A stretch of DNA of 64,000 nt from Voacanga thouarsii. Lineage: Eukaryota > Streptophyta > Magnoliopsida > Gentianales > Apocynaceae. Position 1 is the stretch's first letter. The number at the start of each line of letters is the position of its first letter. Location of the stretch: NCBI GenBank assembly GCA_026120185.1, contig JANUWF010001659.1:1612001-1676000 (forward strand), written 5' to 3'. The notes below the pieces were generated by a model. The model saw nothing but the letters and a program-made list of their open reading frames with translations. It had not been told where the DNA came from and searched no databases. Both the position numbers and the translations under genes were made by a program. Shown here piece by piece: positions 1 through 64,000 of this stretch.

Positions 1-58
1 ATGTTCTGTTATATTAGGTTCAAATCTTTTATCTAACATGTCTTGTTTATGTTGTAGG

Positions 59-523
59 ATGGTTAGAATGCTTAGAACCGCAAGGAAAGGGCAGCAATGG
101 CATCCTTCCATTCCTATCTACTCGGAAGACCTGCCAGTGCCTCAACCTGCACCGTAGCCAATTATTCCCTTGGATAATAGCAGTGACGATGAGGTTCCAA
201 TCAATGAGCCACCCCCAATACATGTGATAGACTTGGTTATTGACAGTGAAGATGAGGAGATTGATATGGAATATGTTCCCCACCCTCCTAGTCCCGTAGT
301 TGACTTGTCAGCTAATAGTGATGATCCGGTGGAGATAAATTATGAATCTCTACCTAGACCTTCCTTCATACCTCCACCCAACTAGGTTGAGACCGGTGAG
401 AGTTCTAGGTGACCCGGAAAAGAGCCAATGGATTGGTTTGCAAGTGGGGCTGGGATAGACTTTACTAAGAATTCTGGGGGATGGTTATATGAGGCCGACT
501 TTGAAGACTCTGATGAGGATTAG
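59..523 (+). pseudogene. Acidic leader ORF upstream of gag in the Tekay element
   Basis: From the ATG at 59, one reading frame runs to a TAG at 521 and is broken by stops at 158 (TAG), 383 (TAG) and 410 (TGA). The predicted product begins with a short basic stretch, then is strongly acidic and proline-rich, with runs such as DNSSDDE, DSEDEEID and a closing EADFEDSDED. It sits just after a pyrimidine-rich stretch ending in TAG that looks like an intron 3' splice site, and about 270 bp before the gag start in a different frame. I do not recognise a domain. It may be an accessory protein or a leader ORF of this element group. Low-complexity acidic composition makes homology claims unsafe, but the frame survives over 155 codons with only nonsense changes, as in gag-pol. 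Confidence 0.5.
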
Positions 524-791
524 GGAGGCTAATGCTGTTATGATTGGGATATTTTATTTACTGCTTTCCATAAACTTCTATGTTAAGGATTTCATTCCTG
601 TTTACTGCTTTAATTTCAAATTTATGCAAATAAGGGTACCTGGGGTACTCTAAGGTTTGAAAGAAATTTATATGCAATTCTTTATACAAAACTTGCATCT
701 GAATTCCTTTTACTTAAATCTGACTGTTAATGCATGCTCAAAATGTTTTAAACATTGAATGCATAAACTCATCATTTGGGTATAGTTTAGA

Positions 792-1913
792 ATGGCACCC
801 AAGCGCTGTGTAGCCACATCAGGCAAAAGAGTTCCGGAGGCAGAACCTATGACACCAGAGGTTGAGACGACTCAAATGCAGCCACCCAACTAGGGAAATA
901 GGAGTGAGCCAGATTTGGAAATGGGGTCAGGAGAACTTGTTAAAGTGACAATGGGGTAAGCATTCAGCAAGATGACCGAGATTCTTCAGACTTTAACTAA
1001 ACGGAGGAATCTAAAGGGAAAGGATGAAGCTTTGGAGAGGTTTCTGAAATTCTAACTGCCCATCTTCTTGGGAGAAGCTGAGCAGGATCAAAAAGCTTAA
1101 CAATTGATAAAGTAGATGGAAGACATCTTCGCTACACTTCAGTACACTGAGGAGCGATTGGTGAAGTTTGCTGCATTCTGATTGAGGGGCCCAGCTCGGG
1201 CTTGGTGGCAACGGGTTCAGAACGACTGGGAGATAATTGATCAAGACTAGACATGGGCCAATTTTGTGGAAGCATTCAGAGCTGAGTATATCCCTCAGTG
1301 GATAGTTGAGAAGCGGGAAGATGAGTTCCAGATTCTAAAGCAGGGAGGTATGACGGTAGCTCAGTACGCAGTACGGTTCACCCAATTATCAAAGTACTGC
1401 AAAAGGCTGGTGGACACTGAGCAGAACAAGACAAGACAGTTTGTCAAGGGGCTAAGGTAGGATTTGAGAAGGGCGTTGGCACCTTCTCCACCAATGACCT
1501 ACTCAGGGGCCGTGGACGTAGCCATCCGGACTACAAATAAAGACAGCAATAGAATGGCGCCAAGACCTTTTCAGCCATCGGGACAACCACCGAGACCTTT
1601 TCAGAGACAGTAATCTAACAAGTGCCCCGACAACCAGTAGTGGCAGAATCGGGGAAAGCAAGATCGGACAGTACCGGTTGGTCCTACGCAAAATCTTCTG
1701 TTATGCCGACAATGTGGAAAAAGGGGCCACACAGAGAAAAAATGTTGGTCCAAACGAGGCGAGTGGAAATGTTACCACTGCGGAGACCCAAACCACCTGC
1801 AGAACGCCTGCCTTAAACTTCACCGAGTCGGGCAAGGAAATCCGACTAAGATCCCGGGGGCCAATCGAACCAATGCCACGGGAGCGTTCGGAAGTGGAGC
1901 ACTGAAGCCTCAA
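792..1913 (+). pseudogene. gag: gag (capsid/nucleocapsid) remnant of the Tekay element
   Basis: The ATG at 792 opens frame 0, which continues in register into pol. The retrotransposon gag region is recognisable around 1200-1460 (ARAWWQRVQNDWE, then WANFVEAFRAEYIPQ). Two CCHC zinc knuckles of spacing CX2CX4HX4C lie at 1704-1745 (CRQCGKRGHTEKKC) and 1770-1811 (CYHCGDPNHLQNAC). These bind nucleic acid during packaging in related elements. In-frame stops occur at 891, 957, 1053, 1098, 1113, 1179, 1248, 1458, 1611 and 1638. No frameshift was found, and most stops replace plausible CAG, CAA or CGA codons. Two knuckles rather than one is worth noting. Confidence 0.85.
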
Positions 1914-2400
1914 GTGAAAGCAAAAGTTTTCGCTCTCAACCGAGATAAGGTTGGAACTGATACGGCAGTAGTAGAAGATACATTCACTATCCAAGGTTGT
2001 TCCGTTAATGTATTGATAGACCCTGGATCTATCCATTCCTATTTACACAAGAACTGTGCATATCATTTGGGTTGGGATGGAGTAGAACTACCTTTTACTT
2101 TGTTGGTGAGCACATCTTTGGGAAAGATGGTGCAAGCAAATCGATATGTGCAAAATTGTAAAATTGAAGTGGGGAGAGAAAGCTTGGAGGGAGATTTAAT
2201 AATCTTGGCTATTGATGATTATGATTTGATATTGGGAATGGATTGGCTAGCGAAGTATGGGGCTAAGGTAGACTGTAAGAATAAATCAGTTCAGTTTATT
2301 AGACCAGGATATGATGTGTTGGAGTTCAATAGCAAGAGAGTAAAGGATTTGAAGTATTTGATAGCTAGGACTAAAGCCCGAAAATTGTTGAAGTAAGGAT
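1914..2400 (+). pseudogene. pol: Aspartic protease domain of the Tekay pol
   Basis: This is the longest unbroken stretch of the polyprotein after gag, in the same frame. The catalytic loop reads VLIDPGSIHSYL, in the place where retroviral-type proteases have D-S/T-G. A DPG form is seen in some plant gypsy elements, so this is not necessarily a lesion. The flap and C-terminal region follow (ILAIDDYDLILGMDWLAKYG), with the LGMDWL motif that is typical of plant Ty3/gypsy proteases. The frame is cut by TAA at 2394, after which RT sequence continues in the same register. The enzyme would process Gag-Pol in an active element. Confidence 0.85.
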
Positions 2401-3250
2401 ATCAAGGATATATGGCTTATGTGATAAACAAGCCGAAGGACTAGTGCACTCTAGAGGATACCGAGGTGGTAAAGGATTTTCCTAACGTGTTCCCTGTGGA
2501 ACTCATTTCTCTACCTCCCAGCTGAGAAGTTGAGGTCATCGTAGATCTAGTTCCAAGAGCAGAATCGGTGTCCCGGACTCCATATCGGATGACACCGGCA
2601 GAGCTGAAAGAACTGAAGGAGTAACTAGAAGAGTTGGTGAAGCAAGGTTATATCAGACCTAGCACGTTACCCTGGGGAGCACCTGTGCTGTTTGTGAAGA
2701 AGAAGGATGGGACTCTGAGGTTGTGTATCGACTATCAGGGCTTGAACAACCTAACGATCAAGAATAAGTATCCCCTACCACTGATTGATGAGCTGTTCGA
2801 CCAGTTGCAAGGATCCAGTTATTACTCCAAACTGGATTTGAGGCAAGGATACTATCAAGTGAGGATAAAAGAGGAGGATATCCCTAAGACGGCCTTCAAC
2901 ACAAGATATGATCACTATAAGTTCATGGCGATGCCATTCTGGGTAACCAATGCACCAACGGTATTTATAGATTTAATGCATTGGGTGTTCTAACCCTACT
3001 TGGACAAGTTCGTGGTGGTCTTCATCGATGACATACTCATTTACTCCAAGAGCCTGAAGGATCATGCAAAACATTTGAAGTTAGTACTGGAGAAGCTAAG
3101 AGAGCACAAGCTTTTCGCCAAGTTTAGCAAGTATAAGTTTTGGCTGGATAGTGTGGCATTTCTTGGCCATGTGGTGACCAAGGATGGGATCAAGGTAGAC
3201 CCAACGAAGGTTGAAACAGTTTCAGACTGGAAGTAACCAGAGAACATCAC
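2401..3250 (+). pseudogene. pol: Reverse transcriptase domain of the Tekay pol
   Basis: The canonical gypsy RT order is present in frame 0: [20 protein letters not shown] at 2650-2709, then LRLCIDY, the [18 protein letters not shown] block, [15 protein letters not shown], and the catalytic FIDDILIYS at 3021. The aspartates of the active site are therefore retained. Nonsense codons at 2442 (TAG), 2523 (TGA), 2622 (TAA), 2991 (TAA) and 3234 (TAA) break it into pieces. Family conservation indicates that 2523 replaced an arginine codon and that 2622 and 3234 replaced glutamine codons. The domain would copy element RNA into DNA in an active relative. Confidence 0.92.
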
Positions 3251-3830
3251 CGAGATTCGAAGCTTCTTGGGATGGGCTAGCTATTATAGGAGGTTTATCA
3301 AAGGATTTTCAACGCTCATATCGCCTATGACCCAACTTCTGAGAAAGGACGTACCATTTGTTTGGAGTGAAAAATGTGAGAAGAGTTTCCAAGAGCTGAA
3401 ACAGAGATTAATAACAGCACCAGTGTTGAGTTTGCCAGAGGGAGATAAGCCTTATGCACTGTATACCAATGCTTTGAAGGAAGGTTTGGGAGCAGTTTTG
3501 ATTCAAGACCGAAAGGTGATCGCCTATGCTTCTCGAAAGTTGAGGCCTCATGAAGTCAATTACCCCACCTATGATCTAGAGCTGGCTGCCATTGTATTCC
3601 CTTTAAAGAAATGGTGGCACTACCTGTATAGAGCGGAATATGAAGTGTTCACTGATCACAAGAGCATGAAGTATATTTTCACCCAGAAGGACTTGAATCT
3701 GAGACAACGAAGATGGATGGAATGTTTGGAGGAGTAGCGTTGTCTAATCAACTATCATTCCGAGAAGGCAAACGTTGTTGCTGATGCCCTAAGCAGAAAA
3801 GTCAGCATGGCCAAGCTAAGGGTACAGGAG
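3251..3830 (+). pseudogene. pol: RNase H domain of the Tekay pol
   Basis: The RNase H segment follows RT in frame: [17 protein letters not shown], then [39 protein letters not shown], and [20 protein letters not shown] ending near VADALSRK. The first catalytic aspartate of the YTDA motif is asparagine here (AAT at 3468), which would disable cleavage of the RNA strand. A TAG at 3735 interrupts the tether to the integrase. The D-to-N change is a G-to-A transition, in keeping with the transition bias seen in the rest of the element. Confidence 0.9.
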
Positions 3831-3959
3831 GTTCAAGTGGTTCAAGATGTACTGGATAGAAGAGCGGAAGTGCAAAGGGAGAAAATTGTTGTTAGCAACC
3901 TAAAGTTAATACTAGACCTAAAGCAGGAAATTATTGAAGATCAGCAAAGTAATGCAGAA

Positions 3960-5100
3960 TTTTAGCTTTTCAAGGACAAAGAGCTCAAACGGCAAGGCAG
4001 TGAATTCCGGCAGGACGAAGCAGGAGTTTTATATTTCAGAGATCAATTGTGTGTACTCGAAAAGCACCAATTGAAGGACAGAATTTTAGAAGATGTGCAT
4101 AAGAGCAAGGACGCCATTCATCTGGGAGAGGTCAAAATGTATCAGGATCTGAAAAGGGCTTATTGGTGGCCCGGTATAAAGCGAAACGTGGTTAAGTATG
4201 TCTCGACGTGTCTCACCTGTCAGAAGGTCAAAGCAGAGCACAAGAAGTCAGCATGACTGTTGCAACTGTTGCCAGTACCTGAATGGAAGTGGGAGGAAGT
4301 GACCATGGACTTCGTTACCGGACTCCCTATGGCAAGGAACCAAAAAGACGCCATATGGGTAGTAGTGGATCGATTAACCAAGTCAGCACATTTCATACCA
4401 GTGAATGTAAGGGATTCCATGGAGAAGTTGGCTCAGACCTATATGCGAGAAATAGTTCGACTGCATGGAGTGCCTTCAAGTATTGTGTCTAACTGAGATC
4501 TGAGATTTACATCTCGATTTTGGGGCAAGTTTCAAGAATCAATGGGGTCGAGTCTGAAGTTCAGTACGACGGTGCATCCGCAAACCGATGGACAGTCAGA
4601 AAGGGTTATACAGATATTAGAGGATATGCTGAAAGCCTGTGTACTAAATTTCAGAGATAAGTGGATTGAATATGTGCCGTATGCGGAGTTGTCGTACAAT
4701 AACAGTTATCAAGTTTCGATTGGAATGGCTCCGTATGAAGCCCTGTATGGACGCAAGTGTCAGGTACCGCTATATTGGAATTGGTCAGAGGATAGCCATA
4801 TAAGCAAATCGGGAGAAGTCTGCATTCAAAAAATGTTGGACAAGGTTAAGTTAATCAGGGAAAGGTTGAAAGTAGCCCAGAGCCGACAAAAGAGCTATGC
4901 AGACAATAGGCGGAGAGAGTTAGAATTTCAAGTGGGAGACAGTGTATTCCTAAGACTGACATTGAATAGAGGAATCTTGAAGCATTCGAAAGATGGGAAG
5001 CTGAATACGAGGTATTTAGAACCGTTTTCGATAAAGGAGAGAATTGGGTTGGTGGCATATCGATTGGATTTGCTAGACGGGTTGATAGGAATTCACGACG
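3960..5100 (+). pseudogene. pol: Integrase of the Tekay pol
   Basis: The zinc-binding HHCC module appears at about 4093-4230, including CLTCQKVKAEH. The catalytic core follows: MDFVTGLPMARN at 4305 (first D), DLRFTSRFW after the stop at 4494 (second D), and HPQTDGQSERVIQILEDML (E). All three core acidic residues can be found. Stops occur at 3963 (TAG), 4254 (TGA) and 4494 (TGA). Family alignment places an arginine codon at 4494. The frame then stays open from 4542 to 5301. Integrase inserts the cDNA in active relatives, and the trailing chromodomain influences target choice. Confidence 0.92.
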
Positions 5101-5348
5101 TGTTTCATGTGTCGCAGCTGAAGAAGTACAATACCGATCCCGGACATGTTTTGAATGATAAGACGTTAGTGTTGCAACCCGACCTGAGCTATGTGGAGAA
5201 ACCCATGAGGATATTAGACCGAAGTACTAAGACTCTTTGGAACAAGCAGATTCCAATGGTAAAGGTACAGTGGGAGCATCATGGCACGCAAGATGCCACA
5301 TGAGAGACAGAAGAGTGGGTAAAGTGGAAGTATCCCGATCTAAGATAG
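5101..5348 (+). pseudogene. pol: C-terminal chromodomain-like tail of the Tekay integrase
   Basis: After the conserved FHVSQLKKY block, the tail continues with PMRILDRSTKTLWNKQIPMV and VKVQWEHHG. This matches the chromodomain-like end of Tekay chromoviruses in position and pattern. A TGA at 5301 stands where the family has tryptophan (TGG to TGA, a G-to-A change). The frame then continues in register as ETEEWVKWKYPDLR to a final TAG at 5346, which I take as the natural terminator. Chromodomains of this kind are thought to read heterochromatin marks; that role is family knowledge and not visible here. Confidence 0.8.
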
Positions 5349-5381
5349 AAGTATGCTTAAATTTCAAGATGAAATTCTCTT

Positions 5382-5394
5382 AAGGAGGGAAGGA
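5382..5394 (+). other. Polypurine tract (plus-strand primer site)
   Basis: AAGGAGGGAAGGA lies immediately before the TGTGAAACCCC start of the 3' LTR, the expected place for the plus-strand primer of an LTR retrotransposon. Confidence 0.85.
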
Positions 5395-5640
5395 TGTGAA
5401 ACCCCACCTAAAGCCAACCCTAGGGTAAGGGGGTCGGGATGCATATCATATTTTCTTTGCATGAATATATATATTTTTGAATGATTTTATGTGCTTTAGA
5501 ATTATGATTTATAGTCTAGAAGGCTTAGTTATGTTTATTGAGTAGGAAGGGTAAAATGGTAATTTTGCTTGAAGTCAAAATAAGAAGATAGTTTGAGGAT
5601 TAAATAGGAAGAAAATTTGGGAGAGAAAATAAGAATAAGA

Positions 5641-5710
5641 GTTGTTGTGGTTTAGTGGTTGGAGCCTTGGAATTAATCTCTAAGGTCTTGAGTTCAAATC
5701 TCATCATTTA
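5641..5710 (+). repeat. tRNA-like head of a SINE inside the LTR
   Basis: TGGTTTAGTGG (5648-5658) matches a pol III A box, and GAGTTCAAATC (5690-5700) matches a B box with the usual spacing. The sequence between can fold as an anticodon-like arm (CCTT...AAGG), and the B-box part forms a T-arm-like stem (TGAG/CTCA around TTCAAAT). It is too degenerate to be a working tRNA gene. A tRNA-derived SINE is the best fit, with an unclear 3' end. Confidence 0.55.
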
Positions 5711-7274
5711 AGTTTTTGTCATGGTTTTTTTAATTTAAGGTTGGATTTTTCATCCCTTGCATTCCATAAGTAAAACTAGGAGTGTGGTCTTTGGGGAGAC
5801 ATGAAGGGAATGTCATAATCCTATTCTTATGTCCTAAAAAGAATTCTTAAGGGGTTCATGTCCTTTTTATTTTGTAGCATACCGTAAATTCCTTACTAAT
5901 TAAATTTGTTCAATTTATCCAAATCTATGTTTTAATTCCAAAAAATTCAGCAAGGTTTACTGGCCTTTAAATTTCGAAAATAATTCTTAGAGGTTGGAGA
6001 TTGGACTAAAAATAGGGAAGGAGTTAAGGAAGGTTCCCAAGAGAAATTAATCTCCATGGTTGGACTTTCAAACTCCACTCCATAGTGTTCATCTTTTCCA
6101 TCTAAGAAATCTGAAAATTTTCCAGATTCTTGGGCATCCTAGCTTTCGAAAACCTTAGCCATCTTCCTTACTCAATTGCTACTAGAAAAATGGCCAACTC
6201 ACTCAACTTGAAGACTGAAATTCTTTGCCAAAAACTGAACTGCACAAAGCTGTGCAAACCAAAAAAAAATTCTGGACAGCTTCAATGCATAGCAGACCAA
6301 AAACAAACTGTTTCTTCTACCCTTAAAACCAGTAAATTATCTCTACTTTTCGTCCATATAGAAGGTTGGAAACCAGCCTTAAAGGACCCTCAAATACCTC
6401 TCCAAACCCTCTGCAAATCAGCTGGAACCTTGCAGAAAAACTACACAGCAAATTTCATCAAACAATTTGAATATCAACCAGAATATTCCAGCCTTACTCC
6501 CTCTTCAAGCCTTTTCTGAAAATCACCTCAAACTTCTATGAGTTTACCTTTGTTCAGCCATGAACTAAACTCCATTGCCCCCTCCACTGACCTTACATGA
6601 TTAGATTCCATAGCCACTCCTCAAATTTCTCCTACAATCACTCCAATCAAACTTCCATTTGAAGTTCAAAAATTCCAGCAATTGCTCCATGAAAACACCC
6701 TAGGATTAAGCTTCCAAAAAACCAGAAATTCTCCCACCATTGAACTCAAAATTTTGGCCAGCCTTATAGCTCCTTCAACCCTCATTCATTTTAGCAAACC
6801 AGCCGGCTCCATTGTAGCTCCAAGGAACCTCCATCAATCAAATATCATTGCTATATCTTTTACCTTAAAACACTCTATAAATTTCTCCATTTGAATTTCA
6901 AACAACCAAATTTCTCTCTTCCCTGTAATCTGAAAATCAAAATCCCAGAACCTTCTCAATCATTCGGCAAACCCCTTCAGCAATTTCGTCCAACACTTCT
7001 CTCCAATTCTCTCCATTTTCACCAAGAACACACACTACCTTTCTTCAAGCCTAAGACCACTCTAAACACCTCCAATCCCTCCCAAAAATTCTAGAACATA
7101 CCTACATACTCCCTAGAGTCCATTTCTGGATTTTATAACATCAAATCTCGAAAACAAAAATTTGCAATCGGATAAAAAACCAGAATTTTCCTTGAAGTCT
7201 CAAGAACATCATCAAGGTAACCAAAAACAACTTTTGTTCATCTTCTTCCCTTCAATCTTTAACATGTCATACTA

Positions 7275-7278
<4 letters not shown>

Positions 7279-7332
<54 letters not shown>
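7279..7332. repeat. (TC)n microsatellite
   Basis: About 27 uninterrupted TC units within the Tekay LTR. Confidence 0.97.
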
Positions 7333-7335
<3 letters not shown>

Positions 7336-8041
7336 TGAAATGGTTGCTACAACCATGGCTGTTTTCCTTCTCTTCTCTTGGACGATTTAAGCCTCTCAAG
7401 CGTGTGGATCTCCTTAAATCTTCATCGAGATAGTCATCAACCAAGTATTTCTCTTTAACATTCTCTTCAATTCTAAAGTTATATCTCTTAGATGTTGATA
7501 GAAAGGGATAGAATATGATTGGGGATTGAGTATATGCTTACATATGAAGGAGTTCAGATTGGAGCATGAGAATGTTTGGCCATGGTTAAGCTTTATGAAA
7601 TTCCTTGTAGATCGATGTAGGTTCTTCATGTCTTAAGTGAGTATGAATGTTTAAGCACGCTAGATATTATGTCACATTTGGTGAATAAGGTATTATGTTC
7701 TTATTTTCATTGAAGCCATGGGTATGATTATACTTAGTAGAGATTTGGCCATGTGATAGTAGATATGGATTTAAGCATTTATTCATGAATAGGATAGTTT
7801 GTTTATTGATGTTGGGGTATATGTTCATGATTCTTATTAGTAATAGGAAAATTATGATCATGACCTTGTTGATCCTAAATTATTTTAATTAGCCAATTTT
7901 ATTACGATAATTAAAATTAATACTATATTTTCCTCCAAAGATTTCAAAAACCCTAAGAAGTTTTGGAATTGGAATATTAAATGAAATAGTTATATTTTAG
8001 CCAAATAAATTATATCTTTTGTAATATATAAATATTTATAT

Positions 8042-8056
8042 ATGATGATGATGATG

Positions 8057-8109
<53 letters not shown>
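8042..8109. repeat. (ATG)n/(AAT)n compound microsatellite
   Basis: Five ATG-type units pass into a long AAT/TAA run inside the LTR. Confidence 0.95.
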
Positions 8110-8113
<4 letters not shown>

Positions 8114-9710
8114 ATCTTTTATATATAAATAATAATAATAAGAATAGGTAAAATATTAATATTGTAGGCCATATATTCATAAATATCATATTTATTTGCT
8201 AATCAAGATTTAATAAAATTTATTTATTATTAATTTTACTTATTTTCTATGTATTAATTATTAATTAAGAGATTAGTAATAATTTAATATTTACTTAAAA
8301 AATATTATTTAAGAATGACCATTTATTAATATCACCTAGAACATAGGATTCTTCACCAATGAAACCCTAGTTTATTTATTATCAACAACACTCGGAATTT
8401 ATTATTTGAGCCTATAACTTCTTAGTAATCATTTTACAACCCCTAGTTATTTTAACTTATCAAGTTAGTCTTATTTTATAAAAGCCTTTATCATCTAGCC
8501 TTAAAGCTTAGGACATTAGAGTCATGATTGTAATAAGTTGAACTAGGATTATTTGTGAAATTGAATATAGCTTGTGTATAACCATATAACTTGTGTTTAC
8601 CTCAGACGGGGTTAGATCAGCTTTCGAAGATTCTTGATTTTGATCAAGCAAAGGATCAGGTAGGCTCCTGCATAAACTTATTTGATGACCAAAGGTTACT
8701 GTGGCAAACCAAATGCAAAGTATATGGATACTCATTTTGTAAAGGCAATTAAGGACTGTTTCCTTTCTTGTTCAGTCAAACAAATCATTTGAAAATCAAA
8801 CAAGCAGTTTTGCACAAACACTAAACTCTTTCTAAAAACCGACTTTGACACAAATTTTAGAAATCCTTAATTTCCATTTTCAAAGAAAGCAATGTTTTAT
8901 CAGTTTTCTCGCAAATGGGACAATCAACGTTTAGTACTCAATAAGGGTAGACTACTAGGATTAGTCTTTGAAGGGTTAGGGTAAGTCTCTTAGTATGTGG
9001 CCACCTCTGAGGGGTGAGTCCTTCCTGGATAGGATGCTAGTCCAGTAGGTCATGCCGGTCCGAGCTAGCAAGTTTCAGCCATGTGGACTGTGTGTTTCTG
9101 GGGACAACCGGTAAGTTTGGGTGTTGAGAAGGAGGAGTATCTCACCCGGTAGGCCAATCACCTACCTTTTGTCAGTCTGCACAAAGTGTGGCATTCTGAC
9201 CGTTATATGGTTATGGGGCCTAATGTGTGGTAACCCATGGCCACCCATTTGAGTGGTTGTATTTATCGTGCACATGTATGGTTTGGAAAGCAAAACGCTA
9301 CTCTTTATTTTTAACCTTATTTAATGCTTGCCAATACTTTCTCTTATACAATTTTTACAACTTGCATACATGAATTGTTTTACTTGAAACATTCAAAGTA
9401 CACACGGGCTTACTGAGATTTTTATCTCATCACCTTTTATGCCATATTTTCAGGTCGATCCTGCTGTGGAGATTAGTAACTAGATTTGTTGCCTGCTTTG
9501 AAGACTTTATGTTATTTATTTTATGTGTTGCTTTGAGTGATGATATCAATCAATTTATTTTGGAATTGTCCTTGAATTTTTGGGTTGTAATAAGTTCAAT
9601 TTTAAAGTATTGTTTTATTTTCGTTTTTGTGACCTAGTTATAATGACCCCTTATCCTTTGGACGGGGTTACATCTCCGGCCCTGTTGGGCCTAGGTTGTG
9701 GGGTGTTACA

Positions 9711-9960
9711 ACTTAAGTGCGAGCTTAAGGTAGTGGATGTTGATCTTTGAGGATCAAACCACTATAAATCTCTTATTCATCTTTCTTACATTTATTTCTG
9801 ACGGTTTGCGAACCTCTTTGCAAAAAGTTTTCAATCATTCGAAGAAATCTTTATAATTCTCACCAACCTATATTTATTATTGTATTAATTGCACATCACT
9901 TGTCTAATATCCTTAAGATCCTAGATGTCTCTTTAAAGTTGCATTAAATTCTTCTTTGCA
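9711..9960. other. Possible partial copia-type LTR end
   Basis: Just outside the Tekay LTR, GAGCTTAAGGTAGTGGATGT and AACCACTATAAATCTCTT resemble the promoter end of some plant copia LTRs, with a TATA-like CTATAAAT. No matching partner LTR or internal region is attached, so this is only a resemblance. Confidence 0.25.
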
Positions 9961-10620
9961 TAACCTGTAAACACCACGATCTATAAAACAAAAGGAGGAC
10001 TTCAAAAATTAGATCTTTTTTTATTGGACTCCTAGACACAAGACATAACGACATAATTACAGCAATTATAGGAAATATGGAAGTTGAAAAGAGTCAAAAT
10101 AGTCAGATAGTTTATATAATGCCAGACTACCTATTTCCTATTGACCAAATGCATGAACATCTTAAAATAGTGGTCAAAAGTAAAGGTTATAGATAGCTAG
10201 TGTTCACAAAATGAACAAATAATATATAGAAAGGAGTATAGATAGTGGAAAATGAACTTAGCAGATACAGGAAATCCACAATATGAATATAAGTAGAAAG
10301 ATGAATACACCTGAGTTAAAAACACTAGGAACTTCATCTTTAAATAATTTAGAATTTGATACATGGATATAGTTACTTATGGTAAGATAGAAATGGTAAT
10401 AGATAGAGCAAAAAAGATTAGACCCTTTAAAATAGTAGAAACAGTTGTTGATTCAGAACAACAATTAGCAAATTTTAGGGACAATAAAATTCAGCCAATT
10501 GCCCATAAATATCTGTATAAGGTTTTTCACAACTATATAAGAATGTTAAAACAAATTAAAAACACCAACATTAAATCTCTACATACAGAACATCATAAAA
10601 ACAAATTCATATGTATATTT
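9961..10620 (+). other. Degenerate region preceding the Helitron helicase
   Basis: It contains a 103-codon open stretch (10363-10674) with no recognisable motif, whose 3' end overlaps the start of the helicase remnant. It probably belongs to the same Helitron, but Rep HUH motifs and the Walker A loop were not found here. A short piece near 10565-10600 recurs around 16385-16420, which ties both ends of the region to one element. Confidence 0.4.
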
Positions 10621-10636
10621 CTCAAGAACACGTATT

Positions 10637-11892
10637 GCATCACTACTTTTACCCGGTGGCAGAATAGCGCATAGCAGATTCAAAATTCCATTGGTGACCA
10701 CAGAAGAAACTACATCTTCAATTAAAATAAACACTCAGCTCGTAGAACTGATAAAAAGAGCATAGTTGATTATTTGGGATGAAGCTCCTATGAATTCCAA
10801 ATATGTGTTTTAGACTGTTGATAAAACACTCAAAGACATACTAAGGGAATGTCCAAGTTACAATGGTTTAAAACCATTTTAAGGAAAAACAATGGTATTA
10901 GGAGGAGATTTTCATCAGATTCTTCCAATTGTTCCAAAAGGTATGAGAGCTGATATTATACATCTGTCCTTGAATCAATCGATTTGTGGAATCGCTGCAA
11001 AGTTCTAACATTGTCAGAGAACACGAGACTTAAACAGGGTCATAGTTTTGATATAACAGAAGCTGAACAATACGAGATGGCACAAAACTAGCAAAATGCA
11101 GAGGAAATGATGATGAACCCACATGGATCAAAATTCTAAAAAGATTCATTCTATAAGATACTAGTGATCCTATAGAGACAATATTTAACTCAAATTATCC
11201 ATAATTTGAGGAAAAAATTTTAGATCCTAAATATTTGATGGAAAGGGCAATTTTGACACCAAGAAATAAAACTATTCATGAGTTGAATAGTTTTGCATTG
11301 CAAAAAGTCCCTGGAGACGTTAGTGAATATATAAGTGTAGATCGAATGGACAAAGTAATAGGACAAATAAAGGATGCTAATAATTTATATCCAATAGAAT
11401 TCCTCAACAGTATCAATTTTCTAGGAATGCATGATCATCAATTCAAGCTAAAGAAAAATGTCCCTATTATGTTGCTGAGAAATGTCAACCCAGGCAAAGG
11501 ATTATGCAATGGTATAAGGCTAATTGTCACATAAATAGGGAAGAGAGTTATTGAGGGAAGAATTATATCATGTTCAAATATAGGAGACAAAGTGCCTATC
11601 CCAAGAATTAATATGTCCTCCAGTGATTTAAAATTACCTTTCATTTTGATAAGAAGACAATTTTCTGTGAACATATGCTATGCAATGACAATTAATAAGA
11701 GTCAAGGTCAAACATTGTCTTATGTCAGTTTGTACTTACCAAAACCCATTTTTTCTCATGGGCAACTCTACGTTGCACTTTCAAGAGTAAAGTCACCAAT
11801 AGGACTCAAAATCTTGATGCTTGAAGACGACTTGGATTTCAAAGGATATACTCAAAACATTGTCTATGAAGAAGTTTACAACAGACTCCCAA
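10637..11892 (+). pseudogene. Helitron Pif1-type DNA helicase remnant
   Basis: Recognisable Pif1 blocks occur in order. They are ASLLLPGGRIAHSRFKIPL from 10637; LIIWDEAPM (Walker B, DEAP) near 10770; VLGGDFHQILPIVPKG near 10895; ILTPRNKTIHELN from about 11244; and the C-terminal motifs INKSQGQTLSYVSLYLP and FSHGQLYVALSRVKSPIGLK, ending near 11880. The last blocks are the strongest: RRQFSVNICYAMTINKSQGQ is close to the usual plant Helitron sequence. The frame changes at least twice between 10940 and 11235, stops occur throughout, and no Walker A motif (GxGKT) is visible upstream, so the protein is dead and 5'-truncated or replaced. In active Helitrons this domain is part of the Rep-helicase that drives rolling-circle transposition. 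Confidence 0.88.
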
Positions 11893-13130
11893 AGGTAAGT
11901 GTTATATATCTTATCAATGACTATTTATTACGAACAACTTTCATACACTTTAACAACAATGTAATTTTAAACTGTTGTGTTTGTATAGGTTGCAAGAGCT
12001 ACATAACACATGTATGCATAAATGTACATAGATATTGTACCTCATGAACTGTCAACTACTTACATAATAACTTCTGACAACAATTTAGACTTCTAAATTA
12101 ATGCAGGTTACAACTAATGCCTCATTAACTCCCCACTAAATTCCATAGAAAATGTAATAAATTTACATATCTAATAATTGTGATATGTAAATCACTAAAT
12201 AACATCAAAGTCATGTGGGAATTACTCATTAGCAAATGAAAATTAATTAATTCTTTAATACTTTTCAATAAAAAACAAATATATATGTCTGTTTCTTCAC
12301 CATAGCAAAATTCCAATCCTTAACGCACTTTTTACCAACTCTTATCAAACATCTGTCACCATCACTATAGTTATTGAATAATGGGAGTAAAAAACAAATC
12401 AAGTTCATTATGGTTTTATGCTAATTTTTAATAACAATTTCTTTTGCAAAAGATGTTTGAAAAAGACAGAAATGTTTTTTTTTGGAACGTTCAAACACCT
12501 ATTCCATCTATCTTATATAAGCATTCATTAATCTCATTCAAATTCCTGTTTATTTGAATATATTAAAAATCCACCATACTAATGACATGTGCATAATTTC
12601 ATTAAACATTGTTACATACAATACATTCACATATGCAATTTTGTTTATCTGTTCATGTTATAATTCCTTGGTCTTGTTGACACCTAATGTACTTAGACAA
12701 ATGTATAATCCCATTATAGAATTCAAATCTCATCATCAATAACCCCAATTACATAATATATTTAGACTCAATAATTGTTACTAATGTATTATTGCAGGTC
12801 CTACTATGTCATCAACCCCCTACTATTTGGCAAAGAAATTGTAACAATTATTCTGATCTTATGATCTGTAAAATATTCTGATCTTATTATTTGGTGCGAA
12901 GATAATATTACCTCATTTATATGTGTCATCAAAATATTTTTGTTCCTACGAAATTACATTTTGTTTCTTTCTATATATAAAGAAAAATAAATGGAAAGGG
13001 GACAAAAACTCTCTATTTTACACACTCACATAAGATAAATAATTCTCTCATCCATACATCCAAACAAGCCTTTTAAAAAATCCCTTAATGCATTTCACCA
13101 TAATTTCACTAAATAAAAAATACAATCACG
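11893..13130. other. AT-rich stretch downstream of the helicase
   Basis: A possible splice donor follows the helicase block (AAGGTAAGTG near 11893) and possible acceptors occur later, but no further conserved domain could be read on either strand. Probably decayed Helitron interior. Confidence 0.4.
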
Positions 13131-13225
13131 TACATTCACATATTCACTACTATTAATGTTTTCATAACATTCTGCATCATACGTGAACTTCTGATGGTAA
13201 ACTATCATTTTAAAATACCTATGTT
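13131..13225 (+). repeat. Palindrome-bearing interspersed repeat, copy 1 (partial)
   Basis: Begins with CATTCACATATTCACTAC and contains TGCATCATACGTG followed by GATGGTAAACTATC, one base away from the perfect palindrome of the other copies. Similarity fades about 50 bp later, so this copy is truncated. Confidence 0.8.
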
Positions 13226-13741
13226 AAGTATAGCGACCTATTTTTCTACTAAATAAGATGAGAAATCAGCGCTATGGTCTTTGAACCTTTCATCATCACA
13301 TCAACATGCATGATTTGTGATGATGAATTGAGACATGTAACAATATTTGCCCACCTACTATACTTCTAATGAAAACCCCCTATCACTAACATTTTTATAT
13401 ATACTAATAGATTCACACATTTTGATGAACAAAGCGAATTTACCTGACCCGAAAGATATTTCCTCTCCCATATTCAAAGAATTTCATGAAGAAGTTGAGT
13501 TCACCTGAGTCAAAAGATAGTTGAACTGCTAGAAGATGCTTCAACTCCTTCAGATGCTTAGTCTTCGATTGATATCAGTTATTGCTATTAGATAATGGGG
13601 TTAACAAATCAAGGAGATTCAGAATAGGTTTTGCAAGCATGCTTTGGTGAATTGAGATATTATTTTGCAATCTCCCTAATACAGGATAATACATCAATAG
13701 AAAAACTTTTTCATGTATACCTAATCACACATTAAATATAA

Positions 13742-14010
13742 AAAAGAATGTGACTATTCTACTATTGAGAAATGTCAATCCACAAAAATTATGCAATGGC
13801 ACAAAAATAATTGTAATACAAACAGGAAAAAGTGTCATCAAATAACAAATTATTTCAAGTTCAAGTGTAAGAGACAAAGTAACAATAGAAGATGTCAAAT
13901 AATGTCAGATTCAAAGATATCTCTCACTTTGATAAGAAGACAATTTCCTGTGAGTATATGCTATTCAATGACAATTAACAATAGAATCCCAAATGTAACT
14001 TTAATATCAC
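13742..14010 (+). pseudogene. Second, shorter Helitron helicase fragment
   Basis: The stretch reads NVTILLLRNVN, LCNGTKIIV, then LTLIRRQFPVSICYSMTIN. It parallels 11457-11700 in the first copy, both as protein and as DNA, down to shared wording such as LIRRQF. It lacks the KSQGQ motif and everything after it, and several frame breaks are present. It is either an internal duplication of the same element or the relic of a related Helitron. Confidence 0.75.
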
Positions 14011-14640
14011 ATTGAAAGATTTCCTACAACTTCAAAACCATTCTCACATAATAATTTATAAAATAATTTACACCATTAATTTTATGCAAGTTGCAAAGAG
14101 TACATGACAAAATCTTCCATGCTTTCCTCTCCATGACATGAGTCCAGTTAAATGCACCAACAGATAACAAAAAATGAGTTGGACTTAAATTCACTCAGAT
14201 GCTCAATCTACAATGTAAACTCCATTAGAAACATATTGATTTCTTTCTGATTAATAACAAAAGATATATGCCTCAACAATACATAGAAATAGGATATTGC
14301 CAAAAAAAAAAAGCAAATCTCCTTTAAAATAAGGCATAAAAATCTCTTGCATGCTGAAAATGATCAAAGTTGCTTAAACTTGATTAATCCATTTGCTAAT
14401 ATGAAAATCAATGAATAAAGATTGTTTCAACGAATCCTAAAATATGAATCATCGATACCACAGCTAAATTCATCTACAGTTAAAAAGAAAACAATTATAA
14501 ATGTATATTCCAAATAAAAAAATAGATTAATAAAAACACACAAAACAAAAATATCAGAAACTTACATTCCCCCCCCCCAAAAAAAAAGCTAAATAAAACC
14601 TCAAACTATATTCTTTCGGCATATCTTCACTAAAAAAAGG
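14011..14640. other. AT-rich spacer without recognisable genes
   Basis: No conserved protein or RNA structure seen. Contains short homopolymer runs, including a C9 tract at about 14572. Confidence 0.4.
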
Positions 14641-14840
14641 ACGCATTCACATAAATTAAGAAAATCACTTATATTAATGTTTTGATAACATTGTGCATCA
14701 TACGTGGATTTCTGATGGTAAACCATCATCATAAAACACCGAATGGTTGCCCAATTATATTTATATTAACACCCAATATACTTAGTACACAATCAAATCT
14801 AATAAGCTTATACCATATCTAACTTAGAACAATTTCCTTA
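14641..14840 (+). repeat. Palindrome-bearing interspersed repeat, copy 2
   Basis: A full unit of about 190-200 bp: CATTCACATAAATT start, TTGTGCATCATACGTGG, the palindrome GATGGTAAACCATC, AAACACCGAATGGTTGCC, TATATTAACACCCAATATAC and a closing ATATCTAACTTAG. This and copy 3 continue into a further shared segment, giving a tandem unit of about 480 bp. Confidence 0.9.
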
Positions 14841-15159
14841 TGATTTTTAAACCAAGGAATCAACAAACAATGCCTGGGAAATACCTCACATAAGTCACAA
14901 AAATTATTATAAATATGTCAACTGCTATTAAGATCCAAACTAACGTGAACCATCTTACTAAAAAATTAAAACAAGGACAAAGTCTAGAGAAAAGAACAAA
15001 TGCCATTGCCAAAAAATCTGTTGCTCAACGACCATCAAAACATATATCAGAGAAGAAAACATGTATGAAGTAAATGCAAAGAGAAATTAACATGACATAA
15101 CGAATGGCAAAATAAAAGCACACCACAAAAGGTGTATGAAAAAAGCTACAACTGTAGTT

Positions 15160-15320
15160 TTTTTGACAATATGCATCATACGTGGGCTTCTGATGGTAAA
15201 CCATCATCGCAAAACACCGAATGGCTGTCTAATCATGTTTATATTGACACCCAATATACTTAGCATAGAATAAGATTCACTAAGCTTATCGAATATCTAT
15301 CTTAACAGAATTTTCCACCT
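15160..15320 (+). repeat. Palindrome-bearing interspersed repeat, copy 3
   Basis: Shares GCATCATACGTGGGCTTCTG, the perfect palindrome and the ACACCCAATATACTTAGCAT block with the other copies. The extended 3' part (to about 15640) repeats the segment after copy 2, including ACCTAACATAAGTCACAGAC versus ACCTCACATAAGTCACAAAA. Confidence 0.9.
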
Positions 15321-15749
15321 AATTTTTTTAGAATTGAAAACAAAAAACCATAGCTGACAGATACCTAACATAAGTCACAGACTTATTATGAATCTGTCAA
15401 CTACTATGAACATAGAAAAAATAACCAAAACAATATTACTCCAACGTTGAAACAATGACAAGGTCTAAAGAAAATACAAGAAATGCCATTTCCAAATAAA
15501 CAATTGCTCAATGATTTTCAAAACAAAAGCATCAGAGAAGAAATAATATATCAATGAAACTAAACATTAGATCATGCATACCCAAATAAATACAAAGCCA
15601 AAATACATATATGAAAAATTCATAAATGTTGTGTTTATTTCTATGGTTCAAAAAATCACAACTGCTAATCTTCATATAAGGTAGAATGCTAATGACCTGT
15701 GTTCATTGGCTAAAGTAACAATGTACATGAAATAGGATATCACAATCAG

Positions 15750-15750
<1 letters not shown>

Positions 15751-15783
<33 letters not shown>

Positions 15784-15880
15784 TATATGTATATGTACAA
15801 ATATGTATATGTGTATATATATGTGTATGTATATATATGTGTGTGTGTGTGTATGTGTGTACACACACACACATACACAT
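15751..15880. repeat. (TG)n and (TA/TG)n then (AC)n microsatellite cluster
   Basis: An alternating purine-pyrimidine region: (TG)n at 15751-15782, mixed TATG steps, then GTGTGT running into ACACAC around 15860. The last part is an inverted dinucleotide repeat. Confidence 0.95.
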
Positions 15881-15904
15881 GTTTCAAATCTATCAAGATT
15901 AAAA

Positions 15905-16060
15905 ATATTGTACATCATATGTGGGCTGATGATGGTAAACCATCGTTGCAAAACACCAAATGGTTGCCAATCATGTTTATATTGACACCAAATATACTTA
16001 GCATACAATCAAATTCACTTAACATATAGCATATCTAACTTAGCTGAATTCCCTTATACT
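15905..16060 (+). repeat. Palindrome-bearing interspersed repeat, copy 4
   Basis: Same unit with TACATCATATGTGGGC, GATGGTAAACCATC, and a nearly unchanged GACACCAAATATACTTAGCA block. It abuts copy 5 with only about 30 bp between. Confidence 0.9.
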
Positions 16061-16091
16061 TTTGTAGACAAGAATAAAAGATACATACATA

Positions 16092-16280
16092 TACATTTAC
16101 ATATTCACTATTGTTAATGTTTTCATGACATTGTGCATCATACGTGGACTTCTGATGGTAAACCATCGTCGTAAAATACCATATGGTTGCTCAATCATGC
16201 TTATATTGACACCCAATATGCTTAGCACACACTCACATCTCCAAAGCTTATAGCAAGTCTAACAAAGCAGATAACTCCCT
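16092..16280 (+). repeat. Palindrome-bearing interspersed repeat, copy 5
   Basis: Starts ATACATTTACATATTCACTA like copy 1, then CATCATACGTGGACTTCTGA, the perfect palindrome, and GACACCCAATATGCTTAGCA. Confidence 0.9.
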
Positions 16281-18985
16281 GTATTCATTATTTAAAAACC
16301 TTCATTCAAACAAAAATACATGTTTCTATACTTCCACTGAAAAAGAAATAATAAAAAATATATAAGAATGATAAAATAAATTATACTACAAACATTCAAT
16401 CTTTACATACAGAACATGATAAAGATCATACCAAGGTCATATAGATCATACAATGAGACTTTGTAAACCAAATCCTTCAACTTAATGCTTTCAAATGGAG
16501 AGATTGAATTTATAAAACAATCCAACCTAACCCTACATCAACCAAAAAAAAAAAATGTTAATTAGATACAAGTGTAAACGACAAACGTTAACTATTAAAA
16601 TAAATAACAACTGTCTAAAAAAATAATACTATATTTACCCCAAAAAAAAAGCTTAGATTTGCCAAAAGAACAGCTGGATAAAATAACTCAACAACAAAAT
16701 CAAACATTAAAAGGAATAAAAAAAAACCAAACGAAAGAAATGTAAACAAATGAATGAAAACATTACCCATACCTCAGACACAACAAAATTTTTTAAAGAA
16801 CATTTCTTTCGCTAATCAACTACAATGCAAATAGTACACAATCATTAACAAACCCTCAGATCATGATTAAGCTTCCTACGGACTAATTCTGTTGAAACAA
16901 CTTAAGAGAAAGAAAAAAGAACAGAATTGAAAGCAGAGGAAGAGTGCTCAATATGCGATAGGAAATCAATTCAAAAGTACAAATATGGCTGAACCCTACA
17001 TACCCCCTTGGGGGAAAGATAGCGATCTCTTACAAGCGCTATGACATTGATTCTAAGGAAAGGCAAAATTGCAAAATAGAAATGGAAATCTCAACGCTCA
17101 GTCACAAAGAACGCCAGATCTGAAGCTCGAAAGTCTCAACACAAACCTCCTACTCTTAAAATCACGTCATTTAAAAAAAAATCACATTTCTCATAGAAAT
17201 CTACCCTGTTCACTCTTCAGATCTGATGCTACATAATCCGCCAGGTTGCTGTGATTTGGGTTCTGAGAGATGGAGACAGAAATGGAGAATCGGGTAGATT
17301 TGTTAAAGTAAATCAACATTGCATAAAGCTAAGACACTTCTTTTGAGAACTTGCAAAAAGGCGAAGAAGAGTGGCAATGCAAGAATTGCAGCGTTTGGTC
17401 TTTAGAATATTTTGGACCTCAGATAAGTGTTCACAATACATGAAAGTGGACTTCAAAATTGTATCAAATCTAATTAATTGAAGTATTTGACATACAGTAC
17501 AACTCATGAATTCTTTCAATACCATGTAATATGGAAACAAAATAATTAAAAAATGGTCACACAAAACAAAATAATTACACTCTACCACGACAATAATTCA
17601 TTACTAACTTCTATAACTAAATTAAACTTATCATTAAATTAAAAAATTAAACAAAAAATGAGATATTGAAATTTTTACAAATTAGATTTTAAAAAAATAA
17701 AAAATTAACAAAATAAAGCATACGCAAGACAACTCCCTATCCTGTCACAATGTAAACCCAGAATCACATTTAGTATAGTTGAATTAGACGTCCCCTATCA
17801 TTATCCATGATCCAGTGGATATACAGAGAACATTATATATCAACGGAAAAAAAATAAAATTTCTTTCATCAAACAAAACTAGCCTTTTTTAATCCACAAA
17901 ATATCCATTTACAATATCCTTTCCTCATATTTGCTATATAAAGCCCAAAAGAAGATGGGCTTCAAAATGTATTTGCAAATTGCAAATTGGAATTTGTAAA
18001 CTATTAAGAAAGTCATTTTCAAAAAATAATAAATTAAAAATATATATTTATATAAACAAATCAACTTTTGAAATGTAAAAAATTATTCAAATTCTAAAAA
18101 ACAATACATTTAAAAACAAAATTACTCATCGTAGAGCAATTAGCTTAGACTAATTAACAATTAATTTGAAAATAACATAATTCAAAAAACATTATCAAAT
18201 TTAATTAACAAAAAAGGTGAAATATCATAAAATATTATTGACTGACCTAGTTTTCATAATAGTACAATTAGTGTATGATGATTGTAAAGAGAATTGATAT
18301 TTTTTCAACTAAGGATAAATAAATTGATAGTTTAAAAAATTAGTTAAAAATAAATACTAGGAATAAAATAAATTAATCAACAATTATTACATTTTTAATA
18401 ACAAATTCAAAAAAAATTAACTACTATTGGGTATGCTAATGAGTAAATGATTAATTAGCCATAAAGCGAAGAATATAATAAATATTGCTCCAATCTATTT
18501 ACAATCATAATCTATTCTTTGAATAAAATAAAAGTAAGTCAAGAAGGATAATAAATATTACTCCAATCCACTATAACTACTGTAATCTATCCCTTGAATG
18601 TTTGATAAATAAAAAAGAAACAGTAACTTTTGTTTGCAAAAATTGAAATAAGAAGACTTTGTTGAGGGAAATATTTTCCCCAAAAAAAGCTCAATATAAA
18701 TATTTTAGAACCACTTTCATTTTAACCTCCCGAATATAGTAGTACTAGTAAGGATTCTCACGTGAGACGCGAGTTTAGGTACCCAAGATATTTTCATTGA
18801 TATCAGTACATTGAACTTTGATTCAAATAATTTTAGATCATTTTGTTACAATTTATTACAGGACAACTTAAAAATTCAAGTATTAACTATACTAAGATTC
18901 TAACTCATGATTAGTCTTCCAGGTTTAAAAAATTAAGATTCTAATTTTTCAGTAAAGAAGCCAAGAGCCTAAATTTAGGTGTTAA
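16281..18985. other. AT-rich region without recognisable genes
   Basis: 16380-16420 echoes a stretch near 10565 in the helicase region. Around 16980-17300 the composition is less AT-rich and has a CCCCCTTGGGGG palindrome (about 17004). This could be a captured 5' UTR or promoter, but no protein can be read. From 17640 to 18960 it is very AT-rich with nothing identifiable. Confidence 0.4.
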
Positions 18986-18989
18986 TATA

Positions 18990-20445
18990 TCCATATTTTA
19001 GTTGTATTCTATAATTATAGTTTACGTTTATTGTCACTGTACTTTGTTGGTCTTGATATATTGTGAAAATCTGAGATTTTTTGGTAAGGATCACCGTGTT
19101 CCTGGGGATCAATTCAGTCATAACACCCTCTACTGTTTCAATTCCTAAGCTCAGAGGAGTAACATCAAGCAAAAGAATGACTGCATAGTATAGGAAGCAG
19201 AAGACATAATTAGTTGAAGTGTTACCCTAAAAAAATCTGCCAACAATGCAATATATTGATCGTGAATTAGTGTCCTGAATAGTCTATGGAAGAATTAGAC
19301 CACTTTCCCTTTGTTTCTTCACCGCCTTCGCCACTTAGGATTCCACCTTGAACTGCTGCACCATAGGCTACAGCTTCATCGGGATTAATTCCCCTTCACG
19401 GTTCTTTCCCATCAAAAAAATCCTTCAATAATGCTTGCACCTTAAGAATTCGAGTACTTCCACCAGCAAGCACAATTTTCTTTATGTTAGTTTTCTTTAG
19501 CCCTGCATCCTGTAGTGCCTGCTTCACTGGTCCCATTGTCTTTTTTAACAAATCCATGTTTAGTTCTTCAAACTTTGTTCTTGTAAGTGGCTCAGAGAAG
19601 TCAATACCATCAAAAATGCCTCAATATCAATGCGCACTTAATGCTGTTTACTGAAGGCCCTTTTTGCTCTCTCACTTTCCTTCTTGAGCTTTCCAAGAGC
19701 CTTTTTATCCTTGTTGATATCTTTGTTAGACTTCTTTTTTATAAACTTAACAAAATAGTCCATCACTTTGTAATCAAAGTTTTCTCCTCCTAAGTGAGTG
19801 TCTCCATTTGTAGCGAGAACCTCAAACACACCATTGTCAAGGCTCAATATGCTAACATCAAATGTACCACCTCCAAGATCAAAAACTAAAATGTTCATCT
19901 CTTTTGATTTCTTATCAAGACCATAGGCTATTGCTACTGCAGTTTGCTCATTAATAATCCAAGCTTCATGCAGCTCTGCAATAGTTCCTGCATCTTTGGT
20001 GGTCTGCCGTTGTGCATCATTAAAGTAAGCTGCAAAACAAAAGCATCACAAATTTAAGACTGGAACTTCTTTTTCTCCATGATCCTACTTCACTTAGTCA
20101 ATTTCAAAAACCATTATTGATTGCAAATCAATTCAGAAAAAAAAAATAGACAATTCATCAACATCCACAAAGAAAGAAATAAAGTAATTACTGAACCAAA
20201 AACTACACCGGTATAGTGATTACTGCACTTTTAATTTCTTTCCCTAAATATGACTCTACTGTTTGCTTCATTTTATGCAATATCATAGTAGAAATCTCCT
20301 CGGGGCTAAACACCTTAAGCTCACCATCTTCGGTCTTCACCTGTATGTAAGGCTTTCCATCTTTGTTTACAATTTTATATGGATATAGTTTCATATCTCT
20401 CTGAACCTATGGATCATCAAATCTACCAAACCGCAAATGTATTAC
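18990..20445 (-). pseudogene. BiP-type HSP70 gene fragment (ER luminal binding protein), captured and broken
   Basis: Three or more exons can be read on the minus strand. Exon piece 1 (about 20445-20209) reads [20 protein letters not shown] and [20 protein letters not shown]. Exon 2 (20029 to about 19300) reads [27 protein letters not shown] and [18 protein letters not shown]. Exon 3 (from 19180) reads [20 protein letters not shown] and LIPRNTV. The [15 protein letters not shown] wording is of the ER BiP type. Lesions include TAA after SKQH (about 19636), a one-base deletion just after it, TGA after KDFFDGKEP, and TAG before VQRDMK. The substitutions INEPTAAA to INEQTAVA and VGGSTRIP to AGGSTRIL add to the damage. 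The N terminus, the signal peptide and nearly all of the substrate-binding domain are missing. Confidence 0.92.
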
Positions 20446-21139
20446 GACTAAATTGAAGGGGAAAAACCAACAAACATTTCAAGTTTGTTTTTTAAGGAAA
20501 AGTCCTTAAAATAGGAAAAAAAATTTACTAACGCCAAGAAACTCAAAACAGAGGTGGACGATGAAAGATGACTGTCCAAATGAGCCTATAAAACAAAACT
20601 AAAAACTAAAAACCAACAAACCCACTTAATTTTAACACAGAACTAAAAAAAAATTAAAAACTAAGCAAACCTCACCGCATAAAAATTATGCTGATGCCTG
20701 ATGGCGAAAATAAAGTATATGTCAATGTTAAACCAGCCGAAGAAAAAACTCAACATGGAGCAAGAAATTAAAGCAACATAGCACATGCATTTCCTAAAAA
20801 ACATCTGACCTGCACAAATCAAGTCTTATAACAGATATGCAAGCACAGAAATCCAGAGCCAACAATATGAAATCAAGCCTAAAATTCCAAAAAAAAAAAA
20901 AAATTATGGTTTGAACAATTTCTCTCCCCCAAAATTGATACGAAAGCAAAGGACTCCCTTTGAGCCCATTTCTATTACACCTTGAAAAACCCATAAATTC
21001 CACAACCAGAGTAAAACACTTTCACAAAAAGAACCCCAAACCAAGCTACATTAAGTAATCGTTTCCCAGTAAAACTACCCATAAAAAGATCTTCACAAGA
21101 TCCTTACCACAAAAAAATAAGGGATAACATACATGGTAT
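20446..21139. other. Spacer between captured fragments
   Basis: AT-rich sequence with intron-like character on the minus strand. No coding motif found. Confidence 0.4.
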
Positions 21140-21647
21140 CTCAAAGGCAAGGACATATGAGAACTATGCAAAGGACGCCTCTCTATCAATTCATCCCTTA
21201 GATTGTAGTCACTTTTACCTGCACAGTGCCTATCCTTAAAATTAGTTGGGATGTTTACAACAATTCTAATCCAAGAGCAAAAAAATATCCCATCATGATC
21301 ATGATCAGCAAGTGATTCAACCTCAGCTTTAGGTTGATGGATCAACACTTATTGCTACTTCTTTCTCCAAGTATTTTACCAGTGCAAAATGATTGCTTTA
21401 TATCTTCCACTGCACTTCTTTGAACTACAACTCCCCACATCACTTGCATGCAACAATAGCTTCTTGCAGAGATAATCTCACATTCTTTTCTTTGGGTATT
21501 ACGGGCAAGTAAAAGTCTCATAGATATCTTAATTTCATGACCTCCACTCTTTAACTCTTCAAAAGATTTCTCTTCATATTCCTCAATTTTTGATTCACTT
21601 ATTCCAGTGCCTTCTCCACAGCTATGGTCTGCTTGCATCATATCCAT
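21140..21647 (-). pseudogene. FDM/IDN2-like (zf-XS plus XS domain) gene fragment
   Basis: The minus strand reads ISESKIEEYEEKSFEELKSG, the acidic N-terminal start of the Factor of DNA Methylation/IDN2 family. In a shifted frame, TFTCP followed by KKLLLHASDVGSCSSKK matches the zf-XS zinc finger. Then QPKAEVESLADHDHDG and IVVNIPTNFKDRHCAGKS lead into LRDELIER, the start of the XS RNA-binding domain. The frame shifts after the first block, stops lie inside the zinc finger (a zinc-ligand cysteine is lost where CPYC is expected), and the coiled coil and XH domain are absent. Intact members act with AGO4-pathway RNAs in RNA-directed DNA methylation. The fragment sits on the same strand as its neighbouring captured pieces. 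Confidence 0.8.
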
Positions 21648-23089
21648 GATTACCAAAAAGAAAAAGGTCACCATAGCATCAAATTGGCAACATGACTCTC
21701 CACACAAAACATGCTAGAATTCATTTAGATTATGAGAAAGAAACATCCAATTAGTGGAAGAACAATAAAAGAACAAAAGAATATCACAACAGTTGAAAAC
21801 ATAAAATGTGCAGAAGAAAGGAAAAAAGACTTCAGTCAGAGATCAAGTCCACACATGCAAAGTAACGAGCGACAACCAGTAAGATGATATAATCATATTC
21901 TTTTCAACATTTTATGCTAGAAAAATACTAAAACTGCATCACAATCATTAATAGATATCAATGATGGAAAGCTAATATATTTGATTCACTTTTTGTCATG
22001 GCCAATTCGCTCAAAGTCGTAATCAGTCTTGAAGCACCTAAGGATTCAAACAAACTTTCTTGTTTTCTTGAAATAAAGAAGCAAAGCTCATCCAAACCTT
22101 TACAGCCCTATCACTGAAAAGTGGGCACGTGCAGACATGAAACACATAATACAGAAAGTATAAAACCAAGAAACAGGCATAAACCATAGAAAAGTGTGCA
22201 TTTCCTCCCTTTCTTCGAAGTAAGGGTGCCATGTCAATAAAATTTTATGATACTTCTAAGCCCCTACAACCGAGAAATAATCTAACCAAATGAATTAACA
22301 ATTCCATGTAAACAAGATCTTTAGTTTTGTTATTGAAAATTAAAGGGAATGATTCAATTTTTGAGTGCTCAAGCTTTGGGCTATCTCAAATAGTCTGAAA
22401 TCCAAAATCATGTCAACATATTCCCACACTATTTACCTTTCAGCTTACTGACCATTAGTGTTACATCAGATTCTTGTTTTCTTTAATAAAGATAAGGGAA
22501 GAAATAGTCAAAATGATAAGGTCTGCTAAAGAAACTTTAGCCGCAAATAAAACTAATGGCATATTATTTTGACTGGTACAAATGACTGGGAAAGTAACAC
22601 CAATTAGAAAATAATATTTGCAGAAAACCTTGAGGAGTGAAAACTGCATAAAAGGGGGGGGGGATGTTTAAATCATTGTTGTCATCATAATAAGATCACA
22701 AAACTAAAGTCACCTTTTAAAAGCATTAATATCATATTCAAAAGGTCTCATCTAACCAAGAATATTTCACAGAACTTAGTAAAAGAACAAAAGAAAAGAG
22801 AGGGAAAAAAAGTTACTATATCTAATACATTACTGAAGCATATTTATCAATTTAAAGAAATTCAAGTACTTCTTATTCCTACCATAAAAAAAATGGAAAA
22901 GAAGTAAAACTTCTCCCATAACAGGATTGCACTTGATTTGTAGCAACAGCGTTCAAAAATTCTACTTTTACATTAAATGTTGGAATCCTCTCCCTAAATG
23001 AAAGCATTACCTTTACACTTTCACTTTTTTGCAAGTTATGGATTCAGGTATTGTCAAAACGCTCAAAAGAAAACAGTTAGCAGTCTTTT
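21648..23089. other. Spacer between captured fragments
   Basis: Mostly AT-rich with a G10 run near 22655. A 64-codon minus-strand stretch (22038-22232) begins MAPLLRRKGGNAHF but shows no family. Nothing else supported. Confidence 0.4.
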
Positions 23090-23106
23090 TCATTCAGCAA
23101 AGGTAG

Positions 23107-23332
23107 CACTATAACAGAATACCTTCATCTTTTCTTGTCTTGTTTTAAGCTTAAGATTAAGTGTATCCTTGACAAGGTCATTCTCTAACACATCAACATG
23201 CTTTACTAATTCTATGACATTAGATGATCCTTTGGGAGTCCTAGAGGATGTAAAAAAAGAATTGCCAACATTTATTGTACCTTGTGAACCATCCATTAAA
23301 TGTTCAACTCTTCTCTCAGTCTCATTAGACAT
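23107..23332 (-). pseudogene. Unidentified exon with coiled-coil character
   Basis: On the minus strand an exon-like block is framed by a consensus acceptor (ATGCAG before ATAAGG) and a donor (AAGATGAAG then GTATTC). It encodes IRMSNETERRVEHLMDG, SSRTPKGSSNVIELVKHVDV and LENDLVKDTLNLKLKTRQEK. The last third has heptad-like leucine spacing. I do not recognise the parent gene. It lies between the aspartate aminotransferase and FDM fragments, in the same orientation, and is most likely a further captured exon. Confidence 0.5.
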
Positions 23333-23350
23333 CCTTATCTGCATTCACAA

Positions 23351-23352
<2 letters not shown>

Positions 23353-23392
<40 letters not shown>
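23353..23392. repeat. (TA)n microsatellite
   Basis: About 20 TA units beside the unidentified exon, in its upstream intron. Confidence 0.95.
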
Positions 23393-23396
<4 letters not shown>

Positions 23397-23823
23397 ACAT
23401 GTCAACTCACAGGCAACACAAGGGTGACTAATGTCTTCAGGATAATTGAACCATGTTGGACTCCAAAACTAAATAAAATGCGAGAACAGATATTTTTGCT
23501 TTATGACATAAGACATAACAGTCCTTATAGAAGGATTGGTAACATGCAAAGTATACATCAACTTCTGGCCAAAACAGTCCATGGGCCTTCAGTAAATCCA
23601 AAACAAATGCAACTATGGTATTTCCTTTAAGTGATATACAAAAACTATCAAAACTTTACCACTAATAGAAAACTTGTAACATCAAAATGAACATCAAAAA
23701 GCAAATGGTTGGATTTGACAGTTTCACCACAATGATTGGAGGCTAAAAAGTGGATCCAATTACAATCCCTAATGAATCACAAATCTCTTCCTCATTTCTA
23801 CATATTAGTGAACAAATTCTTAC

Positions 23824-25768
<1,945 letters not shown>

Positions 25769-25907
25769 CTTTGCAGCAAGAAATTTTGAGCAACCTCTCA
25801 ATGACCTTTCTATCCACAAGACAATCATCCACAACAAGAACATCCAATTCCTGGGCAGTACTAGAAGAACAACACTGACTGGTCATAACTACTTCCTCCA
25901 TAGCCAT
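25769..25907 (-). pseudogene. Exon 1 fragment of a type-A response regulator (cytokinin signalling)
   Basis: From the minus-strand ATG at 25907 the exon reads MAMEEVVMTSQCCSS, then ELDVLVVDDCLVDRKVIERL and LKISCCK, followed by a GT donor (AAAG then GTTTGA). VDD supplies the acidic pocket, and the intron position after the SCK block matches type-A ARR genes. The remainder of the receiver domain, including the phosphorylated aspartate, is absent, so it cannot work as a receiver. Spliced in place, it would join to aspartate aminotransferase exons. Confidence 0.85.
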
Positions 25908-26195
25908 TTCACCCTTTTGGGCACGACGAAACTCTGTATACACATACAATAGAAGTCTCAACTCAAATGTGCTTAGCCCAAGAAAATGCAAGCAATTAAT
26001 AGGTGTGCTGCTGCTAAGCTCACCTCACTCATGGCCACCACCTGACCACAAAGTTACACTTATTTGTTTCGTACCAAAGCTAACGTGGGAATAGACAAAT
26101 GGAAAGGACCATCATTTTGTAAAAAGACACAAATGCCACCAGAAGTGAATGACCAAAAATGACCAGTATCACCCAAACTCCTTTTTCTCTTATGT
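25908..26195. other. Flank left of the MULE, possible original promoter side of the acyltransferase gene
   Basis: This stretch would have lain directly upstream of the acyltransferase before the MULE inserted. It includes a pyrimidine-rich CTCCTTTTTCTCTT, common near plant transcription starts. No TATA box is firmly identified. Confidence 0.35.
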
Positions 26196-26204
26196 AGAAG
26201 ATTT
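26196..26204 (+). repeat. Left target site duplication of the MULE
   Basis: AGAAGATTT directly precedes the left terminal inverted repeat and matches AAAAGATTT on the right (8 of 9), the length expected of Mutator-like elements. Confidence 0.75.
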
Positions 26205-26383
26205 CGGAAATTCCGGAAAATGGTGCTGTTTTTGCACCAAATTCCGGCAGAGGGGTGGCTGGGGTAGGAATTCCATTTATAGTGAGGTCGCATTCCCAAA
26301 ATGGACCTAATTAAAAGAGGTCGCGACCTCACCGCGATTTCTTTTTTTTTTTTTTTTAAATATGCGATTTTGAGGTCGCATTA
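26205..26383 (+). repeat. Left terminal inverted repeat of the MULE
   Basis: Starts CGGAAATTCCGG and carries three AGGTCGC-type sites: 26284-26295, the palindrome GAGGTCGCGACCTC at 26317-26330, and 26372-26382. A T run follows CGCGATTTC, as in the other end. Confidence 0.85.
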
Positions 26384-28355
26384 AATAAACCCCCTTACCC
26401 GCGTCGTTGTTCCTGTGCAAAACTTCAGTGCAGTCGCCCCGCCCGTCCCCTCTTCACCGGAAAGCAGTCGACTCGAGCCATCCCCACCAACAGCCCAACC
26501 TCTATTTGTCTCTCGGTTGGAGGTGAGCTAGCCATTGACACTTTTCCAAGTTCCTAAATGTTATGTTTATCTGGTACTTTATCCTCCTATTATGTAATGT
26601 TGATGAATTTTTCCTGAATTTTTGCATTTTTTGTTTCCCATTCTTCCTGTATTTTTGCAAAATTTTGAACATTTTAATGGGAGCAGTAATTGTCCCATCA
26701 ATATAACCCTTGAGATCCTTACTAGTAATATGAATTTGCATAAGATAAGATTAATAGGGGTAGTCTGTTCCATTCAGCTTGACTTGAATAATTTGATTCA
26801 ATTCAGAAGTCAGGATTAGCATCCTTTTTCCCAACCCAACTCAAAGCAAAGAAATCACACAAGAGCAACAGACTCAAAAAGATTCAGCTCCAAAACACCA
26901 AATAATCCGGGCAAAAAAGAGATTCAGAAGGTACCTTGAGATATCTTGAAGCTAAACTAAATCTTGAAACTACAAAACGCCATTGTCTTCCATTTTTTCT
27001 TCTCTGCAGAGCACTCAACTTAAATTGCAACCAACCTTGCCATGAGATAAACTCCTCTATGTCACAATAATGGGGAGTCTTGAATTCAGCTGGGACCAAT
27101 CACTCAGAATCAACCATCCCAAGGCCTAAACAGAAGATCTAAAAGGAACCCAAATGCAATTTCAGATATACCAGCAAGGTGAACAAACCAGAAACCCAAG
27201 TGAAATCCTAGCAAAAGCTAAATAAGAACAAAAAAAAAAAAAATCAAATAGCATCCGCTCACTAACTCTATCAAGCTAGACAACAGAACCTTTACCAAAC
27301 TGAAATGAAATTGCTACCAACCTCTCAATAGAATCTAAAAAATAAAAAATGGGTGGACTGGAGGAATTTTCGAAAGAGGAAATGAGGGTTTAAAAGAAGA
27401 GGTGGGAGCATAGAGGAATTTGGCTGAGATCGAAAGAAACCGACATTGGCTCTGATATCATGATAACTTTCTACAAGTGTAGAAGTGGAAGAAGAACAGA
27501 AAAGAAACACAAAGCTGAATATATTCCATTGAGGATAATAGGAACATTACATTAACATTCTTTTGTGAAATAAAGCTTTAAATCTGGTCTTGTTTGAGAA
27601 TTGATAATATTCTTTTGTCTTATTTATATATTTATATATCTTTTCTTGTACATATTACTCCATAGTTCTTATTTTTCCTTATCTCCTAGATTTTATTTTG
27701 TAAGGCAGAAAATATATATTTGCTTGGATGCTAGTTCTTCTACATTCTCACTGTTCAATCTTTATTTTATTGGAGTTGATAACTGGCCCAGTCCCCTGCT
27801 TGTGTCTGAATTTGATAGATTTTGGGTAGGCATTTGAATATAAGGAAGACTAGGGAGCTATTTTGGCAGGATTTACATGAACTCCCAAAGTCAATATAGT
27901 AATTCATTTACCTATGAAACATATCTGAGCTATCTATACAGTGCATGTCTGCTACAACGAAGTGAAGTAAAAGATAATAATTAAAAATAATATAAATATA
28001 AATATAAATAAAACTTAAAATAATAAAAATGTAAGAGAATAATAAAACTGTTAAAGTTTCACAAATAAAATTCATTTGCTTTAGGTCTATTTTTTTTAGT
28101 CAAAACAAGCAGTAACTAAAACAACAAAATTAAAAGGAAAAAAAGTCAACCCAAGGCCAAACAAAAAACCCGAAAAGAGTATTTTGAATTTTGCATGCTA
28201 AAAGCTGGTGAAGTTAAGCCTTAGCTACATAGTTCTCTGTTCGAGCCATTGCTTTGGCTGTTATATACTCATTACACTTCATATTTTTTGAGTGTCTTTA
28301 AAGCGCATAGATACAATCGTAGTTTAATTATGTGATCCTAATTTAAATAGGTACA
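26384..28355. other. MULE 5' non-coding region
   Basis: 26395-26520 is GC-rich with CCCGCGTCGTTG and similar, possibly a promoter or captured 5' UTR. At about 27450-27470 a TGATATCAGAGCCAA-like sequence on the minus strand resembles a copia primer-binding site next to a possible LTR, but no coding sequence is attached. The rest is AT-rich without recognisable genes. Confidence 0.4.
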
Positions 28356-30710
28356 ATGGATCACATGCACATAGATATTCATCCGGGTCCTCTCGTCGAT
28401 GGTTTACTATCTCTTCAATCGAACCGTCGTTCGTCTTTGGTATGGTCCGGTGCTCAGCATACTTGTGAGATTCCATTGGTGTACAGACGATACGATTCTA
28501 CATTTTGGGAGCATACGCCCCTTTCTGGTAGAGTTGCGGAGTTAGTGGATAGGGTTGGTTTTGGTGGAGTCAGACGAGCTGGACACATCTAGGTTGATCA
28601 TGCTCTCGTCACCGCGTTAGTAGAGCGATGGCGTCAGGAGACCCATTATTTCATTTCCTCATAGGAGAGGCTACAGTGACACTGGAGGATGTTGCGATAT
28701 TGTGGGGCCTTAGAGTAGATGAGGATGCGGTGATAGAGCCTCCTTATCACTACAGCAAAGGTGATTGGATTAACCTTTGCGATAGACTTCTTAGCATTAG
28801 ACCACGGGCCGAGGACATACGGGGAAATAGGATTAAGAAGGGTCCTATTGAGGAGGCCTTGGATTTTCCTTTGGCCGATGATGCTACTGATGACATCGTC
28901 CTGCAGCGTGCTCGTTGCCTTATCTTCCTATTGATTGGGGGCCTACTGTTCTCCGATAAGTCGGGGAACTCGATCCACTTGAGATACCTACCTCTCCTGG
29001 AGGATTTGGAGGCATGCGGGGCGCTCAGCTGGGGTAGTGCTGTTCTAGCTTTCCTGTATAAATGCCTGTGTCAAGCCTCTCTCGGGTCTGCGCAGGAGAT
29101 TTGTAGACCGATGGTCTTACTCCAGGTACGAATTCAAATATTTTTTATATTTTATGTTCATTTTATAAACATGTGTGGTACGAGTCTAATACATTTGTGA
29201 CTATGTTGTAGCTATGGGCATAGGAGCATGTTAAGGTTGTACGGCCAGAGAGGAGTATGCCTCTCGATGATCTCCCACCCCTTGCACCCTACGGTGCTCA
29301 ATGGGACGTTCCAGTACAGTTTTATCGAACGTCCACACATGTTCTCGTGATATATCGCTCCCAGCTAGATGCCCTATCAGACGATGATGTGAATATATAT
29401 GAATACTTTATTTAAAATTCTTTATTTATTTGACACTAACAATTCCGAACAATTATGTGACAGTTTATCTGGCGGCCTTATCAGACTGATTTGGTCAGTC
29501 TTCTCCCCCCTGTATGTTTGGAGGCACCCGATATCTGGAGGTCACGCACGGCGTTGATTAGGCCGGGAGGTCGTCGAGTTATATTTTCCGGATCGAGTGA
29601 TGCGGCGGTTTGGGATGCTTCAGCCTATCCCGATAGACTGTGATACGATGATTGTCCTGCACTTGGTTGATAGGCGAAGCAATCCCTCCAGAGATTACAG
29701 GATATATCATGCGTCGTATCTTCAGATGTGGGATACTCGAGCAGACTTTGTCCAGACTACTACGATGGGCGTTTCGGTCACAGTGGATTATATGCAGTGG
29801 TATAGGGACCGTACCCGTCTACACATCGGGAACCCCACCACTCGTGCGTCGTTGATCTCGGGGTATCATCCTTCCGAGTCCAATACAGTTGTCATGGTAT
29901 GTATTTCATTTAGTAATGGTAGGAGTTAATAATTTGATAATTTCTTTAATTATTCACAAAAATTTTCGAATGATGATTTCAGGCTGATATTATGCGACGT
30001 TGTATGACAGTAGCTGAACGCCACATTCATAGTGCCGACTCGATGTCCCGGAGAGCATTCATTGATATTCGAGACATGTGCGCCTGAGGACTCGTTGCTA
30101 GTAATCAGGATCACGAGCGGTATGCTGGACCAATACCGGTAGATTCAGGCACGCCGATCATCCCAATGACGCAGCCTACGTCGAGGCCCCCAGGATCCTA
30201 TTGATGGACGCATGCACCCAGGTCTGAGGCGTGGGGGTAGGAGGGCCTGAGTTCGAGCGCATTCACCACATCACGATCCCGCCCCAGAGAGGGTGCCTCA
30301 GCAGCCGAAGGTTCAGGAGCAGACTGGAGATGGCACACAGTTTGCACCAGATGATCTGCTTGGTCATGACTTCGTTGTCATTCCCGTTCACTCTTCCCGT
30401 ACCACAGCCGGCGTGTTCGATCACGGGGATGCGGGCCCATCTTTCCAAGCCCAAGGGACAGACACTTCGCACATTGAGGAGCTTCCCGTGCGTCCCTTTC
30501 GCAGGATAGTATGTCACTGGCGACGCAGACCCGGCGCACCAGCAGCAGAACAGATTCCCGATCCCGAGCCAGCTCCTGTGCCGGTAGTAGACCAATTACC
30601 AGATCCCGTGGCAGTTTCACCGCATCTCGATGATCCCGTGCCAGCTCCACAATAGCCTCCGGACGGCAACGAGCCAGCAGGTGGTGGGAGACCAAGGCAA
30701 AAGATTAAAC
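28356..30710 (+). pseudogene. Plant mobile domain (PMD; aminotransferase-like/MAIN-like) protein gene of the MULE
   Basis: Exon 1 (28356-29125) begins MDHMHIDIHPGPLVDGLLSL, then WEHTPLSGRVAELVDRVGFG and, after a frameshift near 28650, GEATVTLEDVAILWGLRVD and SGNSIHLRYLPLLEDLE. Introns with GT-AG borders lie at 29126-29211, 29389-29463 and 29897-29982. Exon 3 carries FIWRPYQTDLV and YFPDRVMRRFGMLQPIP, hallmarks of the PMD family. Exon 4 has ADIMRRCMTVAERHIH and a proline-rich C-terminal tail. A TAG at 28590 lies where glutamine is usual (RAGHI then VDHAL), and further frame breaks occur near 29550 and after 30085. MAIN and MAIL1 hosts of this domain help silence transposons. In elements its role is unknown. 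Confidence 0.85.
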
Positions 30711-31005
30711 CTCGCCGTCCGTGTGTGCTCTCACCACATTTGCTGTACTTGATCTTAGGAGACACTATGTACTTCATATACCATTTGTTAGGGGATAATT
30801 TTATTTTTGATACACTGCTTTCGTTGTCATTACTTTTAGTGTACAAGTTATGGATTTTATTTCATTTGGCACTATGCTTTTGGACTTTGAGTATGGTTGT
30901 TTGGGTTATGAATTTCATTTCGTTTGGCACTCTGCGTTTGAACTTTGCTTATAGTGTACAGGTAGTAGATTTTATTTCGGGCAGGAAGTGGAAAAAAAAA
31001 TATTA
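30711..31005. other. Intergenic region of the MULE, upstream part
   Basis: T-rich sequence following the PMD gene. It contains a loosely repeated module (TTTATTTCATTTGGCACTAT, then TTTCATTTCGTTTGGCACTC) about 65 bp apart. Probably 3' UTR. Confidence 0.4.
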
Positions 31006-31031
31006 AGGTCGCATTCTATAGAATGCGACCT
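31006..31031. promoter_or_regulatory. Perfect 26-bp palindrome between the two MULE genes
   Basis: Half-site AGGTCGCATTCTA followed directly by its exact reverse complement. The same AGGTCGCATT core occurs in both terminal inverted repeats. It sits about 275 bp upstream of the transposase start, so a binding site for the element's own transposase or PMD protein is plausible (inference). Confidence 0.7.
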
Positions 31032-31305
31032 CCACGAGTATATTTCACTCCCAGGTTTAGCGGCTACGATCGGATTTGGAGATTTTCATTTTCGCTCCGG
31101 ATAGCAACATTGTAATGCTGTTGCGGTTATAGGTGTTTGATGGGTAGCTCAGATTGGGCCTATTGATTTTGGGCTTCGATCTACTTAAAAAGGTAAAATC
31201 AATGTATTCCGGTTGATTTTATTTATAATTTTGCAAGTCATTCTTTCACATTACTTTCTCATTTTCATTATTTCCTCATATTTATCAGATTGTGCTCACA
31301 TTGTA

Positions 31306-34206
31306 ACGATGACTGCATTGGATCCCCCTATTGTGCTCTGTTTTTTTTGGGATTGTCAAATACAGCGGGTTATCGAGGCAGCATATAGTTTGATGGGGCC
31401 ATTAAAAAAACCTGGATACTCCGACGTCGGATATTGTATTCTGAACTACTTGAAAAGGTCCGGAACTACCTTGGACTGGGAGGGAGAAATGTGATATTGA
31501 ATATTACACTTCAATATCCATTCATGTATGGATCTGATCAACAATATGCTGCGAATGAGTTGAGTAATGATGATGATATGGAGGTTTTATGGATGCTGCC
31601 GAATGAGTTTAAGTCACAGAGCATCCTACTTCATGTTAGCTATTCAGACTTGACATCTCAACACATAGGTCACTTGGCCGGATTGTCTCCACCAACGGGT
31701 TCATTCTTGACAATGCTTAACCAAGTCACGGGTTTGGGGAACACGATGAATTCATTATCCCAACTCCCCATGGGCATAAGGATGGAAGACTTTAACAACA
31801 TACACCCCCAATCATTTTACTAACCGGTGGAAAATACAGGTGCAACATTTAATATTGCCGGAACTGCATACATTAGTTCAACCGGTAGTAATGCTGAGAC
31901 AGTCGATGTTGGTCACACATCTGAAGGTTTGGCAAGAAGGAATAACTTGATCATCCCCGAGCAACTACTGGTTCAAACATAAAGTCGACGGGAGGTGAAT
32001 ACGTATCCAGCAGACGACAACCGACTGCCTACTAGCACTATCCCAACAGATATACCATCTCAATCGCATGTTGCCATAGGTGCAGTAAATGTTGATTCAA
32101 TGTTGCATACATCTGACGGTGACTGTTTCACTGGCTCGGAAGGACAAATGAATTGGCATGACTCGGATGAGAGTGAAGAAAGTGACATTGTAGCAAACAT
32201 TCCCGCATATGAAGTGCAAGATGACATGAATGACATAGTGGGGCCTTCTAATAGCATTTCTCAAACAGCAAGACTTCTAATATTTGATGATATAGCGGGG
32301 CCTTCGAATACCTTTTCTCAATCAGCAAGATTTCCAATATTTGATGATGTAGGGTCTGGTGCATGTGCTAACGAGTCACTCAACAGGCACTCAGTCGCTG
32401 TTACAAGAAGTTGGTCTAACACTGATACTGATTTGCATCTAAACATGAGATTTTAGAACAAGAAGGAGGCTATATATGCAGTCAAAAAGTGGTCTATTCA
32501 AGCAGGCCGGGAATTCAGAGTCTTGGAGAGTAAGAAGGACTGCTGGTATGCTAAGTGTAAGCATTCAAGTGCTGACAATCATTATTCTTGGTATATTCGC
32601 ATTATACATAAGAAGACTTATGGACAGTGGCAGATACCAACTTTGGACAAAGAACACACATGCGTCATTACAGTTGTGAACAATGTGCATAGGAACATGG
32701 ATCATCGGTTCATAGCCTGTAATGTGACACATTTAGTATTAAATGACCCTGAATGCCATGTGAGTGATGTTATTGCTGAAGTTCAGAAATTGTGGAGGAC
32801 GAGTTGTTCTTATAAGAAAGCTTGGGAAGCCCGAAAGGTTGCTATGGAACTTGTATATGGTGATTGGCCCTCAACGTGGATTGCCCTACCAAAATACATG
32901 CTTGCCTTGCAAGATTCCAATCTTGGGACTATTGTGCGGTGGAGACATCATTGGACTAGTGTGGGTAATTTGAAAGCTTTTGGTTTCCTTTTCTAGTCAT
33001 TCAAACCTTCAATTGATGGTTTCAAATATTGTCATCCAATGGTATCAATTGATGGAACCCATTTAAGGGGACTTTATCTGGGCAAACTATTAGTAGCATC
33101 CACTTGGGATGCGAATAGTCACCTATTCCCTCTTACTTTTGCCATTGTGGATGAGGAATCACTGGAGAGTTGGAGCTGGTTCTTAAAACTCATTCGTCAA
33201 CATGTCATTTTGGACAGACATATATGTCTTATTTCTGATAGACATAAAGGTATTGTAAATGTTGTACGCCATATGAATGAGTGGCAAGAACCTTTAGCTT
33301 TTCATCGATATTGCCTTGGGCACATAAATGGAAATTTTTATGCCAAGTTTAAGGACACTAATTTGACAAGTTTGATGTACGCTGCTAGTTTAGAGCGCAA
33401 AAAGACCAAGTGTCAATCCTATTTGGATGAAATCAGGATTCGAAAAGAGGATGCATTTAAGTATTTAATGGATATTGGTTTGGAGAAATGGACTTTGTCA
33501 TATGATGAAGGGCACAGATATGGTTCAATGACTACTAGTTTGTCTGAATGTATGAATAGTGTGTTGAAGAAAGCAAGATCTCTTCCCCTGAAGGTTTTGG
33601 TGGAAACTTCATTTTAGAAATTAGTTAAATATTTTAATTAACATAGAGATGAAGAATCTAATTTGAGACACCCTTTACCATCTAAAATGTGGAAGTTGTA
33701 TTCTTATTTTGAGGACAAGTCTAGAAGGCATGTTGTAACTGAATATAATGCACAGGCCGGTATATATGGGATTAAATCATCTGTTCAACAAGGGGGTAGA
33801 AGTCCAAATGTTTACAGTCAATTTAACAGAGAGATCATGCACGTGCCAAAAATGGAGTATATATGGTATTCCTTATTCACATGGGTTTGCAGCATGTCGT
33901 CACAGAGGTTGGAACCCTATTAATTTTGTTTTGGAGTTCTATACTAGAAGGAGTTATGAGTTGACATATGAGGGTCAGTTCTTCCCTGTGTCGGATGAAC
34001 AGTATTGGAAGCCTTCTAATTTTACGCTTACACCAGTGAAAGAAATGATGCGAAATGAAGTTCCTGGCCATCCGTGAACATTGAGGATACCTTGTGATAT
34101 GGATTATTGGACTTCCAACTCTCCTCCAAGATTCAACAACTGTCATAGGAGTGGATATACTAAAAGGAATTGTAATAATAATAATTTTACTGTTTCTAGA
34201 AACTAG
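31306..34206 (+). pseudogene. MURA (MuDR-type) transposase of the MULE
   Basis: The ATG at 31306 opens MTALDPPIVLCFFWD; the frame changes near 31455 and then stays in register to about 33800. Parts in order: an N-terminal MURA region (LEKVRNYLGLGGRNVILNIT), an acidic linker (WHDSDESEESDIV), a MuDR zinc domain (NKKEAIYAVKKWSIQAGREF), the DDE core (SIDGTHLRGLYLGKLLVAS, then LISDRHKGIVNVVRHMNEW), a SWIM finger (RSCTCQKWSIYGIPYSHGFA) and a final zinc knuckle (NNCHRSGYTKRNC). Stops are at 31821, 31980, 32454, 32994, 33615, about 33636 and 34075; a second frameshift lies near 33812. In the SWIM finger one cysteine is tyrosine (IPYSH for IPCSH). Several stops fit C-to-T or G-to-A changes. Confidence 0.92.
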
Positions 34207-34489
34207 CCATTGACATTGGACTATTAGTTCGTTTTTTGTTCAATTGTATTTTCAATGCAGCTTCTCTATGTACTTGCGATATTGTTTTTGTTATTTTGAA
34301 TGCTTCAATCCATATAATAGTCAGTCCTTATTCAAACTATATTAAGTAATTGTAGCAGGTGGAGGTTGTAGTAGGTTGATGTTGCATTGTAGGTTGTTTG
34401 AATAAGGTTGGAATTGTAACAGAAGATTGCAGGTCAGAAAAATTGCAGGTTCAGGTCGCATTGGAATGCGACCTTGTATAGGAAGGAAT
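34207..34489. promoter_or_regulatory. MULE 3' region with AGGTCGCATT inverted site
   Basis: At 34453-34474 two ten-base arms, AGGTCGCATT and AATGCGACCT, face each other across GG. This parallels the palindrome at 31006. The remainder is AT-rich 3' UTR-like sequence. Confidence 0.65.
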
Positions 34490-34640
34490 GCGAATGCGAC
34501 TTCAAACTAAGCTATTATAAAAAAAAAAAAAAAAGAAATCGGGTTACTTAGTTGCGACCTCACTACAATAGGAAAATCGAATCGTGCTGCCGGTCTGTCG
34601 GAATTCCGTCAAAAAACACCACCATCTCACGGAATTTCCG
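34490..34640 (-). repeat. Right terminal inverted repeat of the MULE
   Basis: Read inward on the minus strand it starts CGGAAATTCCGTGAGATGG and includes TAGTGAGGTCGCA, CGATTTC plus a T run, and GAAGTCGCATTC. It mirrors 26205-26383 with roughly 70 per cent identity by eye. Confidence 0.85.
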
Positions 34641-34649
34641 AAAAGATTT
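34641..34649 (+). repeat. Right target site duplication of the MULE
   Basis: AAAAGATTT follows the right inverted repeat. One mismatch to the left copy. Confidence 0.75.
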
Positions 34650-34731
34650 AACGGCTTTTTTTGCCTGGGAAAACAGAAAGAGGAAACAAAAGAAGTTAGA
34701 AGCTTGAGAGAGGTGATACGGGGAGGAAAGA

Positions 34732-37700
34732 ATGGATTTCACGAGCTCCACCTCCTCCGCCTCAAGCTCCACCGCACAGGACGGCGTTTCTCAGGTAATC
34801 ATTATTGTTTGACCAGAAACTTTTTTTATTTTTATTTTTTTTAATTGATAGAGGAACGACGAGGGTAAATTTATTTGCATAAATTTTATGAATAAATTGA
34901 CTTCTTAAATTTTTATTCCTTGGAGGATGGTAATTCTTTTGATAATTCAAATACTGATGATTTTCTTCATTTGAACTTGGTTCTTCTGTTCTATTTACAT
35001 CACGAGATTGTATTAATATATGCGTACAACGTGCTTGAAGAAGTTGTCAATAGCTTGATTAATATCATTTAACAGTGCGATAATAGAACAATTCACTATA
35101 ATTCTTATTATATTCACTACTATTTATAAAATATATTTTTATCTTTCTTGCGGCAGGTTTTTTTTTTTTTTTTTTTGGTATTTTGGTGGCTTAGACATAT
35201 ATACTGGCAGTACTAATAATAAACTGGAAAAATGTGTAATGAATACGGGTTATTTGTGGATGCATGCCGTGGTCTTGTTTAGAATATTCCGTTAGCGGTC
35301 AAATAGTTGATAAAGGTGGACGGACATATATTTTGTTGGATTCTACCAATGCTCTCCATGTCTGTTGGCTAATCTTTTGGCCCTTTTGAGTGTTGTATGA
35401 CAGTTTTTAGCATCTAAGTCTGGTTTTACGTTCTAGGCAATAATTGGAGTGAGTTTGTTTCCTGTTGCTTGGCAAAAATTTTTGAAATAAATCTTTATTA
35501 CAGTAGTTGAATCAATTGCATTTGTCTCTTTTCTTGGAAACTGTTTGAATCATCCTTCATGGTGTTGGAGTCATGAGGCACATAATGATAGCCTAATGGT
35601 GAATTTATTGAATCATGTGTTTGTTGATAGCAAATGCTGTGACTTTCCCTCAGTGTAACCTGTTGTCCTGATCAAGCATCACAATTTTATTGGACTAGGC
35701 TTTTAGGAAATAGATTCTAATAGCTTTTGAAAAGTGAGAGGGCTTCAGAAGTCACTGGGTATACTGGTTTAATTTGTGAATAGGATGCCTTTTTCTTCTT
35801 TCCCTGCTGTGCCTTCAAAAGAACTTACCTTTTTTTTTTAAAATAAATTCTTTTAAGAAGTATTTATTTCATTTATTTTTGGTGGTTGCGCATAGGCCTT
35901 CAAATAATTTTTTATGAGCTTGTGAAGATAGAAATTTGGGAACGTTTGAAGAAGGAAACAAGGAAATGGCTTGTTCTGATGCACTTGGTTTGCAGTGTTT
36001 TAGTTATGCTAAATGGGGTAAAAACAAGAAGATCTTTAGATCAGTACACATCACTGGGTTTATTGTAGTATAGTTGTCACTCTTCTGTTATGGTAGTATT
36101 CCTTTTTTTTTTTAATGCATTAATACTTCAATTTTTGGATATATGTAAATATACCACAAAATATGTCATTGTAATAATTTCTTTCTTTAGGAAGATTTCT
36201 CCTTGACTTTTGTATTTCTTTGTTCTCTACCCAGGTACTCCAATTCCATCTAAATATATTGATCCTTTGTGTTTTAAGATACGGTTCCTTTTGTCATATT
36301 TTTGGGGTCCCAAATAAATCTAGAATTGAATAGCAACTTCCCCTAGGAATTTGGTAGTCTTTTAATGAGAAAGACTAGGATTTTTGTGCATGTGTCGTTT
36401 AAGGCACCTTTACTCTGGTTGGCAGTATACTTCGGGTTGGTTATTATATCATAGGCACTAGGAAGAAAAAACTAGAAAACTAAGAAAGTGCCTTCTTATC
36501 AATGAGCAAAGGGAATGCACAAAATTAGAGGAGATGCAAAAAGTAATTGTTTATTTGGGAAAAGGAAAAGAGTACCTATTCTTTTCCAGACTTTGTATCT
36601 CCAAGGGGCTTCCATGAGAAATCCATAATTTGTTTTCAATCAGTAAAATGGGGGGTTTAATATCTTATATGCCTTATACGATTAATCCTATTCTTTTATA
36701 ATCTGTACGCAGCAAAAGTGGAAGTCTGGTGTTGAGTTTGCTTGCTGTCAAAGTGACTTGTTTTAACATATTTTCATTCATTGCATCTCGTATGGCATGT
36801 GCAAGTCAAAATATATCTCTAAGTTAAGCTATTATTTGCTAAACCTCTTTGACACAGAAAAAGGACTACTTTGGCTACATTAAGCTTACCTCTAGAATAA
36901 TAGTAAAATGAAAGAGGTATATATTCCTTCAAAAGGGAAATCAGTGGATAAAAAATTTCTTGTGTACATGTATGATTGTAATCTGTGTGTGATACGACTA
37001 ATCATGTTCTTATTAGCGTTAGGTATCGAGGATATATTTGAGTTTTCTCCTTAGGACACTCTTCTCTCCATCCCTCTCTTTTCCTGTGCAGAAACAAAAG
37101 AAAAGAAATTTATGAGGCACGGAATTGTAACACATAATCATCTGTCAATATGCAGGGGGAGCATTATGTGTTACCGGTTGGGGAGGAACATGAGACAACT
37201 TGTTGGGGCTGTGGAATCCATCTACTTGTTTCACCTTTTGCACCTATTTTCAAATGTGGCTGGTGTGGAGCTATAACTAACAAAAATTCAATGAAATGTG
37301 ACAACAAATACTATAAGTGGAGACGCTTGCGAGACCGATGCTTTGTTGGTGTCCTCCTCCTATTCATGCTCTTCATAATATGTAAGCAGCCAACACTCAA
37401 CATATATTGTCATGAATATGTTACATTTCATATTCTGAGATCAGTTTTATCTTGATGGCAAACTTGTGCTCAGTCCTATTTGGACATTTATGCACTTAAG
37501 TCACTTAATTTTGTCGAGGCTTGCAGATGTCTTTCCATTGCAATGGTGGAGATTTCTAAAAGCATTATGTTTATTTTGTATTCGAGCCTGTCTATGCTGG
37601 GCCCACATCAATGTATGAATTTAGTTGGATGTACAAGGCTTCAATCATGGTCTTCATGTAGTTGATGTTCATGGAAGTGATCATATTGAACAATCAACCT

Positions 37701-40700
37701 TGGTTTGGTGTTGTCTCAGGTGCTGGGTTACTGTATTGAGGATTCATAGTTTCTAAAGCAGAACACGAAAGGGTCCAAGATTTTGAAAGTTCTAAGTTAA
37801 GCAGTTATTCTAAAATCTAGCCTTTTTAGTCTTGAATATTCTAGTTTATGAGTCAAGAGTTTAGTTCGGTTTATTGGTTTTTCAAGGGATTTAAGTAATT
37901 TTACACACACAGAGTAAATTCGTAGTTTCTCTAGTTATTTCTTTTGGGAATTCTAAGTTGTGTTGGTTTAGTTGATTTGAGTCTCTTTATTATTATTATT
38001 ATTACAGGTTTAGGATATTATGCCCTTTAAGAGTCTAGGATATTATCTAGGATATTATGTCCTTTAAGAGTAAGTCCTGGTTAGATTAGGATTTGTTTGT
38101 TAGTCTATATATAGAGTTCTTGAATTACTAATATATGGTTGTTTTATTCAATTAATAAGCAGTTTGCAGAATGCTCTCTCTAATGATTGGTTGTGTGATG
38201 CAAGTGCAACAATTTATAGTCCTAGATCTAAAGCCTAGAGTTCTTCTACTGTCATAGCAATGCTAAGGGGCCTTCTCTCTTTATTCTATAGTTGCATTTT
38301 CTTGTTATTCAGCATTATTTACTGCCTGGTTTCTTCTCTATAACTTAGCAGGATTTTGTGAAGTCTTTGTAGGCAGCTTAAGTGAGTTTGTACTGCATCA
38401 GTTTCCCCAACCAAAATCTTAAAGTGCCTAAAATAAAAAATCTTAAAGTGCCTAAAATCAAGTCGGGCATTATTCATAATTTATATTATAGAGATCTTCC
38501 TGGAACTTTAGAACAAGTATTGAGAACTTATTTTGTTAAAGGAATGAAGAAGAAAAGAGAGAAAAGGGGGGGAGGATAAAAAAAAAAGTTTCCAGTTAGA
38601 ATAAAAGAATTTCATTCAAATGTCAGTATAGACAGCAATGGTTGGGCTCATAATCTCCTGATATTAAGCATTTAATTTCTTAAATTCGGCAGTGAGGTCA
38701 ATGAACAGCCATGAGTTCTAGAACAGATTTCAAATGGCTTTTTTTTTTTATACATAATTTCTAAATTATTTTTATTTTCTAACTAAAATGACCACAAATA
38801 TACAAATTGCATGTAATGTCCTGATTCTCTGGCACACAGAAGCATAATTCATGTTGCATTCCTTTTTCTTTGCTGTGAAACAGTGAATGAATGTCTTCGG
38901 AAGTACCCTATATACTTGGTAGTTAATAAAGGATGAAAAGCATGTTGAATAATACTCTTGGCATAAACAAGGATAATTTTGAAAGAAATTGATTAGCTGA
39001 AATATTCCTGGTGTTCCATTTAAAGCTTGCTTGAAATGAAATCTTAAAGGTTCTTCAGTTCTTTTGGTCATTATTTTTTCTCTAGAAGACAATGAAATGG
39101 GTGATGCGGGAGAAGTGATGTTTCTTGCATTGAAGAGTAGTGGTAACAACTTGAGCAGAAATTTGAGAAGTAGAAGAAGAAATTAAGGGAATGAGCACCT
39201 TTGGTGGAAGAAGAAGAAGATATTCTGATGATATAAAGAGAATATGGAGTATCTCTAGTCAAATAATTTAGAACCTGAGTCATAAAATGTCCATTTCCTT
39301 TACATTTTGATGCTTTAGTTCTGGGCCTTCGAGTTTAGAGATCAAATTATTATGAGAACTTGAAGTAGAATGATTGAATTAATTTGGCTCTTCCAATCTG
39401 GGATTAGTTGATTTGTGGCTTACTTCCATCTTATATTCAGCTACCATTTGATCTTTTTTGCATTAGAAATCACCACCAGTAGCCACATGATGGAACTTCT
39501 GTGTCTTCAATACTTGCATTGTTTATTCTTTCAGTATGAATTGAAGATGAAACTCTTGCCTTGTAATTTGGAAGGGCACAAGTGTCACAACATAGTTTGT
39601 TTCATTTGCTCAAAGTTATAATTTCACTTATGCCTGTCCTAAAATTTGTTGTTTATCAATCCTCTATAAATAGGCACCAACATTACCTATTGCGTTTACT
39701 CAAAGTTATGACTTCACTCATGCCTGTGTTGAAATTTGATTATTTGTCAATCCTCTATAAATAGGAACCAACATTACTTCTTGCGTTTGCTCAAAGTTAT
39801 GACTTCACTCATGCTTGTCTTGAAATTTGATTGTTCTTCAATCCACTACATGATGGAACTTCTTTGGTCTTCAATACTCGCATTAATGAAACTTTTGGCT
39901 TGTAATTTGGGAGGGCAAAGTGGCACAACATAGCTTGTTTCATTAGCTCAATAGTATACCTTCACTCCTATGGTGAAATGGCAAAATTCTTGTAGGATAT
40001 AGTGTAATATTTTGGGGTGTATCCACAACCTCATTTAGGTGTGACTCCATATAGAAAAGAGGTCAATTTCAAAAAGCTAATCTTCTTAAAATTAGGGCAT
40101 TATATTAATTAAGTTCCTCAAAAGTTGATCATCTTGAATTAAGTTTTTAAAATTAAACATTTGTTTCTATTAAACCCTTTTGGCAGATCATTAACAAAAG
40201 GCTCTCTAAAAAGACATGATAAAAGATATTTCAACTGGAATGGGATTAAAACCATTCATAAAAAAATTACGAGTAGTAGAAATCTTGCTGTGCTTACCAA
40301 GTAGATCTCCTCAACAAAAGAAATAAAAGATATTGACACAAAATATTAGAGGGGAAAGAGGATTTTGAATTTCGTACTTTTATGAATTAACATTACACAC
40401 TATTATATAATAGATTACCAGAGACAAAAAGGGATAGCAAATCACTCATAACTGGAAAGCTATCTAATCAAATCTCTCAATGTAAGGAATTTCAAACTGA
40501 TCTTCCTAATATACTTACAACTCATTCTCGTAGTCAATGTGCAGCTCATTGACATCTAACATCTCATTTACACCTCGACACTCCCCCTCAAGTTGAGGAA
40601 TAGATGTCTTTCATTCCTAGCTTGAAAACAAGATCATGGAAACTTGAACTGTTCAGCCTTTTTGTTAAAACATCAGCTAATTGATTTTCTGATGGAACAT

Positions 40701-43700
40701 AGGACATACATATTAACCTTTCAATTTTTATTTAACAAAATGTCGATCACTTTCAATATGCTTTGTCCTATCGCGTTGTATAAGATTGTGAGCAATTTTG
40801 ATAGCTAAATCATTGTCATAATAGAGCTTCATAGGACCTTCCCATTTGACTCTCAGATCATATAGGATAATCTTCAGCTAGAGTAGTTTGCATAGTTCTT
40901 GAGCAATAGTCCTAAATTCTGATTCTATGACCTTACCACCGCATTCTGCTTCTTTCTCCTCCATGTTAACCGATTATCTTCAAGAAACGTACAATATCTC
41001 CGGTTGATCTTCTATCTACAAGGGAACCTACGTAGTCAATGTTAGTGTAAGCTTCTTTGGTCAGAGGATTATTCTTTTTGAACAAAATCCATTTCCCTGA
41101 AGTGCAGCACCCTATAAGCTGCTTGAAGATGAAGTTATCTTGGATTATGCATGAATCAACTGATTACACTCACCAAGGATGCTATGTTTAGCTAAGTGTG
41201 AGTAAGGTATATAAGTCTGCTGACCAACCTCTGATACATTCTTTTATCAATAGTTGGTTTTTCTTTAGCTTCTCCCAACTTAACTGTTCTACACCCAATC
41301 TTCCCTATTTCTGTAAACAAATCAGTTATATACTTTTGATAAGATATGAAGTTCGCTTGTATGGAATATGTCACCTTAATACCAGGGAAGTACTTTAGTT
41401 TCACTAGTTCCTTTATCTTAAACTCTTTTACCATTCTCTACTTCAGTTCATGTTTCTTTATCATCATTTCCAGTCACTATGATGTTATTAACATAGACTA
41501 GAAGAGTAGTCACTTTCCCTGCAGCCAAATGCTTAATGAAGAAAGTGTGGTTACCTTGGCGTTGTTTATACTTGTGAAAAACACATGTGATTAGTTGCAT
41601 AATTAGCTATATACTTGAATTCTAAGATGATTTTCTTATATTGAATCAATAGAATACAACCACTATTTATGTACAACTACAGACATCTGAAAAAGGAAAA
41701 TATCACTTAATCAATCTCCAACAAATCAGCTAGAGATTACATATCAATTAGGATCTCTACAAAACAGGAAACCTCCTAATTAATTTGCACAAAATCAAAA
41801 CAAATAAAATCTTTCCATAATTTGGCAGAATCAAATAAAATCTTTCCATAATTTAACACTCTCCCTCAAGTTGGTAAATGAATATCCTTCATTCCAAGCT
41901 TGCTAACATTATCTTGAAACACAGTACTTGGTAAACCCTTTGTGAGAATGTCTGCTTATTGATCCTTAATAGACACGAATGAAGTACAAATGTGTCTGCT
42001 ATTACGCTTTTTCTTGATAAAATGTTTGTCCGCTTCAATATGCTTTGTTCGATCATGCTGCACCGTGTTATGAGCAGTGCTGATGGCTGACTTCTTGTCA
42101 TAGTATACCTCATTGGACCTTCCTATTTTATCTTTAAATCATCAAGGATTATCTTCAACAATAATAGCTTGCAGATTCCCATTGCCATTGATCTAAACTC
42201 GGATTCAACACTTAACTTTGCCATTACATTCTGCTTCTTACTCCATGTTACTAGATTTCCTCCTAAAAATGTCCAATAAAAATGTCCAATAACCTGAAGG
42301 AAAGAATGTTACACTGCACTTGGAGTCATCTGTGAGTTTCTTGATGGAAATAAGGTTGCAAATAGTTTTGGGACTTGAAGGACACTTTTAAGTGTGAGGT
42401 GGTCATTAATCCGAATATCCCCTTGCCCTGCTATTGTTTTGGTTGATCCATTTACTACTGTAATTTTTCGACTGATTGAACAAGGAGTATAGGTAGAAAA
42501 AAGTTTGGAAGAACAAGTCATATGATCGGTGGCTCCTGAGTCTATTACCCACAAATTTTGAGAAATCTTATCCAAGACATTAGTAGCACAAGAAGAAGAA
42601 GAAATACCTGAAAACGCTAGAGAACAAGTACCTGTTGTAGGAGACTTTTCCAGGGTTTCAAGGAAGAGTTTAAACCTCTCAATTTCCTCCTTGTTAAATT
42701 CAGATAGGCTGCCTTTGTCTCTATCAAATTCAGTGCTCGCTACATGTGCTTGTCTTCTCACATTTGTACTTCGGTTTGGTTTGCCATGGAGTTTCCAACA
42801 TTGATCCTTGGTATGTCGATGCTTGTTATAGTGTGTGCCAAAAGAGAATCACGGCTAGAGGTTTTAGACAGGCTATTTTGGATATTAGATTGGTTGGAAT
42901 CTTTTGAAACTGTTGTGCTGGACTCTCTTACAATCACTGCCTTGGTTAAAAGTGCAGAGTTGCTTCCTTTGTGCGAATCTACCATGACACTCCGTCGTCC
43001 TTCTTCAGCCCGGATGATTGAGATTGTCTCATTCAAAGAGGGCAGCTCTTCTTTTCCCAAAATCTGCACTCTAACAGCATCAAAATCAATGTTAAGATCT
43101 GCAAGAAATTCAAAAATACATTCTTTTTCAATAAATCTCTTCAAAATCATAGAATCTTCAGTGTTGCGCATCTCAATGCATTGATAGGGGTCCAATTCCT
43201 GCCACAAACTCTGTAGTAAGCTTAGTATTCAGTAAAAGTTCAAGTCCCCTATTTGGTTGCTGAAATCCTTATCTTGATTTTGTAAATCTGGGCAGCATCA
43301 TGGACCTTTGAATATGTTTGTCGGATAGCATCCCAAATCTCCTTGGCGGTTCCGAGAAATATAACCGTATTGCTAATCTCTGGTTGCATCGAATTGCATA
43401 GCCATGACATCACCATTGAATCCTGTTCATCCCACGCTATAAATTTGGGATCTTCTTTTGAAGGACCCGCGCCAATCAAATGGCTGATTTTCCCCTTGCC
43501 CTTCAAGAATATGCGAACGAGCTGTGGCAGGAAACATGCATCACCTAGTAATGGAATGCCTAGTATCCGAGCAACCAGCCCAAGCAGCATCGCTATATGC
43601 CACCAAATGGATAGGAGAATTGGCAGCAAAGAAAAGACAATGAGAGGAAGTGCCCTTTAAATAACGAATAATGCGGCAAACAATGGCTACATGAAGGTGC

Positions 43701-46700
43701 CGAGGCTCCTGCATGAATTGACTAACTTGTTGAATAGCAAAGGAAAAATCAGGCCAAGTAATAGTGAGATAGTTTAGACTGCCCACCAACTGCATATAGA
43801 GAGAAGGATCAGAGACAAAATCACCTTCATCACAATGATATTTAACATTGACTTCCAAGGGGGTATCAATAGAATGACCATGTTGGAGGCCAGCCAAGGC
43901 AATTAAGCCTTAGGTGTATTTATGCTGGTGTAACATGTAAGAAGATTCTGGCTGAAGTAGATTGCACTTTGAGTCCCAAACAATACTATAAAGGGCCTAA
44001 GTCCTTCATATGAAAGGAATGCTGAAGTTGCTGCAGAAGCTGATATACCAATTCAGAGTCAGTCCCGGTTATAACAATATCATCAACATAGACCAAAAGT
44101 TAAAAAAGGCCTGTATAAGTCCTATGAAGAAACAAAGAGGAGTCATACTGGCTTTGAACAAAGGAGAAGCGAATGAGTGTAGAACGGAACATAACAAACT
44201 AAGCATGTGGAGCTTGTTTCAAACCATAAAAGCACTGTTTTAGCTTACAAACACCAGGAGAAGGTGTGGAAAACAACCTTAAGGGTGGAGTCATATAGAT
44301 TTCTTCGTTAAGATCGCCATGTAGAAAGGCATTCTTGGCATCCATCTATTGCAATGGCTAGTCCTTAGAAGTAGCAAGAGCGAGAACAATGCGAGCCGTT
44401 GTCATCTTTGCTATAGGAGTAAAAGTCTCCTCATAATCGATCCCATACTCCTGCCGATTACCAAGAGCCACTAAGCTTGCTTTATTTTTGTCAGGGAGCC
44501 ATCCAATCGCAATTTAAGAGAATACACCCATTTATAACCAAGGGGCTTAACACCGGCAGGACAAGGAACAATATCCTACATATGATTCTCTTGAAGAGCT
44601 TGAAGTTCTTCATTCATGGCTTTTACCCAGCACTCTAGTTTAGCTGCCTAGTAATAGGAGGTATTAGTGGCTAAGCAACCCCTACTTTGAGTCACATGTT
44701 TGATGTACCTTTAGTTGAGTATTATATTTATAATGATAGAAATGGATCAAAATTCATATTTCCCCTCCCCCACCCCCCTCACAAGGTACACAAGAATAGT
44801 TTAATGAAGGTTCTTTATTCTAGTTCTTTTTCTTTGGATGTTTTTGTCTGGTGTTCTGCAGCATGTTTTTTCAGTTGTCTTTTGTTACTTTTGGCTATCA
44901 TGCCATTAGTTTGTTTTGGAAATAGAGAGAGGTTTGGACAATTTAGAATTGGTAATTACATGTTGGACTGATTAGTTGGACCATAAGTTTTGTCAGCTTT
45001 AACCAGGTACACTGATGAGATATTAAGCTGAATATTATAATGTAAGCCAGCAAGTAAGTCAGCACGTATTCTTGCCTAATGCAAAAAGCTGCATCTACGG
45101 TATTGCTATGGTCCTGTTGCCTGGCAGTATTTGTGGCATGTCCTACTTTCTTGGATGAACAATCGAAATGTGATTTTTTGTATAGCAATTGTGAATCAAT
45201 CTCAAAGGTTGGGTTATGTATTATCACTAGTTAGAGAAAAGATTGCACCACATAACTAACACCATAAACGATTGTCACTAGGATAATGGCTCTGCTCTTA
45301 TTCTTTTCCTTTTCTAATTTGACTTTCTGAGCTTATTAGCTCATATCATTCTTAAACTTGTTTTGCTGGTAGTGCAGGTGGTGGTGTCTGGGCAGTCTAT
45401 CCTATTGTATTTTCCATCAGTTTCTTTTCTGGTGTTTTTCACTCCATTGTAACAGCAATTTTGTCAGTGTCTACCTTATCTACATTTAGCTTTGCAGCAT
45501 TCCGCACTGCTGGTGCTCCTCCAAGGATTGAATGGGGTAGCTATCCTGCAGTGGGAAAAGGTGGGCTTGAGAACTATACCTTCTGCCAGTACTGTTCAAG
45601 ACCCAAATCACCTAGAGCACATCATTGCCGTTCATGTGGAATGTGCGTATTGGACATGGATCATCACTGCCCATTTGTGAGTATCTATTGCCTGTTTAAG
45701 CTTTGAAGCAAAAAGATAAAATTAAAAATAGAATCAGGTTTGTGCCTCAAGTACATTTGGTGCTTGAACTTTTTGTGCAAAGATTTTAATCTCATCTGCT
45801 ATAAGAAAGACTCATGTAAATGCTTAAAAAATCTGGGACTCTAGTCTTTATGACATCAAACTTTAATTTGCATCTCAGCGTATTCGGTCAATTTGTAAAA
45901 AGAGGAAAAGGACTTCTGGAAATATAAGACTGCCTTAGTTAGGCTTAATTTTTTCTGCCTCTGCCATTTGTTTGTGCAGTGTGAGAAAGCTTGTATCTTT
46001 GAGGCTAATTCTTTTGTGCGTTTTTTGAATTCCTGTAGTATTAGATGCATATCTTGACCATTTAGGCATCTTTTTGGTTCCGTTTTGTACATATCTATTA
46101 ATGGATGCTTCCTCTTGGTGCAATATATTGGGAGCCATCTTTACAATAAAGAAAGAAACTTTAATTACTTTTGAAATGTGAGAAATCATTTTGAATATTT
46201 TTGAACCTTAAAATTGGACTGAAACTTATTATATTTGAGTTCAGTACTTAGTTAATATAGTCTAACTTGCATCAAAAGAATGATGGATATTCTGAAATAT
46301 AAAACAAAATACATCTCTGTGAGCTCCAATATGGGTATTGGTTTTTAAGGTGTTTTTACATTACCATTGGAAATTCAGTGTCAGTTTGAGATGTCACCGA
46401 GTTTTATGCAGAAGAAAATGGAACTATATTATTTCCAGATGTCATTGCCACTGGAGGTTTTTGTGCCTTTAATTGGTGATACAATTAGATCTTTCTTCCT
46501 TTCTTCTTACCGTTGTTGTCCTATGATTACTCCCTCGTCCCAAATTATCTGTCTTGTTTCTAGTTTAGTTTTTGTGTTAAATTATCTGTCTTGTTAGGAA
46601 ATTAAGATTTAACATACCAAATTTGTCCCCATTTAATAATACTTTATCTCCCAAACATATTAAACAATTTTTTTCTCAACAAGCTGATCTCATTTAAATA

Positions 46701-49700
46701 ACAGGAGAGAGAAGCAATTTGGAGTACATTAAATTTTTGAAATTTGAGTACTTCTTAATAAATAGAGAGAGAATAAATTAAAAGGGTAAAAATAGAAGTA
46801 AAAGTTTAATTAACTAAAAAACTTATCTTAATACCCGAGTAATTGGTTAAGTACGACAGATAATTTGGGACGAAGGGAGTACAGTCTTTGTCCTTGATTT
46901 GGGGCCACTTGCTAATTGCATTTTTGTTAGATAAAAGAAGAAATTATACCAATGAGAAGAAGAATACAAGAATGAAAATGAGGTATCCTCAAGAAAGTGA
47001 ACTTTAAAATTTAAAAAAAAAAAAAAGACAGAAATAATGGACTGAATGAATTCTGCATTAATGTTGCATAGGATTTTAAAGATCCTTTCTAAGGTACATA
47101 TATGGTAACTAGCCTCCCTGATAAAAAAAGAGAACTAAACTATCCTTTTGGAGAAAATTTTTACTGCCACTGCTGCACCATGTCATCACCCTAGTGTGGT
47201 GCAGCAATCCAATCTCTACCATTGCCAAATCAGCAGTCTCGCTTGGACAGCTGCTAGGTTAGTAACCCCAATGCTGTTGCCTTTCTCTGCTCATCTCCAT
47301 CCATCCAAAGAACCTAAATCTGCTCTTCTCTGCTCATCTCTGCTAGGAGTGCCAAAAGAGGGCAAGTAATGTAGAGGGAGTGTATATTCATTGACAAACA
47401 AGAAGGTCAAGCTGTTCATTTAAAGCTAGGCTAATGTTAGAACCATCGCTGAGGTATATGACAAATATAACTATACCCCAATATGTATATAGTAGCATTT
47501 ACACCTGTTCTTCTTGAGAAGGGGCTCTGGAAATATAGTGAACAAATGAAAATGAAAAAGGAAATTAGCCTAGTCAGTCCCTGAACTATTTTTATTTGAA
47601 GATGGTTGTCTTTTTCCGGGGGGGAAAAAAAAAGAATGCTGTAACAAGGTTTGCCAAGTTAGTGTTGTTGACCACGCCTGTGGTGGATTTTGGGCAAAGC
47701 TGAGCATACTTCTATCACATGACAAATTATAAGGGTAGTTTTTATTTTTATTTTTATTTTTTCTTATTAAGAATTGCTTTCCCTTGAACTTTTAAGATTA
47801 AACTGCAAAATTTCAAAGGCAAAAGTGGAATTTTTACCAGAGTCCAGGGCCCCACTTGTGAACCAGATTCACCATCAAAAGGCCATGTGTCCTTTTTTAC
47901 CTGATGTCTTGCTATTCACTTTCCATCTACACCTTCTTTCTTTCTGATGCGAGCTCCTTGGGGTTGATTTTTTAAGTGAATTTCGTGGCTAGAATTAGGA
48001 AAAAAATCAAAATCCTTTTAGAGACCCAAATTAGTGATTTTACTCACACACCCAATTCAAATACTAGAATCCTAGGCCACATAGAGAACCTAGAACATTA
48101 GAAATAGGAACCAAGTCTTCCAAACTACTCCTAATAACCCTTGATTCAGCTAGAAAATCAAGAACAAGTTGAAGAAGGGATTTAGGCAGCCAAGATTAAC
48201 TCCTACTCAAGAACCTAAGGAAAACTAGTTCCTAATACCTTATTTGGGTGGCTAATTTGATCTATCCTTGTAGGTTTATAGATTCAATTCATAGGTAAGG
48301 AATGAAAACCTAAGAATGGTTTTGGCCTTCATGGAAGAACCTTCAAAGAACTCTCTCAAGATTGTCTTTTGATTTCAAAATATAATATCCAACTTGTGTT
48401 TACAATGAAATAAAAGGGGGTATATATAGAGCCCCAACCCTAACCTTAGTCAAAGAAAGCTTAAAAACAAATTAATTTGGTATTAAAAGACCTTATATTT
48501 CGTGGACAAAATAAAAATGGCTGAAACTAACTTGGGACAAAACAAAATAAGTGTTTAGGAGCTGGGCCTTGCATAGGAGCTGCACGGTCATGCCGGAGTC
48601 GGGCCTTTTCAAATTGGCTTGTATACGGGCAGCTGTACGGCCGTGCACAAAGGCATGGCTTGGTGCACGGCCGTGTATCTGGCCGTGCACCCCAATTGCT
48701 GGGAGTTCTTGATTCTGCGATTTGCACGGCTTGGTGCACACCCATGCATTCAAGCCATGCAGCCCCTGTTTCTGCACTCCTTGATTTCCTCCTTGTTGCC
48801 ATGGATGTCCTAGGCCCTCCATATGAGTTTTGTAACAATTTGGCCTTCCTTTTGGCATCCATCTCTTGACAATCCTCTTGATCCTTTGCTTGTGCTCTTG
48901 GAAATCTCCTTGGATGTCTCTTGGGTTTTGTTGATCCCCAAGGATGCTTAATTGGTGCCTTAGCTCTCCATCCCCCTTCTTTAGTTGTTCCTTTATTCTT
49001 GGATGGATTCCTATCACTTTTCCTCCTCTCTTTCACATTATACATTGATCTGCCGCCCTAAGGTTGTTGGCCAAACCTTCCCTATGGTTGGTGTACCAAA
49101 GATGGTTTTTAGTATACTAGTGATAACTTTCGGGGTTCCATAACAGGTTTTGGTATACTGGTGATAAAAATAAAGTGTACCATAATCAAACACTAAACTT
49201 TGTCACTAGTAAATCGGATACTATCTTTGTATGCCTTTCACTACGTTCTATAACAAAGTTGTAGACCAGTTGGCCAACCTGGGAAGCTCGTCTTCATCTC
49301 TTTTTCCTTTTAACACTTGTGACTCTTTGTCACATGAGGCTAGAGGCTTTTGTACCATAGATAGGCTCCAGATGCCATCTCTTCGTGTAAAGAACTTGTA
49401 AACATTTTTTAATGAATAAAACAAGTTGGGGTCTGCCTAATCCCTCATTGATCTGGTGATTTTATGGCACCCCCTGCCCCAATCCACAACCCAAAAAAAA
49501 AAAAATCCCTTAAGGCGCTAAAACCATTTCACATAGTAGACATGCGGCTTAGGAAAGGGCTAAGCATGTTTACAGTAATTTTGAACTTTCTTGGTGAATT
49601 TAGTTCACAAGTGGGGCCTTGGACTAAGTTCACCTTAGAATATCCCAAGGGAAATAATATTTTTGGATGGGGATACCCTTTTAAATTTGGTCAATTGAGA

Positions 49701-51605
49701 CGAGTGTTTTGAACTTAGGCTAGAAACCAGTGTGAAGATGTGGTCCTTAACTGATCACTCAGAAACAGCTTTATGCCTGAAGAGACTAACAATATAGTTG
49801 AAGGACCAACTATACTAATATCGAAAGTGCAAAAGTTACCACTCCAAAGAGAAGCACTAAAGTGCCACTTTTTCTTCTCTTCTGTGTTGCAGCGTGTGGT
49901 GAAGGTGGGAGATGTGGGGATTGAAGTGGGAGGAGGGGCTGCGACCTTAATGGGTGCTGTAGCCATGAAGATCATAAGTGAAGTTAGTTTTCTAGACCTG
50001 ATAACAGTCCAAACAAAGGTATCCGGCTCATCCAGTTGCACCTTATAAATCAAACAAGTCATATTTCTCTCTTACGAAGCTCAAAACACTATAGAATGAC
50101 GCTATTTGGCACTCCCAGCTACTCCTCCTTTCCACATAAACGTGATGATTTGTTCCAATGTCAACATGCTAAAACAAGAGCCAAATACTCAAATATTGAA
50201 GAAAGAAGACACCATGACCTGCTGCCAAAATTAAGAATGGCTAAGCACTAAAAATAGAAAAAATCAGTGTATAATATGTTCTATTCAATAACAGTTTGCA
50301 GATTCAAAAATTGCAAAGGTGGAGAATTGTGGGTAGACGCAGTTACTTTCTACTGGAGAAAATTCACACAAATTTGTAGTGGTTGAATTTCACATTGGTG
50401 GGTTGTGTTACTAAGGAGGTGGATGAATGCATTTGGTGGTTCTTTTAGATTCACCAACGGTGGTAGTGTTTGATATCAACAGTGCAGTCATTATGCTGTC
50501 TTGAAATTGGTCTAGAATAGTGGTGATTGCTCAGAATTCGAGACTTGTAAGAGTGTAAAAAGAGAGATGAGAGACTCCTGTAGCAACACCTACAGAGAAG
50601 AGACTTCTCACTAGAGAGACACTTGAGACTTTGTAGCACCACCAAGAATCTTCTAGTTGTTGATGGGTGCTCACCTCATCAATTTACTTTCACTTCTGAA
50701 GTTGGAAACTACTTTTAGTTCTTCTGTGCACCTTTTTTCTCAGTTTGGAAAAATAAGAAGGATAAAAATGAACAAAATAGATGTCTTTGTTTATGAAATT
50801 CTGGGAATTAAGATGACATTGTGAATGTTTTGGCAATAGAAACCAATATCAAGAAACTCCATAAACTACCTGAAGTCATGAGTATTTAATCAAAGACAAA
50901 TGGGTTGAATAGGAAAATAGAAGACACAATCAACGCTATAAGGAAAACATTTGACTAGCTAATACTGCTGCATATCAAATCCTTCTGAATCATGATGAGT
51001 ACATTTCAATATTGTCCGACTGACACAATTTAGCTCTCTGTTGTGATTTATTGTTACTTTTGACAACTGTTATTTAGCTAACAAAGATATATTATCACAA
51101 CCTTGTCTTTTATCAACAGATTGGAAACTGTGTTGGTGCAGCAAATCATCAATCCTTCATCCTCTTCCTTATATCAACTGTGACCAGCACAATTTATGTC
51201 TCTCTCATATCTGCATATTCAGCACTTCATATCTGGCCCCCAGTTAATTACAGGGTCACTAAATCTATAGACAGATTGAATACCTTTGAGTTAGCTTTCG
51301 TACTTTTGAAAGAAGCTACTCTCTCTTTTCTCAGATCTGCTGTCTTTCTCACGCCAAGAGGGCTTGTTCTTGTCTACCTGTTTATTGCTAGTGTCTCAGT
51401 GCAGATTGGTTTAAGCGTACTGTTATGGCAGCAGCTCTGCTACATATATAAGGGAAAGACTTATTTAAGTCACTTAAGTGCCTCAGAGAATGAAGAAGGT
51501 TCAGAACGCGATTGCCAAAATTTTGTCCATTTTTTTGGTTGTCAATTTGCTGCAACAAGATATTTTCTTCGTTTTTGGAATTCTAGAAAGAGTCACAAAA
51601 AGTGA
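34732..51605 (+). CDS. DHHC-type protein S-acyltransferase (palmitoyltransferase), four coding exons, intact
   Basis: Exons are 34732-34794, 37156-37381, 45378-45676 and 51120-51605, all with GT-AG borders and compatible phases (0, 1, 0), giving 357 codons. The Ser-rich start [18 protein letters not shown] leads to a CX2C pair region (TCWGCGIHL ... FKCGWCGAI), four predicted membrane segments (about residues 80-104, 110-140, 208-236, 285-315), and the Cys-rich domain from residue 166 ([29 protein letters not shown]). The catalytic DHHC is at residues 191-194, just before intron 3, and [13 protein letters not shown] completes the domain in exon 4. It ends NSRKSHKK. Such enzymes attach palmitate to cysteines on Golgi, ER or plasma membranes. 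The N-terminal double CX2C resembles the Arabidopsis At3g18620 group (from memory). No lesion was found. Intron 2 is 8.0 kb and intron 3 is 5.4 kb, loaded with transposons. The start is the first ATG after the MULE boundary. Confidence 0.93.
34795..37155. other. Intron 1 of the acyltransferase gene
   Basis: Non-coding, T-rich, with several long T runs. No transposon ends or repeats recognised. The donor is CAG then GTAATC and the acceptor is ATATGCAG. Confidence 0.85.
37382..39480. other. Intron 2 of the acyltransferase gene, first part
   Basis: The donor is ATAATAT then GTAAGC. Around 38000-38110 TTAGGATATTATGCCCTTTA and AGGATATTATGTCCTTTAAG repeat a short motif, and a TATATATAGAG follows, reminiscent of a decayed LTR. 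Otherwise nothing was identified. Confidence 0.5.
39595..39870 (+). repeat. 91-bp tandem repeat, three copies, each with a TATA-box-like site
   Basis: CTCAAAGTTAT recurs at 39609, 39699 and 39790. The first two units contain TCAATCCTCTATAAATAGG, a near-perfect TATA consensus; the last unit is interrupted. Flanking segments (GATGGAACTTCT, and TTGTAATTTGGAAGGGC versus TTGTAATTTGGGAGGGC) are also duplicated on either side, so the block lies in a larger duplication of about 360 bp. It lies in intron 2. Confidence 0.85.
40280..41577 (-). mobile_element. Ty1/copia remnant A (RT end, RNase H, 3' LTR), antisense in intron 2
   Basis: On the minus strand the RT active-site region reads [15 protein letters not shown] (YVDD has become YVNN), followed by [20 protein letters not shown] and [14 protein letters not shown]. 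RNase H then appears as [15 protein letters not shown] and [17 protein letters not shown] polypurine stretch (CTTGAGGGGGAG) precedes TGTCGAGGTGTAAATG at about 40575, taken as the LTR start; the LTR runs left to about 40280. Stops break it throughout. The 5' part is cut off by remnant B. Confidence 0.8.
41578..43535 (-). mobile_element. Ty1/copia remnant B (gag, protease start, RNase H end, LTR) with a large internal deletion
   Basis: The minus strand reads gag ([20 protein letters not shown], then [19 protein letters not shown] and [13 protein letters not shown]) and protease ([19 protein letters not shown]). Right after [14 protein letters not shown] it jumps to the end of RNase H (WTFLLD..., [20 protein letters not shown]). 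Integrase and RT are gone. The junction near 42270-42300 shows a duplicated AAAAATGTCCAAT. A polypurine tract (CTTGAGGGAGAG) precedes an LTR that starts TGTTAAATTATGG at about 41862 and runs left to about 41580. The 5' LTR is missing. Confidence 0.82.
43536..44690 (-). mobile_element. Ty1/copia remnant C (reverse transcriptase only), antisense in intron 2
   Basis: The minus strand begins near 44640 with [17 protein letters not shown] and [13 protein letters not shown] and passes through decayed RT. It ends with [32 protein letters not shown] and [15 protein letters not shown] at about 43545. The wording of the end differs from remnant A, so this is another copia lineage. Many stops and shifts. 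No LTR was found. Confidence 0.8.
44691..45377. other. Intron 2 of the acyltransferase gene, last part
   Basis: Non-coding, T-rich, leading to a pyrimidine-rich acceptor TGCTGGTAGTGCAG. Confidence 0.6.
45677..46527. other. Intron 3 of the acyltransferase gene, first part
   Basis: Starts GTGAGTATC directly after the DHHC codons. No repeat or gene recognised before the MITE. Confidence 0.6.
46530..46879. mobile_element. Stowaway-type MITE (Tc1/mariner derivative), 350 bp, in intron 3
   Basis: CTCCCTCGTCCCAAATTATC at the left is mirrored by GATAATTTGGGACGAAGGGAG at the right, flanked by TA on both sides (46528-46529 and 46880-46881). The interior is AT-rich and non-coding. Confidence 0.93.
46882..47940. 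other. Intron 3, middle part
   Basis: No recognisable gene. Contains short duplicated text (TCTGCTCATCTC twice near 47286-47340). Confidence 0.45.
47941..49045 (-). mobile_element. LTR-like retrotransposon remnant with GC-rich palindromes
   Basis: 48360-48500 (TCAAGATTGTCTTTTGATTT, GGGGGTATATATAGAGCCCC, GCTTAAAAACAAATTAATTT) corresponds to 63640-63790 near the window end, and upstream parts such as GGATTTAGGCAGCCAA match 63460. This suggests two divergent copies of one LTR family, with promoter-like TATATATAGAG in each. 48600-48760 has several CACGGCCGTG palindromes and is far richer in GC than the surroundings. Overlapping open frames (48493-49045) show no recognisable protein. Confidence 0.45.
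49061..49285. mobile_element. Foldback MITE-like element, about 225 bp
   Basis: AAGGTTGTTGGCCAAACC at the left faces GACCAGTTGGCCAACCT at the right. Further inside, TACCAAAGATGGTT...ACTAGTGATAACT pairs with ACTTTGTCACTAGT...ATCTTTGTA. The whole could fold into one imperfect hairpin. Target duplication not determined. Confidence 0.55.
49286..51119. other. Intron 3, last part
   Basis: No recognisable family on either strand. Open stretches at 49715-50062 have no motif. Ends with the acceptor TTTTATCAACAG. Confidence 0.5.
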
Positions 51606-51968
51606 GCTTGAAGAGGTATGTGAAGTTTCCCCCTTTTCTACTCTGTCACAAAGTTTCTTTAAATTTATGTTATATTTGTTCAAGAAGTATGGAACTAAAA
51701 CATTGATCAAGGTCATAGAGTAAATAGAGATAATATCTAGCAATTCTTTTGTTGGTTGACAAGATGGGTGAAGATAATAAGCAGTCTTGAGGCTGAATTA
51801 TATGATTTCTCTAATTGGGTTTCTTGGTTAATATGAAGCTTTAAGATCAGAGATGAGTTGAATGCTTTCACTGGGTTCAAATACAATTAAGAGGCTTAAC
51901 AAGTGGAAGCTCTTAACCTTGTTTGCATATTCAAGTAGATTAATCAACTATAAGATACAGGGAGGTTG
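51606..51968 (+). other. Start of the acyltransferase 3' UTR and possible UTR intron
   Basis: Eleven bases after the stop, GAAGAG is followed by GTATGTGAAG, a strong donor. Candidate acceptors lie beyond the copia element (TTGACAG near 56560 and TTGGCAG near 56600). If used, the copia insertion would be spliced out of the message. Confidence 0.4.
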
Positions 51969-51973
51969 GACAT
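51969..51973 (+). repeat. Left target duplication of copia element D
   Basis: GACAT before the 5' LTR; GACGT follows the 3' LTR (56338-56342), 4 of 5 identical. Confidence 0.7.
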
Positions 51974-52256
51974 TGTGGGAAAATATGGCTAATACGTGTA
52001 TTTTAGGAAAGTAATGTAAATATTATCACACTAGAATTAGACTAAGTTAGGGAATTTTGACTCTTAAATTAGGGGATTTTGTAATTAGTAATTAGTAATT
52101 AGATCTTGTGAGTAATTAAGGGACTGATTAGGAGATTTTGTGATCAATTTATTAGGGTAGTTGCCATATTTGTTTCTTAGACAGCTTGGATATAATCAGC
52201 TCATTGTAAATTTTAAGGTTTAATGAAAAGAGATTATTTTTTCCCAATTTCTTACA
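51974..52256 (+). repeat. 5' LTR of copia element D
   Basis: Begins TGTGGGAAAATATGGC and ends CCCAATTTCTTACA; the 3' LTR has the same ends with scattered differences. Confidence 0.93.
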
Positions 52257-52270
52257 TGGTATTAGAGCCC
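52257..52270 (+). other. Primer-binding site of copia element D
   Basis: TGGTATTAGAGCCC directly after the 5' LTR is one change from the initiator tRNA-Met complementary sequence TGGTATCAGAGC. Confidence 0.88.
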
Positions 52271-52449
52271 TAGGCTTTCTAGGATTCTTCTTCCTCTTCA
52301 AGCAGCCTTCAGTGATGTAGTCTTCTCTTTCGAGTAGCCTTCGTTGCTGTCATTTTCTCTTCTCTTTCAAGCAGCCTTCTTGTCATTTTCTCTTTATTTT
52401 TTCCTTCTCCACTTCCTGTTCAAGCAGCCTTAATTGCTGCAAATATCTT

Positions 52450-53320
52450 TCCTTCACTATGTCAACTTTCCAAACACGCGTTGTGAGAGCAAAATGTTGG
52501 AAGCTTCATGGGAAGCCACCCAGCCGAGAATGGGAACAGAATTGGGAACAATCCAGAAGTGGACAAACTAATGTAGCTATTGGCCAAATTAATGAGCCAC
52601 CAAAATCAGAAACAGTTGGTCTCAACCAAAGATGAATTATTAAGAGTAAGAGCTCTTATCAGCAGTCTCGAAAAGCCCATAAGTACTTGTTCTGTGGCAT
52701 GTTTAGGTGAGTTTTGGCTTTCCGTTGGATTAAATGTTTCGGATGTAACTTTTGCTACCTCTTGTATCATGGATTCAGAGCTACCGACCATTTGACCTAC
52801 TCACCAAATGTCTTTACTATCTATTTCCCAGCCCCACGCAGTAGAAAAATAGCCATTACAAATGGTTCTTTGACCACTATGGCAGGAATTAGAAGTATTC
52901 AAATTAACCCATTGTTAACCTTACAGAATGTTCTCCATGTCCTTATGCTAGCTACCAATCTGATATCCATCTAAAAACTTATCTATGATTTATAACGTAC
53001 TGTGGTTTTTTATCATAATAGTTGTATATTTCAGGGAAAGGGTTCGGGAAAGATGATTGGACATGCTAGAGAATGGGGTGGCCTTTATTTCGTTGAAACA
53101 AGCCAACTAAGTATAGGTAAACACCAGTGTTATTTGTTTTCGAGTCTTTGTCATCCAATAAAAAGAAAATTTGGCTCCATGATCGCCAACTTGGACATCC
53201 ATCATTTCGAGTCATAAAACTCTTATTTCCTTCTTTGTTTAAACATTTAGATGAGATTTTTCATTGTAAAAAATATAAACTTGCCAAATACAAACGTGTA
53301 CCCTTTCCAATGAGTAATAA
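52450..53320 (+). pseudogene. Gag remnant, protease and gag-pre-integrase of copia element D
   Basis: A short gag remnant starts near 52459. The protease region reads GFRATDHLTYSPNVF in the place of DSGATDHM, so the catalytic aspartate is lost, and KIAITNGSLTTMAGI and LTLQNVLHV follow. The GAG-pre-integrase block (IGHAREWGGLYF, then LGHPSFRVIKLLFPSLFKHL) spans about 53050-53250. Several frame changes. Confidence 0.82.
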
Positions 53321-54340
53321 AAGAAATTTCATTCCTTTTCATTTAATTCATAGTGATGTCTAGGGTACATCTCCTATTACTAATATCCCTAGGAACGTTG
53401 GTTTATTTCCTTTATTGATAACTGTACTCGAGTTTGCTGGGTATTTCTTCTTAAACAAAAATCTGATATCAATATTGTTTTACCAAATTTCTGCTCTATG
53501 GTTAAAAATCAGTTTGGAGCGACTATCAAGGGAGTTAGGTGTGATGATGCACGAGACTATTTCAATCAATTTTTAAGTCCATATTTTCAAAAGGAATGGA
53601 TAATACATAAGTCACCTTATGTAAATACCCCACAGCAAAATAGAATTGTAGAGAGGAAAAATGGTGATCTCTTTGAAAAAACCTAAGCGTTGTTATTTGA
53701 ACATCATGCATCTAAAACCTTTTGGGAGGAGGCTATTCTTACAGTAACACATCTCATAAACATGTTGCAATCTAGAGTCCTAGGGTTTTAGAGTCCAATG
53801 GATGTGTTTTCCACCTTTTATCCTAACTTCGACACCACAAATAATCTTGTTCCTAGAATATTTGGATGTACATCCTTTCTACATGTTCACAGTCACAACC
53901 GAGGAAAACTGGATCCATGAGTTATAAAATGTGTATTTGTAGGATATTTGTCAGTCCAGAAAGGATACAAGTGTTATTATCCACCCTTTCAAAAAATTTT
54001 AGTTTCTATGGATGTTAACTTCAATGAACGTGAATCTTGCTTTTCAAATCATTATCTTCAGGGGGAGAAGTTAGTGAGAGAAGATGAGAATTTGGGTGTT
54101 GACTTGCTATTAGATCTTTCAGCTTCAAATCATCCGACTTTCTCATCCGCTAGGGATCATGCTCCAGTTCACTATGAGTTATCTGAGTCTGTTAGAATCT
54201 CCTTTGACCTTGTATTTGCTCAATATAACACTGAGTCTGTTTCCAAGGATGTTAGATATGGCAAAGGCTGCCCCCAACCTTACGTCCAAAAGTCTGATCA
54301 AGTAATGACTTTTGAACCCACATTATAAATTGAAACAAAA
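53321..54340 (+). pseudogene. Integrase region of copia element D
   Basis: HLIHSDV at about 53343-53363 marks the first catalytic aspartate. Then VKNQFGATIKGVRCDDARDY (second D), NTPQQNRIVERKNG (E), and later KCYYPPFQKILVSMDVNFNE. Frameshifts and stops separate the blocks. In active elements it inserts the cDNA. Confidence 0.82.
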
Positions 54341-54499
54341 CTAGAGGTAGAGAGTGAGATTTATGGGGGTATTAGTGACATAGATTTGCCCATTACTTTG
54401 AGAAAAGGTGCGAGAGAGTGCACTAAAACACCTTTACATTCCCTTGCACACTTCCTGTCCTTTCAGCGTTTTTCTCCGTCACATGGAGCTTTTCTCAAT

Positions 54500-55500
54500 T
54501 ACCTAGAAACCATTGCCATTCCTTCCAATCTATCCGAAGCTTTGTCTAATGAAAAATAGAAACAAGCTATGAATGTAGAAATTGAGGCACTGGAAAAGAA
54601 CAAAACATGGGAACTTATGGAGTTACCAGTAGGGAAGAAATCAGTGGGGTGTAAATGGGTGTACACAGTGAAATATAAAGCTAATGGTTCAGTAGAAAGA
54701 TTCAAGGCAAGGTTGGTTGTCAAGAGTTATACTCAAGACATATAGAGTGGACTATTTAGAGACTTTTGACCCAGTTACAAAGTTGAATATTGTTAGAATC
54801 TTATTATCTTTGGCATCCAACTCCGGATGGGATTTATAACAGTTTGATGAAAAAAATGTCATGGAGATCTCCAGAAAGAGATATATATGGAGATACCACT
54901 TGGTTATGAAAAAGGAGTTACTGATCATAGAGTTTGTAGGTTAAAAAAGCATTATATCGACTTAAACAATCTCCTCTAGCATGGTTCAGCTGGTTTGTCA
55001 AGATTATGGTGATGTTCGAATACAAGGAAAGTTAAGGAGATCATATTCTGCTCATCAAGCACTCGTTTTCAAGGGGAGTTATAGTTCTCTTAGTTTATGT
55101 GGATGACATAATTGTTACAGGAAGTGATGATGAGGAGAGACGTTCTTTGAGTGAGTGCTTGACAAAAGAATTTGAGATTAAGACACTAGGGAAGCTAAAG
55201 TACTTTCTTGGAATTGAGGTGGCACATTTAGAGAAGGGTATTTTTTTCTCTTAACAAAAGTGCAACTGATTTGCTTAAGGAGATAGGGAAAACAACATGC
55301 AAACCGGTGAGTATTTCAAGAGATCCGAATATAAAGCTTGGGATAGTGGAGGAAGATGGTATAGTAGACAAAGGGATATATCAACGTTTGGTAGGAAAGT
55401 TTATTTACTTATCCCACACACGATTGAATATAGCTTATGCTGTGAGTGCGATTAATCAATTCATGCATAGTCCAAAAGAGGTTAACTTCGAGTAGCACAC
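54500..55500 (+). pseudogene. Reverse transcriptase of copia element D
   Basis: [20 protein letters not shown] and [20 protein letters not shown] start the domain. YVDDIIVTGSDDE near 55098 retains the catalytic pair. FEIKTLGKLKYFLGIEVA and YQRLVGKFIYLSHTRLNIAY follow. Broken by several stops and shifts. Confidence 0.85.
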
Positions 55501-56040
55501 AGTGTTGCATATCTTAAAGATACACCGGAAGAGGAATTCTCTTTAGGAGAAGTGGGGGTCTAATATTTGAAGCCTATACAAATGCTGATTATGCTAGGCC
55601 ATTGGTTGATAGAACATGGACAACTGGATATCATACATTTCTTGGTGGAAATCTTGTGATATGGAGGAGTAAAAAATAAAATGCGGTAGCACGGTCTAGT
55701 GCAGATGTTGAGTTTTGAGCGATAGCTTAAGGAGTATGTGAGTTACTTTGGTTAAAGATCATTCTAGAAGACGTAAAGATCAAGTTGGAGGTCCGATGAA
55801 GCTTTACTGCGATAATAAGCATGCAATTAGCATAGATGACAATCTTGTGTAGCATGATCAAATAAAGCATATCGAAATTGACACACATTTTATCAAGGAG
55901 AAATTAAAGAGTTGATTATCTGCACACCTTGTGTGTTTACAAATAATCAACTTGCTGAAGTGTTAACCAAAGGGTTAAGTGGTCCAATATTTGAAAGTAT
56001 TATATCTAAGTTGGGAATTTGAGAATATCTATTCACCCAG
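55501..56040 (+). pseudogene. RNase H region of copia element D
   Basis: Decayed blocks corresponding to the [15 protein letters not shown] type, the KLYCDNKHAISI type and the HIEIDTHFIKEKL type can be traced in changing frames, ending at the polypurine tract. Confidence 0.75.
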
Positions 56041-56052
56041 CTTAAGGGGGAG

Positions 56053-56337
56053 TGTGGGAAAATATAGATAATAGGTGTATTTTAAGAAAGTAATGTTGTA
56101 AATATTATAGTACTAGAATTAGACTAAATTAGAAAATTTTGACCATTAAATTGGAGAATTTTGTAATAAGTGATTAGGTGATCTCATGAGCAGTAATTAG
56201 GGAATTGATTAGGAGATTTTGTGATCAATTTATTGGGATGGTTGCCATATTTGTTTCTTAGACAACTTATATATAATCAGCTAATTGTAAACTTTAACAT
56301 ATAATGAAAAGAGATTATTCTCTCTCAATTTCTTACA
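56053..56337 (+). repeat. 3' LTR of copia element D
   Basis: TGTGGGAAAATATAGATAAT to CTCAATTTCTTACA, colinear with the 5' LTR and roughly 85-90 per cent identical by eye. Confidence 0.93.
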
Positions 56338-56342
56338 GACGT

Positions 56343-57300
56343 AAAACTTGGCCTTCTATACAATGCGTGAAAATTGGACAAGTAGCAATTTCACGCATAC
56401 GGGCAAGGCTTTTTGTGTTCATTTATTTAGATGTCGACTTATTTAGAATCCTATCATACCCCCTTTTTCGTTCTTGTTTTTCCTGATAGATTTATTACCA
56501 GTTCTTGATGGTAAGAAACATATTCATGATGTTGCATTCATTTTCACTCTTGACAGTGCAACTCTGGAAATTTCTGGTTGTTTGCTTACCCTTGGCAGAT
56601 TCTTTCAGATAATCCTCGAGGAAATGGAGTAACACTCCATGGGATAGAGATCTGATTGCTATCCCGAAAGCAATTTTGTAGAGAGTGTTTTTTTTTTCCT
56701 TGGGGGTGGGGGGAGGGGGGGGGGTGCGGGTTTGGTTGGGGTACGGAGAGGGTGTTCAGAAGGGTAGTGATTAATGGAAGGGAGAAGCGTTGTACAATTT
56801 TGTTTGTATCCGAGGGCAGCAGTATCTTCGATACGATAGTAATATTTTGATTTTTGATGTGAAATCCCCTTTTTGTACATGTAAAGGAAAATCTCAGTTT
56901 TTCTTTTGTTAATTTAACTTTAAGGCCCTTCAGAGGGGACTGCCTTACGCGGATGATTTTGTCTGTTTTTCTTTTCTTGGCAACATGATTGAATTTTATC
57001 ATTATTTTTTTTTTGGGGTCTCACATAAGTCTTTTTAGATTTTTTTTTTCCTTTTTGTAAATTTTAATAGCCATTAATGATATTTTTAAATACTATTCCT
57101 ATTTCATTTAATCTTCTCTTGCTCTCTCTAATACTATTCCTAGGTGGTTAATTAAAGCATTTTAACTTATAAAGTGTCTTGTTTTTAGAATTATTTTAAT
57201 TCTTGTATAAAAGTCTATAAAGACTTATATTATGAGATGCTTCAAGAGTGAATTTTTCACCCGTTTTCTGATAAGTATTGAAATTTGTGTTTTACCTTTA
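56343..57300 (+). other. Probable 3' UTR end of the acyltransferase gene
   Basis: Non-coding. It includes candidate acceptors near 56560 and 56600, and a G-rich tract. No coding sequence recognised. Confidence 0.4.
56702..56741 (+). other. Potential G-quadruplex tract
   Basis: Runs of five, six, ten, three and four G are separated by one to several bases (GGGGGTGGGGGGAGGGG and so on to TTGGTTGGGG). This exceeds the four-run G-quadruplex pattern on the + strand. Confidence 0.7.
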
Positions 57301-57318
57301 AGGTACATGCAGTGTGTA

Positions 57319-57364
<46 letters not shown>
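57319..57364. repeat. (AT)n(AG)n compound microsatellite
   Basis: About eleven AT units run into about eleven AG units. Confidence 0.95.
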
Positions 57365-57677
57365 CAGATCTTAATAACGGTAACTAGTTAATTTCTGTCT
57401 TGTTATGTTGCTTTTGAGTATTGCTTTTGAGTATTGCAATATCTATCAGTTTATCAATTGCTGAATTTTCATTTTTGAAATATTGGATATTGTGATAACA
57501 GATTTTTTTTTTTCATCTCAAAATTTGACTAAAATGACTAAAAATTTGAACCTAGTATATTAGCATTGTACTTACCTTTTTGAGGAAAAAACTGAACTCA
57601 ATGTAATCTAATTTCGTTTTTTTTTAAAGACATTTTAGTAAATTTAAAATGAGTAATATAAATCTTATTAAATAATA

Positions 57678-57981
57678 CTTCCTCCTTTCCTTTTTATTTG
57701 TTGTCTTAATTTATTTGTCCTATTAACAAATTAAGATTATATTAATTGTTATTTTTTTATAAATATATTTTTTTAATATAATGAGTATTGTGCAGTTGTA
57801 GTGGAAAATAGAAATAAATTAAATATACTTACAACATATAAAGTTTTGGAATTTGATTAGTCTTTAAGAGAAAGGTTTTTTGATGATAAAATAGAAAATA
57901 TTGATTAATTAATCGAAAAATTTTAGTTTTTTAAAATTTGTGAATTGATTAAAATATACAAATAAAAAGGGCCGGAGGGAG
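57678..57981. mobile_element. Second Stowaway-type MITE, 304 bp
   Basis: CTTCCTCCTTTCCTTTTTAT at the left is mirrored by ATAAAAAGGGCCGGAGGGAG at the right. The left TA duplication is intact (57676-57677); the right has become TG. Confidence 0.82.
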
Positions 57982-59640
57982 TGTTTTCTTATTTGCTTCT
58001 TATTTATTTTTGGCATTTTACAATAGTAATATGAGATCAAATCAAACCCTGATTGAAGGAAAAAAGAAAAGGAAACCAATATGTCATTTAACTTACAGGC
58101 TGTGAGGATGGATATCTTGTATACATCACAATCCTGGGAGATCTATATGATATTCCTTTACTAACCAGGAGACCCGCAGCGTCGTGAGCCTCCATTACCC
58201 ACCTATAAGGAGCTCTTCTTCTCAAGTAATTACAACAATATGACATTAGCTATGGTTATATGCATTCTTATATAGCCATGCTAATGCTAAAGGAAAGGAA
58301 AACTAACAAAATTTTACAAGGTCAGCAAGGCCGTATATATTGCTGGAGCCATTTTCGTCTTGCCAGCACAATTCTTATTCAAGCTACGCCTCCACCCTTC
58401 TTTGACGAATCATTCTCTCACCAGTCTTCTCTCTCCACCTCATATCAGGAAATTTTCCTTTCTTCTCTTCAACTATTCCTCCATCCTTTTTAGTTAACCA
58501 ATCTCTTCTCTTTCTCCCATCCTTTCCCCTCATATCTCTTCTCACAACTTTCATCACCTTCCCTTTCCTCCCATACTTGTCATTGATCTCTCTCTCTGCC
58601 CCGCCTCCTTATCCAATCTTCTTCCTCCCACCCCCTCCAACAAGATCATCTGCAGTAGTAAATCCTTTGCAGCGCTCAAGGAAAACCAATCTGCCATTAG
58701 CATTGTCCATTTTTATCCTTTTTGCTTTTCCTTTCTCTTCTTGGTTACACAATGGATATTAAAGCTTATATTTTTGTGGGAGAATAAAGATACAGAATAT
58801 GGCATAAACACTGTTTCTATGAGATAAGGTAACATGTGCGAGGAAGATAAATAAGGATATTGCGGGGAAAATTAAACTTGTTCGCTGCATTATTCTCTCT
58901 TTTTCTTTCTTCCCCCCCTAATCTCTGTATTTCTTCTTGTAAAAATTTGGAAAATTTGGACCCAAAATTATTACTGGAAGAATCCAAAATCCCAATCATG
59001 GTAGGATTGTTTTTAAGGATGGAAAGATTGAAGCTTGAGCCTTTTCAATCCCTTCTCCTTTCCATCTTAAATTGCTGCATCGAAATAGCTCCTTAATTAG
59101 TATGACAACACAGACTAGATAAGCCTTGTCCAGGTGTGTTTGTGCGTGGCCGTTAGGACTTCGGATTTTACTATAATGGTAGTCGCCCAACTCATGTTAG
59201 GCAGGGCTGCCTATCACAGTAGAATTTCCCTATTTTGCAAATTTTTTTATTTTTAAGCAGAGGACTATAAATAACCCTCAAAACCTAAAAGGCACAAACT
59301 ACACAAGAGAAAAAACTTAGAAACGCTTGGAGAACACCAAGAAAGGCCAAGAGGAAGGATCAAGAAGATCTTGGATAAGAAAGGAGCATTGCCAAGAAGA
59401 TTGCAAAGAAGAAGGGGGTCACACTTTGTTTATAAGTTTTGCTCAATCTTTTTTTGTAATTTTATTTTGTTATCGTTGGGTTGATTAGATCTAATTGTAA
59501 TTTGAAGGAATGGAACCCTAACTATGCTAGGTGTTGAATTCTTTCTTTGGTTTAATTTGATTATTTGGGCATTATTGTGTTTAGTTAATTTTTTGGGATT
59601 GATTGATTTATTAACTTAAATGATGGTTTTATCGAAAGTA
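57982..59640. other. Region without recognisable genes; possible 5' part of copia E
   Basis: A TATA-like GACTATAAATAACC near 59266 followed by an A-rich tract might be the promoter of a decayed LTR for the element that follows. Open stretches at 58260-58762 are pyrimidine-rich and show no motif. Confidence 0.35.
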
Positions 59641-60265
59641 AAGAAATGGCTGGCTTTCTTAAGGGTATCTTTAAAATTCCAGATAGATATAATGAAATCC
59701 TAGATGCCACGAATGCTCATGGCATATATTTGCTGAAAATCCAAACATGTCATGGAAGCGGTCAGATCGATTACTTTGTGGATGAATCACAGGCACTTTA
59801 TCTGAGGAAATACACAATATAGTGGTCGAGCTATGCACATGTATAGAGGTATGGAATGCTCTTGTAGATTCCTTTGCACGGGGCACACAAGATCATAAAT
59901 TCTTCCTTACTCAAAGCTATAGTATCACACAAAGGAAGGTATATGTAATGATCTTTCAGCCGTACGGAAACCTATGTCTGATTGTTAAAAAGTTTCTGCT
60001 CACTAAAAGAACTAGGCCCTACTTATGAGAAATTTTGCGACTAGTATATTTAGATCTCTCATTCCATCACATTGAGAGATAGTTCCACTTATCCAAAATC
60101 ACGATACACTAGAGACTCTCCGTAAATCGGGAAGGTTTGATTTTGCTAATCAACATACGGCTTTTTTGAGTAAACATTCCCAAGGGAGAAATGTAGAAAA
60201 GTAGTTTAAGCGTGGGAAACAAGGTCAACCACAAGAATTCTTTAGCTCAAAAGGTATTAGATTCA

Positions 60266-60312
60266 CACAAATTACTCGTGGAGCAACCACAAATTACTCG
60301 TGGAGCAACCTG
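60266..60312 (+). repeat. Short tandem duplication beside an insertion
   Basis: ACAAATTACTCGTGGAGCAA followed by CC occurs twice in a row, immediately before the GC-rich insertion in copia E. Confidence 0.9.
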
Positions 60313-60489
60313 TCAATGGACCGGATCGGACCTGACCCGTTTACCCATTTATATGGGTTCAATATGCTTATTTTATTATTCGAACTAGACCCGTTTACTG
60401 TTTAATCTATATAATTGGGTCTGAGTTAGGGTATTATAAATTCAAACTTGATTACTCGTTTATTTGATTAATTTAAAAAAATTATATAA

Positions 60490-60526
<37 letters not shown>

Positions 60527-60965
60527 ATTTTTAACTATTTAACTTCTTGGATGAATTAAGGATATTATGTAATAGTTATAAACTTATAGATATTTTGGTA
60601 TTGTTGTTGTAAATTATTATTTAATGCTTAATTTTTAATTTATATGTGTTGTATGATATTGTTATTTATGAATTTGGACTTTTTTTTTTGTTGTAAATTT
60701 AAAATTTTGAGAATTTGAAATTGTACATATTTTAATATTTTGTACAGAGATTTTTATATTAGAATATTATTTTTATAATTTAGAATTTTCGGATCGAGTA
60801 TACCCGACTTGGATCCTTACCCACCGAGTCGGGTATGTGTCCTTTTACTCTAGACCTGTCGAGTATACATGTCAGGTCCAGTACTCCTTTTTGTTAAACG
60901 GGTCTAGATCCGGGTCCAGGACAAGATGGTCCGGACCCAACTCGACCCGTTTAGACCCATACACC
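60313..60965. mobile_element. Non-autonomous insertion with ACCCGTTTA-type subterminal motifs
   Basis: The copia gag resumes after this block. Both ends are rich in GACCCGTTTA/GGGTC motifs (CGGACCTGACCCGTTTACCC; CTCGACCCGTTTAGACCCAT) while the middle is very AT-rich, including a (TA)n run at about 60495-60522. Subterminal motif clusters suggest a hAT-like non-autonomous DNA element. Clear terminal inverted repeats were not found. Confidence 0.5.
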
Positions 60966-62154
60966 AAAAGTGAAAAGGAATCCACTGCCAGATTTGTGGT
61001 AAGATGAACTATAGTACTCAATGTTGCTACCAGATATTTAACCAGTGTTTCCAGCCAAATGATGTAAATCATGCATTTACAGCAATGACTCTCTCCAATA
61101 AGCCAAGACAATGGTTGGTTTCTGGATACCGGCGCATATCTTAACATATGAATTTCGATGTTGGTAAGATTGATTCTAATAAACCATGTTTTGGATACGA
61201 CATGATTATGGCTAGAAACGGTTACATTTTACAAATTACACCTTTGGGGAATAAGAGTTTATATGTTGGAAAGCTTTGGGAAGTTTTAGTAAAGGAACTT
61301 ACTCTCTGTCAAAACATCTAAATGTCCATGTGATTTTGAATTCTCCTAACATGGTTTTGTGATGAAGCACGAGGAGACCTAGCAAGTGACAGCATCAGGA
61401 AATAAAGCAGGAGGACTCTATGTTTTGGAACTAAATTGAAAGATGGTCTACTTTTCCAATCATCTTAAAGTGGTCACAGATTGTATCTGGCATCTTCGCT
61501 TAGGGCATCTTCAATATCGAAGCCTTGAATTCTTGAAGAAACAAAGTTTAATTTCGGGTAACAATATGTTTATTGCACCTCTGTGCACCAACTATCAACT
61601 AGCTAAATCATGCAAATTTCCCTTTGTCCTTTTGAGGAATTCTGTATTAATTTATTTAGTAAAGTTCACTACAATATATGGGACCGGGTCCAGTCTCATC
61701 TTTTCAACAATTCGAGTGTTATGTCATTTTTATTGATGAATTCTTTAGATTTACTTGATTTTTTCCTCTCAAACAGAAGGCAAATTTTCTTGGGTGTTTT
61801 ATAAATTTCCATAAAGTTATCAAAACTCTATTTGGCAAAGAAATAAAGGTTTTTCAATTAGATGGTGGAGGAGAATTTATAAATGGCAAATTTGGTGCTT
61901 ACCTACTTGATCACGTCATTAAGCATCAATAATCTTGTCCAAATACCCCTAAGCAAAATGGCATGGCAGAAAGAAAGCATCAAAATATCACTAAACTTGG
62001 CATTTCCATGCTATTCTATAGTCATGCTCCTAAATGATCTTGGTGGAAGAATTTGCAACTGCAACTTAGCTTATCAACAGACAACCGTCTAGAATCTTGG
62101 ATATGGTATCTCTTTTTGTGAAGCTCTTTCGCAAGAAACCTAATTATGCATCCC

Positions 62155-62292
62155 ATTGACGGAACTAGGCACTCTCAAAATTCTTTAAAAATTTATCATT
62201 CGTTCTTATTTTTTTAAAGTATAATATTATCTTATAATATGTCTTATTATATAATTTGCCCCTCCAATCGCAAGTTTCTAGTTCCGTTCTTG
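62155..62292. mobile_element. Small MITE (138 bp) with a 9-bp target duplication in copia E
   Basis: ATGCATCCC occurs at 62146-62154 and 62293-62301. The ends hold GACGGAACTAG and its near mirror CTAGTTCCGTTC. Removing it and one duplication rejoins the copia sequence (NLIMHP onward). Confidence 0.8.
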
Positions 62293-63245
62293 ATGCATCC
62301 CTTTATGTTTTTGGACCATGTTGCTTTCCTTATGTTTGGCCTTATGCCAGACTAAATTTGATCCAAGATCCTTACCCTGCAATTTTGTAAGGTATTTACA
62401 AGGGTTATCAAATGCTACCATCCCCCAAGTGGTTGTATGTATCTCTATAAACATGTTGTCTTTGATGACCAAAATTTTCCATTCAAAGATAGTCCTTCAC
62501 TTCAATCGAATTGCAGCGATCATTTCTAATGTAACGAAAATTCATGATTGGATTCTTCTTCCTCTTTTCATGATCATGCCATTCTACATTCCCCTAATCA
62601 TTTTGCTACAACAAATGTTTTTTATTCTTGAACATATATCAAACTAATGCTCTAACCAGCCACTATTGATACCACATCTAGACAAATAGACTATCACTCT
62701 GGCACCACAAATGACTCCACCCTCTTCTCAGAATATCTCTTCCATGACGCCAATGCCAATATAAAGTGAGAAGGAAAATACAACCTCAGAAGCAGCGAAT
62801 GTCATATCAAAAGAACATGTTCAATCCTCTACAACCATGGTTAATTGATTTCAAATAGGAATCAGGAAGCCAAATCTAAAACATTTTTCCTCTGACTATG
62901 CATTTTTAGCTTATGCAATTCTAACCAAGATTAAAAGTGTTAACACTCAAATATCTTGGTTGGTGTAAGGCAATTGTAAGGCAATGCACGGAAAGATCTA
63001 GGCACTTCATCAAAATAAAACTGGGGAATTCGTTCCACCCCCTAGTGGCATGAATGATTGGCAGCAAATGAGTTTCCAGGGTTAATTGCAATCTGATGGA
63101 TCTCCTAAACATCTCAAAGCATAAAGTGACTTCATCAAGTGCTTGGCGTTGACTTTGTAGAGACATTTTCTTCTATCGTTAAGTCAGCTACCATTTTCCT
63201 CACTATTTGATGCATGCACTAGAGCTCCTCCTTGAATAAATTTCA

Positions 63246-63800
63246 TGGCTCTAGAGATCATTAAAAACAAGAACACAAAAGGACACTCAAACAGTGAATT
63301 AATGGTAGAAATTTTAGTTCAAACAATACTTGTATCCAAAAGATAAGAACCCTAAGATATCTAAGCCTCCTAGAACCTAAAATCTAATGAAACAAGTCTA
63401 TTAAATCAATACCCAAATACCCCTAACCCAAGAAGGATTAGGAACAAATGGGATGGGAAGATTTAGGCAACCAATTTGATCCCCTAAAAAAACCTTAGAT
63501 CAGTTAAAATCCAAGACCCATTTTAGAAGGAGAATTTATCTATTCAAGTAAAATTAGAAATTTGATTCTTAGGTTGGACTAAATCCTAAAAGAAATGAGG
63601 ATTGATTTGGGAATACCCAAGAGGAATCACCTCCCAAACTTTCTCAAGAGAGACTCTTGAATACAAAAAAGATCCAATGATCAAAAGTTTTTTTTTTTTC
63701 TTCAAGAGTTATAATAGGATATATATAGAAACTCCAACTTAAGTTAGTCATAAGTAGCCTAAAAACAAGTCAAATTGGCCTTAAAAAACATTACAATCCA
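63246..63800 (-). mobile_element. LTR-like remnant related to 47950-48500
   Basis: TCTTGAATACAAAAAAGATC, GGATATATATAGAAACTCCA and TAAAAACAAGTCAAATTGGC parallel the block in intron 3 of the acyltransferase. No coding sequence. Confidence 0.45.
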
Positions 63801-63805
63801 TGGAT

Positions 63806-63934
<129 letters not shown>

Positions 63935-64000
63935 CCGAAACAAGTTTGAAACAAAACAAGTTATTATGTTCAGGGAGTTTCGCAACCATGCATGGGAACT

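Follow-up and report, generated by a model that had tools for sequence, protein, structure and literature searches.

What is the role of a short motif that recurs inside both ends of a Mutator-type transposon and again, as a palindrome, between its two genes? The question is raised by an element in a 64-kb stretch of Voacanga thouarsii DNA, here called the window. Comparison across the genome indicates that the motif supplies one of the two arms of a spaced dyad of 25 bp, AGGTCGCATT-N5-AATGCGACCT, belonging to a large family of elements.

The element spans positions 26205–34640 of the window (8436 bp), with inverted ends that each open with CGGAAATTCCG. It encodes a MULE transposase domain (PF10551, E 1.7e-15), and its inverted ends are bordered by a 9-bp target duplication with eight matches, 8–11 bp being the range used here for MULEs. 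The transposase also has a SWIM match (E 1.8e-4), while PB1 (E 0.0099) and DBD_Tnp_Mut (E 0.043) both fall below the cut-off. The PMD gene lies in line with the transposase gene on the same strand and matches PF10536 in two of its pieces (E 6.7e-34 in 28598–29197 and 1.3e-12 in 29558–29926). The features of the locus are collected in Table 1.

Table 1. Features of the PMD-Mutator element, in coordinates of the 64-kb window.
Feature	Position	Strand	Remarks
Left target-site duplication, AGAAGATTT	26196..26204	.	8/9 bases identical to the right copy, AAAAGATTT
Left terminal inverted repeat, outer 80 bp	26205..26284	+	Opens CGGAAATTCCG; inverted match to 34561-34640; block also in other elements
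Left dyad 1	26285..26308	.	AGGTCGCATT + 5-bp spacer + right arm short of one base; full dyad here in L032, L035
Left dyad 2, collapsed to AGGTCGCGACCT	26318..26329	.	25-bp dyad here in L032, L035
Left dyad 3, single arm remaining	26373..26382	+	Exact arm; homologous to right-end site 34493-34502
PMD gene, broken	28347..29926	+	Pieces 28347-28589, 28598-29197, 29558-29926
Intergenic dyad, 6-bp spacer, perfect palindrome	31006..31031	.	277 bp before candidate transposase ATG at 31309; 5-bp-spacer dyads at same place in other copies
Transposase gene, broken	31309..34077	+	Regions PB1-like, DNA-binding, MULE, SWIM
Right dyad 4, 2-bp spacer	34453..34474	.	5-bp spacer here in L031
Right dyad 3, single arm AAGTCGCATT	34493..34502	-	Full dyad in L031
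Right dyad 1, truncated, AGGTCGCA	34553..34560	-	80 bp from right end, as in other elements
Right terminal inverted repeat, outer 80 bp	34561..34640	-	Inverted match to left end; block also in other elements
Right target-site duplication, AAAAGATTT	34641..34649	.	Pairs with left copy

The surroundings of the element show further features. It sits between two divergently placed possible host genes, at 25677–26024 on the minus strand and from 34732 on the plus strand; we take the minus-strand reading frame to resemble a response regulator. Inside the element, a retrotransposon fragment is suggested at about 26500–28000 by GGCTCTGATATCA at 27448–27460, which is presumably primer-binding-like. Some 2.0 kb separate the last left site from the PMD gene in the window, compared with ~0.8 kb at locus L042 and 1.2 kb at L023. 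A dispersed repeat family, with several copies of 70–190 bp at 13093–16309, bears no relation to the element as far as seen.

Exact copies of the 10-mer AGGTCGCATT lie at 26285(+), 26373(+), 31006(+), 31022–31031(-), 34453(+), and 34465–34474(-), with the variant AAGTCGCATT at 34493–34502(-). The shorter core AGGTCGC also occurs at 26318(+), 26323–26329(-), and 34554–34560(-). An earlier note on this DNA had placed the core sites at the same positions to within one base. Six copies in 8436 bp compare with a shuffle mean of 0.011, and none of 1000 dinucleotide shuffles reaches six; for the interior (26393–34440) two copies stand against a mean of 0.008, again with none of 1000 shuffles reaching two. 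The remaining 55.6 kb of the window holds no exact copy and a single one-mismatch copy at 14638. The palindrome described between the genes is indeed flawless. It reads AGGTCGCATTCTATAGAATGCGACCT, covers the 26 bp at 31006–31031, and is the longest listed in the window besides AT runs; the longest found over 300 shuffles of the element was 20 bp.

This exact 26-mer occurs only once in the genome (1.346 Gb in 1848 contigs searched). The two arms with any spacer of 0–16 bp occur 632 times, and the reversed pattern of arms, over the same spacers, zero times. Among the matches listed (50 of the 632), the spacer is 5 bp in 48, 6 bp in one, and 3 bp in one, with varying letters. Closer analysis covered 23 sources: the window element, L023–L042, L017, and L020. 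All except the window were picked for holding an exact pair, which biases the arms but leaves the spacing free (0–16 bp). Here, pairs with at most two mismatches have a spacer of 5 bp in 88 cases and another spacer in 8, the reversed-arm control gives 0, and the 104 dyads with a 5-bp spacer and up to four mismatches carry 74 different spacers. As an odd spacer of 5 bp is usual, perfect symmetry is impossible for the family's usual site; the window's palindrome is symmetric because its 6-bp spacer happens to be CTATAG.

Comparison with L032, L035, and L031 also reveals the decay of the window copy, which lacks right dyad 2 altogether. The sequence GAGGTCGCGACCTC that had been reported at 26317 is present, but is not a form of its own: the 14-bp palindrome was rejected as a separate motif, being a 25-bp dyad without its middle that is full in L032 and L035. 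Deletion of the middle or of an arm seems to be a frequent fate of the dyads (L045, L051, L058; window 26318–26329 and 34453–34474), and these deletions look as if the palindromic structure were unstable.

Placement in the terminal repeats is regular. From 36 terminal-repeat rows, removal of five repeats refound via their second dyad left 31, and in 26 of these the distance between the end and the start of the first dyad (or of its left arm) is exactly 80 bp. It is 79 bp in two and 78, 81, and 82 bp in one each, distances of about 66 to 90 bp having been allowed. The earlier note held that sites falling at random along the element would speak against its idea, and the terminal sites are non-random. 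Each terminus has up to four dyads, from 80 to about 240 bp inside, and the distance from one to the next is most commonly 34 bp (18 cases), followed by 68 (6), 27 (5), 30 (5), and 35 (4). Conservation is also seen in the outer ~50 bp of the repeats, a block of its own, beyond which the sequence varies more. In six of 22 sources both ends could be delimited by their target duplications, giving lengths of 8436 (the window), 7784, 7310, 3123, 1457, and 1217 bp. Among 20 loci retrieved around the dyads listed, PMD or transposase matches are present in 14 and absent from six; two of the latter, L027 and L037, are short elements with defined ends that carry dyads. L024 (3182–6815) holds two PMD matches in opposite orientations between terminal dyads and no transposase match.

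The site between the genes was followed by a DNA search starting past the palindrome, which gave 40 scored matches from 733 candidates, window included, and the 600 bp upstream was read for the best-scoring 20 of the 39 other copies. Conservation in other copies had been proposed as a check, and among these 20 the dyad is intact in 11, damaged in five, and missing along with its region in four. The intact dyads all have a 5-bp spacer and at most one mismatch, while the damaged ones comprise one with a spacer of 1 bp and four with damaged remains; part-deletion is seen in three of the 20 (L045, L051, L058). Six loci carry both genes (L023, L025, L026, L033, L041, L042). A mismatch-free dyad lies between PMD and transposase genes in L023, L026, and L041, and one with an 11-bp spacer and one mismatch in L033. 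At L025 and L042, two of the six fetched two-gene loci, no intergenic dyad was seen, which counts against the reading favoured below. L026 is nearer to the window and its flanks can be aligned. In the subfamily of L041, L033, and L034 the intergenic DNA cannot be aligned with that of the window, except for 59 bp near the PMD gene end in L041, yet the dyads are present, with a spacer of 5 bp in L041 and L034. The dyads are kept in two subfamilies, and the other copies and the 31 terminal repeats bear out the view that the sites belong to a family and lie both within the terminal repeats and in the intergenic stretch ahead of the transposase gene.

The perfect symmetry itself had been read as a sign of constraint or gene conversion. 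This does not stand, as the symmetry is peculiar to the window copy, its 26-mer being unique, and variation in the arms is on a par with that in the flanks. Among 16 close copies keeping the region, window included, arm mismatches amount to 3.7% against 3.4–5.0% in the flanks, and 46% of 518 20-column blocks are at least as conserved as the arms. As close copies keep the arms no better than the flanks, it is the spacing, the placement, and the divergent subfamily that argue for function. Constraint is indicated by the fixed 5-bp spacer together with a subfamily that keeps the site where its flanks are unalignable.

Both candidate binding proteins are predicted to have the folds of solved DNA-binding proteins, with that of PMD predicted to be VANC21-like. 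The latter prediction comes from a model of a Vaccinium PMD (P0139), not the window's own protein, which matches the VANC21-DNA structure 9lnj with TM-scores of only 0.41–0.43. PDB sequence searches with the PMD profile or one PMD protein did not find VANC21. Likeness of the half-site to GCM, AFT, W-box, and FHY3 sites was considered and set aside; the five bases shared with the GCM site are not significant (0.11) after allowing for four reference motifs. No transposase relatives were confirmed in viral and prokaryotic contigs, and six viral contigs with the same arms, which show a terminator-like stem followed by T's, were taken as unrelated. In P0085 from Cucumis melo (569 residues), PMD and MULE transposase domains are both listed, as a fusion or a gene-model join.

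The reading we favour, to which we give an even chance, is that the dyads are the cis-acting target of an element-encoded protein bound as two facing subunits, namely a VANC-like PMD that counters silencing of the ends and of the transposase promoter. The dyads, their spacing and placement, and their persistence in two subfamilies are observed; binding, dimerisation, PMD in preference to transposase, and the anti-silencing effect are what we infer. Each 25-bp dyad would be occupied by two subunits of PMD, acting as VANC does in VANDAL elements. Through the dyads, PMD would locate the non-coding DNA of its family and shield both ends and the promoter of the transposase gene from silencing, so that they stay active, and non-autonomous copies that retain dyads would be protected too. 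Counting against a VANC-like role, the VANC21 motifs are arrayed in one orientation and not as dyads. The same sites could also be bound by the transposase, a possibility to which we give a serious but smaller share. A MURA-like protein would bind them by an AFT/WRKY-GCM1-type domain, probably as a dimer, and join the ends, with the intergenic dyad controlling its own gene; maize MURA itself is reported, in the available part of the literature, to lower methylation of terminal repeats. However, the transposase might instead recognise the separate conserved block in the outer 50 bp of the repeats, and the GCM resemblance falls short of significance.

The other explanations are considerably less probable. 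Binding of a host transcription or silencing factor, exploited by the element as a promoter or shield, appears unlikely. The dyads do lie near both promoters, and the intergenic one is followed by TGGGCC at 31155 and TGGGCT at 31170, which we take to be site II-like; however, the 10-mer has no copy in the remaining 55.6 kb of the window, and we know of no plant factor with such a 25-bp dyad. It is more doubtful still that nothing binds the dyads and that they are inert fragments of terminal repeat which duplication or conversion has spread. Repetition at about 34 bp would fit, as would the ordinary arm conservation among close copies, but the spacers differ while arms and spacing are constant, the DNA beside the intergenic site is unlike terminal DNA among the matches listed, and the site persists where its flanks are unalignable. 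Scarcely credible is a role as RNA hairpins, such as giving rise to small RNAs or acting in transcript ends, even though the window's 26-mer can fold on itself. An RNA stem would be expected to show compensation, which a DNA site read by two subunits does not need. The 104 dyads contain 107 positions with a change in a single arm and seven with changes in both arms, four of the seven still pairing; about six such double changes would be expected if the arms were independent. Without excess compensation, the lack of covariation led to rejection of the hairpin.

The 25-bp dyads with their fixed spacing offer a concrete, testable DNA target and the VANC21 fold a structural lead, and the two together would account for the presence of a PMD gene in such elements. 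More tentatively, PMD and VANC may form one fold family of sequence-specific DNA-binding proteins. On that view, each PMD-Mutator element would counter silencing and mark itself by its own private spaced dyads, and host genes such as MAIN and MAIL1 would be domesticated members that kept DNA targeting while its outcome changed. The dyads and the fold would also connect VANC anti-silencing with the MAIN/MAIL1 control of transposon silencing. Even if it is the transposase that binds, the dyads provide a code by which the ends of a large family are recognised.

Published work, as far as its accessible extracts go, offers several points of comparison. PMD genes accompany the transposase in several plant Mutator groups, adjoining it as here (PMC6446971). 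The host PMD proteins MAIN and MAIL1 are associated with a DOWN motif, and PMD proteins are linked to control of transposon silencing (PMC7156037, PMC9899485). The DOWN motif, CATGCAGTTT in MORC1, was compared with the dyad and differs in those extracts. Neither a function nor a repeated DNA target of element PMDs is stated in the portions available of PMC6446971, PMC7156037, and PMC9899485. In the literature searched, neither a repeated DNA target of an element PMD nor a fold link between PMD and VANC came up, though the latter may be discussed in the paper behind 9lnj. Among the matches listed, no paper describes the VANC21 structure or treats PMD alongside VANC, apart from a meeting report mentioning an unpublished structure. 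The 14 papers in which AGGTCGCATT occurs look unrelated by their titles and abstract openings. Maize MuDR (PMC3310237, in extract) shares a Mutator transposase with MURA sites within long terminal repeats, but its genes are convergent and driven from both ends, whereas here PMD and transposase share one orientation and a dyad precedes the second gene.

Further close systems are the Arabidopsis MULEs VANDAL21, with VANC, and VANDAL6, and the CACTA elements. In extracts of PMC5735166 and PMC10398659, the VANDAL elements are likewise of Mutator type with a transposase and a second protein, and repeat a short motif across their non-coding regions, also ahead of the transposase gene; they are defined by a protein whose binding to the motif leads to loss of DNA methylation. 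The PMD model may extend this likeness to structure, at TM-scores of only 0.41–0.43. In contrast, the VANDAL motifs, YAGTATTAY and AGTTGTCC/AGTTGTAC, differ from the dyad arm and form high-density arrays in one orientation, in place of inverted dyads with a fixed 5-bp spacer, and the VANDAL terminal repeats are degenerate, or absent, where those of the PMD element are long. CACTA elements such as En/Spm and soybean Tgm, according to the part of PMC2613891 available, carry short motifs inside both ends, partly as facing pairs, which are the presumed targets of a second protein of the element, TNPA. The PMD element similarly repeats its dyads from 80 bp inwards. However, it belongs to another superfamily with a different transposase, has ends opening CGGAAATTCCG and a 9-bp duplication in place of CACTA ends and a 3-bp duplication, and has an additional site between its genes. 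The PMD element would work like VANC/VANDAL and like the CACTA subterminal repeats, yet lacks a tested defining feature of each.
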